Assembly: GCA_030710605.1 (NCBI GenBank)
Contig: CP092880.1
Span: forward strand, 19,839,791 to 19,903,790
DNA: 64,000 nucleotides
Origin: Cordylochernes scorpioides
Lineage: Eukaryota > Arthropoda > Arachnida > Pseudoscorpiones > Chernetidae
Direction of reading: 5' to 3'
The translations under genes and the position numbers were made by a program. The stretch's first letter is position 1. Each line of letters starts with the position of its first letter. The notes below the pieces were generated by a model that worked only from the letters and a program-made list of their open reading frames with translations, was not told where the DNA came from and made no database searches. Positions 1 through 64,000 of the stretch are shown here, one piece after another.

Positions 1-191
1 CGTCCTTGACGAGGAGCATCTTCAATGGAAATTCGGCCAGCTTTAAATCTAGAATGCCATTCAAAAACAGTTGTTTTCTTTGGGGCGTCATTGGGGAATG
101 CTTTATTAAGCATTTCAAAAGTTTCGGTTGCTAATATTTGAAGTTTCACACAGAATTCTATGCAAATCCTCTGCTTCAATTTTTTTTCCAT
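1..191 (-). CDS. Mariner-like transposase N-terminus, cut by window edge
   Basis: The minus strand is open from an ATG at 191 to the window edge, about 63 codons. It reads as the helix-turn-helix start of a mariner/SETMAR-type transposase: an N-terminal stretch beginning MEKKLKQRICIEFCV, then a second part with VFEWHSRFKAGRISIED, then a basic PRQGR motif. In this family the segment binds the terminal inverted repeat. The catalytic part lies outside the window, so intactness is unknown. This copy lies just outside the duplicated block that follows. Confidence 0.6.
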   Translation of the reverse strand, partial: MEKKLKQRICIEFCVKLQILATETFEMLNKAFPNDAPKKTTVFEWHSRFKAGRISIEDAPRQG

Positions 192-390
192 CGTAAAATC
201 GCCGCAGCGCTAGGTGTGACCTTTAAATAAATTAGAATTACCTTGGCGCGCGCGCACCCTACCGACTCGATATTGGTACCACCGTGTTGCCAGATATTTT
301 TTCTATAATAAACAGTCAAATTTATTTACATTTTCCATTTATTTATTTTTTTTATGGACCCAGTCCGGGAACTTATAGAACATACCTTGT

Positions 391-435
391 ATATATGCTA
401 TAAGGTACAACTTCCTTAAGTTTTGTCTATCAGTG
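391..435. repeat. Single arm of a Tc1-type foldback MITE
   Basis: This is the right arm of the foldback seen complete at 31741-31881. It ends in the terminal sequence TTTTGTCTATCAGTG. The left arm is absent here and is replaced by unrelated sequence. Confidence 0.7.
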
Positions 436-689
436 TTTTTTTCTTATGTTTCCATTTCAAAATATGATCCTAGAAAATGGACCCGTTTAACGAATGTGTC
501 TAAAACAACAGCCAGTATTTAACAGTATTAAACTTTTGCCTTAATATAAAGGTAAAAAATATTGCATGTCGTGTGTGTGTTGTGTAAAATATCCTTAAAA
601 TTCCATACCATTAGTTTATATACAATGGTCACAAAAAATTGCATCCCCTATAAAACAATTTTAACAAATTTCAGAAAATTCGCATATTT

Positions 690-883
690 CTTGTTCTTCT
701 TGTTCCAAAATCACTTTATTAGGTATCGCTCAACAAGAGCAACCTAGTTTATGATAATTGAAACAATGAATAATATGTGAAGGTTATTCACATATTAAAA
801 CAAAATGTTAACGCGGGATTCGATCCCGGTTCATGGCTGTCGGGAATCGAGGATTTTACCCACTCGTCCATTGACTCTTATTT
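690..883 (-). mobile_element. SINE family II (LINE-tailed), copy a
   Basis: This is a short retroposon in minus orientation. Its 5' head at the right is tRNA-like, with a box-A-like GACGAGTGGGT and a box-B-like GGGATCGAATCCC. Its 3' end at the left carries a tail shared with the Jockey-like LINE at 56.9 kb, including the small hairpin loop GCTCTTGTTGAGC. It is flanked by an 8-bp target duplication GCATATTT at 682-689 and 884-891. The same insertion is present in copy B, so it predates the duplication. Confidence 0.75.
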
Positions 884-963
884 GCATATTTAATGAGATT
901 TTTAAGGCATGTAAATAAGATCAATTTTCTGAAACGGTAAATAGAATATAAGTTTTTTTTACT

Positions 964-1255
964 TATCCCTAGTACACGTGGTACAGGCCATGATAATCAT
1001 GGTGGGTAGAAGTTGGCGACTGCTTTTACTGCACCACATTTCTAGACATGTGAAAAGCAGTTCGACGTTGCACTTACAAATATGACAGAGCCCCGCTTGG
1101 TTACTTGCACTCGCTGATGGAATTGGACTTTTGCAAGAATCGAGAGCCATTAGAGCATTTTTAAATTATTATTATAGAAAAAAATTGCCCAATGCGGGAA
1201 TCGAACCTGAGTCGTAGCGGTCGAAAACCAACGGTTTAAACCATCCTTCCACCGA
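964..1255 (-). mobile_element. SINE family I, copy 1
   Basis: This is a roughly 290-bp SINE in minus orientation. It has a tRNA-like 5' head with a box-B-like GGTTCGATTCCCGC (degenerate here), a body containing the inverted pair TGTAAGTGCA/TGCACTTACA (damaged here by a deletion), and a 3' end with the near-palindromes CATGATTATCATG and GTACCACGTGTAC. It is duplicated at 32410-32707. Confidence 0.8.
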
Positions 1256-1373
1256 AGAATATAAGTGAAAAAATAGACTTGCTTATTCATGAAAAGGAAT
1301 ATAATAAATAGCCTTCTAAATTTATCATTAATTGAAGTTAGATAAGATAATTCTCAATCTGTAGAAAGCCAAG

Positions 1374-1600
1374 GCAGAAAAATAAAGCGTCAAACAAGCA
1401 AATTTCTGATTTTACAAGAGACAGAATCATGGCCCTCAGAGAAGATGGAATTTTGATAAGAGAAATTGCTATTAAAGTAGGCTGCAATCAAAGTATTTCT
1501 GTAAGTATGTGGTCTCAGTGGTTAGAGGAAAAGTTCGCGAAAACCTGACTCAGGTCACTCTAGAGTAACAATGGAAAGAAGAGACAATGAATATTAACTT
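1374..1600 (+). pseudogene. Tc1-like transposase N-terminal HTH fragment
   Basis: Translation gives a paired-like helix-turn-helix start, with FTRDRIMALRE and then IAIKVGCNQ. A premature stop follows the second helix region, and a downstream RVTMERRDNEY stretch resembles the second HTH linker of Tc1 elements. The start codon present in copy B (32817) is altered here. The catalytic domain is missing. Confidence 0.6.
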
Positions 1601-1654
1601 AATTGTATTGACATTCAGTCAACAATCATACAAAAACAAAATAAAAATTAAATG

Positions 1655-1940
1655 ATATGATTTAGGCACGAATGTTACTTTTATATACAATACAAACTTC
1701 TACTGTCTTTACTGCGATGAAAAAATATATTGGGATGGCTTGGCTCATCAGTGGTGAATCATCAGCGGTTTCGCAAATTTAATCCACCAGACCGCTTCTT
1801 AGAGCTTTAATACTGTATTGGACGATTCTGCTTATATACGCAGCACTGAAGGGTGGAATCTACCAATATATTTTTCATCACAGTAAGGACAGTAGAAATT
1901 TTGTACTGTATATAAAAGAAACATTCGCGCTTAAATCCTT
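1655..1940. mobile_element. Foldback MITE with long terminal inverted repeats
   Basis: The left terminus contains CTTCTACTGTCTTTACTGCG and the right terminus carries its near reverse complement, extending outward into sequence like AAGAAACATTCGCGC. Arms are about 75 bp. The same family recurs at 33442, at 8536-9224 (a double inverted copy) and at 24545. I see no coding sequence and cannot assign a superfamily. Confidence 0.6.
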
Positions 1941-2030
1941 TCATTTTTTATGGGTATAGATAGCGCTTTAATGCTTTGGGTTAAAAACAAAACAATTGAA
2001 ACTTAAATTTTTTTACAACAGACTGATCCC

Positions 2031-2231
2031 TCACTGAAGAGACGTCTGGAATTCATCAGCTTCACAAGCCGCCTTGAATTTGACCAGCTTCTGACTTAGA
2101 TAATGGTTGCTGTCTCCCACAATTGCAATTGTACGGTCGAGGAACTCTGTTAGAATTATCTTCTCCCCGAGGATTAAGACTGGCGAGGATATCCTCTCTT
2201 TCCTGGCGCACAAAACCGTCCATTCCATCAT
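2031..2231 (-). pseudogene. Unidentified 66-codon reading frame, repeated in copy B
   Basis: A 66-aa frame begins MMEWTVLC and includes GEKIILTEFLDR. It is preserved at the same place in copy B (33787-33987) despite several substitutions. It may be the end of the LINE remnant lying just upstream on the same strand, but I do not recognise a domain. Confidence 0.3.
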
Positions 2232-2373
2232 GAACCTGTCAAAACCCAGGAGGCATATATAGACAATTTAAAACAATTTATTAATTCTTTTAATCAAATT
2301 TTACAAAGGTGGTAAAATAAAATAGTAAAAGGGCATATAAAATGTAGGGAAATATATATACAAATGTCTTCAG

Positions 2374-2995
2374 AAAGGAAGGCTTCCCCACCTTAGAGAG
2401 AGTCCTCCTCCAGACAAGGAGGGGGGTCTTCTTGTACCTCCTCAGTTCCACGCCGAGAAGTACCTATAGATGTACGTCTTGGCAGACGCCAGGATGTTCA
2501 GGGGGGTCATCATCTAGGCCATGCCTGAAGACCCAGCCCTGTAGGTCAGGGGGGCCGCCCGATGATGGTAAATGCCTCCCGGATGAGAGGCCTGATGTAG
2601 CGGCCAGGACCAGTACCGGTGAACCAGCGACAGGTCGCCGGACCCACAGGCGATGCAAGACTGTTGTGCCGATGCTGGATGGGGCAGGGCGTGCAGCAGG
2701 CATAGACCCAGGAGGCATAAATAGTCGGCGGCTCGTTGTCAAATAGATCCTCTAGCGGTCTGAGGAAACTGTTTGGCTTGGGGCTTGCTGGAAGATTCCA
2801 GAGTACTGGTGGAGGGTGCATTCTCGTTTTCTTTTTCTTTTCTTTTTTTGGGGGGCTGTTGGTGTGGAGAACATCTGTACCGGGACAGCCTTTGACGCAT
2901 GGTGGTCTTCTAATGCTGCAGGTGGAGGTGCAGTGGTTGTGGGAGCAGGCTCAGGGGTCTTCACGCTGTTTCTCTAGCTAGAGGCCTCGGGAATG
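2374..2995 (-). pseudogene. LINE ORF remnant with C-terminal CCHC
   Basis: In minus-strand reading there is a proline/alanine-rich segment, then a frameshifted region ending with RPLIREAFTIIGRPPDLQGW. In copy B the same region keeps a C-x2-C-x8-H-x4-C motif (CIACGSGDLSLVHRYWSC), which fits the zinc-binding motif at the C-terminus of many LINE reverse transcriptases. Copy A has indels that break this frame. The element and clade are not certain. Confidence 0.45.
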
Positions 2996-3007
2996 CTTGC
3001 CGCCGTA

Positions 3008-3495
3008 GTTTATCCTTTTATTAAGATTAAGAAGGGTTCGACAAAGTCCAAATGTGATCGTATTGATTGATCCTTTGAATTCTTGAATTAAACTAGTATT
3101 ATAAATAGACAGATCAAATGAAACTTTGGATAGACGAATAGAACTAAAGTCTTTGAGCGGTTGTATCAAATGCGATTGTTTGGAAGAAGGATTTGACAAA
3201 GTCTATGTATGGTCGGTCAGGTTGATTGATTATTGGATTCTTGAGTTGAACTAGTATCTATAAATAGACAGTTCGAATGAAACTTTGGATAGACGAATAG
3301 AACTAAAGTCTTTGAGTGGTCGGACTAAACGCGATTGTTTGTAAGAAGGATTTGACAAAGTCTATGTATGGTCGGTCAGGTTGATTGATCCTTTGGATTC
3401 TTGAGTTGAACTAGTATCTATAAATAGACAGTTCGAATGAAACTTTGAATAGACGAATAGAACTAAAGTCTTTGAGTGGTCGTATTGAACGAGTT
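3008..3495. repeat. 159-bp tandem repeat, three units
   Basis: Units can be aligned on GGATTTGACAAAGTC-like starts at about 3030, 3189 and 3348, a period of 159 bp. Each contains GGTTGATTGAT and GAATGAAACTTTGGATAGAC. Copy B carries five units. Confidence 0.85.
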
Positions 3496-3777
3496 TGATA
3501 GATAAGATTGAAAAGGGTTGTATCCAAACAGATCCTGATAAAAAGTGACGTTAATATTATTGTCGGTGTTATTTATTTTGATTCCAAAATCATGATATTT
3601 TGATTGAGTTAGGTTGAAGATGGTTATATTTGGTAAAAATGGCCTATTATATATATATATATCTACACAGATGTATGAAAAGGAATCTTTCTTTACAGAT
3701 GATTCTTTAGTATGCTGAAGCCGAAAATGATTATGATAAATAAATGATATTGATAACAACAAACAAAAACAACAAAA

Positions 3778-4260
3778 ACTTTATTAAGACACTATTGTCA
3801 TACAAGGGAGTTCCCCTAAAGGTTATATATGTACATGAATGAGGAGGAAGAACAATTAGAGGGGAGGGGGAGCAATCAGCCGTTGTCTGTGGAGTTGAGC
3901 ACTTCTCTCATTTTATCTATCTCCTTGAAATTTTTTAAATATTCATAAACATATGTTCTATCCAGCAGGAGAGTAGTAAAAAAATTTATATACATGTTGT
4001 TCATTATAGTGAGTTAGCCCCGATATTTCGTGAATTTCCAATCTCTTTTCCTGTAGAAATGGGCAATAGAATAGATAATGGACCAAATTGTCTTGGATGA
4101 CAGCATTGCAGAAGTAGACAATTTAAAGGGTCGCTGTTCCAAAATCCCGTGATATCCTCGGGGAAAAATAGCCATGGAATCCTTTGACGGGCTATAAATT
4201 GTTTAATTTTCAAAGGGAGGTTTTATAGTAAGTAGTTCTCTAATGATATTGATAACAAAG
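3778..4260 (-). pseudogene. 5'-truncated LINE 3' end
   Basis: The left end is the LINE 3' terminus: AATAAAG on the minus strand followed by a (TTGTT)-type tail. The coding remnant further right resembles the copy-B frame at 39946-40380, which carries a C-terminal zinc motif CYFCNAVIQ...HYLFYCP. Here it is truncated by indels. The same tail type occurs at 48406. Confidence 0.6.
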
Positions 4261-4391
4261 ATATCATTTTAAAGATAAAAACTCTTTTAGATATCGTTCT
4301 AAATATGTTCTTATAAGGGACATTTCTTTATCTATGTTCGGTGTGTTGCTTAATGGGGCCAAAACTCAAAAACAGATCATTATTATTATTA

Positions 4392-4650
4392 GTTTTTGAC
4401 CGCTACGACCCAGGATCGAATCCCGCATAGGAGACTTTTTTCTGATAAAATAAAGCTCCAATGGCCCCTCGAAAAGTCCAAATCCACCAGTGAGTGCACG
4501 TAACTAAACGGGGCTCTTGCTTACTTGTAAGTCCAAATGTCCGAAACCGCTTTCCACATGTGTAGACAGTGGTGCACTTACAGTAAAAGCAGTTGCCAAT
4601 TTCTTAGCCACCATGATTTTTATGGCTTGTACCACGTGTACTAGGGAGAG
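4392..4650 (+). mobile_element. SINE family I, copy 2 (head truncated)
   Basis: The body and 3' end of SINE family I are present in plus orientation. The first part of the tRNA-like head is missing, but the box-B-like segment GGATCGAATCCCGC remains. The 3' end GTACCACGTGTACTAGGGA is followed by a GA-rich tail. It is duplicated at 40561-40820. Confidence 0.75.
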
Positions 4651-5160
4651 AGAGATAATTTAAGTAATAATAATAATTAATTATTATAAAGATGATTTCA
4701 TAGATAATTAACCCACTTAAAATGTACTTTTTTAAAAATATCTATATTTGAAAAAATAATAATATGTAAAATGCACTCGGGGAAAACCAGGGGGTATTGA
4801 TTGCCTTGGTTATTCGTCTATTTATTAATGTTTCACCTCGTACTTCCGTTACCTTTCTTTTTCTTTCGAAAGACCTCTAAGAAGAATTTTTAATAAACTT
4901 GCCGTAAGAATCCGCCTGAAAACATGAATACTCTCAGCCTGCCTCTGGAGTTATATTAGATCAGCTCAAGTCATTTCTGATCTTAAGATGTCCACCGCAA
5001 CAACGAGACAATAAGTCTGAAGACAAACGCGGATAGTTGGCGACTTCTTTACGTGGCTCCAGGAGTCCGGGTTATGCATAGATTATCGTCTCTGATATTA
5101 CAAAAGTAATAAAAAGTTGTTTGATTCAAGACAGGCTTTATCGTAAATCCTTGAAAGTAT

Positions 5161-5708
5161 TGTTGCGTTGTTGGTTGAAAAAGAATAACTTCCGTGAGTA
5201 CAAAGGATCTTTAGAACTTTATTTAAGCCTAATCAATAAAAATAATTACAAAAGAGTGCAAAAAATAAAACAAAAATAAAGAAAACAGCAGTTACAAACT
5301 CACAAGCTGCAGCACGGTGAGGGAAAGCAGAAGCAGAACAGGAGACAGAAGTTCGTAGAACCTTCTAGAATCTTCCAAGAAGTACACCGGCGTCGGCGGT
5401 AAGCAGCATTCCGACCTCTTGAGACAGCAGCTTGCTTGGAGTACACCACGTAGCTTGTTTCATTCTTTGACCCTTTTTCTTATCTTTCTTTTCTCCTTGG
5501 CATGAGTTTCTCCTCCCTATATATCCCGGAGTAGATCTTTCCAGAACGGTCATGCTTGGTCAGCCAATCAGAAAGCTGCCAGCACAAAGCGGTTGCGCAA
5601 TCGCTTTAGATTGGCCAATCGGTTGTTCTCCGATTTTTCTACATTTTTCTTGAACGTTCTAAAACATTATCTCTCCATTCTGGAATGTGCTTCTCTTTCT
5701 ACGTAACA
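5161..5708 (-). repeat. Gypsy-type LTR (3' LTR, copy A)
   Basis: In element orientation this LTR starts TGTTACG and ends CGCAACA, so it has TG...CA ends and a length of 548 bp. A polypurine tract (AAGGGGGGA on the minus strand) sits directly upstream in the element. It contains an AATAAA-type signal. The matching LTR in copy B is 41332-41876. Confidence 0.8.
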
Positions 5709-5719
5709 CTGTCCCCCCC

Positions 5720-5938
5720 TTAGGACTGATCGTCCCGAACAGTCCATTGTACTGGAACAGTACCCCTGAAGGGTGCCAACCGGTTGTAGTGCACCACTTT
5801 GGGTTTAGAAGTCCGGGTCTTCTGAATTCGATAGATGACATCATTGAGACACTTGATGATCTTGTAGGGACCTTCCCACTGATACTGAAGTTTAGGAGAA
5901 AGTCCTTTCTTCCGTTGAGGATTATGGAGCCAAACCAT
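5720..5938 (-). pseudogene. Integrase C-terminal GPY/F remnant, copy A
   Basis: The frame contains MVWLHNPQRKKGLSPKL and QWEGPYKIIKCLNDVIYRI, the GPY/F module at the end of Gypsy integrases. It is out of frame with the 5978-7045 reading frame. Copy B (41888-42184) preserves a longer version. Confidence 0.7.
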
Positions 5939-5977
5939 TTCACCCTCTTTGAAAGTCTTGAGTCTTGTACCTGCCTT

Positions 5978-7045
5978 TCATTTTCTCACTGGAAAGTGAA
6001 GATTTTCTCTTGCCCACTGGTGAACGGTCAGCATCCTTTCAAATGGGGGACCTACATTGTAGATCTTCACCTTTTCTTTGGATTTTGGTGTCGGTCCCTT
6101 TCTCTCTGAACATCGTGTACAGTTTCTGCACCATTTTTCAACATCAGTTCGACTTCCTGGCCAACAAAATCTTTCTCTAACTTTGGCCAGTGTTTTTCTG
6201 ATGCCGAAGTGATCTCCCGTGGGACTGCTATGCATCTCCTGGAGAGCCAAAGGTACATGAGATATGGGTAACACCAACTTCCAGGATTCATGCTTTCCAT
6301 CCTCGCTCTTCCATTTCTTGTATAAGACTCCATCTCGCAGGGTCAAAGAATTCCAGAGGCGCCAGAGACTTTTGGTTTTAGGACTGTGCGAGGCCACATC
6401 TTCCCTGGATGGTCTTTCATCTGATTCCTTCCAATTTATCACCGGCAAGAGATCTCGGTCTTCACGTTGAGCTTTTCTTAAAGCTTGGCCAGTCCAGTGT
6501 TGCTCTTCCACTTCATCTCTTTCTTGCACTGTAACTTGCCTTACGCAAAATCTCTCTTCAGCACGAGCACAATGTCCACTTTGTGGAACACACGGCCTTC
6601 TTGATAAGGCATCAGCATTATCTTTCTGTCTCCCGTGGTTCTTCTTAGGGGCTGAGGTGGTTTTAAAATTTTCCGGACAGTTTCTTCTCATGTGGCCATA
6701 TTGCCCACATTTCCAGCAGTCGGTATCACTGCGTTGTTTTACTTTTCTGGGGCAAGTTGGAGAAATGTGATCAAGGACTCCACAAGTCCAGCAGCGGCCC
6801 CTTTTTCTTTCAGGCTTATGCTTAGAGTTATCTGGACAGTTTTTCCTTATGTGACCATTTTTTCCACATTTCCAGCAACCTGTATCACTACACTGTTTTA
6901 CTCTTCGGGGGCAATTTGGAGACATGTGATCATGGGCTCCACAGGTCCAACAGCGACCCCTTTTTCTTTCTGGATTATCCAATTTAACTTGTATATCCAC
7001 GCGATAACTTTCTATTGTGGCCTGTTGGGCAGCTTCATGCTTCAT
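5978..7045 (-). CDS. Gag zinc knuckles joined to integrase zinc finger (internally deleted Gypsy), copy A
   Basis: This 355-codon frame is a deletion product. It begins with the gag C-terminus, with four CCHC knuckles (C-x2-C-x4-H-x4-C) that look like a duplicated pair: CWTCG..DH and CWKCG..GH, twice. It then jumps straight to NADALSRRP, which normally closes the RNase H domain, so protease, reverse transcriptase and RNase H are absent. An integrase H2C2 zinc finger follows (HSSPTGDHFGIRKT then CRNCTRCSERKGP). At GPPFERM, the start of the integrase core, it jumps again to the far C-terminus, and a frameshift ends it. The protein would bind nucleic acid but has no catalytic domain. Confidence 0.75.
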   Translation of the reverse strand: MKHEAAQQATIESYRVDIQVKLDNPERKRGRCWTCGAHDHMSPNCPRRVKQCSDTGCWKCGKNGHIRKNCPDNSKHKPERKRGRCWTCGVLDHISPTCPRKVKQRSDTDCWKCGQYGHMRRNCPENFKTTSAPKKNHGRQKDNADALSRRPCVPQSGHCARAEERFCVRQVTVQERDEVEEQHWTGQALRKAQREDRDLLPVINWKESDERPSREDVASHSPKTKSLWRLWNSLTLRDGVLYKKWKSEDGKHESWKLVLPISHVPLALQEMHSSPTGDHFGIRKTLAKVRERFCWPGSRTDVEKWCRNCTRCSERKGPTPKSKEKVKIYNVGPPFERMLTVHQWARENLHFPVRK

Positions 7046-7861
7046 GGCTTGGACCAGGGTTTCTTGTAGAGTAGTCGCACTTGTAGTCTGGCAAACTTCT
7101 GGATTTCAGGGTCTCCGATGGCATCAATAAACTCATGTTGGGCCATAAAATCTTGTATTTCCGGAGGACATTTTGGATAGGCTAATCTTGCTAGGCGTCG
7201 GATGTCGTGGGCCAACTCCTGCAAACTTTCTTTCTCATCTTGTAGTCTATTCTTTAACTTTACTACATAAAGCTGTTGGTATGTTCTTCTCCATATCGGG
7301 ACTCCAACGCATCAATCAGGGCGTTGAAGTCTAGGCGAAGTTGTTCCGGAATCATCTGGAGTACATCCACTGCAGGTCCACGAAGTGCAGCAGCAGCTTG
7401 CCTTATCTCTAACGTTCCATCCGTTCGCTTGGGCAACCACATCGAACTGGGTTTTGAAGGAGGTCCATGATGATTGTCCATCAAAGGTAGGAACTTTGAC
7501 AAGAGGTCTACCCGAATTGTTATTTTCTTGCTGGAAAACTGGAGTTCTTGGATGGCCCGTTTCCACAGCAAGTCTCTCTTTTAAAGCAGACAATTTATAT
7601 TTCATTTCTTCTTTTACAGAGGAAACGTCTTCTTTTACAGAGGAAACGTCTTCTCTTCAGCTGAGATTTCATCTTCTAAGCATTGGAACTTAAGCCCCAA
7701 GCTTTTTTTAGCTCTTGATGTTGAGCTTGAAGAGCCTCGCGAGTTTCTTTATTTTGAGCTTGAAGAGCCTCACGAGTTTCTTGAGTTTGAGCTTGCAAAG
7801 CCTAGGTTTGAGCTTGCATAGCCTGGTTTTGAGCTTGGATCGCTTTCAATATTTCTTCCAT
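7046..7861 (-). pseudogene. Gypsy gag, frameshifted, copy A
   Basis: This is the gag region upstream of the zinc knuckles. The start ATG is at 7861. It begins with a heptad-like repeat (Q-A-Q-N), followed by the capsid-like segment with PTFDGQSSWTSFKTQFD. Compared with copy B it has extra small indels near 7290, 7390 and 7660 that break the frame. Both copies share a frameshift just before the knuckles. Confidence 0.65.
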
Positions 7862-7891
7862 TTTTCTGGGTAAGTACCTAAAATTATTCAG

Positions 7892-7991
7892 NNNNNNNNN
7901 NNNNNNNNNNNNNNNNNNNNNNNNNNNNNNNNNNNNNNNNNNNNNNNNNNNNNNNNNNNNNNNNNNNNNNNNNNNNNNNNNNNNNNNNNNN
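7892..7991. other. Assembly gap (100 N)
   Basis: Exactly 100 ambiguous bases interrupt the Gypsy copy A just upstream of its gag start. The length suggests a placeholder gap. The 5' LTR and left-hand junction of copy A are hidden here. Confidence 0.99.
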
Positions 7992-8128
7992 GATCTCTGT
8001 TCCAGCAGACCTTCAGCATCATCCAAAGACCGCACTGATGGAGAATTCCTGAATACCTGGATGAGGACTCATCGTCGTTGTGGGAGCCTCCATAACTGTA
8101 CATATTATCTATATAAAGGGGAAGGGGG

Positions 8129-8421
8129 GTCGTTGGAAGGCTGGTTAAACCGTTTGGTTTTCGACCACTACGACCCGGGCACGATTCCCGCATTGGACAT
8201 TTTTTTTCTGATAAAAAAAAAATGTTCCAAAGGCCCCCGATTCTTGCAAAAGTTCAACCCCACCAGCGAGTGCAAGTAACCAAATAGGGCTCTGGCACAT
8301 TTGTAAGTGCAAAGTCGAACTGCTTTTCACATGTGTAGACATGTGGTGCGCTTACAGTAAAAAGCGGTCGCTAACTACCCACCATGATTATCATGGCCTG
8401 TACCACGTGTACTAGGGATAA
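8129..8421 (+). mobile_element. SINE family I, copy 3
   Basis: This copy appears full-length. It has the tRNA-like head with a box-B-like ACGATTCCCGC, the central inverted pair TGTAAGTGCA/TGCGCTTACA, the 3' near-palindromes, and an A-rich tail. Confidence 0.8.
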
Positions 8422-8535
8422 TAAAAAAAAATGTCTATATAATTTGTGTTATAAAGTTTCGATTGCGTCGAGTTTTTCGTTTTTATCATCATTTTCATTA
8501 TTAACACAAAGCAATAACGCGCCATCTATACATAT

Positions 8536-9224
8536 AAAATAAAAGGATTTAAAAGCGCGAATGTTTCTTTTATACATAAAACGAACTTCTACAGTCTTTA
8601 CTGCGATGAAAAAATATATTGGGAGGGCTTGGCTCATCACTGGTGAACCCTTCCAGCGGTTTCGCCAATTTAATTCACCAGACCGCTTCTCAGAGCTCTA
8701 ATAATGTATTGGATCATTCTGCATTTATATGCTACACTGAAGGATGGAATCTTAGAAATGGTTTTCAAGTAAACTATGGGCATAAGCTTATAGGACAGTA
8801 GAATTACATTCAAATATTTGCTTCGAGCAATGCTCTTCAGCAAACTATAAAGACTAGGCCAGTTAGGAATAAATTAACACAAAGCAATAACGCGCCATAT
8901 ATACATATAAAATAAAAGGATTTAAAAGCGTTTTATACATAAAACGAACTTCTACTGTCCTTACTGCGACAAGCTTATGTCCATAGTTTACTTGAAAACC
9001 ATTTCTAAGATTCAATCCTTCAGTGTAGCATATAAAAGCAGAATGATCCAATACAGCATTAGAGCTCTGAGAAGCGGTCTGGTGGATTAAATTGGCGAAA
9101 CCGTTGGGAGGGTTCACCACTGATGAGCCAAGCCTTCCCAATATATTTTTTCATCGCAGTAAGGACAGTAGAAGTTTGTATTATGTATAAAAGAAACATT
9201 CGCGCTTTTAAATTCTTTTATTTT
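8536..9224. mobile_element. Two foldback MITE copies arranged head to head
   Basis: Two copies of the 1655-1940 MITE type lie as inverted arms, roughly 8536-8800 and 8880-9224, with a short spacer. Outer ends are AAAAGCGCGAATG and its complement. Each arm has the same roughly 60-codon open frame on its own strand (GFANLIHQTASQSSN...), which reflects shared ancestry and not necessarily coding. Confidence 0.65.
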
Positions 9225-9302
9225 CATTATTGTTAATTTCTCATAATTAGTGCGGACTGTGCATTTTCCTTTATTGACAAGATGTCAATAAAAATATGTT
9301 GA

Positions 9303-9592
9303 TTGAAGGCTGGTTAAACCGTTTGGTTTTCGACCACTACGACCCGGGTTCGATTCCCGCATTGGACACTTTTTTTTTTATTTAAAAATAAAATGCTCCA
9401 ATGGCCCCCGATTCTTGCAAAAGTTCAACCCCACTAGCGAGTGCAAGTAACCAGACGGGGCTCTGGCATATTTGTAAGTGCAAAGTCGAACTGCTTTTCA
9501 CATGTGTAGACAATGTGGTGCGCTTACAGTAAAAAGCAGTCGCTGACTACCCACCATGATTATCATGGCCTGTACCACGTGTACTAGGGATA
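9303..9592 (+). mobile_element. SINE family I, copy 4
   Basis: Box B is intact as GGGTTCGATTCCCGC. The body and 3' end match copy 3 closely. The tail is AT-rich. Confidence 0.8.
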
Positions 9593-9773
9593 ATTAAATA
9601 AAAGTCTATATAATTTAAGATATAAAGTTTCGATTACGTCGAATTATTTTATTTATTTGACACTGAGAGACGAGCTTTCCGTGAATATCCTTAATCTACG
9701 CCTCTATCTCTCTCTAAAAGTTCTTCGGCGGTGGATGAGGCGGCATGTACAATGTCATTCTACATCTTATATA

Positions 9774-10195
9774 CAGGGTGATCCAAAAGTCCCGCACAAC
9801 TTTAAAAATTAATAACTCCGCGAATATTTGCGCTAGAGCAATGCGGTAAAGACCATTGTGTTCAGGATGCAATGGGATTTTTTATGGCAAATAATGAAAA
9901 ATTCTAAATTGATTTTAGTTACAACTTTATTCGCTAGATGGCGCTCTACCAGAATCAGCTATTCAGCGGCCAAATTGTTTGATAAATTGAAAAATATAAC
10001 TGAACGACACGTATTTTTCTTTTTTGAATACCAGGAAAGAACCCTAATAATATCAAATGATAAATTAATAAAACACCATTTCGCCAAAAGTTAGAAGAAA
10101 TGGTTGACGATTTTTAAATACAATCTGAGATATGTAAAATAGGTATATGCAAATTTAAACATGTAGCAGAAAAAAAAACTTAATATTTTAGATGC
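9774..10195 (+). mobile_element. Tc1/mariner-type repeat end, copy 1
   Basis: It starts after a TA with CAGGGTGATCCAAAAGTCCC, a terminal repeat of the Tc1/mariner type. A related copy lies inverted at 19765-20183. Both carry a 78-codon open frame (9858-10094 here, MFRMQWDFLWQIMK...) that I do not recognise. The second terminus is not visible. Confidence 0.55.
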
Positions 10196-10334
10196 GGTTT
10201 GCTGGAATCCTCTCAGCTATTTAAATTTCGAGATAATTTTTATATTTTTTTAATTCAACTCTCTCTCAGTATCGATTATATTTATTTTAATTCATTTGAA
10301 AAATATTTATCTATCTCTAATGATTTATTTTACT

Positions 10335-11428
10335 CTGGAATGCCGTTGTTGTTTTGTCGTGTCCAATAAAGAGCCTCAGATGTCTCCATGCATCTCTATC
10401 ACAGCACAAGCAGCATTGTCCACTATTTTGGGTGTGTAAAGCAGCTGCTCTGGGTCTATGTCGATTTTCTGCAAGGCTGCGGGCATGAGAATATGTGGGT
10501 AGGTGTTAGTTCCACACCAGGACAGTTGTTGCATGTTCTATAGGTTCTTGTGCCCTCTGGATGTGTTGCCATTCCTTTATAGTGTTTTGTTCTAAGTCTT
10601 GTTATAATTTTGTCATTTTTCTCTCAGAGTTTATTTCACATTTTGATCTTTTCTTATTTTTTGTTTAATTATCTTGTATTTTGCAAGAGCATTAGCGTCA
10701 AATAATGACACTTGTTCTTTCCTTTGGCTCAACTTTATGGCTTCCTTTGCCAAATAAAATGCCATTTTATTACCTTCGATCCCAGCATGGGCAGGAATCC
10801 ATTGTAGAATGCAGTTATTCTACTGCTTTCAAGTAGGTCTAGACCACATTCTCTCTGAATTTTCTAATTGTTGGTATTTGAAACAGAACCAGTGATTAAT
10901 TTGGCCGCTTTTGCTTGAACACTGTCTAGTCTTCTTTTTAATGATGAACTTGAGGGAGCCCAAACAGGTGTTGCATATTCCATTATTGGCCTTATTAAAG
11001 TGATATATGTTGTTCTGAGAATTTTGGGTTTTGCTCCCCAATTTGTTCCACATAGCCTTCTCAGAATGTTTAGGTTTCTGGTAGCTCTATTTGAGGTGCT
11101 AATTATGTGTTCTGTAAATCGCAATTCCTCATCAAGTATCACACCTAGGTAATTTGGAGATCTAAATTTTATCAATTATTTGGTTGTTTATGCTTATTTT
11201 GGAGTTAAATTCATGCCTTTGTTCCTGTCAGTGAAGGAGACCTATAGGTTTGTGTTTATTGGGTTTATGGTCATTTTGAGTTTCATTGCCCACGTCTCCA
11301 GTCCTCTCATTGATGTGTTCAGTATTTTTCTGATATTTCTATACTGCTACTTGTGTGCCATATGGCTATATAATCTGCATAACAGGCAACTTTTGTGTGT
11401 TCAGTGAGGATGGATGTTGTTAAGGTTG
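10335..11428 (-). pseudogene. I-like LINE ORF2, distal part (RT end, RNase H, C-terminus)
   Basis: This is the continuation of the LINE that begins at 18048, resumed after an inserted Gypsy element. It reads CYADYIAIW where YADD is expected, so the catalytic motif is changed. Then come the RT thumb region with YLGVILDEELRFTEHI and RTTYITLIRPIMEYATPVW, an RNase H motif WIPAHAGIEGNKMA near 10750-10800, and a C-terminal region homologous to 52434-52695. Stops and frameshifts are present throughout. The 3' end near 10335 is a GTTGTTG-type tail. Confidence 0.7.
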
Positions 11429-11594
11429 TGTCGTAATTAGATGTACAACAACTCAAACTTGACCATGACTCTTTTTTTAGCTCTTATTCTTTTCGTTTGG
11501 CCAACAAAAAATGCCCAATTTATATACACATATATTCTTACATAATGATACTTTAAAGAATGCAAATAATCTTCATCTATATACATACACCACA
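11429..11594 (-). repeat. 3' LTR of nested Gypsy element
   Basis: The LTR is 166 bp. It matches 15850-15984 except for about 30 extra bases (near 11467-11497) and scattered substitutions. The divergence between LTRs indicates an old insertion. Confidence 0.75.
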
Positions 11595-12063
11595 CATCTC
11601 CCGCCTTAATAATACTCCAGTCGGTCTGGGGGTTTCCTGGCTCTTTGAGGTCTAGGACTGCGGACGGGCACTTGCACAGCGGCAGGCTCCGGTTTAGGAG
11701 TGCAAGAGGGCACGTGCACAGCAACAGGCCCTGGTCTAGGAGTGCAAGAGGGTACGTGCACAGAAGCAGTATCCTCCTTGTTTCCTGATGTAACCTCTGG
11801 AACCTCCTCTTCACTTTATTTCTGACTTCCACCTACAGGCTTCTCTCCTGATGTTCGAGAAAGTATCAAATTTCTTGTCTCTCCACTTGTTTCTTTCTCA
11901 CAGGTCGCAATTGATTGATATGCCGCTTATACACGACGCCCTCGCAACTTATAAGGTAGTGATGGTAGCTCAATAATTTCAAAATGGTACCTTTTTACCG
12001 TTTAGGTCCAGTTGCATAGTTGCGGAAATAAACCTCGCAACCTGTAGTAAACTGCTCCTGCCT

Positions 12064-12600
12064 TCATACGGCCTCATGAAATACCTCTCGCGAATTTCCC
12101 ATCTTGGTATTAAATTCGAGAATCTTGATCTTAAACTTCTCTTCATTAGCAGTTCCGCGGGGGAATTCCTTTATCGCAGTTTGGGGGAATGCTCTATGAG
12201 CAAATAGGAATCTTTGTAGATTCGTCTCTAAATCATCCTTCCCATTATTCTTTCTCAAAAGGTTTTTAAACTCTATTACATATCTCTCAGCTAAACCATT
12301 TGTACTAGGATTATACGGACTGGTCTTAGTGTGCCGTATACCATTCATTTTGGTAAATTGCTCGAATTCACCCGGGACAAACTGTCTTCCGTTATTTGTA
12401 ACCAAAAATTAGGGCAATCCAAATCTGGCAAAATTTTCTATAAGATGATTTATAATCGTTTTGCTGGTAATAGTATTGATGTTAAAAATTCTATCCACTT
12501 TGAGTATGCGTCCACGAGAACCAAAAACATTATTCACATGAACGGACCCGCTAGATCAAGATGAAGTCGATGCCACGGTTTTTTCGGGCCAAGTCCATTC
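12064..12600 (-). pseudogene. Gypsy integrase core remnant
   Basis: HLDLAGPF (near 12560) carries the first catalytic Asp. VTNNGRQFV (start of the 12064-12405 frame) has Asn where the second catalytic Asp is expected, and NGLAERYV carries the Glu. Frames are broken between the first and second motifs. In this family the DDE triad joins cDNA to the target, so this copy should be inactive. Confidence 0.75.
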
Positions 12601-13057
12601 CGAGATGGTAGCCGGGGGCATGCCTTCCGATTCTTGGCATACTCTACATTCTCTAGTTAACTCCTCGATGTTACTGTCTATGCCTGGCCACCAGAAAATA
12701 CCGCCTGGCAATCATCTTCATTTTAACAATCCCAATGTGTATTTCATGTAAGTCATTTTAAATTAAAGATCTTAAATTTTGGGGAATTACCACTCTTTCA
12801 CGCCATTGAAGACAACCAAACTCCAAACTTAATTCCTCTTTGATCTTATAATGAGGAGCTAGTGGGTTTTTCCTCGGTACCCTTGTAAATTTCCAGTTGC
12901 CTTCTCTAACATTCCTTAATACTATAGACAGTATTTTATCTTGGGGCGTCTCATATGCCACCTCCATAAAAGAGAACGGTACCTCATTCAACTTCCTGAG
13001 AAGAAGTACCTGGTCTTCTTCAAGAGACTCCCTAACACTCGATTCTAAAGGAAGACG

Positions 13058-14400
13058 TTACAATGCGTCAAGATTGGAATTATCACTACTTTTTCGAAAT
13101 TCTACAGTATAATTAAATGCAGCTAATTTTAAGGACCATCTTTTAATTCTGGATGATGCACATATGGGAATTGGTTTATGAGGTAACAATATATCAATTA
13201 AGGGTCGGTTGTCTGTGACCAATACAAATTTTCGTCCGAGTAAGTATTGTCTGAATTTCTCAACGCCAAAGGTTATGCTCAACGCTTTCTTTTCTAGTTG
13301 AGAGAAACGTTTTTCCGATTCAGTTAATGTTCTAGAAGCAAAAGCTATAGGGCATTCTTCCTTTCTATCATTTCTCTGATTCAGAATTACGCCTAGTCCA
13401 TAGTCCATTAATAATGATTTACATTTTTTAAATAACATTCGATATTTTTTCATCCAATTCCATATACAATTTTTATTCAAAAGTTGATAGAATAGCGCTA
13501 AAATGTTTGCTATATTCTTTATGAATCTATAATAATAAATTAAGAGTCCTATGAAAGATCTTAATTGCGAAACATTCTTTAGGTTCAGGCGCCTCTATCA
13601 CTGCTTTAATTTTGTTTTCTAAGGGATGCAGTCCATATTTATCCATTTTAAACCCTAAATATTCCACCGATTTTTTTTTTAAATTTACATTTATATCTGT
13701 TTAACTTTAAACCTTTTTCTAGCAATCATCTAAACACTAGATCCAACTTTTGTTCATGATCTTCAAAGTCTTTTCCTGCAACCAAAATATGATCTATTTA
13801 GCAGGCCACACCTGGCAAATCAGCAAATAGACCTTCCATAATCCTCTGAAATTTATTTGGTGCTACCGCTACGTCATATGGTAGTCTTTTATAAGAAAAC
13901 AACCTCTTTGTTGTGTTTATATCAACAACAGCTTTGGCTTCTTCCGCTAACATTACTTGTAAGTAAGCCTGTGATAGGTCTAGAGTCGAAAGTACGGTGC
14001 TTGTAGATAATTTTGAAAAGATCTCATCGATCGATGGAATGGGATATCTATCTAATTATATTGCTTTATTAGCTGTACATCTAAAATCACCACATATACT
14101 TACACTACCATCTTTTTTTAATACCGTTACTATTGGAGCGGTCCAATATGCATGAACTACAGGTTATAAAATGCAAGAATTCACTAAACGATCAATTTCA
14201 TTCTCTACTTTGTTTTTAGAGAGAAAGGCAAACTTCTGGCCTTACAAAACACAGCAATCACATCCTTTTTTAAATTAAAATTTATTTTAACATCCTTTAG
14301 ACAGCCCAAATCTTTGTTAAACAAATCTGCATATCTATCAATCAAACTATTTCTATTAGATTCATTTATTCAAATTTTTATTGCTGAACAATCTAGAATA
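13058..14400 (-). pseudogene. Gypsy reverse transcriptase and RNase H remnant
   Basis: RT segments can be read with stops (STLDLSQAYLQVML; the YxDD position reads as a stop followed by IDH). A cleaner 140-codon frame at 13058-13480 covers the RNase H start: CPIAFASRTLTESEKRFSQ, then KALSITFGVEKFRQYLLGR and VTDNRPL. The catalytic RT motif is lost. Confidence 0.75.
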
Positions 14401-14548
14401 ATCAAGTTTTAACTGTTTAAGCCATTCTCTTTCTAACAAAATCACCTGGAATTTTCATTTACAACTATTAATCGTAAATATTGGTTGGCTTCTTTTACAA
14501 AAACATTTCTTTGCCCTATAATCTCTATTGATGTACCACAAAAGGATT

Positions 14549-14746
14549 TTATCTTAAATTTGTTGTAAATAATTTTCTACTTTGCCAATAAATCTTATAA
14601 ATATCTTTAGGTATTAACGTAACTGGACTTCCTGTATCTATTGTAAAGCACAAAGAATAATCATCTACTGTTAAATTTATTGTGGCATCAGTTTCGCCCT
14701 GTACAGAATATATAGAGTCCTCTTGTACATATTTACATCCCCACAT
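14549..14746 (-). pseudogene. Gypsy aspartic protease remnant
   Basis: A 65-codon frame contains the active-site segment FTIDTGSPVTLIP. Domain position, upstream of RT and downstream of the zinc knuckle, is as expected for Gypsy. Confidence 0.75.
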
Positions 14747-14788
14747 TTTTTATTAGCTTTGCAGATCCTACTTAAATGACTCAGTTTA

Positions 14789-15300
14789 TTACATTTTAAA
14801 ACAAGTCTTTGTTCTATGAGGGCAAACAGAGGCCACGTGTGAATGTCTTTCACCACATCTATAGCACATTATTTCTCCCCTTTGCCCGAAAGGCCTATGC
14901 TGCACCATATTATTATTGTACTCACCCTTTTTATCTTTTCCATTCACAGGGGATATCTTGGCCACTAATTTATCTTGTAATTCTCTTGTATTTATCTCCG
15001 CCAGTTCGAACGAGATCGCCACTGCAAAACTTTATCCAGGGTGACATCGTCGTTTTCTTGTAGTAGCTTCTTTTGCAGGCTTTCCAACTTGATTCCAGCC
15101 ACAAAACGGTCTCAAATAATGGTTCCCAGCATATCGCCGAAATTACAATTTATTGCTGAATGTTTCAATTCTCTAAGATATTCCGAAATTGATTCTCCTT
15201 CCTGTTGAATTCTCTTTAAAAATCTGCATCGCTGTGGTATCACTTTCTTCTTTGGATCCAAATGCAGCTTAATTATTTAAATGATAGAATCATAGGGTTG
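14789..15300 (-). pseudogene. Gypsy gag with CCHC knuckle
   Basis: The frame at 14789-15022 includes one knuckle, CYRCGERHSHVASVCP. Further upstream, broken frames contain FLKRIQQEGESISEYLREL and ESLQKKLLQENDDVTLDKVL, a capsid-like segment common in Gypsy gag. Stops and frameshifts are present. Confidence 0.65.
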
Positions 15301-15849
15301 ATCTTTCATTAGACCAGGAAGAAAATGTCGTTTCCCTGCTTCAAAGTTTCAGAATCTGGTAGCGAGGTAAAAATCAGCACTTTAATCTCCTCTTTCAGAT
15401 GCCAAAAAGAAAGCCTCAAATTTTTGTACAAAAAGATCGAAGTGTCCTCCACTGGGCTATAGCATCTAAAATGTACTATTAACTTTGAACTTGTCATGCT
15501 GATCTTTTCTACTACTTTGTTTTCTTGATCCAGATAGTTTAAAAGATGTAGTTGTTATACTTGCATAGACGCTGTGGAATAATGGCGTCCAGACGGCTTG
15601 GGTGACAGTAAACAAACATGCCGGCGGCGCCAGCCGCCAACAAAGGAGCCGCCGACAAAGGATCAGAACACGGCTTGGTCTGCTACCCACCAGTCGGGTG
15701 TTTTCCTCTGTCCTCTTAATATGTATTAAATAAAGTTAGTTAGAAGGAGATTTTTACCCCCTCCTTTCTGCTATTAAGCGAGATTCTGCCGTTTTCCTCA
15801 GCTTTTTACTGGCTCTGTAGATCGCGCATCCTCGTCGCCACTTTTGTTG

Positions 15850-15984
15850 TGTCGTAATTAGACGTACAAGAGCTCAAACTTGACCATGGCCAACAACAAA
15901 TGCCCAATTTATATATAAATATATTTTTACATAATGAGGCTTTAAATAATACAAATAATATTCATCTATTTACATAAAACAACA
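15850..15984 (-). repeat. 5' LTR of nested Gypsy element
   Basis: This LTR is 135 bp, TGT...ACA in element orientation. A primer-binding-like segment (AGTGGCGACGAGGATG) lies a few bases inside it. Confidence 0.75.
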
Positions 15985-18048
15985 GTTAATATATAGAGAG
16001 AAGAGTAGAGGACTGAGCACAGATCCCTGAGGTACACCAGCCCATGTTTTTCGGTCCTTGGAAAATATTCCATTGACCCGAACCTTTATCCTTCTTCCCC
16101 TTAAGAAGTCTGCAATCCAGATTAAGGTTTTTCCTCTTACTCCGATGTTGTGCAGCCTTTCAAATAATTTATTCACTCGATCAAAAGTTTAGGTCATATC
16201 CAGGAATACAGCCATTGTCTTCTTTGGAGGTTTTTCCTAGAAATCTATTATTGATTGACAGAAGTAGAACAGTTTATCAGTTGTACAGTGTCTGGATCTT
16301 TAGGCAGTTTGGTATAAGTTTATTTTATTATTGTTAGTGAGCCAGACTATGAGCCTAGAGTGGATAATTCATTCTGTTATTTTACAAAGTATGCTGGTAA
16401 GAGCAATTGGCCGATAGTTCTTGCATTCCTTGGCATCTTTGTTTGGTTTCAGTTTTGGCACTATAATTGATATCTTCCAATTCTTTGGTAGTTTACCAGT
16501 TTGCCATGAGATGTTCAGTATTCGTAGGAGTTGATTTTTAGCTTCGTCTCCAAAGTGTTTAATCATTTGACCAAAGATTAGAGCATCTCCAGGTGACATC
16601 TTGGATTTAACTTTCCTATTGATGAGTTTAGCTCATTCAGTGTGAAGTCTCTCGAGTAAATATCTTGTTGATGGTAATTTCTTGCTTTTTTAACTAACCT
16701 GTTTACATTATTTTTTAGAGTCCTGCTTTCATTCGTATAGCTGAGTCTGGAAGTGCTTGAAAGATATTCAGCAATATTATGTCAGCCATCTGTTTATTCG
16801 TTCTCGCTGTTCATATTGGTTAGAGTATTGGAGGATTAGTGTTGGTTTTGATTGTTTTATAACACTAATTATATTCCAGTGATGTGTGGCTTTCCTTTTT
16901 TGGATCCATTTTCTTCGCAGAATTCTGCCCATTTTTCTCTCGTTTGAATATACAAATTTCTTGTTCTATTTTGTGACTAATTTCAATGAGTTTCCTTATA
17001 ATTTCTTCTGTTTTATTTGTTTTAAGAAGTCCATTGATATTGTCTCTCTCTCTCTCTGCAATCATTGCCTCGATATTGTTGTCCTTCCAGTAAAGTATTC
17101 ACAGGTCTTTACGTCTACCTCTAGGCATCGATACTTTTGCAGCTTTGGATATGTTCGAAGAGAATTTTTCCAATTTTTTGTCAATCGTTCTGTGATTTAA
17201 TTCTTCGTTGCACAGTTCTTCAAGCTTTTCTGTGAATTATTTTCAGTGTTCTTTTATTCTGTTGGAAATTCTCAATTTTGAATTTTAGGGTATTTAAAAT
17301 TGGTCTGTGGTCACTGATTGCACTTTTCAGAATTTTCCACTGTGTTGTGGGTGCGATGTTGTAATTTATCGCAGTGATGTCTATTGCGGATTCTGTGCCT
17401 GTGGACTTGGATAGATAGGTGTTCTTTTCGTTATTTAACGGTGTGAAGTCGAGATCGGTTAGCGTGTCCTCAACCTGCTGAGCTTTGTTATCCTGGACAG
17501 GTGATCCCCAAGTTGGTCTTTCGGCGTTAAAATCACCAAGTATGATTGCGATATCCGAAGACGCTTCACTTAATGTCTCTATCAGGCCTGTATTGATGCT
17601 AGTATTATCGTGGTGATAAGCATTTATGATTGGAATTGTTTTATCTGTAAGATAGATTTTATTGCCTGAGCTTCTGTCGTGCTTTCTCTAGGCTTACTCT
17701 GATTATAGGCGATTTCCCCAAATTTGATTTCTAGAGTTTTAATCAAAACGGCAAGTCCTCCTCCGAATTTTCCCGGTCTGTCCTTTCGTAGTGTTGTATA
17801 ATCTTTGATATTGAATCTCAGATTCTGATTCAATATTGTCTCCTGAGGACAAGTAATATGTACATTGTTGTCACAGAGAAGACAAGTCAGCTCTTTATTT
17901 TCCTCTGGGTACCATTTATATTGAGTTGTAGTAGATTGAATTGTGTCCTCGTAGTAGATTTCTCATCATGAGCTCGAGCTGCAGCTCCTGACGCGGCGGT
18001 TACCCCGGAAGCGGTAGCATTACTGGAGATATCAGTTTTGCTCTTCAT
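15985..18048 (-). pseudogene. I-like LINE ORF2, proximal part (endonuclease and RT)
   Basis: An ATG at 18048 starts a frame that runs into an APE-type endonuclease: QETILNQ, FGGGLAVLIK, AIILGDFNAERPTWGS and SDHRPI are legible despite frameshifts. RT follows, with PKLKPNKDAKECKNYRPIAL and then AGVPQGSVLSPLLFSLYIN, where the Gypsy insertion interrupts it at 15984. The remainder resumes at 11428. The RNase H in the distal part argues for an I/Outcast/LOA-like clade. Confidence 0.7.
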
Positions 18049-18171
18049 TTGAAAATGGGTGCCGTTGCAACGTTAGTCATCTTGGAAACGAACAAGAATT
18101 TGGTCAAATATTCCAAGGGTCCAGGGGGGACCGCAAGGAGGTGTGGTCGGACTTCTCCCCTTCCCCCTGGA

Positions 18172-19272
18172 ATGCCGTCACTACAGGATAAAGCACTCTT
18201 GGTGAATTTTTTTCAATTGTGATTCAGAATCTGCCACTGAAGCTTTACGAGCGTTTCGTTCCTTTAAAGATATTCGAAGCGGTAAAGGACCAATGAGTTG
18301 CTACTCTCTAAAGCGATTGATTAAAAGTTTTGAGGAAACTGGATCTCTGGAAGCAAAACCTCGGAGTGGAAGACCATCGACATGCAAGTCAGTGGCTGTT
18401 ACGGTTTTGCAGAATGCTGAAGCTATTGCAACGTTATCCACGTATGGAGAAGTAAATGCTAGACAAGTTTCTCGACAAACGGGGATTTCGTATGGAACAG
18501 TTTGGAGAGAACACACATTTAGAATTTTTCTATAAAAATACCCTAACAATATTCAAAGTTTTCACAAGTTGAAAGTCAGCGATTTTGAGAAGCGTCAAGA
18601 ATTCGCTGCATGGGTTTTCCGGCAAATTGATAATGATGAAAACTGGTTGTCAAATGTTCTAAGAACAGATGATGCTCACCTTTATCTAAAGGGAGAATTT
18701 AACATTGAAAACTGCCTCATTTTGGCAACAGAAAACCCTAGGATTTTTACAGAAATACGACTTCATCAGCACAGAGTTACAGTTTTGTGTGGGTTCACTT
18801 CTACTTGTATTATTGGGCCATTTTCTTTGAAAAAATCAATGGAAGAACTTTTAAAACCGTTTTTGTAACTGGTGTACGTTATGTTTAACTTTTGAGAGAA
18901 AAGGTTATTCCCATATTGCAGGACAGACAAGCACTAAGCGAAATAACATCCATGTAAGATGGAGGACCTCCTCATATCTCCCGCGGTGTCAAACAATTGC
19001 TGAAGGATACGTTCGGTGAAATTCGTTGATAAGTCGCCACATTATACCAGTGGCCTCCAATATCACCAGACTTGACGCCTTACAATTTGGGTTATGGGGG
19101 TAAATTAAGTCGCGTTTTTATCGATGCCGGCCAACAACTTTGGCCATGTTGAAGGCTTCTATCAGATGGCACGTTTTATAAATTTCAACTATTTAATTGT
19201 GACCATTCTGTCATCTATCGTCTGCAGGCGGTGTTTGAGAATGAAGGGCGCCACATTGAGCAAGGATTGTGA
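18172..19272 (+). pseudogene. IS630/Tc1-mariner-type transposase, decayed
   Basis: An N-terminal helix-turn-helix is legible (SCYSLKRLIKSFEETGSLE then KPRSGRPST), with a 1-nt frameshift near 18220. The catalytic region follows: VLRTDDAHLYLKGEF holds the first Asp, DGGPPHISRGVKQLLKDTF the second (preceded by a stop), and PPISPDLTPYN has Asn where the last acidic residue is expected. Frameshifts precede the end AVFENEGRHIEQGL. The architecture matches transposases widespread in arthropods with an N-terminal DUF4817-like region; that family name is from memory and untested. Confidence 0.65.
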
Positions 19273-19764
19273 CCTAATACAAAAGAGAAGGCAGTTACCT
19301 CATGTGTTATATTTTGCAGCTCTTTGTTTTGGGTTATGGGAATAGTAAATGCTGTCCTCACACTTTGACTCTTTTTTTTTCTGTGAACAGTAATTTTTTT
19401 GTTTGTCATTTGCCCACATCTTATATTATGTCGTGCAGGCCAAAGTGTTATAACTTCTCGAATAACTCTGGTATACACAATTTTACCCCTTATGTTTAGT
19501 TTATCGCTTTTCGCTCATTAGAAGAAATAGCATAAGGAATATTCTCTGTATCCCCCCCCCCCCAACTTTAGAAATTTTGCGCAAGAAATAATACAAAATG
19601 ATTTTACTACCACGTTTTTCAACGTAAAAGGTCGATTTAAAAATGATTTTAGCACGAAATCCTATTAGTAGTTCCATCATAATTTTTGGTACTATATTAA
19701 CATTTCAAAAATCGTGTATTGATATCAGTAGTTATTTTCAAACATTCAATCTATTTCACAAAAC

Positions 19765-20183
19765 TCCATCTAAAATATAAATATTTTTTGCTACATGTTT
19801 TAATTTGCATATACCTATTTTACCTATCTCAGATTGTATTTAAAAATCGTCAACCATTTCTTCTAACTTTTGTCGAAATGGTGTTTTATTAATTTATCAT
19901 TTGATATTATTAGGGTTCTTTTCTGGTATTCAAAAAGGAAAAATACGTGTCGTTCAGTTATATTTTTCAATTTATCAAACAATTTGGCCGCTGAATCGCT
20001 GATTCTGGTAGAGCGCCATCTAGCGAATAAAGTTGTAACTAAAATCAATTTTGAATTTTTCATTATTTGCCATAAAAAATCCCATTGCATCCTGAACACA
20101 ATGGTGTTTACCGCATTGCTCTAGCGCAAATATTCGCGGAGTTATTAATTTTTAAAGTTGTGCGGGACTTTTGGATCACCCTG
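19765..20183 (-). mobile_element. Tc1/mariner-type repeat end, copy 2
   Basis: This is the inverted relative of 9774-10195, ending at 20183 with the same CAGGGTGATCCAAAAGTCCC terminus next to TA. It carries the same 78-codon frame (19863-20099) with few differences. It might be the 3' terminus of the decayed transposon at 18172, but no matching left terminus is visible there. Confidence 0.55.
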
Positions 20184-20537
20184 TATATAAAAATCAATGT
20201 TTGTATGTTTGTTTGTTTGTTTGTATGTCCGGTATACAAATTCGCAGTAGTTCACTAATTCAAACCAAAATTTCCATACATAGGTAAAAAAATACGAGGA
20301 AGACGATAGGCTATTTTAAAAAATATATAAATCAATTATTAAAACTATATATTCAAATTATTCTACTTAGCTCACGAACAGCGCCCTCTATCAAAGATTA
20401 GATTAAATTATGCTGATGCAAACAAATAGATAATGCTAATAACAAACAATTATAAAAAAATATTATCTAAATATATATCACTCGGGTATATATGCACACG
20501 GGTCAATCCCGGGGCGAAGCCCGGGTCACCCGTCTAG
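20184..20537 (+). mobile_element. Helitron-like non-autonomous element
   Basis: The 5' part is TATAAAAATCAATGTTTGTATG with TTTG repeats. The 3' end has the short hairpin CCCGGGGCGAAGCCCGGG followed by CTAG at 20534-20537, then T. These are Helitron hallmarks (3' hairpin plus CTRR). The 5' TC is not clear because it abuts another repeat. Confidence 0.6.
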
Positions 20538-20659
20538 TAGTATATATTTGATATCAATTTTTCGTTTTTATTATAATTTTCATCATTGTTAATTTCTCAT
20601 AATTAGTACGGACTGTGTATTTTCCTGTATTGACAAGATGTCAATAAAAATATGTGAAT

Positions 20660-20955
20660 TGTCAATTGTCTCTGTCTCAACAAGTACCATCTTGGTCTTG
20701 AGGTGGGTAATGCCATCCATCTTATCGACCTGCCCACTCTGTGGGAAAGAACTCTCGCAGTCCATCGGTGGCGGAGTCTTTCCTTGCGGTGGGCCCCACC
20801 AATGAAGACTGTATATGTATATTTATCAATTTTATATATTTATATTTATTCATCTATACATATTCTTATTTATATATATATATTTTCAATAATTTTATAT
20901 TCATCCTTATGTAATCTTATATGGACATTGTAATAAAGTAGATTCAATCTCAATC
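20660..20955 (+). pseudogene. LINE ORF2 tail fragment
   Basis: The frame includes VGNAIHLIDLPTLWERTL and VHRWRSLSL. A related inverted sequence is at 28740-28910, at the end of the degenerate minus-strand LINE, so this is probably the 3' end of the same LINE family. It is followed by AT repeats and a TCTC tail. Confidence 0.4.
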
Positions 20956-20956
20956 T

Positions 20957-21240
20957 CTCTCTCTTTTGAAGTAGTGGTCCTATACCGCCATGTGAGGGAA
21001 GTACTCTCCAAGACACTCTCTACAAGATCATTCTGTGCGAATTCCTCAACATGGCAATTAAACATGTTGGGGACAAAAAATCCATTATAACCAAAGGTCT
21101 ATCTAAATTCAAGAAAGCTTGTAACCCTTGATTTAAACTTGACGTCCTTTCTGAGAAAGGTTCGAGTTTGATGTAAATATATATATATATATATATATAT
21201 TTGTATAAATTCTATTGTTATCTCTCTCTCACTCAATACT
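20957..21240 (+). pseudogene. C-terminus of LINE ORF1 joined directly to a 3' UTR
   Basis: The translation LYKIILCEFLNMAIKHVGDK...ITKGLSKFKKACNP-stop aligns with the last 40 residues of the intact ORF1 at 22928-24370. The sequence after the stop (GTTTGATGTAAATAT) also matches the post-stop region there. No ORF2 lies between ORF1 and the tail. Confidence 0.55.
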
Positions 21241-21261
21241 TTTGATATTCGGGGTATGAAG

Positions 21262-21770
21262 AAAGAGGTGTCAAAAAATTACCAAAGGGATAACTGGCTT
21301 GTGGCGGCCAAGCGTTCATATCGACGTCGTTTTTAATCTTTCGATGTCGTCTCTTGCTATCATTGCGAAGCAGAATTCGCCAAGCGTTGGATTGTTCATC
21401 ACCAACAGGTAACGTGAGCTGGGTTTAGACCGTCGTGTGGCAGGTTAGTTTTACCCTACTGATGCGGGTCGTAGTATTCCTGCTCAGTACGAGAGGAACC
21501 GCAGGTACGGACATTTGGTACGTGGTCAAACGGCCAATAGCGTGAAGCTACCATCCGAGGGATTACGACTGAACACTAAGTCGGAATCCCGCCTATGGAT
21601 TGCCAACGATACTGTCGTGTCCCCGTTATTTCACGATGCGAATAGCGGACTCCTTAGTGGGGTCCGTGATCAGACCTTCCCGAGTCTCTATCTCTAGAGG
21701 TAACCCGGATTCCTGAAGCCACCACTTACTAAAGTCGTCAACTATCCAGGCTGGTCTTTATACTTCACGT
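21262..21770 (+). rRNA. 28S rRNA 3'-region fragment
   Basis: The sequence matches the eukaryotic large-subunit domain V-VI region: GGGATAACTGGCTTGTGGCG, GTTCATATCGACG, GCAGAATTCGCCAAGCG, GAGCTGGGTTTAGACCGTCG, and the sarcin-ricin loop CAGTACGAGAGGAACCGC. Later conservation includes GACTGAACACTAAGTCGGAATCCCGCC in part. Several normally invariant positions differ (ACCAAAGGG where ACCACAGGG is usual), and upstream 28S sequence is absent. It is most likely a displaced fragment or pseudogene and not part of a working rDNA unit. Confidence 0.85.
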
Positions 21771-22153
21771 CAGTAATCAACACCATTACACACAAGATAT
21801 TCTGATTAACGTTTTAAAAATGACTTGCTTAAAGTTTGATTCAAAATTTGCGGTGTCAACACACACACATTTTATATTGCTATTACTAACTGTGCCATAA
21901 CCAGGACTTCTGGAGCACACGTAAGTTATTTATATAATTCCATCCCTATTGCATATCCTGTAATTGCCAAAATTTCAAACACAAGAAATATTTATTTATA
22001 TAAACTATTAGTTGATTGGTATATGCATCTATAATATACAAATATATCATCGAATTCGAATTACTTACATTTCTAAAAAATCTCTATATATGGCAATTTT
22101 TAAAATTTAAACTCAGGCTGTATTGGATGAAAATTACACTAAATAATAAATAG

Positions 22154-22372
22154 ACACTCATAGACAAAACTTAAGGAAGTTGTACCTTTCAGCATGTATA
22201 TCGGTATTCAGACAATAACTCTGAAAGATATTACAATGACCTTTATTGAAGACATACGAGATAACCAAGTGTGATAAAAATTGCCCCTGTCTTCTTTAAA
22301 AAAAATAATAATAATAATGATAAAAACAGACGACCGGAGACAAAGACTTTCCACTTCCTTAAGTTTTGTCCA
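22154..22372. mobile_element. Tc1-type MITE
   Basis: The left terminus CACTCATAGACAAAACTTAAGG is mirrored by CCTTAAGTTTTGTCCATGA at the right. The family recurs at 391, 31741, 47921-48340 and 55620. It is about 219 bp and non-coding. Confidence 0.65.
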
Positions 22373-22927
22373 TGATTATATATATATAACTCTTTCTAAT
22401 AAATATCAACATAAAGAAACTGATGGAGATTTTGCCGGGAGGTAATTGATCTATAGAAGCCCACAAAGACGTCTAGTTTTGACGTTTATTTAAACGGGAG
22501 AGACTACCTTTACTTTTTATAAAGAAGTGTATTGGTAAATTGTTAGTTTTCATTACGTTTGTTATCTCTTCTCTCAATATATCTATAAAGATGGCAGCTA
22601 CCTAACATCTTTACCCATATATCTAGCGACATAAAGCGCTTTAACACGCCATCTGTTATTTACAAATTTATACTATTTTTGACGTGTACGATTTTTTTTA
22701 ATATAAAACGATTTCTACTCTCTCTCTCTCGGCCGCGCGGCACGCGAGCTCTGCGTTCTTATGGGATAGAGATTGCAAAAATGGAGGTTTGTTAACCCTA
22801 TGGAGTATTGGATGAAGCCAAACGAATATGCTGCAAGCTCATATAAAAATTATCCAAAACGGCCAAGTCTTTGCCGAAAAATCGCCAAAATATTCTGAAA
22901 TGACTGAAAGTCATTCAGAATTAACTA

Positions 22928-24370
22928 ATGGCAAAGATGCAAATACCAAGCCGGCGGCGGACATGTCAATTTTGCCGAAATAGGGCTGATTGCCCGGAAC
23001 AAGAAGACCAGCTTATCGAAAGACAAGATGTGATCTTCATCAAAGTGGGCGGCTCCAAGAAGAGGCCGCATGATCCTGACCACGCCAAGTCGGGGACCAA
23101 AAAGGGCTGTGTTCAGGCACCGGGAATGCCTCTGAACAGCAGCAGGCCACGAGCCACACCAAGACCCAGCAAGGTGCAAGAGTGCCAGACCACCAGGCAG
23201 AAGCAGGCTACCTTTCGAACAAGGTCGGCAGCGGGGCAGGCGGATCAGTGTGTCTACCTGGAATTCTGCCCAGACTTCACACAAGAACAATACTTCCGGG
23301 CGTTGGAAGCTAAGCTGGGCAAGGGAACCCTCTACCAGCTGACAAAGATGGAGGGACACATCCTGGCCGGCCTCTCCAGCGTGCAACTCGCCGACAAGCT
23401 GATAGAGGAAGGCCTCGACATCGAGGACGCCACCCTGAGGGCCTTCCCTCTAAGAAAAAGGGCTGAACGAATAGTGCTCGGTAATGTGCTCTTTTTCGTG
23501 GAGGACGCCGACCTCGTCGCTGCGCTGCGGCCATACGGACAGGTCACGTCCATGATCCAAAAAATGATGCAGCTCGAGGACTCCTGCTGGGCTGATGCTC
23601 GTCGGGAGGCCTTCTTCACTCTGAGAGACGGGGTGAAGCTCTCCCAGATACCTGCCCGACTGGATGTCAAATCCAAGGGAGTGGCCACACACGTATATGT
23701 GACTTACGGCATCAAGTGCTCCCTGTGCCATAAGCAGGGGCACAAACGTGCAAATTGTCCTCGCAATACTGGTCTCCAGGAGGACAAGCTGGTGCTCCCT
23801 GTAGATGCTCCTGCTGCACGCACGCAAGGCTGGACCAAGCCGCCCTCCACCTCGAACACCATGCCGGCTGCAGCACCAACTCCAGCTGAACAGACCCCAC
23901 CTACTGCTACTGTGGAACCAGCCCCACCTCCAACACCCTCCAGCGCTGCCGCGCCTTCGCCCGAGGCGATCATCCCTGTCCATCCGCAGGAGACTACAAC
24001 TCCTGAACTTCCTGTTCCGGCGCCGAGCACCAGCCAGTTGCAGTCACGACCAGAGCCCTCCTGGACCAATACTGAGCCATCTGCGGCTCCTGAAGAGGAG
24101 AACCAAGACATGACTGATCAGGTAGAGGATATGTTCATAGAGCTAAACACTGACTTTATTTTGGCCCCTCTCTATGATGAGGTTGATGATGATGAAGTAG
24201 TGGCCGCGGTTCTACACCGCTCTGACAGAGAAGCACTCCTCGATGCACTCTCCTATAAAAACAGGAAAATTCTGTACGAATTCCTCGGCGATGCAATTGA
24301 GGACGTTGGGGACAAAAACCCCTCCATAAGCACGGGCCTTTCCGAACTCAGGGCGGCCTTGAACATGTGA
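22928..24370 (+). CDS. Intact LINE ORF1-like protein with one CCHC knuckle
   Basis: The 480-aa frame is uninterrupted and visibly more GC-rich than its surroundings. Near the N-terminus is a Cys cluster (CQFCRNRADCP). A central conserved region (VYLEFCPDFTQEQYFRALEA, LRKRAERIVLGNVLFFVED, LSQIPARLDVKSKGVATHVY) is followed by a knuckle CSLCHKQGHKRANCP at about residues 264-278. A long Pro/Ala-rich linker (roughly 290-400) and an acidic C-terminus complete it. This is the layout of nucleic-acid chaperone ORF1 proteins, perhaps of a Tx1/L1-like LINE. The stop is followed at once by a short 3' UTR with AATAAA and a TCTC-rich tail; no ORF2 follows. A degenerate relative lies inverted near 30.3-31.3 kb. 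Confidence 0.7.
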   Translation: MAKMQIPSRRRTCQFCRNRADCPEQEDQLIERQDVIFIKVGGSKKRPHDPDHAKSGTKKGCVQAPGMPLNSSRPRATPRPSKVQECQTTRQKQATFRTRSAAGQADQCVYLEFCPDFTQEQYFRALEAKLGKGTLYQLTKMEGHILAGLSSVQLADKLIEEGLDIEDATLRAFPLRKRAERIVLGNVLFFVEDADLVAALRPYGQVTSMIQKMMQLEDSCWADARREAFFTLRDGVKLSQIPARLDVKSKGVATHVYVTYGIKCSLCHKQGHKRANCPRNTGLQEDKLVLPVDAPAARTQGWTKPPSTSNTMPAAAPTPAEQTPPTATVEPAPPPTPSSAAAPSPEAIIPVHPQETTTPELPVPAPSTSQLQSRPEPSWTNTEPSAAPEEENQDMTDQVEDMFIELNTDFILAPLYDEVDDDEVVAAVLHRSDREALLDALSYKNRKILYEFLGDAIEDVGDKNPSISTGLSELRAALNM

Positions 24371-24540
24371 CATAGTCTAGACATCCCTTCAGAGAAGGTT
24401 GATGTAAATATTTATTAATTTTTATATATATTTTACTTTCTTTTATAAATATGTAATATAATTTTTTTTTCTCTGGTAATATATAATTTTATATGGGCGA
24501 TCAATAAAAGTTGTTTCAATCTCAATCTATCTCTCTTCCT
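24371..24540 (+). other. 3' UTR and tail of the ORF1-only element
   Basis: It contains TTGATGTAAATAT shared with 21160-21180, then ATCAATAAAAGTTG (polyadenylation-like) and a CAATCTCAATCT/CTCT tail. The similar tail near 20933-20960 supports a defined retroposon 3' end. Confidence 0.55.
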
Positions 24541-24544
24541 CTCT

Positions 24545-24690
24545 CTGTGTCCATACTGCAAGGATTAATTATTGGGAGAGCGTGGCCCATCAGTGGTATA
24601 TTAAACTGGTGAAACCGCTGTGATGATGAGCCTGGCCCTCTCTTAATTTATCATTGCAGTAAGGAAAGTAGATAATTGTTTTATTTTAAA
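24545..24690. repeat. Small foldback related to the 1655 MITE family
   Basis: TTATTGGGAGAGCGTGGCCC and its mirrored partner GGCCCTCTCTTAATTTATC flank a core with GTGAAACCGCTG. It ends near TGCAGTAAGGAAAGTAGA as in the other family members. Confidence 0.5.
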
Positions 24691-24944
24691 AAGAATCATG
24701 CGCATCAAAATAGTTTGAATTCATCATAAAATGCTTTCTTCAAACGTTTTTGTATACATTTAATCGTTTCAGTTTGTTTCCAATTTCTCACTCACGATGA
24801 TAATGATATTATTTGGAAGTTTTTTTTTATACACTTTAAATAATGAAACGACGACTCAATTCGCTTTAAAATACTTATAGTTATTCAATGTTGATAATAC
24901 CTCATTTTAAAACAATGGTTTATATTTTTAAAGAAATCATAATA

Positions 24945-25198
24945 CACCAATACCTCGCTTTGCGTCGTTTCGTTTTGCGTTTTTTTCGAAGTTGCGTCGC
25001 TGCTTAATTTTTACTGATTTTCACTGTGCGTCGTTAGATTTTCGAAGTTGCGTTGTTTTGGATTCGAGTCTTTAATTTTTCTTAATTTTTTTTCCTAAAA
25101 TATGGCAACACCTTTGTTTTTGATTGCGCCTTCACAAATTTTCACTTTGCGTCGTGTTTTTTTGGAACGTAACCCCGACGCAAAGCTAGGTATGGGTG
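24945..25198. mobile_element. Pogo/Tc1-type MITE, 254 bp
   Basis: The left terminus is CACCAATACCTCGCTTTGCG and the right is its near reverse complement, with two differences over 23 bp. TA duplications lie at 24943-24944 and 25199-25200. Its interior repeats TTGCGTCG-like motifs. A mariner element begins seven bases after its right end. Confidence 0.7.
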
Positions 25199-25204
25199 TA
25201 TATA

Positions 25205-26524
25205 CGAGGTGTGTTCAAAAAGTATCGCGACTTTTATGTTTTTCAAAAATCATTTATTTATTCATGAATACCTATTTTGTCTCCTTCAAAGTAATCTCCA
25301 TGAGATATTATACACTTGTGCCAACGGTTTTTCCAATCTTCGAAGCACTTCAAAAAATCATTTTTAAAAATCTTTTTCAGCTCCTCCTTCGATGCCGTCT
25401 TTATCTCGTCAAGCGAAGCGTAACGTCGTCCTTTCATGGGCCTCTTCGGTTTAGGGAAAAAGAAAAAGTCACAGGGGGCCAGATCTGGGGAATACGGTGG
25501 CTGCGGCATCATTAGTGTGTTGTTTTTGGCCAAAAAGTCGCGCACAAGCAACGATGTGTGAGCAGGGGCGTTATCGTGGTGCAAAAGCCAATTTTTGTTC
25601 TTCCACAAATCCGGGCGTTTCTGGCGGATTGCTTCGCGCAAATTGCGCATAACTTGCAGGTAATATTCCTTATTGACCGTTCTACCCTGTGGCAAGAACT
25701 CATGATGCACCACGCCCCTGCATTCGAAGAAAACTGTCAGCAAAACTTTCACATTCGACCGAACTTGGCGCGCTTTTTTCTGTCTTGGTTCGTGCGGCAG
25801 CTTCCTTTGAGATGATTGAGCTTTGGTTTCCACGTCATAACCATAAACCCACGCTTCGTCACCATTTATGACCCTCTGGAGCAAATTTGGGTCGTCGCGG
25901 ACAGAGTCCAACATCTCATTAGCAATGTTCATGCGATGCTGCTTTTGGTCGCAATTGAGCAATTTTGGTACGAATTTCGCGGCGACCCGCCTCATGCCCA
26001 AATCATTGATAAAAATCGAATCCCACGAGCCAATCGATATGTTTAGGTCCTCAGCAACTTCTCTAACGGTAATTCGACGATTGGCCAATATCATTTTCTC
26101 CACTTGATTAATTTTTTCGTCTGTTGTTGAAGTGCTCGGGCGTCCGGCACGCTCTTCGTCGTTCACATCTTCTCGGCCTTCTGAGAACATTTTGTACCAC
26201 CGATAAACGTTGCTTCGGTCCAAGGTAGCTTCTCCGTATGCCACAGTCAACATTCGGAATGCATCCGCGCACTCAATTTCGTTTTTCACACAAAATTTGA
26301 TACAGGTTCTTTGATCCATTTTTTTAATAGGTAAAAATCGAAGACGATCCAAAACACCTGCAAGCAAAGCAGCTGTCAACAATTAAGTGAACATTCAAAA
26401 TGGCCGAGCTTGTCGGCATAAGTGAGAGACATGAGTACCAACATAAAGCCACAAAAAGATCGAAATTCGAATATACATAACCCGCGAAAATTCAAAAGTC
26501 GCGATACTTTTTGAACACACCTCG
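25205..26524 (-). mobile_element. Complete mariner element
   Basis: The 1320-bp element has 31-bp terminal inverted repeats at 25205-25235 and 26494-26524, identical over all 31 positions, each starting CGAGGTGTGTTCAAAA. TA target duplications lie at 25203-25204 and 26525-26526. An uninterrupted transposase lies between. Perfect termini and an open frame indicate a recent insertion. Confidence 0.95.
25258..26319 (-). CDS. Mariner transposase (DD34D), apparently intact
   Basis: Transposases of this family cut the element at its inverted repeats and integrate it at TA. The ATG at 26319 (MDQRTCIKF) is chosen over the one at 26382 because it gives the usual mariner start and a family-like 353 aa. 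The N-terminal HTH region covers about residues 1-110, with the linker RAGRPSTSTTDE near 58-68. The catalytic residues are D154 (NGDEAWVYG), D249 (HHDNAPAH) and D284 (PYSPDLAPCDFFFF); 34 residues separate the last two. The frame has no stop. Whether every residue is functional cannot be judged without comparison. Confidence 0.9.
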   Translation of the reverse strand: MDQRTCIKFCVKNEIECADAFRMLTVAYGEATLDRSNVYRWYKMFSEGREDVNDEERAGRPSTSTTDEKINQVEKMILANRRITVREVAEDLNISIGSWDSIFINDLGMRRVAAKFVPKLLNCDQKQHRMNIANEMLDSVRDDPNLLQRVINGDEAWVYGYDVETKAQSSQRKLPHEPRQKKARQVRSNVKVLLTVFFECRGVVHHEFLPQGRTVNKEYYLQVMRNLREAIRQKRPDLWKNKNWLLHHDNAPAHTSLLVRDFLAKNNTLMMPQPPYSPDLAPCDFFFFPKPKRPMKGRRYASLDEIKTASKEELKKIFKNDFLKCFEDWKNRWHKCIISHGDYFEGDKIGIHE

Positions 26525-26526
26525 TA

Positions 26527-27047
26527 TGCATATACTGATTGTAAGAAATATTAAAATATATAGCCATATAATTATATTTGAAACATTTTTTATCTATTCT
26601 GATAGGTTTTAGCTCAAAACTTTGAGGGGGTTCGAAATTGACATCACAGAAATTTGAATATCTTTCAAAACTTAAGTTTCTATTCCCAATGGGAGATCTC
26701 AATTGAAATTATACATCACAGACATGTTATTTATATAAATATAAAATATGCTCTAAGAAAATTTAAATGGTTAAGTGTTTGTACATATTTTTAAATGAAT
26801 GAGAGTCAACGTTCTATTATTTGTTAACATGGTTTATGGAGCATTACACCTTTAATAATTAAGTCGTCATGATTGGTTTATCATCCTGAGTAAGCAAGTA
26901 GGTAAGAAATTTCAAATTAAAGTGTAAATATAAACAACTTGTTGAATAATTTTTATATGACTAAAATAAAAGAGGTTAGAAGGAGGAAGCACTAATCATA
27001 TATATTGATAATTAAAATGCATTAATTGAATTGAATAAAAAGATATA
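26527..27047. other. AT-rich intergenic, nothing recognised
   Basis: I see no coding frame with family resemblance and no repeat shared with the rest of the window. Confidence 0.5.
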
Positions 27048-27224
27048 CAGTTAAATCTGTCTATAGCGCCTCCTCTTGGGACTCAGCAAAATAGGGTGCT
27101 ATAGAGAGGGGGTGCTATAGACAGGTCACTTTTAATGTAAATCGCATCGTACAACGTATTTAAAATAGGGCGCTATAGAGAGGGAGGCGCTATTTAGAGG
27201 GGGCGCTATAGCCAGGTTTAACTA
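27048..27224. mobile_element. Pogo-type MITE with GCGCTATAG repeats
   Basis: The left terminus is CAGTTAAATCTGTCTATAGC and the right is its near complement ending CCAGGTTTAACTA. The flanks are TA. Inside, the unit (G)GCGCTATAGAGAGGG recurs in both orientations. Confidence 0.6.
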
Positions 27225-27394
27225 TATATATATAGAAAGAATATATATAGGGAGAAAATAGAGTCAAAGAATTTAGTGAACCAACAATTTGATAATCAGT
27301 TTTGCCGTATTCATTTACATTTAGTAGAATTCAGAATTTATTCGAAAGGCATATAATCTCCACATCACACATAATTTATCATTCAATTTTTTTA

Positions 27395-27555
27395 TTATCC
27401 CTAGTACACGTGGTACAGGCCATAATAATCATGGTGGGTAGAAGTTGCGACTTTGTAAGTGCACCACATGTCTACACATGTAAAAAGCAGTTTGACTTTT
27501 TTACTTACAAGTGTGCATGAGCTCCGTTTGGTTACTTGCACTCGCTGGTGGGGTA
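27395..27555 (-). mobile_element. SINE family I, copy 5 (5' truncated)
   Basis: Only the 3' half is present, from the terminal CTAGTACACGTGGTAC inward to CACTCGCTGGTGGGG. The tRNA-like head is missing. Confidence 0.75.
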
Positions 27556-27996
27556 TCATTCAAATTTAATAGAGTCAAACATTTAATACGGTTTAAGGTT
27601 GGCTGTCGTTGTAGATCCGTTTGTTGAACGAGCCATTTGTCTAGTATAAAATATACAGGTAAGAAAATAAAATGGGTGTGTCGAATTCTCATGAAGCGAA
27701 TGGTGCACGCGAGAGAAATAAATTTTGAAAATATGTGTCTCTCTATATATGAAAAATAATATAAAGCATTTTTTTACATTTTTATCTTTGCTCTGAAGTT
27801 CTCTATGTGGAGGTCATTTGTTAACACATCAACATCATTGCATCATTTATCATAACTTTTCCCATTAATGGCTCGATAAATGTATGTATCAGAAACCTGA
27901 AGTTGCACCAGGGAGAGATATTTATAACCCAGGGAGCACAGAACACCAACTACCCGGGGAGTCCAGCTTACTAATATGGACTAGTGTTGAGCGCTT

Positions 27997-28257
27997 TTAC
28001 TCGCGTCCTGTTTTGATTGCTGAGTTGAACCTCCATGCTGAAGTTGATTCTGGAAGGCTGGCCATAGATGTAGGATTGAGGTGGGTCAGTCCAAGCAGGA
28101 TGGCTGTTTGTATCCTATGTCTTAGGAATGCTGGACAGCTGAAGAGAAGATGATCAACTGTCTGTGGCTCTTCTGAACAGTAGATGCAGGTAGGGTCTGT
28201 TTCGGGATGCACACGTGTAATATCTGCCAGTATATGATCATAGCCCGTTTGCAACAA
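27997..28257 (-). pseudogene. LINE ORF2 C-terminal fragment
   Basis: The 86-codon frame contains LLQTGYDHILADI, then TCIYCSEEPQTVDHLLFSCP, a C-x2-C...H-x4-C motif typical of LINE C-termini. Nothing upstream of it (on the minus strand) is coding, so it is a 5'-truncated insertion. Confidence 0.6.
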
Positions 28258-28739
28258 GATATTGTAGTAAAGTATTTATTATTTTATTAACAGATTATTA
28301 TTTCTGATGTCATATATATTTTATTACTCTGCGTTAACTTCCCTCATTGTTTCTCTTATATTTTATCAATTTAAATTTGTGCCTTAAATAAATTGCTGTG
28401 TCATCCTGAAGTTTGTCTTTCCCAATTTTCCACGTGGCAATATAATACCTGAACTCATCGCAGGAATTTCAGCAATGTCATTGTCCTTTAGCCGTGGGAT
28501 GGTTTATGGGTTGTTTTTATAGACCTTGCCTTTTATATAAGTTTTTAAGTTTTATAAAGTTTTATAAAGCTTCTAAGTTTTACCATATATGTATTATTTT
28601 CCAAAATTGTTTTATTCGAATACGAATCGAACATTTTTAAATTATTTACCATGAAATATTGAATACGTTATATGAGAATAAATATAGGAGAAATATAAAT
28701 GGAAAATGAGATTATATGGTGATAAGTATAGGGGCATAA

Positions 28740-31300
28740 ATGATTAAATATATAAAATAATTAATGATATTTATACCGTGTCTTCATTGGTCACGTTCAC
28801 TGAGGGAAAGACTCCACCGCCGATAGACTGAGAAAATTATTTCTCACAGAGTGGGCAGGTCTATGTGAAGGCTGGCGTTTCCCACTTCAAGACCAAGATG
28901 GTAGTAGGCAGTGGACTGTTGCCGTTATCTTGTCGCAGATATCGGCGAAAAAGAGTTGGTCTCACTTGTCGAACTCAAAGGGGTCTCTTCACCTAGAAAG
29001 TCAACAATGGCATCAGCAGAGCTAGTAACTTGGGCGAATCGACTGCTTAAGCGTTCCAAAAGGAAATGTCTTAGCTGGCCCCCGGAGATCTATTCGCCGT
29101 CGTCGTCGGTGTAGGTGGAAGGAGAGTGACGTCTGGCTCGTAAGGAACGGCCGAGATCAAACAGGAAAGGATAGTCGGACGGGCAGTGTGGTCCTCCAAG
29201 TCTCTTCCTCAGAGGCTTGCTCTCTTGATATATCTACCGCCGGACGCGGCGACGGCAGGCACGATTGACCTTATTTCCGCGACCAGATATGTCTTGATTC
29301 CAGTCTAAAGGTTCCACAGTATCGGGGGTGGACGCTTTTCTAGGCCTTCCGAGGTTTCATCGATGAACGGTTTATATTTGATCGACGAACAGGTCTGACC
29401 ATAGATGCTTGCCGAAGTAGGGAAGTCTTTAAGGAGCTAGCTATACTACTTGGATTAGGACGGCACGGTGGTCCGAGTAGACATAGTGGTAGATTTGGAA
29501 GTGAGTGACATGGTCTCAGAAACCTAATGGAGGTAGAATTTTGCCCAGACGACGCGCTTCCACCGAAATTCATTATGGTTGCGACCTTGGTGTGCTCCAG
29601 CATAGCATCGAAGAAGATGCCATTGTTGACTAGGTAAGCTTGGTCATTTGAAAGGGCTCCAATTGAACCCGATTCCAGGTCCTCAGACGATTCCTCGGAG
29701 ATGTTCATGTTTAGTAAATGTTCACCGATGATCCACACACCTTCTTCACAAGCCATAGCTGCGATGGTCTGTAACTGGCGGAATAGCTTTTCAGGAGCAT
29801 GAGAGACGTGGGCGTTGACGCACGGAAACTCCCTGGGCGGTTAGGTCTATGAAAGCAACCTTCCCAGGCTATAGGATCTGTTGCCAGTAAACAACGACCC
29901 CCAGGCGCAAAGACGTAGGAGAGGCCTGATCCCACGGTGGTCGTTGCGAGCACAACGACGGCGCGGTAGCCGTGACAGTAATCTCCTACGTTGTCCAGAG
30001 ATATGACGTTGGTCTCCTGTAGGAATCAGATGTCAATATCATGCTCCTTGATAAAACAAAAGAGCTGGGTTATCCTGCGTTAAGGTTCAGGGTCGCAACT
30101 CGGAAGTTCATTTGGGATGCCGAGCAGAGTTTCTGTACAGTGTATTGCTGGTGTCTCCTGTCAAAGCCATTAGCACCGTGGCCAAGGTGTCGATGGCCTT
30201 TCTCTGCCGAACGTTCAATGTGGACAAGAGCTTTTCTATCAGCCCATTGTTGGTGAAGTGGAATTGTTCTCTCTCCAGTCCTAACTACTGAATTCTAGAG
30301 TGATGGCCTCTTTCGTTCTTAATGAGAACATCCATTTGTTTCTGAGCCAATGTACGCCGATCCTACTTATGTGGAGGCTCTAATGAACCTCTTTGCAGTT
30401 AGGATGAAGAAAGAGCCAATTCGACCGCTTTATCTATCAAAGCTGTGCCGCTGGGAGGCGGCTCTGCGGCGACAGCAGCAGACGGTGGTGGAGCTGAAAC
30501 AGGAGAGGATGTTAAAGCGTTTGAAACGGGAGTATCTACAAGGAGCAACGGCTTTTCCTCTTGAAGGCCTGTGTCTTGAAGGCCTTGAAGGCATCTTGAA
30601 GGTTTGTGTCTTGGTTTATAGCAAGGGAAAACTTGATACCGTAGGTCACATAAACATGGGTAACAACGCCTTTGGCTTTGACATCCAGCCAGGCAGAGAT
30701 CTGGGAGAGCTTTACTCCGCTTCGCAAAGTTGTAGAAGCTTCGCGCTCAGTAGAAATCATCGAAGTTCATCATATTTTGGATGATTGACGTGACCTTCCT
30801 GTATGGCCGCAGCGCAGCAACGAGGTCGGCGTCCTCAACGAAGAATATCAGATTGCCCAACAATATTCGCTCATCTCTTTTCCTTAGAGTGAAGTCCCGC
30901 AGGGTGACGTCTTTGATGTTAAGACCTTCCTCGATCAGCTTGCGATCGAGCTATACGCTGGATATGCCCCTTCATTTTCGCCAGCTTATAGACGCAGCCC
31001 TTGCCCAGCTTTGCCTTCAGCGCCAGAAAGTACTGGACCTGGCTGAAGTCTGGGCAGAATTCAAGGTAGACACATTGGTCTACCTATCCCACCACCGACC
31101 TGACTCTGAACGCCGCCTGCTTCTGCCGATCGTCGAACATTACCGTACTTTGGACTTGGGCATGAAACATTGGTTGAGTGTTGGTTTCACAGCCACTGGC
31201 TGGCCGCAACTCCTCTTGGCTTCCCGACTTCCTTTGAGTCAACTGGCCTCTTTTTCCTGTGCTCCACTTTAGTGAAGCGGACGTTGCTCTCCTCTATAAG
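28740..31300 (-). pseudogene. Degenerate LINE with ORF1, endonuclease and tail
   Basis: On the minus strand, 31300-30330 carries a frameshifted relative of the intact ORF1 at 22928 (for example TLRSGVKLSQISAWLDVKAK and THVYVTYGIKFSL). Next, near 30112, ORF2 appears to start MNFRVATLNLNA; the continuing frame has FLQETNVISLDN, an APE endonuclease start. Further endonuclease-like frames lie at 29340-29953. The RT core is not recognisable, and 28740-28910 matches the tail at 20660. So this is a full LINE layout with an internal deletion. Clade (Tx1/L1-like) is a guess. Confidence 0.5.
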
Positions 31301-31740
31301 GAGTTGATTCTCCCGATCGACGAGATCGGCCCATCGTTAACGGCTTGCCTATTCCAGGCTGTTGCTGGGCCGTCTTCTACGTTGCCGGAGAATAGATGAT
31401 GGCATCAGCAGTTGATGCTGACAATTGGTTTTCAAACAATGCCATTGGCAATTCGAGGGGTGAATAGTCTTCCATTAAAATTAAAAATTTCTCTATAGTT
31501 CTCTTAGGGCCGTTGAAATTTGCCAAGTCTTCCATGTTGGAACAAGAGCGGGTTTATGAGAGAGTTGTGCGCATTTTGAAATGTATCATATTTTATGGCC
31601 TACCACATATATATCTTGGTGCAGTTTGCCAAATAAACAGTATAAGCAATTTTTTTCCTGAAATCTCGCCAATCCTCAATAAATTATAATAGGCTATTCA
31701 AAATGTGTGTTAAAACATTCTCTCGCGTTTTATTTAATTT

Positions 31741-31881
31741 CACTGATAGACAAAACTTAAGGAAGTTGTACCTTATAGCATATATATATCGGGATTAAGA
31801 AAATAACTCTGAGAGATATTTTCTGAATCCCGATATATATATGCTATAAGGTACAACTTCCTTAAGTTTTGTCTATCAGTG
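31741..31881. mobile_element. Near-perfect foldback MITE (Tc1-type ends)
   Basis: Two arms of about 57 bp, beginning CACTGATAGACAAAACTTAAGG, are reverse complements around a loop of about 27 bp. Transcribed, it would form a long hairpin. The same termini occur at 391, 22154, 47921 and 55620. Confidence 0.85.
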
Positions 31882-32134
31882 TTTTTTTCCTATGTTTCCA
31901 TTTCAAAATATGATCCTAGAAAATGGACCCGTTTAACGAATGTGTCTAAAACAACAGCCAGTATTTAACAGTATTAAACTTTTGCCTTAATATAAAGGTA
32001 AATAATATTGCATGTCGTGTGTGTGTTGTGTAAAATGACCTTAAAATTTCATACCATTAGTTTATATACAATGGTCACAAAAAATTGCATCCCCTATAAA
32101 ACAATTTAACAAATTTCAGAAAATTCGCATATTT

Positions 32135-32327
32135 CTTGTTCTTCTTGTTCCAAAATCACTTTATTAGGTATCGCTCAACAAGAGCAACCTAGTTTATGAT
32201 AATTGAAACAATGAATAATATGTGAAGGTTATTCACATATTAAACAAAATGTTAACGAGAGATTCAATCCCGGTTCATGACTGTCGGGAATCGAGGGTGT
32301 TACCCACTCGTCCATTGACTCTTATTT
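32135..32327 (-). mobile_element. SINE family II, copy b
   Basis: This is the duplicate of 690-883 with the same target duplication, now GCATATTT versus GCATGTTT. The tRNA-like head and LINE-like tail are present. Confidence 0.75.
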
Positions 32328-32409
32328 GCATGTTTAATGAGATTTTTAAGGCATGTAAATAAGATCAATTTTCTGAAACCGTAAATATAATATAAGTTTT
32401 TTTTTTACT

Positions 32410-32707
32410 TATCCCTAGTACACATGGTACAGGCCATGATAATCATGGTGGGTAGAAGTAGGCGACTGCTTTTACTGTAAGTACACCACATTTATAGACA
32501 TGTGTAAAGCAGTTCGACTTTGCACTTACAAATGTGCCAGAGCCCAGTTTGGTTACTTGCACTCGCTGATGGGTTTGACTTTTGCAAGAATCGAAGGCCA
32601 TTGGAGCATTTTTTTATTATTATTATAGAAAAAAAGTGCCCAATGCGGGAATCGAACCCGAGTCGTAGCGGTCGAAAACCAACGGTTTAGACCATCCTTC
32701 CACCGAA
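32410..32707 (-). mobile_element. SINE family I, copy 6
   Basis: This is the duplicate of copy 1 and keeps more of the central TGTAAGT/ACTTACA region. The box-B-like head (GGTTCGATTCCCGC) is intact. Confidence 0.8.
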
Positions 32708-32816
32708 GAATATAAGTGAAAAAATAGACTTATTTATTCATGAAAAGGTATATAATAAATAGCCTTCTAAATGTATCATTAATTGAAGTTAGATAAGATA
32801 ATTCTCAATCTGTAGA

Positions 32817-33395
32817 ATGCCAAGGCAGAAAAATAAAGCGTCAAACAAGCAAATTTCAGATTTTACAAGAGACAGAATCATGGCCCTCAGAAAAAGGAGA
32901 ATTTCGTTAAGAGAAATTGCTATTAAAGTAGGCTGCAATCAAAGTATTTCTGTAAGTATGTGGTCTCAGTGGTTAGAGGAAAGGTTCGAGAAAACCTGGC
33001 TCAGGTCACTCTAGAGCAGTGATTCTCAACCTTTTTTTTTGTTGCGGCATTATTTTAAAGATTTGAAAATTTGGCGGCACAATTTTAGAATTTCGCGGCA
33101 CACTTTTGCTAACTTGAATGAAAGAAAATTTAAATTATGTATCAATATTTCTATGCAAAATATAAGTAATATACATCTCTAACATTCAATTTGCTAATTT
33201 CGTTATTTTAAAAAGTAAAAAAAAGAAAAAGAAAAACCAATACAAACGTGAACATAATCATATGACTAAAATTCGGCGGCACATTTTTAGAATTTCGCGG
33301 CACACAAAATTACCGCGGCACATTGGTTGAGAATCACTGCTCTAGAGTAACAATGAAAAGAAGAGACAATGAATATTAAATTAATTGTATTGACA
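32817..33395 (+). pseudogene. Tc1-like transposase N-terminus, interrupted by a MITE
   Basis: The ATG at 32817 opens a 65-codon frame (MPRQKNKASNKQISDFTRDR, then REIAIKVGCNQSIS) that reads as the first HTH of a Tc1 transposase. A hAT MITE at 33017-33339 splits it, and the linker-like RVTM(K)RRDNEY continues after. Copy A shows the uninterrupted arrangement. Confidence 0.6.
33017..33339. mobile_element. hAT-type MITE with empty site in copy A
   Basis: The 323-bp element has termini CAGTGATTCTCAACC and its exact complement GGTTGAGAATCACTG. The 8-bp target duplication CTCTAGAG lies at 33009-33016 and 33340-33347. Copy A has a single CTCTAGAG at the same place (near 1558), so the insertion followed the duplication. 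Confidence 0.95.
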
Positions 33396-33441
33396 TTCAG
33401 TCAACAATCATACAAAAACTAAATACACATAAAATGATAGG

Positions 33442-33695
33442 ATTTAAACACGAATGATACTTTTATATACAATACAAACTTCTACTGTCTTTACTGCGAA
33501 GAAAAAATATATTGGAAGGGCTTGGTTCATCAGTGGTGAATCATCAGCGGTTTCGCAAATTTAATCCACCAGACCGCTTCTTAGAGCTCTAATACGAAGC
33601 ACTGAAGGGTGGAATTTACCCAATATATTTTTTCATCGCAGTAAAGACAGTAGAAGTTTGTATTGTATATAAAAGAAACATTCGCGCTTAAATCC
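33442..33695. mobile_element. Foldback MITE, copy B of 1655-1940
   Basis: It has the same termini as in copy A, with an internal deletion of about 30 bp near 33592. Confidence 0.6.
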
Positions 33696-33786
33696 TTTCA
33701 TTTTTTATGGGTATAGATAGCGCTTTAATGCTTTGGGTTAAAACAAAACAATTGAAACTTAAAATTATTTACAACAGACTGATCCC

Positions 33787-33987
33787 TCACTGAAGAGACG
33801 TCTGGGATTCATCAACTTCACAAATCGCCTTGAATTTGACCAGTTTTTGGCTTAGATAATATTTGCTGTCTTCAACAATCGCAATTGCACGGTCGAGGAA
33901 CTCTGTTAGAATTATCTTCTCCCCGAGGTTAAGGCTAACCAGGATATCTTCTCTTTCCTGGCGGCACAAAACCGTCCATTCCATCAT
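33787..33987 (-). pseudogene. Unidentified 66-codon frame, copy B
   Basis: It is the same frame as 2031-2231 with several substitutions and no stops. No domain is recognised. Confidence 0.3.
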
Positions 33988-34477
33988 GAACCTGTCAAAA
34001 CCCAGGAGGCATAGACAATTTAAACAATTTTATTGATTCTTTTAATAATATTTTACAAAGGTGGTAAAATAAAATAGTAAAATAGTAAAAGGGTATATAA
34101 AATATAGGGGAATATCTATATAATATAAAATTGAATGTCTGTCTGTCTGTTTGTCTGTCTGTTTGTTTGTACTCTATAGATTCAAAAACCATACATCCAA
34201 TCGCCGTGAAATTTTTGGATATTATTAGGTATATCACCGGGAAGGTTTTTGAAAAATAATTTCATGAATATCTTGAATAACCTTAGAGTTACTTCCAGAT
34301 TTGTAGATTTAACTCGCAAGCAGCACCCCCATTGTGACGATGATAACAAGTTTTCTTATCACTAAGTTTGTTATCTTAAATATTATTTATCAAAAGTAAG
34401 ATTATCTCAGGATGACACGGCAATGTGACACGGGAAAAAATGTTCACTAGATAAAACTATGATTTTCTATATGATAT

Positions 34478-34976
34478 AAAAAGCCAACAATGAAGAGTGA
34501 ATGCAATATAAAAAGCCAACAATGAAGAATGAATGTAAGATAAAAAGCCAACAATGAAGAGTGAATGTAATATAAAAAGCCAACAATGAAGAATGAATGT
34601 AAGATAAAAAGCCAACAATGAAGAGTGAATGTAAGATAAAAAGCCAACAATGAATAGAAAATGTAATATAAAAAGCCAACAATGAAGAATGAATGTAAGA
34701 TAAAAAGCCAACAATGAAGAGTAAATGTAATATAAAAAGCCAACAATGAAGAATGAATGTAAGATAAAAAACCAACAATGAAGAGTAAATATAATATAAA
34801 AAGCCAACAATGAAGAGTGAATGTAAGATAAAAAGCCAACAATGAAGAGTAAATGTAATATAAAAAGCCAACAGAGTGAATGTAAGATAAAAAGCCAACA
34901 ATGAAGAGTGAATGTAATATAAAAAGCCAACAATGAAGAATGAATGTAAGTTAAAAAGCCAACAATGGAGAGTAAA
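34478..34976. repeat. 32-bp minisatellite, about 16 copies
   Basis: The core is AAAAAGCCAACAATGAAGAR, followed by a variable TGAATGTAAKAT. Copies alternate GAT and TAT variants. Since 32 is not a multiple of three and the unit lacks minus-strand stops, all three minus frames stay open for 130-158 codons. Confidence 0.95.
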
Positions 34977-35214
34977 TCTCTATATATATATAAAAGTCAA
35001 TTTCTGTCTGTCTGTCTGTTTCGCGATAAACTCAAAAACTACTGAACCAATTGGTACCATATTTTGCATTTCGCTTTTTATAAACCTGAGGAAAATTTTC
35101 GGCTGCATTCGATTAGTATTTTTGGCTATATCTTTTTTTTTTCATTTGAAGAACTTTTTTTTACGCGGACTAATCCGGAATGGAATGAATACCTAAATAT
35201 GGCCATTTTTTTAA

Positions 35215-35285
35215 GCATCGGTGGTTCAGTGGTAGAATGCTCGCCTGCCACGCGGGCGGCCCGGGTTCGATTCCCGGCCGATGTA
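35215..35285 (+). tRNA. tRNA-Gly (anticodon GCC), within Helitron-like repeat
   Basis: The cloverleaf is complete: acceptor GCATCGG with CCGATGT (the first pair is G-U), D-arm GGTTCAGTGGTAGAA, anticodon loop CTGCCAC with GCC, and T-arm CCGGGTTCGATTCCCGG. A long T run follows at once, as expected for a Pol III terminator. It lies inside mobile Helitron-like sequence, so it may be captured and not a resident gene. Confidence 0.85.
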
Positions 35286-35600
35286 TTTTTTTTTTTTACA
35301 ATTTTTAAAACTCTTTTATATTATCTTATATATATAAAATTGAATGTCTGTCTGTCTGTACTCTATAGATTCAAAAACCATACATCCAATCGCCGTGAAA
35401 TTTTGGGATATTATTAGGTATATCACCGGGAAGGTTTTTGAAAAATAATTTCATGAATATCTTGAATATCCTTAGAGTTATTTGCATATTTGTAGATTTA
35501 ACTCGCAAGCAGCGCCCCCATTGTGACGATGATAACAAGTTTTCTTATCACTAAGTTTGTTATCTTAAATATTATTTATCAAAAGTAAGATTATCTCAGG

Positions 35601-35759
35601 ATGACACGGCAATTTATTTGCGACAAGAATAATGATACAATTCCAAGGCGAAGATACTATTCCTTTAACTTCCAATTACCGAGGGAACCAATTAATATTG
35701 ATTTTATTCAACTTATCGAGTATTTCTCAAGGGACCGGGAAAAAATGTTCACTAGATAA
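35601..35759 (+). other. 52-codon open frame inside Helitron-like unit
   Basis: The frame starts MTRQFICDKNND and ends REKMFTR. Most of it (about 128 bp) is missing from the related unit near 34410. I do not recognise a domain; it may be captured host sequence or chance. Confidence 0.25.
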
Positions 35760-36147
35760 AACTATGATTTTCTAATGTAGAAAATTAGGAAAGACAAAGT
35801 TCAGGATGACAAGGCACACAGGGACCGGGAAAAAATGTTCACTTTATCGAGAGATTCAAATTTACGAGTTTCAAATTATCAAAATATATCTTTTTTATTT
35901 TTTAATAAGTTTTTAGAGAATTGTTTCAACAAATGTTCGCTAGACAAACCTTTACTCAGGTAAAACCCCGGGCGAAGCCGAGTTCGTTTTATAAGTTTAA
36001 AGAGAATTGTTTTAACAAATGTTCGTTAGACAAACATTCACTCGGGTAAAACCCGGGCGAAGCCGGGCGGGTCCGCTAGTCTACTTATATATTTGCCTTA
36101 TTCTGTCTGTTTGTCTGTTTGAAGCTCACGGATGGAATTTTTCATAA

Positions 36148-36218
36148 CCATCGGTGGTTCAGTGGTAGAATGCTCGCCTGCCACGCGAGCGGCCCGGGTT
36201 CGATTCCCGGCAGATGCA
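36148..36218 (+). pseudogene. tRNA-Gly-like sequence with acceptor mismatches
   Basis: It is nearly identical to 35215-35285 from the D-arm to the T-arm, with anticodon GCC and a perfectly paired anticodon stem (CTCGC/GCGAG). The acceptor stem has two mismatches (first pair C-C, sixth pair G-A). A T run follows. It is probably a decayed copy. Confidence 0.75.
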
Positions 36219-36926
36219 TTTTTTTTTTTTACAATTTCTAAAACTCATTTATATATTATACAAGAATGACATCCACGGCGCCAATTTATAAGTGTAACGA
36301 ATAGTATTTGAATAAAAGCATTTAATCGGGTAAAACCCGGGCGTTGCCCGGGTCATTCGTATATAATAATTGTATAAACGAATGCAAGACAAAATCACCG
36401 CGAATGTTTCTTTTTTTTTAAGGCAATTTCTTTTTAAGGCAATTATCGTTATTTATCGTTAATTTTTGTTTCGATTTTATTGAAAAAAAAAACGATATGG
36501 TGCCTTTAAAAAATGATCTTTATTACTATGCAGTTTTCTATTTAGTCAATGTACCTAAGTTCATGTTGCAAATGTAATTATCTCTATCGATTTAGTAGGT
36601 GAAATGCAAAAAAAAAAAAAAAATCGACATGATGAAATCTTTATGAAAATTCACATTTTTATTTTTATATATTCAAGACACACACAGTTTGGGGCGGGAC
36701 GTTTCACAAGAGAGACATCCACGGCGCCAATTTATAATTGTAACGAATAGTATTTTAATTAAAACATTTTAAAAACACACAGTTTGGAACGGGACGTTTC
36801 ACAAGAGTGACATCCATGGCGCCAATTTATAATTGTAACGAATAGTATTTGAATTAAAACGTTTTTAAAATATATGCGTACTCGGGTAAAACCCGGGCGT
36901 TGCCCGGGCCATTCGTCTAGTATATA

Positions 36927-38212
36927 CCAGGTCTATTAGTATGAAACGCGAAAATGGGCGCCAGAGGCCGCTGTGCAACTTTATTTGAGCCCACGGTGGC
37001 GCTGTTGTAGGCGTTTTGTTCTTTGACTCATGTGGCATCAGCATGCGTGCAGTTTTAGAAAAATTCAAATCGTGAAAATTTTCTGGAGCCCTTGGAAAAT
37101 GGCGATTTCCGAGCCAAAAAGTGCCCATTTGCGGGAAGTTTTGTTGTTCGCCTTCAACTGGAAGAAAAGTGTCACTGAAGCCCACCGAATGCTCGAGGAA
37201 GTTTACAGCGACCACGCTCTGAGCAAATCGTAGTGTTACAGGTGGTTTAAAAAATTCCAAAGTGGCGATTTTGAACTTGATAATGAACCACATGGAAAAC
37301 CGCCCCAAAAGTTCGAGGACGCTGAACTGCAAGCTTTGTTGGATGAGGACAGTACCCAAATGCAGGGGCAACTCGCAAAACAGCTCCAGGTGTCTCAAGG
37401 TGCTGTTTCTCTACGTTTAAATAGCCTCGGAATGACCCAAAAGCTTTCCAGATGGGTCCCCCACGAGTTGAGCGAAAGGCAGCAATAACGGCGTCTGGTA
37501 ACCTGCGAAGGGCTGCTCGCCGGGCATGAAAAGAAGTCATTTTTGCACCGAATCGTAACTTCTGATGAGAAATGGATCCACTTCAGCAATCCTACGCGCC
37601 AAAAGTCGTGGGGCCTGCCCGGCCTATTTCCAAAACAGACGCCTAGGCCCAATCGCTTCGGAAAAAAGGCAATGCTTTGCATATGGTGGGACCAGACCGG
37701 CGTAGTATATTTCGAGCTCCTGAAACCTGGCAAAATGGTCAATACTAGTCGCTACGAACAACAAATGCACAGTTTGAGAGAGGCGTTGAATGAAAAAAGA
37801 CCGGAATGGCGTTAAAAGCACAACAACCTGATACTGCAGCATGACAACGCTCCAGCCTACAACGCTACGGTGGTCAAAAACACTATAAAAGACTTGGGCT
37901 GGGAACTCTAACCCCACCCGCCGTACTCACCAGACTTAGCGCCGTCGAACTACCACCTTTTCACATCTTTAGGACACGCCCTAAAAAAACAGGAATTTTC
38001 GAACTCAGACATACTCCGAAAATGACTTGTTGACTGGTTCGACTCAAAAGGAATAGAAATTTTCAGACAAGGAATTCGAAAATTGCCTGAAAAGTGGTCC
38101 GAGTGTATAGCTAATCAGGGCAGTTACTTTGAATAAAAAATCTTTTGTTGTATGGAATTGGTGAACTTTTGAATTCACTGAAAATTTTCGCGTTTCATAC
38201 TAATAGACCTGG
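36927..38212 (+). mobile_element. Decayed mariner element
   Basis: The 1286-bp element has matching inverted termini beginning CCAGGTCTATTAGTATGAAA at 36927 and its complement ending at 38212, with TA on both sides. Removing it and one TA restores TATATATACAAATG, exactly the copy-A flank. Confidence 0.95.
37099..38136 (+). pseudogene. Mariner transposase with five in-frame stops
   Basis: The ATG at 37099 and the terminal TAA at 38134 enclose exactly 346 codons in one frame with no indels. In-frame stops occur near 37231, 37486, 37813, 37909 and 38023. The first two catalytic Asp are visible (TSDEKWIHF and LQHDNAPAY); the third position is Asn (SPDLAPSNYHLF) where Asp is usual. An intact reading frame apart from substitutions indicates point-mutation decay. 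Confidence 0.9.
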
Positions 38213-38217
38213 TATAC

Positions 38218-38865
38218 AAATGTCTTCAGAAAGGAAGGCTTTCCCACCTTGAGAGAGTCCTCCTCCAGACAAGGAGGGGGACTTCTTGTACACTCCTCAG
38301 TTCCACGCCGAGGAAGTACCTATAGATGTACGTCTTGGCAGACGCCAGGATGTTCAGGGGGGGTCATCATCTAGGCCATGCCTGAAGACCCAGCCCTGTA
38401 GGTCAGGGGGCCGCCCGATGATGGTAAATGCCTCCCGGATGAGAGGCCTGATGTAGCGGCAGGACCAGTACCGGTGAACCAGCGACAGGTCGCCGGACCC
38501 ACAGGCGATGCAAGACTTGTGCCGATGCTGGATGGGGCAGGGCGTGCAGCAGGCATAGACCAAGGAGGCATAGATAGTCGGCGGCTCGTTTGTCAAATAG
38601 ATCCTCTAGCGGTCTGAGGAACTGTTTGGCTTTGGGCTTGCTGGAAGATTCCAGAGTACTGGTGGAGGGTGCATTCTCGCTTTCTTTTTTTTTTTGGGCT
38701 GTTGGTATGGAGAACATCTGTACCGGGACAGCCTTTGACGCATGGTGGTCTTCTAATGCTGCAGGTGGAGGTGCAGTGGTTGTGGGAGCAGGCTCAGGGG
38801 TCTTCACGCTGTTTCTCTAGCTAGAGGCCTCGGGAATGCTTGCCGCCGTAGAGTTTATCCTTTTA
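38218..38865 (-). pseudogene. LINE ORF remnant with C-terminal CCHC, copy B
   Basis: This is the counterpart of 2374-2995. The frame at 38354-38596 preserves CIACGSGDLSLVHRYWSC (C-x2-C-x8-H-x4-C) and RPLIREAFTIIGRPPDLQG. Just upstream, a Pro-rich segment (38403-38807) is in another frame because of a small indel. Confidence 0.5.
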
Positions 38866-39655
38866 TTAAGATTAAGAAGGGTTCGACAAAGTCCATATGT
38901 GATCGTATTGATTGATCCTTTGAATTCTTGAATTAAACTAGTATTATAAATAGACAGATCAAATGAAACTTTGGATAGACGAATAGAACCAAAGTCTTCG
39001 AGTGGTTGTATCAAATGCGATTGTTTGGAAGAAGGATTTGACAAAGTCTATGTATGGTCGGTCAGGTTGATTGATCCTTTGGATTCTTGAGTTGAACTAG
39101 TGTTTAACTAGAGATTGAATAAAACTTTGGATAGATGAATAGAACCAAAGTCTTTGAGTGGTCGTATCAAATGCGATTGTTTGTAAGAAGGATTTGACAA
39201 AGTCTATGTATGGTCGGGTTGATTGATTGATCCTCTGGATTTTTGAGTTGAACTAGTATCTATAAATAGACAGTTCGAATGACACTTTGGATAGACGAAT
39301 AGAACCAAAGTCTTTGAGTGGTCGTATCAAATGCGATTCTTTGTAAGAAGGATTTGACAAAGTCTATGTATGGTCGGTCAGGTTGATTGATTCTTGGATT
39401 CTTGAGTTGAACTAGTATCTATAAATAGACAGTTCGAATGAAGCTTTGGATAGACGAATAGAACTAAAGTCTTTGAGTGGTCGTATCAAATGCGATTCTT
39501 TGTAAGAAGGATTTGACAAAATCTATGTATGGTCGGTCAGGTTGATTGATTCTTTGGATTCTTGAGTTGAACTAGGGTATTTAAATATACATATCGAATG
39601 AAACTTTGGATAGACGAATAGAAATAAAGTCTTTGAGTGGTCGTATTGAACGAGT
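38860..39655. repeat. 159-bp tandem repeat, five units
   Basis: Unit starts align at about 38877, 39034, 39190, 39350 and 39509 (spacing 156-160 bp). Copy A has three. Confidence 0.85.
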
Positions 39656-39942
39656 TTGATAGTTAAGATTGAAAAGATTTATATCCAAGCAGATTCTGAT
39701 AAAAGTGACGTTAATATTATTGTCGGTGTTATTTATTTTGATTCCAATATCATGATATTTTGATTGAGTTAAGTTGAAGATGGTTATATTTGGTAAAAAT
39801 GGCTTGGTATACGGTATATCTACAAAAATGTATGAAAAGGAATCTTTCTTTATTTACATATGATTCTTTAGTACGCTGAAGCCGGAAATTATTATGATAA
39901 ATAAATGATATTGATAACAACAAACAAAAACAACAAAAAACT

Positions 39943-40400
39943 TTATTAAGACACTATTGTCTTACAAGCGGATTCTCCAAAAAGGTTATATATGTACATG
40001 AGTGAAGAAGAAAAGCAATTTAGAGGGGAGGGGGAGCAATCAGCCGTTGTCTGTGGAGTTGAGCACTTCTTCCCTCTCATTTTATCTATCGCCTTGAAAT
40101 TTTTAAAATATTTATAAACAAATGTTTTATCCAGCAGGAGAGTAGTACAAATTTTATATACATGTTGTTCATTGTAGTGAGTTAGACCCGACATTTCGTG
40201 AATTTCCAGTCTCTTTTCCTGTAGAAATGGGCAATAGAATAGATAATGGACCAAATTGTCTTGGATGACAGCATTGCAGAAGTAGCAATTTAAAGGGTCG
40301 CTGTTCCAAAATCCCATGATATCTTCGGGGAAAAATAGCCATAGAATCCTTTGACGGGCTATAAATCGTTTAATTTTCAAAGGGAGGTTTTATAGTAAGT
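39943..40400 (-). pseudogene. 5'-truncated LINE 3' end, copy B
   Basis: The frame 39946-40380 reads KRFIARQRILWLFFPEDI, then CYFCNAVIQDNLVHYLFYCP, a CCHC motif of LINE C-termini. The minus-strand AATAAAG followed by a (TTGTT) tail marks the 3' end. Confidence 0.65.
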
Positions 40401-40560
40401 ATAGTCCTCCAATGATATTGATAACAAAGATATCATTTTAAAGATAAAAACTCTTTTAGATATCGTTCTAAATATGTTCTTATAAGGGACATTTCTTTAT
40501 CTATGTTCGGTGTGTTGCTTAATGGGGCCAAAATTCAAAAACAGATAATTATTATTATTA

Positions 40561-40820
40561 GTTTTTGACCGCTACGACCCAGGATCGAATCCCGCATAAG
40601 AGACTTTTTTTCTGATTAAAAAAAAAAGCTCCAATGGCCCCTCGAAAAGTCCAATCCCACCAGCGAGTGCATGTAACTAAACGAAGCTCTTGCTTACTTG
40701 TAAGTCCAAAAGTCGAACCGTTTTCAACATGTGTAGACATGTGGTGCACTTACAGTAAAAGCAGTCGCCTACTTCGATCCACCATGATTTTTATGGCTTG
40801 TAGCACGTGTACTAGGGAGA
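40561..40820 (+). mobile_element. SINE family I, copy 7 (head truncated)
   Basis: This is the duplicate of copy 2, with the same head truncation and GA-rich tail. Confidence 0.75.
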
Positions 40821-41331
40821 GAGATATAATTTAAGTAATAATAATAATTAATTATTATAAAGATGATTTCATAGCTAATTAACCCACTTAAAATTTGAAT
40901 TTTTGAAAAATATCTATATTTAAAAAATAAAAATATGTAAAATGCACTCGGGGAAAACCAGGGGGTATTGATTGCCTTGGTCATTCGTCTATTTATTAAT
41001 GATTCACCTCGTACTTCCGTTACCTTTCTTTTTATTTCGAAAGACCTCTAAGAAGAATTTTTAATAAACTTGCCGTAAGAATCCGCCTGAAAACATGAAT
41101 ACTCTCAGCCTGCCTCTGGAGTTATATTAGATCAGCTCAAGTCATTTCTGATCTTAAGATGTCCACCGCAACAACGAGACAATAAGTCTGAAGACAAACG
41201 CGGATAGTTGGCGACTTCTTTACGTGGCTCCAGGAGTCCGGATTATGCATAGATTATCGTCTCTGATTTAACAAAAGTAATAAAAAGTTGTTTGATTCAA
41301 GACAGGCTTTATCGTAAATCCTTGAAAGTAT

Positions 41332-41876
41332 TGTTGCGTTGTTGGTTGAAAAAGAATAACTTCCGTGAGTACAAAGGATCTTTAGAACTTTATTTAAGCC
41401 TAATCAATAAAAATAATTACAAAAGAGTGCAAAAAATAAAACAAAAATAAAGAAAACAGCAGTTACAAACTCACAAGCTGCAGCACGGTGAGGGAAAGCA
41501 GAAGCAGAACAGGAGACAGAAGTTCGTAGAACCTTCTAGAATCTTCCAAGAAGTACACCGGCGTCGGCGGTAAGCAGCATTCCGACCTCTTGAGACAGCA
41601 GCTTGCTTGGAGTACACCACGTAGTTTCATTCTTTGACCCCTTTTTCTTATCTTTCTTTTCTCCTTGGCATGAGTTTCTCCTCCCTATATATCCCGGAGT
41701 AGATCTTTCCAGAACGGTCATGCTTGGTCAGCCAATCAGAAAGCTGCCAGCACAAAGCGGTTGCGCAATCGCTTTAGATTGGCCAATCGGTTGTTCTCCG
41801 ATTTTTCTACATTTTTCTTGAACGTTCTAAAACATTATCTCTCCATTCTGGAATGTGCTTCTCTTTCTACGTAACA
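41332..41876 (-). repeat. Gypsy-type LTR (3' LTR, copy B)
   Basis: It is 545 bp, TGTTACG...GCAACA in element orientation, almost identical to 5161-5708. The polypurine tract is adjacent. Confidence 0.8.
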
Positions 41877-41887
41877 CTGTCCCCCCC

Positions 41888-42184
41888 TTAGGACTGATCG
41901 TCCCGAACAGTCCATTGTACTGGAACAGTACCCCTGAAGGGTGCCAACCGGTTGTAGTGCACCACTTTGGGTTTAGAAGTCCGGGTCTTCTGAATTCGAT
42001 AGATGACATCATTGAGACACTTGATGATCTTGTAGGGACCTTCCCACTGATACTGAAGTTTAGGAGAAAGTCCTTTCTTCCGTTGAGGATTATGGAGCCA
42101 AACCATTTCACCCTCTTTGAAAGTCTTGACGTTGTACCTGCCTTTCATTTTCTCACTGGAAAGTGAAGATTTTCTCTTGCCCAC
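41888..42184 (-). pseudogene. Integrase C-terminal GPY/F remnant, copy B
   Basis: The 98-codon frame includes MKGRYNVKTFKEGEMVWL and QWEGPYKIIKCLNDVIYRI. Its start overlaps the end of the 42145-43212 frame in another register, showing the frameshift at the second deletion junction. Confidence 0.7.
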
Positions 42185-43212
42185 TGGTGAACGGTCAGCA
42201 TCCTTTCAAATGGGGGACCTACATTGTAGATCTTCACCTTTTCTTTGGATTTTGGTGTCGGTCCCTTTCTCTCTGAACATCGTGTACAGTTTCTGCACCA
42301 TTTTTCAACATCAGTTCGACTTCCTGGCCAACAAAATCTTTCTCTAACTTTGGCCAGTGTTTTTCTGATGCCGAAGTGATCTCCCGTGGGACTGCTATGC
42401 ATCTCCTGGAGAGCCAAAGGTACATGAGATATGGGTAACACCAACTTCCAGGATTCATGCTTTCCATCCTCGCTCTTCCATTTCTTGTATAAGACTCCAT
42501 CTCGCAGGGTCAAAGAATTCCAGAGGCGCCAGAGACTTTTGGTTTTAGGACTGTGCGAGGCCACATCTTCCCTGGATGGTCTTTCATCTGATTCCTTCCA
42601 ATTTATCACCGGCAAGAGATCTCGGTCTTCACGTTGAGCTTTTCTTAAAGCTTGGCCAGTCCAGTGTTGCTCTTCCACTTCATCTCTTTCTTGCACTGTA
42701 ACTTGCCTTACGCAAAATCTCTCTTCAGCACGAGCACAATGTCCACTTTGTGGAACACACGGCCTTCTTGATAAGGCATCAGCATTATCTTTCTGTCTCC
42801 CGTGGTTCTTCTTAGGGGCTGAGGTGGTTTTAAAATTTTCCGGACAGTTTCTTCTCATGTGGCCATATTGCCCACATTTCCAGCAGTCGGTATCACTGCG
42901 TTGTTTTACTTTTCTGGGGCAAGTTGGAGAAATGTGATCAAGGACTCCACAAGTCCAGCAGCGGCCCCTTTTTCTTTCAGGCTTATGCTTAGAGTTATCT
43001 GGACAGTTTTTCCTTATGTGACCATTTTTTCCACATTTCCAGCAACCTGTATCACTACACTGTTTTACTCTTCGGGGGCAATTTGGAGACATGTGATCAT
43101 GGGCTCCACAGGTCCAACAGCGACCCCTTTTTCTTTCTGGATTATCCAATTTAACTTGTCTATCCACGCGATAACTTTCTATTGTGGCCTGTTGGGCAGC
43201 TTCATGCTTCAT
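42145..43212 (-). CDS. Gag zinc knuckles joined to integrase zinc finger, copy B
   Basis: This 355-codon frame is almost identical to 5978-7045, with the same two deletion junctions, so the deletions predate the duplication. Four CCHC knuckles, the RNase H tail NADALSRRP and the H2C2 finger are all present. Protease, RT, RNase H and most of the integrase core are missing. A gag frame ends at 43209 in an ATGA overlap with this one. Confidence 0.75.
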   Translation of the reverse strand: MKHEAAQQATIESYRVDRQVKLDNPERKRGRCWTCGAHDHMSPNCPRRVKQCSDTGCWKCGKNGHIRKNCPDNSKHKPERKRGRCWTCGVLDHISPTCPRKVKQRSDTDCWKCGQYGHMRRNCPENFKTTSAPKKNHGRQKDNADALSRRPCVPQSGHCARAEERFCVRQVTVQERDEVEEQHWTGQALRKAQREDRDLLPVINWKESDERPSREDVASHSPKTKSLWRLWNSLTLRDGVLYKKWKSEDGKHESWKLVLPISHVPLALQEMHSSPTGDHFGIRKTLAKVRERFCWPGSRTDVEKWCRNCTRCSERKGPTPKSKEKVKIYNVGPPFERMLTVHQWARENLHFPVRK

Positions 43213-44036
43213 GGCTTGGACCAGGGTTTCTTGTAGAGTAGTCGCACTTGTAGTCTGGCAAACTTCTGGATTTCAGGGTCTCCGATGGCATCAATAAACT
43301 CATGTTGGGCCATAAAATCTTGTATTTCCGGAGGACATTTTGGATAGGCTAATCTTGCTAGGCGTCGGATGTCGTGGGCCAACTCCTGCAAACTTTCTTT
43401 CTCATCTTGTAGTCTATTCTTTAACTTTACTACATAAAGCTGTTGGTAGTGTTCTTCTCCATATCGGGACTCCAACGCATCAATCAGGGCGTTGAAGTCT
43501 AGGCGAAGTTGTTCCGGAATCATCTGGAGTACATCCACTGCAGGTCCACGAAGTGCAGCAGCCAAAAAGCTTGCCTTATCTCTAACGTTCCATCCGTTCG
43601 CTTGGGCAACCACATCGAACTGGGTTTTGAAGGAGGTCCATGATGATTGTCCATCAAAGGTAGGAACTTTGACAAGAGGTCTACCCGAATTGTTATTTTC
43701 TTGCTGGAAAACTGGAGTTCTTGGATGGCCCGTTTCCACAGCAAGTCTCTCTTTTAAAGCAGACAATTTATATTTCATTTCTTCTTTTACAGAGGAAACG
43801 TCTTCTTTTACAGAGGAAACGTCTTCTCTTTCAGCTGAGATTTCATCTTCTAAGCATTGGAACTTAAGCCCCAAGCTTTATTTTAGCTCTTGATGTTGAG
43901 CTTGAAGATCCTCGCGAGTTTCTTTATTTTGAGCTTGAAGAGCCTCACGAGTTTCTTGATTTTGAGCTTGCAAAGCCTAGGTTTGAGCTTGCATAGCCTG
44001 GTTTTGAGCTTGGATCGCTTTCAATATTTCTTCCAT
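43209..44036 (-). pseudogene. Gypsy gag, copy B
   Basis: The start ATG is at 44036. The N-terminus is a coiled-coil-like repeat (LQAQNQETREA) interrupted by two in-frame stops, after which 221 codons are open: PTFDGQSSWTSFKTQFD, LRGPAVDVLQMIPEQ, ELAHDIRRLARLAYP. A frameshift just before the end separates it from the zinc-knuckle frame; after it, TTLQETLVQAMKHEAAQQA would be the natural continuation. Confidence 0.7.
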
Positions 44037-44085
44037 TTTTCTGGTAAGTACCATAAATTATTCAGGCTTCACCTAAAGATCCCAC

Positions 44086-44285
44086 TTCTGACACCAAATT
44101 GTTGCGTTGTTGGTTGAAAAAGAATAACTTCCGTGAGTACAAAGGAACTTTAGGACTTTATTTAAGCCTAATCAATAAAAATAATTACAGAAGAGTGCAA
44201 AAAATAAAACAACAATAAAGAAAACAGTAGTTACAAACTCACCAACGGCAGTACGGTGAGGGAAAGCAGGAACAGAACAGGAGAC
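44086..44285 (-). repeat. Truncated 5' LTR and primer-binding site, copy B
   Basis: The LTR end TGTTGCG lies at 44100. Directly inside the element is TTTGGTGTCAGAAGTGGGAT (minus strand, about 44080-44099), which fits a primer-binding site complementary to the 3' end of tRNA-Leu. The LTR breaks off near 44285 against an unrelated LINE fragment. Confidence 0.65.
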
Positions 44286-44646
44286 ATGGACACTGGACTA
44301 TAACATCATCGCTAGAGAAGAAAATCGATGCGTTCGAGATCCATTGTTGGCGACGAATGCTTCATATATCTTGGACAGCGACATCGATAGTATCACAACT
44401 ATCGATTTCAGAGGATGACCGACTTCGTCTACAACGGAATTGTTTGAGATTCTTCGGTCACATCGCGCGACGCAGGGGAATGGAGTACACCATACTGACT
44501 GGAAAGACGTCTGGGCGACACATACCTGAACGTCCGCCGACACACTTCGTGGACCAATTAAAGGAACTCACAGGTTTAACGGTCGCCGAGATGGTACATC
44601 TAGCTCAAGACAGAGAGAACTGGCGTCGCATCGTATTTGGGATGTA
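44286..44646 (+). pseudogene. RTE-like LINE C-terminal fragment
   Basis: The plus-strand frame reads RLRLQRNCLRFFGHIARRRG, then HFVDQLKELTGLTVAEMVHL and AQDRENWRRIVFGM. Such endings are common in RTE-type endonuclease-reverse transcriptases. It is truncated on the 5' side at the Gypsy LTR. Confidence 0.6.
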
Positions 44647-44964
44647 ATACGTACAATGGCCGTAACATTCGATCGCGAATAAAATGATATTACTATTTAC
44701 TATATTCCTCTTCAAGGTTTATTGATAAGATAGGCTTCTCTGGAGCATCACACAATACCAACTCTCCACGGGACCTTATTCCCTAATGTGGCTTCTTATC
44801 AGGGTATTTTTCTATCTTATCTTGGACTTTGTATGGAAGAAATGATGCTTGTCAGAGGTATGAATGGAAAATTCTACAAAAGTAAAATTGTACTAGGATC
44901 AAATATACGAATTAAGGAAACAGTATCTCCTCATCGTTAAACTGAAGTTTCTGATAGCTTACGC

Positions 44965-47410
44965 CAAGCATGTCAAACTCAAATCCTAACACAGGCAAAA
45001 TAAAAAAGTAATAAGATTATGTGGGCCGCAAAAAAAGAAAACAAGTAATTAAATTTTTATAGTAACATTTATGTAGGTTTATTTAAAAAAATATACTAAT
45101 AAAAAAAATAAAGTTAATATTTTCTCCCTGATATTTGGCATCTCTTTTCTGCTACCATCTTTCCTACTTCGGGAGAAATCTTGTTCGCAGTGATTAATTT
45201 TAAAACTGACCCAAGGTGAACGTCAGTAATTCTCGATCTGATTGGAGACTTATTTCCTTTCATAAGTGAAAATAACTGCTCGCACCGATAAGTAATTCCA
45301 AACATGGACATAATTTCATATGCTAATTTTAGAGTGTTTTTAAATCTGGCTGGCAAATATTTGTAAAATTCAGAAACGCCAACTTCAATGAATTTTGCCT
45401 TTAAATCTGAATCGCACTGGATATCTATTACCTCCATTTGCATATGATTAGGTACTGATTCTATATTTATCGAGAAAATCGAAGAAAACAAAGTAAACTT
45501 GCCTTCCAAAGATTTGAAATCAGAAAACCTTGTTTCAAATTCATTTCTAAGACAAAATTTTTCCGCATATTTTTGATACGATGCAGTTTCACCTAAATTT
45601 GATTTGTACCTGTTGCATGTCGGAAAGTGCATTAAATCTTCGTTTTTCAACTGCTTTTCCCAAAGGACTAGCTTACATTTGAATGCATTAACTTGGTCAC
45701 ACATGTTGGTAATGATCTTATCCTTTCCTTGCAGTTTCAAATTTAAATCCGACAAGTGTTTTGTTATGTCAACCACGAAGGAAATATCTTGCAACCATAC
45801 TTGATCAGAAAACAAAGTGATGTCTTGATTCTTGGTTATTAAAAACTGACATATTTCTTCTTTCAAGTCCCAAAATTGTTTGAGAACCTTGAAGCATGAT
45901 AGCCAACGTACCTCGGTATAGTATGATAAACCTGAATATTCGCTTTCTAATTCAGTTAAGAACAGAGAGAACTGTCGCTGATTTAAACCTCGAGATCTTA
46001 TGAAATTGATGATTTTTTTGATAGGTGTCAACACATTTTCCATTTTTATTACCTTCGTACATAATACTTCCTGATGTATAATGCAATGCGTATGATGAAT
46101 TTGGAACCATCAGAAATTTCACTTAGTTTTTTTCGCAGTAATGCTACGAAACCGTTGGTTTTTCCAGTCATTGAAGGAGCTCCATCTGTTGCTACAGAAG
46201 TCAATTTTGATTGAGGTAAATTGTATTTTTGCAGAAGATCATAAACGCAATTAAATATATCTTCTCCTGTAGTAGTGCCATGCATCGGTACTAGTTCCAA
46301 TAATTCCTAAAAAATGTTGAAATCCGTGTCGCAAGCTCGAAAAAAAAAAAACAGCTAAGTGAGCTACGCCCCCAATGTCCGTACTCTCATCACAGGCAAT
46401 GGAAAATGCTTCGAAACAAGATGATTTTTCTTTTATCTGATCATTTAAATTTCTGGCCATATCAGTAACTCTTTCCACAACGGTATTTCGAGACAAAGAT
46501 ATTGCTTGAAACGTCTTCACACTTCCAGGACAAACAATTTCTGCAGCTTTAATTAAACATTCCATGATGAAATCACCTTCAGTAAAAGGTTTTGAGTGTT
46601 TAGCTATCATCTCCGATAAAACGTAGCTTGCATGCACCGCCGCTTCACTCTCTTGTGATACTTAATAAACATAAACTGTTGTTTTTTCATTCCCAACTTG
46701 AACTCTTTTAACTTTTCTTGTCTCATTAAACCTTCGTAGGTATCATATTTTGATTTATGTTGTTCAAATGACGTTTAATGTTATATAATTTTGGTACACT
46801 AATAGCATTATTACATATCAAGCAGATGATTTCATCTTTTACTTCAGAGCAAAAATACTCTAATTCCCACTTTTCTTGAAAATTCCTATGTTCGTCAGCA
46901 ATTTTTCGTTTAGTTTTACTGCCACTTGGTTTTGATGAAGACATATTGAATACAAATGTCTGAAAAAAAAAATAGTAATCGCTAACACAAAATAATAAAA
47001 CGTTTTAATTAATATTTTAAATTTTTTTTTAAAATTAATATTTTTTAACTTACCAGACACAGAATAACTGCACAAATATTTGAACGTAACTTAAAAAAAA
47101 AAGTTTTTTCTAGTACCCCGAAAGAATATTTTCTTTAAACTTTAAGGCACACAATACTTATGGCGATGTACATACGTTATGTATGTAGGTATAATATTAT
47201 CAAAACTTAGGACTTATGTATGGCGACCAGTGGTTCGTTATTAATAAATAAATTATGTATAATTACAATTTTTAAAAATTAGGCTACAAATTTTTATTAT
47301 TTTTTTTTTAATTTATAATTTTTTTTAAATTAAAATATATTGTCTGGTTACCGCAAATTTATTCGTTGTGGGCCGCATGAGGCCCGCTGGCCGCGAGTTT
47401 GACATGCTTG
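44965..47410 (-). mobile_element. hAT transposon with 8-bp target duplications
   Basis: The 2446-bp element ends CAAGCATGTCAAACTC at the left and its exact complement at the right (16 bp). Target duplications GCTTACGC lie at 44957-44964 and 47411-47418, identical. Both ends are followed inward by GGGCCGC-like motifs. It encodes a BED/hAT transposase with several frameshifts. Confidence 0.95.
45114..46944 (-). pseudogene. hAT transposase (BED finger type), frameshifted
   Basis: Pieces in order on the minus strand: a BED-like zinc finger (46944-46726, with CLICNN), a region with ESTDIGGVAHLAVFF (46637-46251), a region with TDGAPSMTGKTNG (46300-46049), then a 309-codon C-terminal frame (46043-45114) with SGLSYYTEVRWLSC and the dimerisation-type ending FGITYRCEQLFSLMK. 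The reading register changes three times, so it is not functional as it stands. It resembles hAT relatives from which GTF2IRD2/ZBED-type proteins derive; that link is by memory. Confidence 0.85.
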
Positions 47411-47619
47411 GCTTACGCCATTTGTCGGAATAGATATAAAGTCATTGCTGAGATTTATACTATTCCTGATTAGTTGCCAAATACCCTTTCTTGATAAATC
47501 AAGAAAAGCCAAACCCGTACGCATTTTAGACTGTTGTATTTTAGTTATTATTATTTAACTATACACACATTGATACAAGGGCTTCTAATGGTTACAAGAA
47601 AGACAGATGTATCGGGCCA

Positions 47620-47693
47620 AAGATTTGTTTGTGTTGTTGTTGTGTGTGCTTGTGTATGTGTTGTTGTTGTAAGTGTTGCGTGTGTGTTGTTGT
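47620..47693. repeat. GT/TTG low-complexity tract
   Basis: This is an imperfect run of GTTGTTGTGTG. No gene is seen in it. Confidence 0.8.
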
Positions 47694-47920
47694 GATCCTC
47701 AATATTTAAATATGTATGAGATATTAAGTAAACAATATTAGAGACATTAAGTGACACAAGTTCTTATCTTCCTCATCATGATGTCTTCCATTCATTGAAC
47801 GACAGCAAAGCAGATGAGAAGTGCTCAGTTTTTTCAACTAAAGAAAACCTAAAGACAGTTTGCCCTTTATAACGTTGTTATATATATTCAGTGAAACTTC
47901 AGTATTGAAATACTATACTC

Positions 47921-48340
47921 ATGGACAAAATTCAAGGAAGTTGTACCTTTTAGCATGTATACCGTGATTCAGACAATAACTCTGAAAGATACACTCATGA
48001 ACAAAATTCAAGGAAGTTGTACCTTTTAGCATGTATACCGTGATTCAGACAATAACTCTGAAAGATACACTCATGGACAAAATTCAAGGAAGTTGTACCT
48101 TTTAGCATGTATACCGTGATTCAGACAATAACTCTGAAAGATACACTCATGAACAAAAATTATGGAAATTGTACCTTTTAGCATGTATATCGCGATTCAG
48201 ACAATAGCTCTGAAAAATATTACAGTGACCTTAATTGCGAAGACACACGAGATAACCAAGTTTGAACAAAATTGCTTCTATCTCCTTCAGAAAAAAAAAA
48301 AAATAGACAACCGGCGGTATAAAGAATTTTCAATTTTACA
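47921..48340. repeat. 76-bp tandem array built from a Tc1-type MITE terminus
   Basis: Four units start around GGAAGTTGTACC at 47937, 48013, 48089 and 48165 (period 76 bp). Each begins CACTCATGGACAAAA. The last unit continues into the rest of the MITE body (ACACACGAGATAACCAAG), and the opposite terminus is missing. This looks like terminal amplification. Confidence 0.85.
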
Positions 48341-48405
48341 AAACTTTCCTCATTCCTGCATGGAAAATCTGTATAAGTCTGAAGAGTAAGAAAGGTTAAT
48401 AAAAT

Positions 48406-48500
48406 TGCAACAACAACAGCAAAAAGCTTTATTAAGACCTTTCAGTCTTATACAGAGATAATATGGTTTTACGGAATTTATAAAACTTTCTTCAGTTTTT
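48406..48500 (-). repeat. LINE 3' tail fragment
   Basis: GCAACAACAACAGCAAAAAGC is followed by TTTATTAAGACCTTTCAGTC, the same 3' end type as at 3778 and 39943. Coding sequence is not recognisable. Confidence 0.5.
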
Positions 48501-50057
48501 TTTCATTAGAGTAATTTAATCTGAAGTTATTTACGAGTGAAATTTTAGTGTTAACGAGATCAAGGAAAACATCGCCAAACTTGATTTTTTTTTAAGAAAG
48601 AAAATTTATTGAAAATAAAAAAATGATTTTATTCAATCCAAAAACCTCAATACATCTTTTACTAGATTGTCCTGTTTTTCAAGACTACAGAATCGAAAAT
48701 AATTTAATAGTAACAGATTCAAGTATTTTTATTTCCAGTAAATAAATGTATATTAAATTAAATACCTTTTGTATATATATTTTAAATTATATAACAACAA
48801 ATATCTTTTAGGGGGGGGGGGGGAACTGATAATTTATATCATGCTTATTGTACATATTGCCAGACATTTCTTTCTTTTGTACTCAGGTCTTTTCTCGTTT
48901 TTTTCCCCCTCTTTCTCATTGTTAACATCATATGACTATTCTATTCATGACCTATAATTATTGTATATTTATGTATAGATAAATGTAAAGGCATACATGT
49001 ATGACAGCGCAAGTGTCCCTAAGGGGACATAGAGCTTAAAATTGAAATAAAATAAAATCCAAGTTGTTACGAGGGGAAAAATTCACGCTAATTATATATT
49101 GAAAAATATCTATAATCACAGAATACTGAAATGAAAAATGTTGAAGGAGGATTTGGCTCATCAATGGTAAACCAACCGAGCGGTTTCGTCATTTGAAGGT
49201 TTCGACACTGGCGTGGGAGGTTAGGTCGTACATTATTTTCACCTTTAACTGAACGTATGTTGAAATGTTTCGTATATACTTGGAATGTAGCTGAGGGAAT
49301 TAACATTCCTTACTTCTTATTTCAAACCAAACGACAAACAACCCCCCGCCATTTTAAACTAATGTATAGACGCCAGTAAAGTTACAATTTCAACCAGATT
49401 TGATTTTTTTGAAATATTCTTCAACGTTTTTGTTAATATTATTCGTTCTCTATCAGAATTAAACATTTCTAATAATTTAAAAGTTATAAAATATCTTTAA
49501 ACTTTCAATTTTTATTGATTTTTATATTTAGAATAAGGATACCAAAATCCTTATTGAATAAGTAATGCATTCTAAAACTTGAAATAGCAGCATATAGCTG
49601 TAAATAATAAATTCTATTTACTTCAATGATCGCTATATTGATTTTTCTATGATTAAATATTTATATTTAACAGAATATTTTAAATAGTAAGATACCCAAA
49701 ATTGTTCATTAGATTTATTATTTTGAAAGAAATATACACAAAATTCACACAAATCCAAACAACTATTACAAAAATTTATTTCTCTTCTCGTGCACATAAC
49801 ATTTTAAAACTTTTTGTTCCGAAAAGATATAAGAATGGTAAGTTATTTTTCAGTTATTTTTTATCACACACAAGCTTATTGTATAAACTAAATTCACACT
49901 ACCAGTATTATCAATCCATATCAACTTTACATCAATTAAATTAAAAGCGTTTCTTACCTTTGTATATCTCTATCTCCCCCGTATCTTATGTTTAAGACAG
50001 AAATGTCTAGAATACGGTAAACTCTTCCTACATATACTTGTACATGCCAAGTCTTAC
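48501..50057. other. AT-rich, mostly unrecognised
   Basis: It holds a G run at 48811-48825 and a short piece of the foldback MITE at about 49130-49195 (GGCTCATCAATGGTAAACC). I recognise no gene. Confidence 0.4.
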
Positions 50058-50059
50058 TA

Positions 50060-50230
50060 CAATAGAACCTCCATGTATAGGATAACCCTGAGCCAAAGCA
50101 TTCTTTAGGGAGAGTTGTCTTCTTACCGGAAAGTTACTAATTGGTGAAAAAAGGTAATTTTGGCGATGGAAATTGTCCTTTGCATAGATGTGTCCTCTAG
50201 CAGGAATGTCCTCTCATGAAAATTCTATTG
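50060..50230. mobile_element. Pogo-type MITE, 171 bp
   Basis: The termini CAATAGAACC and GAATTCTATTG-like mirror each other; TA duplications are at 50058-50059 and 50231-50232. The interior TTTAGGGAGAG..GTC is shared with 63726-63881. Confidence 0.75.
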
Positions 50231-50464
50231 TAAAGGCTACAGTAGAACTTCATTAGGACACTATAGTATGCCATAGCTAAATGGGCATTGTAATTACAAG
50301 AAAATAAAATCTAATCCAAATAAAATAATAGTGAATGACGTGTTTGGGTAACAGCGCTGTTACCATTTTTTCTCATTATTTTGACTTATACGGTAACAAC
50401 GCTGTTACCGAAAGGTTACACACTATTAATTTATTTGGAATACATCTTATTTTATTGTATCTAT

Positions 50465-50532
50465 GCATACCTCTGGTGAATCCTGTATAGGGTCAGTGAC
50501 CCTAAATAAAGGCTTTTTGTTGTTGTTGTTGA
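50465..50532 (+). mobile_element. Short truncated retroposon with 15-bp target duplication
   Basis: The 68-bp insert ends AAATAAAGGC then a (TTG) tail. It is flanked by TTTTATTGTATCTAT at 50450-50464 and 50533-50547, a perfect 15-bp repeat. This is the signature of a heavily 5'-truncated LINE or SINE insertion. Confidence 0.85.
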
Positions 50533-50547
50533 TTTTATTGTATCTAT

Positions 50548-51696
50548 AATTTTTAATCCAAATTGTGCTTTATAAAATGACAAAATATTTTCTCACAATG
50601 AGTTTCTTTTTATTTTAAAACGCAAGCTTTCTAGCATATATACTGCTCTTCAACGGATTACGGATTTGTAATTTTAAAACGTTTTTCACAATTTTATCAT
50701 GAGTAAAGAAATTTGTGCTTTATCATAGGTTTTGTAATGATAGATATAACGTTATAAACTCTATGTTAAAGATAACATTGGGATCGGTACAAGGAAGAAT
50801 ACCGCAATAATCGACCGGCTACGTCATAACGAAGTTCTCAAGACAATCTCACTGATTTACTAACCTAAAATAATCTAACCTAAACTAACTTGATCTTACC
50901 TTATCTTTCGCTTATCACACATGTAATTTAGAGTTGGTAAACATAGTAGCTTATCTCGAAATCTCACGTTGTATACAATAGTTACTGGCAGGGTTACATT
51001 GTTCTTAGGTTTCAGCATTGACAATGCAATTGGATGTCAATGCAATGACAGAATTGACATTGACAGCAATACTATTCAAGCATACCTATATTTGAGAATA
51101 AGAAAAAAAACATTAGTTGCTAGAATGGCGATTATACAGCATAAAAAAAATCGCGATAATAATAGAAAATAAAAAAACTAGCGATTTCACCAACCAAAAA
51201 TCAATAATGACTTAACCTGACCTAAATTAATATCCATTAATAGACTAAATCCAGAAGAAACCAGTAGTATCTATGTTTCTTATTATTTTTTGGGAGAGAG
51301 AGAAGGAAAGGTTCTATTATATATGGTGTAGAATATCTCTTTATTAAACTTCTTAATCTTTTTTCTAAAAGGCTAAGAATAAATCAGCTCTTTAATATTT
51401 CGTATATTGGATCCACATATATCAGCTGCTCAAGGTAAATAGAGCAAATGTTTGTAATTCCGTTTACCTTGGCGTGCGTGATTCAGCATATATTGAAAAC
51501 TTTTTATCACAATTCTAAAACATAAAATAAAATGGTTATTTGAAAATTTTCGTTATATTTCGCTATATAGCTTCTTCCTTATAGGAGCTGTGACTTACAG
51601 CTTGAAAAATCGTGTTTATACTGACGTATATCTGTCAAGGATTCCATTAGTCTTGGAACTTTGCCCTTTGTATTTTAACGTCCACTTTTTTTGGGG
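50548..51696. other. AT-rich, nothing recognised
   Basis: There is no family-related frame. There is a purine run with GAGAGAGAAGG near 51296. Confidence 0.4.
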
Positions 51697-51988
51697 GTCA
51701 GTGGGAGTATGGTCTAAACCGTTGGTTTTCGACTGCTACAACCCGGGTTCGATTCCCCCATTGGACACTTTTTTATGATTTAAAAAAAAAATCAATGGCC
51801 CCCGATTCTTGCAAAAGTCCAACCCCACCAGCGAGTGCAAGTAACCAAACGGAGCTCTGGCACATTTGTAAGTGCAAAGTCGAACTGCTTTTCACATGTG
51901 TAGACATGTGGTGCACTTACAATAAAATCAGTCGCCTTCTTCTACTCACCATGATTATCATGGCCTGTACCACGTGTACTAGGGATAA
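51697..51988 (+). mobile_element. SINE family I, copy 8
   Basis: This full-length copy has box B GGGTTCGATTCCC, the central pair TGTAAGTGCA/TGCACTTACA intact, and the 3' end GTACCACGTGTACTAGGGA. Confidence 0.8.
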
Positions 51989-52328
51989 GCTACGACGACG
52001 TCCTTTTTTCATTGCGATGAGAGGAATGGCTTTGTAGTCGTATCTTCAATAGACATTGTCATCTTGGAGGGAAGTCTTGGCTTTGACACGGCGGTGGGAT
52101 CCTGGAGCCAGTCTTGGAAAATGATGATCACAGCGCTCATAGCCTCATGGTCTTATCGGCGATCTTCAGTTTGTCTTCCCTAATTTACCTATCATAATCC
52201 AAGAGATTCGTATGTACAAACTTGGTAGAATCAATTAAATATTTTTATAGGAAGAGGTTAGAAGTTTCATGACTTTGACGATGGTTTATGGATGTTTTAT
52301 TTTTGGTTAGGATTGGTATTTGCGTGTT

Positions 52329-52350
52329 ACACACACACACACACACACAC
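52329..52350. repeat. (AC)n microsatellite
   Basis: About 11 AC units, followed by further AC-rich sequence to 52385. Confidence 0.9.
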
Positions 52351-52433
52351 TCGCGCACATAAACACACACACATGTAAACACACAGTATGTTGATAAAAT
52401 GTTGAATTCCCCGATGAAGATAGACGAACTGCT

Positions 52434-52695
52434 TCATCGAAATATTGTGGTTGTTGTTGTCGTCGTGTCCAATGAAGAGCCTCAGATGTTTCCATGCATC
52501 TCTATCACAGCAGCATCAATGTATGCTATCTTGGGTGTGTAAAGCTGCTGCTCTGGGTCTATGTCAATTTTCTGCAAGGCTGCGGCCATTGCTGGGCATG
52601 AGAATATTTGAGTAGGTGTGAGTTCCACACCAGGACAGTTGTCGCATGTCCTATAGGTTCTTGTGCCATCTGGATGTACTGTCATTCCTTTATTC
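52434..52695 (-). pseudogene. I-like LINE 3' fragment
   Basis: The minus-strand frame contains CDNCPGVELTPTQIFSCPA, then AALQKIDIDPEQQLY and IEMHGNI, and closes with a GHDDNNN-type GTTGTTGTTG tail. It is homologous to the end of the LINE at 10335-11428, so it is a 5'-truncated member of that family. Confidence 0.65.
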
Positions 52696-53420
52696 ATTTC
52701 CAATGAATCGAAATATTGAAAATTGCAATAAAAATTTGATACAGAATAAGCGTTATTCATTCAATAAATATATATAAGATGTTTTATTTTGGGAATTCTT
52801 TCTCGCGGTCTATGCCCTTTCTCTCCACCTATTGATAAAATGGATAAAATATTTCGAGTGAAGAGGTTATAAAATACAGTTTATCTTCATAAGGCGATAA
52901 TCACTCAGATATTTTTACTAATCTATTTATAAAAGTCAACGTATATGTATATAAATATATAGTTATCTGATTATTTATAAGATAAATTTCAAGAGAATAG
53001 AATATATATAACTCTATAGAGAGAATCTTTTTTTTTTATATAATGCAATAGTTCATCCCAAAATCCTAACACATCACGTGCAGTGTACAAGAGACAATTT
53101 ATATGTGCAAACTCCTAATAGATATCATTGGCATATCTGTAATCAATATGTAATTCTACACTCTATAACAAAAATTATCGACATAGCAAAAAATATTTGA
53201 AAAATCAAAAATTGAAATCAGGTAAAATGTTTCTTTTTTTACCCGATATTAATTTTTACTTTTTCAAATAATTTCTGGGTAACTATTGTTCACATAAAAA
53301 TAACAATAAATAATTGTCAGTCACAGAATTGGTGTATATGAAGAATATGTAAAAGTGTAAAAAAACTATTAAAATTTCAGAACAATTAATTGTTTTGAGG
53401 CATCAGCGCGCCATCTGTTA
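52696..53420. other. AT-rich, nothing recognised
   Basis: A Helitron-like fragment is possible near 52925 (TTTATAAAAGTCAACGTATA). No gene is seen. Confidence 0.35.
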
Positions 53421-53547
53421 TGAATATTCGAAACTATTATAGACGCGTATGACAGCCTACATCCAGGACAATGGAAATCCAACGATATATTGACTTTCTC
53501 AACTTGTGACGATCAAATTCTGGATTAAAACAATTAATTCGAAACTA

Positions 53548-54247
53548 TTATAGACGCGTATTTCCATTGGGCTGGATGTAGGCTGTCACCCGGCGTGTCA
53601 TGGACTGATAGAGATTACGGAAGGTGTGTTTTCTTGACGAATTGTATCCAACTGTCGGTATAAATAGTCAATATTCCGGGATGGTTATAATCGTCTTCCC
53701 ATCACCTCCCAGATATGCTCTTTGGGTGAGAGATCAGGCCACCTCGCTGTCACGGAAGAGTTCGGCAAGGTTGAAGACAATCCTTAATAGCACGTGAGAG
53801 GAATAGCAAAAAACAGCCTTTAGAATGTCATCTACGTACCTTTGTGCTGTCAGGGTGCCAGGAATAACTACCAATAGGTTCCTTCTATCAAATGAAATGT
53901 CACTCCAGACCATGACGCTCTGTTATGGACCTGTGTGGTGTTTGAAAATAAGGCCAGGATCCATACGCTGCCCAGGACGTTCTTCAGGACACAGTAAGAA
54001 ACAGGATTTGACACTGAAGACTATACACCCCCAATCAGCGCAGTTTCGAGTTTATCGCTTCCGACACCACTGTAGCCAGACTTGTCGGTATACGGGTAAG
54101 TCATGGTAACTAAAGGCGAGCTCTTAGATTCCGCTCTCTCATTCGTCTTTTGATTGTTATTTTGGACACTTGCGTGCCGGTTACACGTTGGATGGTAGAT
54201 AACGTCGAATCCAGTGCTTCGACAGCCGTTCTGACAATTCTTCCGTT
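53548..54247 (-). pseudogene. Tc1-like transposase, decayed
   Basis: The minus strand reads GRIVRTAVEALDSTLSTIQR and VTGTQVSKITIKRRMRERNL (second HTH), then after frameshifts RPGQRMDPGLIFKHHTGP, VMVWSDISFD and RNLLVVIPGTLTAQRYVDDI, ending near MTRRVTAYIQPNG. These are Tc1-family landmarks. The region expected to hold the final acidic residue is not clean. The first HTH is absent here. The 5' sequence at 53425 and 53536 contains a repeated CGAAACTATTATAGACGCG, suggesting a local duplication. Confidence 0.75.
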
Positions 54248-54469
54248 GCATTCTTCAGCTGTTGACCCACTCTTGCCAACGTCGTATAATAGGTGCATCA
54301 TTCGACACAGATCTTTAATCCAATTACACAACCTTTTTAAAACTCTGACATATGTTAGTAATGAGCATGAATATTTCGACGAGATATTGATACAGTAGAA
54401 ATAGGCATGTTGCATATATGTGATATGATCCTGTCGACTCTTCTGTGATAAGATCCTGTCGACTTTCAA

Positions 54470-55615
54470 TGTGACAATATAGTGGTAATAATGTGGTGAG
54501 GAGAGAAATAATCACACGACGAGTTGGAAGAGGAATCTGGAAGCCATCCGAGAGAGAGAGGGAGCGAGAGGGCTGTCCGCTGAACGACCGTTTGTCGTGT
54601 GTACCACTCCCCGACTATCCAAAAATAGTCCCCAGGTGTTGACGGGCGGCCCCCATTTGCCGCCCCTTTGGAATGTCACTGCTGTCTCAATTGACCGGAC
54701 TTTACATCCCATTTCTCTCTGGGATGGCTCTAGGTTTGTTTTATTATTCCTGGAAGAGCATATATTATGACATATGGCCCCCGTTGAAGAAGACTGAACA
54801 TGGTTTGAGTGTACTTAAATCTGGAGAAGCCAGGAATAGAGAAAATAATTTTACAGTTGAAATTAGTTAAGGTAATGGTGACATAGTTTTATGTAAATAA
54901 AATATTGTATAGTACACAAGTAAATATTATTTACAAGCAGTTTTACAACACCGCAGAGTTTGACATTTAAGGAAATCTTTGAAAATATCAAGGTTATAAA
55001 AGGCTATATACAACAAAATCTAATGTACTATATACTATACTATATACTATATTTTTATAAATATATATAATATAAATAAATATTGACTAATATTCAGTAT
55101 TAGATTAATATAGAGAGGTACTATACTATGATCTTAGCCAACAGGATGATAAGCTATATTTTATATAGAGATCATCAGGCTCCGTCTGTATTCTGCTCGA
55201 GTGAATGTTTTGCTGGTAGAATATTGGTCCTGCCTACTAAAAATGGTGATCTGGCTTCCCCGTGGTCTGCTTTAAGGAATTTTCCCCGAAATAATTTGTT
55301 TCTGACAATCTACCATGATACAACAATATTATCATCAGCATTTTTTGACTAAAAATAACTAATTTTGCCCAGTACCTGTTCAAATTTCATTTTTCTTTGC
55401 TAAAAATGAGACAATAACCATTTCCAGATTTACCTCTTATGACCTGTTGAAATTTCAGCCAGATCAGGTACAAACTGAGGACATGTATAAATGAAAATCA
55501 TACATATACTGACATATATATAGAGATGAGATGTCCATGGCTTAGCATGATTTTTATTAAAGTAAAAGTATATATGGAAAAATGTGGTAAAATGGTGGTG
55601 GTAAAAATATGCTCT
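54470..55615. other. Mixed sequence, no gene recognised
   Basis: It contains a GA-rich tract (GAGAGAGAGGGAGCGAGAGG, about 54549-54569) and a GC-richer patch to 54680, then AT-rich sequence with (TATAC) repeats near 55030. Confidence 0.35.
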
Positions 55616-55619
55616 CTAT

Positions 55620-55770
55620 CTATACTCATGAATAAAACTTAAGGAAGTGTCTTTGAAGTCGCCGGTCGTCTATTTTTTTATTTTTTTATTTTTTTTTTTT
55701 TTAAGAGACAGAGGGAATTTTTTCACACTTGGTTTCCTCGTGTGTTTCCTATAAAGGTCACTGTGTGATT
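55620..55770. repeat. Tc1-type MITE arm
   Basis: It starts ACTCATGAATAAAACTTAAGG and shares the interior of 22154-22372 in the opposite sense. One end only. Confidence 0.5.
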
Positions 55771-55779
55771 TTTATTAAA

Positions 55780-55863
55780 GTAAAAGTTTACCTAACGAAC
55801 ATTTATTAAAATAATATTTTCGGGGCAAACATCAATTCCTTACTGAATCTATTCTTGTCCAAG
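55780..55863. repeat. Inverted-repeat arm (empty-site partner)
   Basis: Its reverse complement matches 56057-56106 joined directly to 63063-63097, skipping the Helitron-like element. It therefore shows the pre-insertion sequence. Confidence 0.8.
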
Positions 55864-56709
55864 ATAGATCTATGTTTGTTATTATTCTCCAACAATAATA
55901 ATAATAATTTTATAACTACAAAATATGCAAAATGTTTTTTATGTCTAATTATAGTCTTTGAATTGCTTATATGCTAATCTATAATATTCAACTACTTATG
56001 TGCAAAATTTGCCGATTGTTTATCCAGTACTTTTGGTGAAGAACAGTGACATCAAACTTGGACAAGAATAGATTCAGTAAGGAGTGAATGTTTGCCCCGA
56101 AAATAATCCCTATATTTATAAAAGTCAGTGTATGTATGTGTGTTTGTTCCTATGTCGGCTATACACGTCCACAATACGTAACTAATCTGACTGGAATTTT
56201 AACAGTATATATAGTAGAATCTGGAAAAACTTATAGTGAAAATTTCAGGTCTCTATCCCGAATATTCTTCGAGTTATTTGCAAATTGCGTTGCAAATTTG
56301 CCCTTTCGCTCGCAAGTAGCGCCTCTAGCGGTAAAGATGGGAGATAATATCAGTTGACCTAATGTACATGTAAAACGTGTTTTAACACAGGACGTAGAGA
56401 AAAATCTGGAAGAGATATTTATCGTATTTTTAGCCAAGAAAAATTGAAATTGACAGATTCTGGGCATAAATAGTTGTTTTTTAGTTTAAAAATTATGATG
56501 ACAATATTTCTGTATCATATTTGATTATCAGATACAAAATCATATCGGGAAAAATTCCAAAAAGCAGAGACCACGGGTGAAGCCAGTTTATTTTTAGTAT
56601 GTAGGGACAAAATTCTAACAGAAAAACATTCATTCGAGCAGAAGACACAAAGCCAGATCATCTCTCTATAATAATATCGCTTATCAGACAGTTTGGAGCG
56701 GGACGTTTC

Positions 56710-56891
56710 TGGTTCAAATCACATTAATAGGTACCGCTCAGCAAGAGCAACCTAGTTCATGATAATTGAAACAGTTGTTAATATGTGAAGTTTATTCACA
56801 TTTTAAACAAAATTTTAACGCGGGATTCAATACCGGTTAATGACTGTCGGGAATCGAGGGTTTTACCCACTCGTCCACCGACTTTTATTAT
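56710..56891 (-). mobile_element. SINE family II, copy c
   Basis: It is 182 bp with its 3' tail on the left and its tRNA-like head on the right (minus strand GACGAGTGGGTAAAACCC, then a box-B-like GGTATTGAATCCCG). GCGGGACGTTTC lies directly at both ends (56698-56709 and 56892-56903). Confidence 0.85.
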
Positions 56892-57099
56892 GCGGGACGT
56901 TTCCAGTTCAGTTCCAGTTCAAAAATAACTTTATTAGGTGCCGCTCAAAAAGAGCAACCTAGCTTATGATATTAACAATGAATTATATGTACACGTTCTT
57001 CACATTGACAGGGTATTCATATCTTTACAAGGTTAGAGCCTGGCGCGCAGGCTTTAAATCGGTGTGTTCTCTTTTCTAATATGTTCTTTTATTTTTTAT

Positions 57100-59839
57100 T
57101 TATTTATTTTTATTTATTTTTTTTTCTTTAACGTGTTTTTTCTTACGATTTTTCCATTTTTCTACATTTGTTCTCAATCGATATAGGAGTTGCCTTGGCT
57201 TTGGTTTCCTTCTCTTCAGTTCTTGTTTGTAGTTACAGGCTTCTCCGAATGTAATATTTTCGAGATTTTCAGATTTATCGTAAAAGTTGAAAGCTTGTTT
57301 CATTATGAAATCATTTATATTTTCTAAATTGAGGTCCTTTCTGATGATACTACTTCTGACAAACCAAGGGGCACCTATTATTTTCTTTAATACCTGGTGT
57401 TCGAAACTTTCGAATTTTTTCAGTGTAGTTTTGTTTGCGGTTATGAAGACTGGGTGGCCGTAAGTTAGGATTGGTCTTATAATAGACGTGTATATGGTAC
57501 GTTTGCAGTGTAGGGATAGTTTGCTCTTGTTCCCTAAAAATAGTGCTAGTCGGTGCTGGGCTGCTTTTGCGAGGTTTATTCGGTTTTGCACGTGTTCTTG
57601 GAAGGTCAGGTGTTGATCAAGGATGACGCCCAGGTAGCGGACGCTGTCCTTCCATTTTATGGATTCATCAGGGAAGCCTAGATCTTCTAAGGGCTTCTTC
57701 ACTTTTAGTCTTTTGTCTGAGAAGAGTATAGCTTCGGTTTTTGTGGGTTCAATTTAATCCGCCATTCGTCGCACCAAATATTAACGAATACCGGTGCTTC
57801 TTGAAGTTTGAGATAGATGGTATCGAAGTTGAGGCTGAGCCTAGAGTTGCGGCGTCGTCTGCGTATAGATGTAGGGACATTCCTTTGGGGCAAGGGTAGT
57901 CATCAATAAAAATATTGAAGAAGGTGGGGCCGATGACTGACCCTTGAGGGACTCCTGCTCGAATTTTCCTTGGGGTTGACAGAACATCTTTGACTTTTAC
58001 TCTAAAGTTTCTGTCACAAAGGAAGCTTTTTGTCATTCGGATGATGTCTCCAGGTAGGTTCTTTTTTGCCATTTTATACAAAAGGGCCTCGTGCCAAACT
58101 TTGTCAAATGCCTTGGAGATGTCAAAGAAGATGCCTCCTGTTAATTGTTTTGATTCCATGGCCTTTCTTATCTTCTCCGTGACGACCACAAGTTGATGAA
58201 GGGTTGAGTGTTTTTGCTGGAACCCGAATTGTTCGGGCCTGAGGGGATGTTCGTCGCTGAGTGCTTTTTTTATTCTTCTTAAAATGATTCTTTCGAATAG
58301 TTTGGAGGTGACAGGTAGGAGGGAAATGGGTCTATAACTTGCTGGGTCGTACTTTGATTTACCTTGTTTTGGTATGGGACAAATAATCAATGTTTTCCAA
58401 TTGTTCGGGAAGTATGCGAGTTTCAATGAGGCATTAAAAGTGCTGGTTAGTGATTCGAGAATATGGTTGGGCAGTAGTTTTAGCGCTTCGTTCGTGATTC
58501 CGTCGATGCCTGGGGCTTTTTTCTTAGGGAAGGTGTCAATTATTGCTTTGATTTCTCCAATGTTAGTGGGTTCCAGAGCTGTTTTGTTGTTTGTTTGGAG
58601 GTGTGCGGTGATTCTTTTGTTCAGATATATGTTCGAATATAAGGAGGTAGGAGGATTTGGGCTGAGCTGCTTTTCATAGGAGTCAGCAAGTGCTTCAGCT
58701 GCCTCCTCGGCTGTTAGTGTCAGATTGTTATTGGTTTTCACGATAATTTCTTCTTTCTTTGGGGCTGTGAGGCGTCTAATGGCCTTCCATACTGTCTGAT
58801 CAGATACGTCAAGGTTTTCTATGTAGGTGTCCCAGCTGGTGTTGTCGTTTTCTCTAGTAAGTTTTTGTGATTCTCTTCGTGCGGAAATGTACGCTTTTTT
58901 GTCGTTGGGGTCGCAAGTTTCTTTCATTTTTTTTCTTAGTCTGTTAGTTTTTCGTAATTTTTCTTTGATGTGGGCTGGATACTTTCTATCGAGGTCTTGT
59001 TCTTTATATTTTGTGGACTTTTGTAGATTTTGAATGATTTGGTCCTCAATGGAAGCTATGGAGTCGATTATTTCTTGCGGAGTTTCTGCGGTGTGCGCTG
59101 GGGGTTGGGTGTTTTCCATTTGGTACTTAAAGAGGGCCCAGTCGATGATTTTGATTGTTGTGTCGGAGCGGGTTATATTATAGTCTTGTAATATTAGAAG
59201 GACTGGGAGGTGATCAGACGTCATCTCGTGGAGGACTTTTGAGTGAACGGTCTGACTCAGATTTTTGTGGATTGCGATGTCCAAGATGTCGGGTGGTGAG
59301 TCATGTGTCGGTTCATCTGGGTAGCTTAAATCCAGGTTGAGGAATTCGACAACCTTTTGTAGGATCTTGCCATTTGGATTGGCGGAGAATGAACCCCAGG
59401 TTGGATTCTTGCAGTTGCGGTCTCCGGCTAGGATTGTTGGAGTGTTGGTTTTGAATATATTGTAGATGTCCTTTGGGTCAAGAGGCGTGTTTGGGGGCTT
59501 GTAGCAGGAGTATATGTTCATTGTTGTTCCATTTTTGTCTTTGATTGTTATTCCTGTGGTTTCCAAATTCAGGCAAGTGCTTTGGATGGGAACACAGTAA
59601 TATTTCTTATGGATGAAAATTGCTGTGCCTCCGCCCTGTCCAGACAGTCTGTCATTCCGAACGGTGTTGTAGTTGGGGATGTTCATCCTGTGACAGGGTT
59701 TGAGCCAGGTTTCGGAAATTAAAATTATGTCTATGTCGTGGTCGTTCAGAAATTCAGTGAATTGTTGCCTTTTATTCCGAAGGCTACATGCGTTCCAATG
59801 AATGATTCGGAGTTTATTCTTTTTGTCTTTTGCGTTCAT
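57100..59839 (-). pseudogene. Jockey-like ORF2: endonuclease and reverse transcriptase, two frameshifts
   Basis: The first 696 codons are open. An APE endonuclease spans roughly residues 1-225 (IIHWNACSLRNKRQQF, ILISETWLKP, GGGTAIFIHKK, AGDRNCKNPTWGS, SDHLPVLL). RT follows, with KKKAPGIDGITNEALK, RPISLLPVTSKLFERI, GVPQGSVIGPTFFNIF and the catalytic YADD near residue 659. Compared with the second copy at 61342, single-base deletions near 57828 and 57740 shift the frame; the RT thumb then continues at 57702-57100 (YLGVILDQHLTFQEHV). There is no RNase H domain. Damage is light, so the element was recently active. Confidence 0.9.
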
Positions 59840-61287
59840 TGAGAACCTATGGTGGCGAGAACGTTCCTCACTATGGTGGCAATGATCTTTGGATCGCTGA
59901 GAGCCTTTTCGATGGCACTCTCGATGGGGCTTTGCTTGGAGATTTTCAGGGGAATACTTTTAGGTTGGTTTGCGCAGGTTTTTTCCTTATTTCCTGTGGT
60001 TTGAGGGATTTTTGCATTGATGGGTACCTTGGAAGGTTCTTTTTGTGCATTAGGGCGTGGGTTCTTTTGACTGGGTATATCTTTATTTATTTTTTTGTAG
60101 AGTGGACAACCACGCCAGTTTGCCGTGTGCTGACCCTGGCAGTTAGCGCATTTTGGTAGGACTTCTTTTTGTTTAGAGCATTCGGAGGTGAAATGGTTCT
60201 CTCCGCACTTGACACATTTGGGGGTTTCTCTGCATTCAAACTTTGAATGTCCAAAGTTTTGTCATCTGTGACATTGGCCTGGACCTTTGGGGGCCCTATA
60301 GGCCTCGACTCGGCACTTCATGTCGCAGATATCCGTTATGTTGTAGATATCTTTGTTCTTAGGCGTTTTGGGAAGAGTAACCTGGATTAGTGGGAGCTCT
60401 TCCTTTGTTCCCGCCCTGCGTAGTCTGACAATTTTTGTCATATAAAATCCCTTGTTTTCTAAGTCCTCTTGGATTTCAGGAATCGTAATGCAGCAGTCGA
60501 GGCCCCTGACTACAATTCTGAGGTTCTTTTCTTCGTCAAGTATTTTAAAATGGAATGTGTAGTGACGTTTTTCTAGCCACCTGGTTGCTGTGCGGTAGTC
60601 CGTCACCGAATGAGTCTGGACGTTTATGTGGCGCCCAGATGTGGAGAATTCAGGTTTTTTCTGCGTGCAGTTAATGAGTCCTTCTCTTAGTCCAGACCAT
60701 TCAGTTACCCCACTGATTTTGATCGGTGGTATTCTTATTTTTGGGTTAGGGGTAGGGTTGTTAGGTCCTTTATCTGGGTTTTCCGTGTCTTTGTTAAGCG
60801 GGTTCGATTTTTTAGGGTTCTGTTTAGGATTTGAGTTCCTATTTGGAGTGACTTCGATTTCCATATCGATTTTCTCTTTAGCTTGTGGTTTTTCTGGCTG
60901 TTTATTTTTTTATGTTGGTTTAGAGTATGTGGGAACTCTTGAAATCTGTTTGGGACACCAGGCAATATTTTGCGTGGCATGTGATTCTTTTATGGCTTCT
61001 GGGGATGTTACTCTCGGGCGCTTCAAAGGAGCTTTGCTTGTATTTTCAACAAATTCTGAACGAGTTTCTTTTAGTTCTTTTTCATAGAAGTCGAGGAAAT
61101 TTATTAGCTCAGCGAAGGTGCTTTCAACAGAGCTACAGAAATTTTTCATAGCTTTGGAGTCTTCTTCGTTCTTCATTTTCGGGCATTCTGGCAATTTCCA
61201 GATATAATATTTTCGTGTGCCTACCGAGTATCTGGGGTTTGTGAAGTTGGTGTTGGTGGCTTCTGATGCAACTTGGGTTTCATCCAT
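59836..61287 (-). pseudogene. Jockey-like ORF1 (gag-like) with zinc knuckles, two nonsense codons
   Basis: One continuous register of 483 codons from ATG 61287, with a TAA at 60910-60912 and a TGA at 60262-60264 that replaces a knuckle Cys. It has an acidic/basic N-terminal region, a PRE_C2HC-like segment (TDYRTATRWLEKRHYTFHF, ICDMKCRVEAYRAPKGPGQC), then knuckles (CVKCGENHFTSEC, CANCQGQHTANWRGC). These proteins bind element RNA. Apart from the two stops the frame is clean to its end at 59836. Confidence 0.85.
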
Positions 61288-61341
61288 GATTTCTTGGTTT
61301 CGTTGGCTCTTTTCTGTTCCTGCCGTTTTGCGGGACGTTTC

Positions 61342-62562
61342 AGTTCAGTTTCAGTTCAAAAATAACTTTATTAGGTGCCGCTCAAAAAGAGCAACCTAGC
61401 TTATGATATTAACAATGAATTATATGTACACGTTCTTCACATTGACAGGGTATTCACATCTCTACAAGGTTAGAGCCTGGCGCGCGGTCTTTAAATCGGT
61501 GTGTTCTCTTTTCAAATGTTTTGTTATTTTTTATTTATTATTTATTTATTATTTTTCTTTAACGTGTTTTTCTTAAGATTTTTCCATTTTTCTACATTTG
61601 TTCTCAATCGATATAGGAGTTGCCTTGGCTTTGGTTTCCTTCTCTTCAGTTCTTGTTTGTAGTTACAGGCTTCTCTGAATGTAATATTTTCGAGATTTTC
61701 AGATTTATCGTAAAAGTGGAAAGCTTGTTTTATTATGAAATCATTTATATTTTCTAAATTGAGGTCCTTTCTGATGATACTACTTTTGACAAATCATGGG
61801 GCCCCTATTATTTTCTTTAATACCTGGTTTTCGAAACTTTCGAATTTTTTCAGTGTAGTTTTGTTTGCGGTTATGATTGGTCTTATAATAGACGTGTATA
61901 TGGTACGTTTGCAGTGTAGGGATAGTTTGCTCTTGTTCCCTAAAAATAGTGCTAGTCGGTGCTGGGCTGCTTTTGCGAGGTTTATTCGGTTTTGCACGTG
62001 TTCTTGGAAGGTCAGGTGTTGATCAAGGATGACGCCCAGGTAGCGGACGCTGTCCTTCCATTTTATGGATTCATCAGGGAAGCCTAGATCTTCTAAGGGC
62101 TTCTTCACTTTTAGTCTTTTGTCTGAGAAGAGTATAGCTTCGGTTTTTTGTGGGTTCAATTCAACCCGCCATTCGTCGCACCAAATATTAACGAATACCA
62201 GTGCTTCTTGAAGTTTGAGATAGATGGTATCGAAGTTGAAGGCTGAGACTAGAGTTGCGGCGTCGTCTGCGTATAGATGTAGGGACATTCCTTTGGGGCA
62301 AGGGTAGTCATCAATAAAAATATTGAAGAAGGTGGGGCCGATGACTGACCCTTGAGGGACTCCTGCTCGAATTTTCCTTGGGGTTGACAGAACATCTTTG
62401 ACTTTTACTCTAAAGTTTCTGTCACAAAGGAAGCTTTTTGTCATTCGGATGATGTCTCCAGGTAGGTTCTTTTTTACCATTTTATACAAAAGGGCCTCGT
62501 GCCAAACTTTGTCAAATGCCTTGGAGATGTCAAAGAAGATGCCTCCTGTTAATTGTTTTGAT
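61342..62562 (-). mobile_element. Jockey-like LINE, 5'-truncated second copy
   Basis: It is 1221 bp and almost identical to 56.9-58.2 kb. It holds the 3' UTR, RT thumb and RT palm (GVPQGSVIGPTFF, YADD, with no frameshift at the two sites broken in the first copy). A TGG-to-TGA change ends the frame at 61794, and an in-frame deletion of about 24 bp lies near 61877. It is flanked by GCGGGACGTTTC at 61330-61341 and 62563-62574. The RT frame is truncated in mid-domain, as expected for incomplete reverse transcription. Confidence 0.9.
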
Positions 62563-62574
62563 GCGGGACGTTTC

Positions 62575-62756
62575 AAATTCACATAAATAGGTACCGCTAA
62601 GCAAGAGCAACCTAGTTCATGATAATTGAACATTGTGTAATATGTGAGGGTTATCACATATTAAACAAATTTTAACGCGGGATTCAATCCCGGTTCATGA
62701 CTGTCGGGAATCGAGGGGTTACCCACTCGTCCTACGACTTATTTGTTTTTTTTTTT
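62575..62756 (-). mobile_element. SINE family II, copy d
   Basis: It is 182 bp with the same orientation and layout as copy c. An extra T run is present at the 5' end (62744-62756). GCGGGACGTTTC on both sides (62563-62574, 62757-62768). Confidence 0.85.
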
Positions 62757-62768
62757 GCGGGACGTTTC

Positions 62769-62947
62769 CTGGTTCAAATTCACATAAATAGGTACCGCTC
62801 AGCAAGAGCAACCTAGTTCATGATAATTGAACATTGTGTAATATGTGAAGGTTATCACATATTAAACAAATTTTAACGCGGGATTCAATCCCGGTTCATG
62901 ACTGTCGGGAATCGAGGGGGTTACCCACTCGTCCTACGACTTGTTAT
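62769..62947 (-). mobile_element. SINE family II, copy e
   Basis: It is 179 bp and nearly identical to copy d. The left junction is GCGGGACGTTTC; the right junction is GGGACGTTTC at 62948-62957, after which the Helitron-like sequence resumes as ACAAGAGTGACAT. Confidence 0.85.
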
Positions 62948-63126
62948 GGGACGTTTCACAAGAGTGACATTTACGGCGCCAATTTATAATTGTTACGAAT
63001 AGTATTTGAATAAAAACATTTAATAGGGTAAAACCCGGGTGTTGCCCAGGTCATTCGGCTAGTATTTTAATAAATGTCCATTAATTAAACTTTTACTTGT
63101 AGAAAAATCGGGCTAAGCAGTGTACA

Positions 63127-63139
<13 letters not shown>

Positions 63140-63157
<18 letters not shown>

Positions 63158-63540
63158 GCCTCAAGGTGTATGTATGTCGGCTATACACGTCCTCAATTAG
63201 CACCTAATCTAGTTAAAGTTAAACAGGACATAGGAGTTAAATCCGAAGGAATTTATTGTTGCATTTTTAGCCATTAAAAATAAAATTTAATCAAGTACTG
63301 GGTAAAAATAGTTATTTTTAGTAAGAAAATTTTGACAATATTGCTGTATCATGGTTGATTGTCTAAATCAAATATCTTTTGGGGAAAATTCCTTAAAGCA
63401 GGACATTGGGGAAACCAGATCATCATTTTTAGTACGCAGAACCTAAATTCTAACAGCAAAACATTCACTCTAGTAGAATACAGACGAAGCCAGGTCATCT
63501 CTATATATAAAAGTTTCACGGCCTTTTGGCTAATATCATA
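63140..63540. repeat. Helitron-like fragment
   Basis: TATGTATGTCGGCTATACACGTCC and later CTAACAGCAAAACATTCACTC are shared with 56120-56640. The 3' hairpin and CTAG end are missing. Confidence 0.55.
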
Positions 63541-63725
63541 GTATAGTATCGATCTCTCTATATATTAGTCAATATTTATATGTAAATATTTTTATATTCT
63601 CTGATGACCCAGAATCGCCCTGCTTCTCCACTAGTGAATGTTTGTAAGACGAAATTTGCTTCAACAAATGTTTATTATTATAATTATATCAATTACTCTA
63701 ATTAGTAGTCATAAGATCATTAATA

Positions 63726-63881
63726 CAGTATAACCACCTTGTAAAGGACAACACCTAATTGCAGAGCCTTTAGGGAGAGGTGTCCTTTCACCGGAGAGTT
63801 GCTAAATTATTTTTAAAAAAATGGTAATTTTGCAAATGAAAACTTTCCTTTGCGGGTGTTCGCTGAAGGAAGGTTCTATGG
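63726..63881. mobile_element. Pogo-type MITE, 156 bp
   Basis: The termini CAGTATAACC and GGTTCTATGG mirror each other imperfectly, and TA is on both sides. The interior TTTAGGGAGAGGTGTCC matches 50060-50230. Confidence 0.65.
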
Positions 63882-64000
63882 TATATCATTATATAATCAT
63901 CATTTTGTATATATACATTCTAAATATTAATTTATAAAACGCTTTTATAGAGATTAAAAAATAAAGGTATTTTGTGGAAAAGATGTCTTCATATATATAT

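Follow-up and report, generated by a model that had tools for sequence, protein, structure and literature searches.

Stacked LINE and SINE retroposons at one short target site inside a Helitron-like repeat of the pseudoscorpion Cordylochernes scorpioides, probably the product of serial insertion

Introduction

LINE targets are usually described as one fixed site, as for R1 and R2, or as nearly random, and the sequence-specific LINEs (R1, TRAS/SART, Utopia and the tRNA-directed LINEs) have their favoured target within a repeat. Tandem or tail-directed Alu elements in mammals are serial same-orientation retroposons of one machinery, which insert into the A-rich tail of a resident copy. For R1, a published account describes tandem arrays in the Drosophila 28S rRNA genes, in which copies lie at one site with a 14 bp target duplication between them; its authors infer that, where an R1 is already resident, further copies insert in the duplication at its 5' end (Stage and Eickbush 2009, PMC2718515). 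The normal target of R1 is one ribosomal site, and non-28S copies are reported too (PMC2718515).

The nest described below lies in a window of 64,000 nucleotides (the whole stretch analysed). Within the literature searched, R1 alone was recognised as a direct precedent. The first-pass annotation had called such site selection unusual if confirmed; this may hold for the present LINE group, but the published R1 arrays precede it directly (PMC2718515). As in R1, the pseudoscorpion units have one orientation and a target duplication between them (the window nest, L037, L038, L044, L045 and L009). They differ from it in that the stacks occur at many unrelated non-ribosomal sites and mix LINE-A, LINE-B and SINE within one stack; instead of 28S rRNA, the target is a favoured dispersed repeat with 19,107 exact intact landing sites in the assembly (exact pattern; control 0), plus other sites. 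Serial same-orientation retroposons of one machinery are also the likeness to mammalian Alu, whereas the joint here reproduces the target exactly, with no sign of a poly(A) tail. The sequence-specific LINEs likewise favour a target in a repeat; unlike in those, the favoured sequence GACGTTTC takes about one tenth of the exact LINE copies (10/90), and the other inspected flanks differ. The pseudoscorpion LINE and SINE are intermediate, with strong reuse of individual unrelated sites by dispersed elements.

Anatomy of the nest and its host repeat

A pattern search of the window found GCGGGACGTTTC exactly at five positions and the shorter GGGACGTTTC, of only 10 bp, at the right end (Table 1), all where the first-pass annotation had listed them. 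With up to two mismatches, GCGGGACGTTTC had 11 matches in the window, against a mean of 1.72 and a maximum of 5 in shuffled sequences (0/100 reaching 11). Between these copies lie five retroposons, head-to-tail in a single orientation with all 3' ends leftward, in the order SINE, 4.43-kb LINE, truncated LINE, SINE and SINE, each flanked by a 10-12 bp repeat; sequence comparison agreed with the identities and orientation previously assigned. The truncated LINE (~1.22 kb) is 95.4% identical to the near full-length one, the two right-hand SINEs are 97.7% identical to each other, and the difference in divergence between SINE 1 and SINE 3 is not significant. A T precedes all four inner duplications of the nest, which is weak evidence because SINE ends often carry an extra T; as proof of rightward growth it was dropped, extra T being common at SINE 5' ends.

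Table 1. Positions of the nest, its component units and the empty landing sites in the window
Feature	Position	Strand	Remark
Empty (intact) landing site	36694..36705	+	another copy of host repeat
Second empty landing site	36789..36800	+	one difference; adjacent tandem subunit ACGGGACGTTTC
Left target copy GCGGGACGTTTC	56698..56709	+	within host repeat's left arm, AGTTTGGA-GCGGGACGTTTC
SINE 1	56710..56891	-	3' end leftward; most diverged nest SINE, 8 differences in 172
Target duplication 2	56892..56903	+	T directly before
LINE-A, near full length	56904..61329	-	3' end leftward; GTTCC/GAACTG repeat tail
Further LINE ORF2 piece	57100-57702	-	different frame
LINE ORF2 part	57749..59839	-	APE-type endonuclease and reverse transcriptase; interrupted
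LINE ORF1 part	60262..60864	-	PRE_C2HC match; interrupted
Target duplication 3	61330..61341	+	pattern match
LINE-A, 5'-truncated	61342..62562	-	sequence comparison
Target duplication 4	62563..62574	+	pattern match
SINE 2	62575..62756	-	3 differences absent from other compared SINE copies except own duplicate
Target duplication 5	62757..62768	+	pattern match
SINE 3	62769..62947	-	no private differences
Right target copy GGGACGTTTC, 10 bp	62948..62957	+	then host repeat's right arm ACAAGAGTGACAT
Host repeat right arm	62958..63062	+	GC hairpin ~63030-63051, CTAG 63059-63062; Helitron-like terminus, by eye

The host-repeat arms flanking the nest match the sequence around the intact site near 36694-36800. 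Of the two intact pre-insertion sites proposed earlier, one is indeed intact and the other carries one difference. A 3' hairpin and a CTRR end are features of Helitrons, and the host repeat has both by eye, in keeping with the placement of the nest inside a Helitron-like element.

A second copy of the whole nest, an inverted duplicate, lies ~82 kb off on the same contig (L031); the two are therefore one nest, counted twice. This duplicate and a truncated joint that recurs in clusters on C3 (L084, L085, L087 and L088), a sign of unequal exchange, could point to a nest built by assembly error or by recombination among repeats. However, an artefact of assembly is improbable, since that architecture recurs on several contigs, built there from different units, and in the window nest itself the units are distinct elements, truncated differently; we give this origin hardly any credence.

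The LINEs and the SINE

LINE-A gave RVT_1, Exo_endo_phos_2 and PRE_C2HC matches in interrupted reading frames. The ORF1 match to the gag zinc finger PRE_C2HC (PF07530, E 5.5e-10) is presumably the mark of a Jockey-type gag; ORF2 matches PF14529, PF03372 and PF00078, indicating an APE-type endonuclease and a reverse transcriptase, and RNase H had no match in the four LINE pieces scanned. The PDB matches named were L1, R2 and unnamed reverse transcriptases, and no match to the LINE turned up in phage records. Jockey-clade LINEs usually end in poly(A) or an A-rich 3' end. Such an end is absent from this LINE, whose tail consists of GAACTG/GGAACT repeats, and because of this tail we call it only Jockey-like, the earlier assignment, which is plausible rather than proven.

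LINE-B is a sister of LINE-A, roughly 70% identical to it. The SINE shares a 55-nt block with the LINE at 78% identity, the shared 3' end expected of a tRNA-derived SINE, and LINE-A, LINE-B and the SINE are related to one another in their terminal ~55-75 nt. A B-box-like GGGATTGAATCCC was seen by eye in the SINE, where ARAGORN calls no tRNA.

Preference for the GACGTTTC site

The preference for the GACGTTTC site is real. Exact patterns in the whole assembly gave 21 LINE junctions at GACGTTTC and, for the SINE, 59 left junctions (control 0; counted by pattern match) and 76 right ones (control 0), far above chance for both LINE and SINE. The LINE pattern GACGTTTC-N4-18-AAAAATAAC had 36 matches, those 21 with the LINE tail, the other 15 looking like chance (control 10). 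Among exact LINE 3' ends, the 10 of 90 at GACGTTTC compare with ~0.001 expected for the bare 8-mer. One locus set came from a query containing GCGGGACGTTTC and over-represents that site; the flank-blind LINE samples came from a query without it and favour young copies.

The same host-repeat nucleotide was hit separately on C1, C2, C8, C9, C10, C18 and C24; the 5' truncations differ among these loci, and the duplications measure 11-15 bp: 15 bp at L007 and L030, 13 bp at L018, L019 and L036, 12 bp at L033, 11 and 12 bp at L032, and 11 bp at L034, the duplication of L036 and the 12-bp one of L032 having one mismatch each. A chromatin or replication state that exposes certain copies, in which the endonuclease reuses the best local sequence, would explain multiple insertions in a few of the 19,107 empty-type sites. 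Yet the identical nucleotide is reused and not neighbouring ones, and near-identical empty sites persist ~0.1-1.2 kb from filled or stacked ones (L004, L007, L009, L035 and L036), so that locus accessibility is unlikely as the main cause. These neighbouring empty sites also count against serial insertion by sequence preference, as do the lack of a strong motif at other sites and the fact that the frequency of second insertions does not follow from preference alone. The 19,107 exact empty copies amount to a natural set of controls with which the effect of occupation on target strength can be measured.

A logo of junction flanks, the check proposed in the first-pass annotation, showed no general GACGTTTC enrichment (25 upstream and 13 downstream flanks). 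Its strongest positions were +4, with A in 10/13 at 0.75 bit, and -1, where G never occurs, at 0.48 bit, with nick positions ambiguous by 1-3 bases and flanks transcribed by hand, some from biased loci and none from 26 newly fetched junctions. TC precedes the tail CAG at 13/26 of the latter (by eye) and could reflect a short preference or an overlap of tail and target. One primary motif for all stacks is so far unsupported by the 25 + 13 flanks.

Stacking at other sites

Stacks occur also at GTCGATATCTC, TTCAATTGAAA, GAGTAAATATC, TTGTGTTAAAG, AAATTCTGGGTTC, GCCGTTTCGG and GTGATACTGAA; GACGTTTC is one of many such sites, and what holds generally is the stacking rather than any single motif. Shared-duplication stacks were found at L037, L038, L044 (right copy degraded), L045 and L009, and in clusters on C8, C3 and C16 a single spacer is repeated at the joints. 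In the flank-blind sample, 15/40 young LINEs had a LINE or SINE end within ~60 bases of the 3' junction, on the left: 11/26 newly fetched, for which the 3' side alone was read and a shared far-end duplication is not implied, and 4/14 earlier ones, one of the four in the inverted duplicate of the nest. L067 has neighbour and tail without a visible spacer; L011 (SINE ~60 bp away, other duplication) was left out of the stack count, and L089, whose left neighbour is LINE-A by eye, out of the scripted count. Adjacent exact LINE ends at most 6 kb apart were on the same strand in 15 cases and on opposite strands in none, against 0.019 expected if uniform, several pairs being duplications of one another.

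At GACGTTTC, exact filled junctions amount to ~0.5% of exact empty sites, compared with stacks at 3/21 linked SINE loci (one read, two by length only) and at 2/11 two-ended loci (p 2e-5 to 0.003 under independence). The linked pairs numbered 29; the pair at C1:11888329 (7.0 kb) joins different loci and was dropped, and merging the remaining 28 by eye gave the 21 loci. It is possible, as a tentative reading, that a first insertion makes an ordinary site hot, a second insertion being tens of times likelier than a first into the identical empty target and stacks growing at scattered sites by positive feedback with no fixed motif. In a related explanation, the resident copy attracts newcomers, for instance because RNA pairs with DNA, or proteins bind, at the shared 3' end or at the 5' junction, and a weak site becomes strong when occupied. 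The apparent excess of second over first insertions would fit it, with two of the three SINE stacks known by length only, as would stacks at sites without an evident common motif and the related ends of LINE-A, LINE-B and SINE. Against it, paralogous copies, such as those of the host repeat, seem to have taken separate hits on the same sequence, where no resident is needed, and a 3'-tail bait predicts the newest unit leftmost, the reverse of the significant age comparisons given below; attraction by the resident is, on balance, rather unlikely.

Ages of the units

The left unit was older than the right in 4/10 comparisons (p<0.001; L037 B, L038 B and L044 twice, the last two across families), and the other 6/10 were not significant, two of them weakly reversed (L037 A, p 0.27; L045 A, p 0.61). 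The ten comparisons were hand-chosen, with ages taken from column majorities of the compared copies (46 rows for LINE-A, 19 for SINE and 8 for LINE-B); they are uncertain because subfamily differences can mimic age. The left LINE-B of L038, whose 3' end lies outside the sequence analysed, is only putatively a member of the same stack. As judged from these divergences, some stacks appear to have been assembled over time, with the left unit older, and left growth by insertion at the resident's 3' tail is disfavoured.

The several-fold divergence differences among units of L037, L038 and L044 also bear on a single event, in which several RNAs are copied serially at one nick by iterative priming or template jumping, the alternative raised in the first-pass annotation. 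Four of the five window duplications being the same 12 bp, and the apparent restarted tails in L042 and L045, would suit such an event; together with the complete target duplication between units, however, the age differences make it very improbable.

Proposed mechanism

The nest probably represents five separate target-primed insertions by one machinery, that of the Jockey-like LINE and the SINE, with each duplication renewing the target, as first proposed; the separate hits and the differing ages support this. The LINE endonuclease would nick after ...GACGTTTC or some other favoured sequence, and copying of the RNA would start with its 3' end at that nick; the target duplication would result from a second cut at a distance of 10-15 bp. 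If all that the endonuclease requires is contained in the duplicated ~12 bp together with one original flank, each insertion would leave the site whole and reusable. The most likely point of entry for a new unit would be the duplication next to the 5' end of its predecessor (the right side here), and stacks would thus extend away from the oldest unit. We infer this enzymology and direction of growth, and likewise that the main cause is the choice made by the endonuclease rather than chromatin or attraction by the resident. A caution follows for the use of retroposons as markers of descent: insertions at the same site do not always stem from one historical event.

At L037, GTCGATATCTC occurs four times with ATCGATATCTC in the left flank, lead bases that would fit copying of each duplication from its predecessor. 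One of two duplicated loci on C3 has an extra full-length LINE at its left end, either from left growth or from recombinational loss in the other. It is doubtful that L039 and L040 (ATTTGCTGGGTTC, on C6 and C1) are independent hits, since in the C1 pair the outer flank of the left LINE differs and the pair may be a retrotransposed dimer; the common site of L069 and L077 in repeated sequence may reflect one insertion carried along. The TTCAAAATTCTGGGTTC flank was apparently hit separately on C1 and C3, as were two satellite-like monomers at L049; recombination could blur the picture on C1 and C3.

Structure of the nest and its host repeat

Re-use of the insertion site and stacking of retroposons, i.e. 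head-to-tail units in one orientation with a target duplication between them, are real and well supported, and stacking is more general than the first-pass annotation reported. The anatomy it described was confirmed, with six target copies and five elements in one common orientation; the joined nest flanks likewise form an uninterrupted copy of the repeat at window 36.7 kb, which it had taken for the intact pre-insertion site. The host repeat carries a Helitron-like 3′ terminus, consisting of a hairpin followed by CTAG (judged by eye). Searching the 2.62-Gb assembly (24 contigs), in which the window lies at C18:19839791-19903790, revealed an inverted second copy of the nest, and the two constitute a palindromic duplication.

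The nest LINE (LINE-A) has broken reading frames. It matches RVT_1, Exo_endo_phos_2 and Exo_endo_phos, with ORF1 matching PRE_C2HC; four protein relatives labelled Cordylochernes scorpioides are 93, 95, 66 and 55% identical over parts of the query, and the LINE and SINE have a related 3′ region. These domains agree with the Jockey-like assignment proposed previously, but the tail is not poly(A), and the LINE is therefore not assigned here to the Jockey clade. In an annotated pseudoscorpion protein (P0014), helicase domains (PF05970) are joined to a stretch matching the LINE-A endonuclease, which suggests a LINE-A copy within a helicase-coding element annotated as a gene.

Locations of the nest, its duplicate and further features
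Feature	Location	Observation
Nest	window 56698-62957	
Inverted duplicate (L031)	~C18:19984900-19991200	five of five units; ~82 kb from nest; first LINE copies ~99% alike
Two stacked-LINE clusters (L082-L088)	C3:24886-24948 kb	common left flank; one truncated joint found four times
LINE tail repeats	L042 2180-2225; L045 6470-6560	brief, at or near joint
LINE and SINE at one position	L049 2270-5970	satellite-like repeat; the two monomers adjoin and resemble each other
Older SINE insertion	window 697-882 and 32142-32326	duplication GCATATTT; similar flanks
355-aa frames	window 5978-7045 and 42145-43212	near-identical; CCHC-like knuckles; 36.2 kb apart
Short repeat	window 34447-34933, minus strand	three overlapping frames (LLAFYI.F.LHCWLFIL)

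Preference for one site

The assembly contains 19,107 exact copies of the intact site AGTTTGGRGCGGGACGTTTCACAAGAG (control 0). Junctions at GACGTTTC include 10 of the 90 exact LINE-A 3′ ends found with a flank-free pattern, representing seven separate places because the nest and its duplicate supply four of the ten; the chance expectation is ~0.0003 at the exact 27-base site and ~0.001 at the bare 8-mer. Three of the seven places (two on C6, and C10:1163976) were read from GACGTTTC rightward only, which makes the host repeat there putative. Among 36 pattern matches, the LINE tail follows GACGTTTC in 21 and is absent in 15 (control 10). SINE junctions at the site numbered 59 on the left and 76 on the right (controls 0), against a chance expectation of ~0.016 that is a rough yardstick, since it rests on a different exact pattern, with 4,429 SINE copies. 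All these counts are lower bounds owing to the exact patterns. Several pairs of filled loci are plainly segmental duplicates; differing truncations and 11-15 bp duplications nevertheless show separate insertions rather than the spread of one filled repeat.

Stacking at other targets

Preference for GACGTTTC is not the whole story. In a flank-blind LINE sample (query within the element, best 40 of 698 candidates), another member of the group formed by LINE-A, its ~70%-identical sister LINE-B and the SINE ends within ~60 bases left of the junction in 15 of the 40, comprising 11 of 26 new places (L059, L060, L062, L066, L067, L070, L072, L073, L074, L076 and L079) and 4 of 14 earlier-known ones (the window twice, its duplicate once, and L045). 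Five of the best 40 junctions are at the GACGTTTC site, representing three separate places if the nest and its duplicate count as one. Exact LINE ends adjoin within 6 kb in 15 pairs, all on the same strand (expected 0.019), including mutual copies (C3 clusters, C18 nests). The flank logo proposed in the first-pass annotation, built from 25 upstream and 13 downstream flanks, was weak; its top position was +4, where 10 of 13 flanks have A. TC precedes the tail CAG at 13 of the 26 new junctions from the best 40 of 698 (by eye).

LINE joints share a TTTGCTGGGTTC spacer at two places, L040 on C1 and L039/L074 on C6. On C1 the pair's left-hand LINE differs in its outer flank, and the pair may thus derive from a read-through dimer RNA. 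The tail repeats in L042 and L045 look as if reverse transcription had restarted on the tail.

Order of insertion and mechanism

Unit age was approximated by divergence from the column majority of the compared copies.

Stacks with an identical duplication at every joint (A, LINE-A; B, LINE-B; S, SINE)
Locus	Duplication	Divergence (%), left to right
L037	GTCGATATCTC	B 3.4, A 1.0, A 1.5, B 0.6
L038	TTCAATTGAAA	B 3.3 (putative member), S 2.3, A 1.3, S 1.7, B 0.7
L044	GAGTAAATATC (right copy degraded)	B 5.7, S 8.2, A 1.05
L045	TTGTGTTAAAG	A 1.7, S 1.2, A 2.0, B 0.6-1.9
L009	GCGGGACGTTTC	A 2.1, S 2.4
Window nest	GCGGGACGTTTC	SINEs 4.7, 4.1, 2.3; LINEs 1.3, 1.2

Four of ten age comparisons were significant, with the left unit older in all four; two of the six non-significant ones lean the opposite way. 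From left to right, private differences of the window SINEs number ~4, 3 and 0, a gradient that is only suggestive of order. In L037 the lead base is G in each of the four duplications that follow the first unit and A in the left flank. Together, these ages, private differences and lead bases favour rightward growth, i.e. entry at the duplication beside the resident 5′ end, and from this we infer, rather than show, that stacks grow exclusively in this direction. The same data argue against a one-event origin by template jumping, which had been offered as an alternative. The C3 clusters decide nothing on direction, because one of two duplicates has one additional left-hand unit and signs of unequal exchange, such as the recurring truncated joint, are present as well.

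Tandem R1 arrays, in which copies at the normal site are separated by a 14-bp duplication, have been attributed to copies entering that duplication where it adjoins the resident's 5′ end (PMC2718515). This published mechanism matches the stacks described here; the target, however, differs, and identity of the LINE with R1 is unproven. Stacking is a variant of already-known behaviour (R1-type arrays), and the cause of such frequent re-use of occupied sites is a testable question.

Frequency of second insertions at filled sites

Exact filled junctions amount to ~0.5% of exact empty sites. With exact patterns, 29 of the 59 SINE left junctions have a right partner within 8 kb; one link (7.0 kb) joining different loci was dropped, and the remainder correspond to 21 loci after merging duplicates by eye. 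Sixteen span 172-180 bp (one SINE), two span 116 and 218 bp, and three are stack-like, namely the window nest, which was read, and loci on C22 (365 bp, two SINEs) and at C1:106.29 Mb (1.9 kb), both judged by length only. Stacks make up 2 of 11 host-repeat loci with both ends read (window and L009). If hits were independent and came at the observed rate or at three times that rate, the stack counts would have p from 2e-5 to 0.003, and p would be 0.05-0.15 with the window nest as sole stack among the 21 loci; both groups of loci are our own, and the window nest is in both. Filled sites have near-identical empty sites close by, and regional accessibility by itself therefore seems to explain re-use poorly. 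Occupation of a site possibly feeds back on its re-use.

Other features of the window

The older SINE insertion with duplication GCATATTT is present twice with similar flanks, indicating that the surrounding stretch was itself duplicated within the window. By eye, the two 355-aa frames are copies of one LTR-type element.
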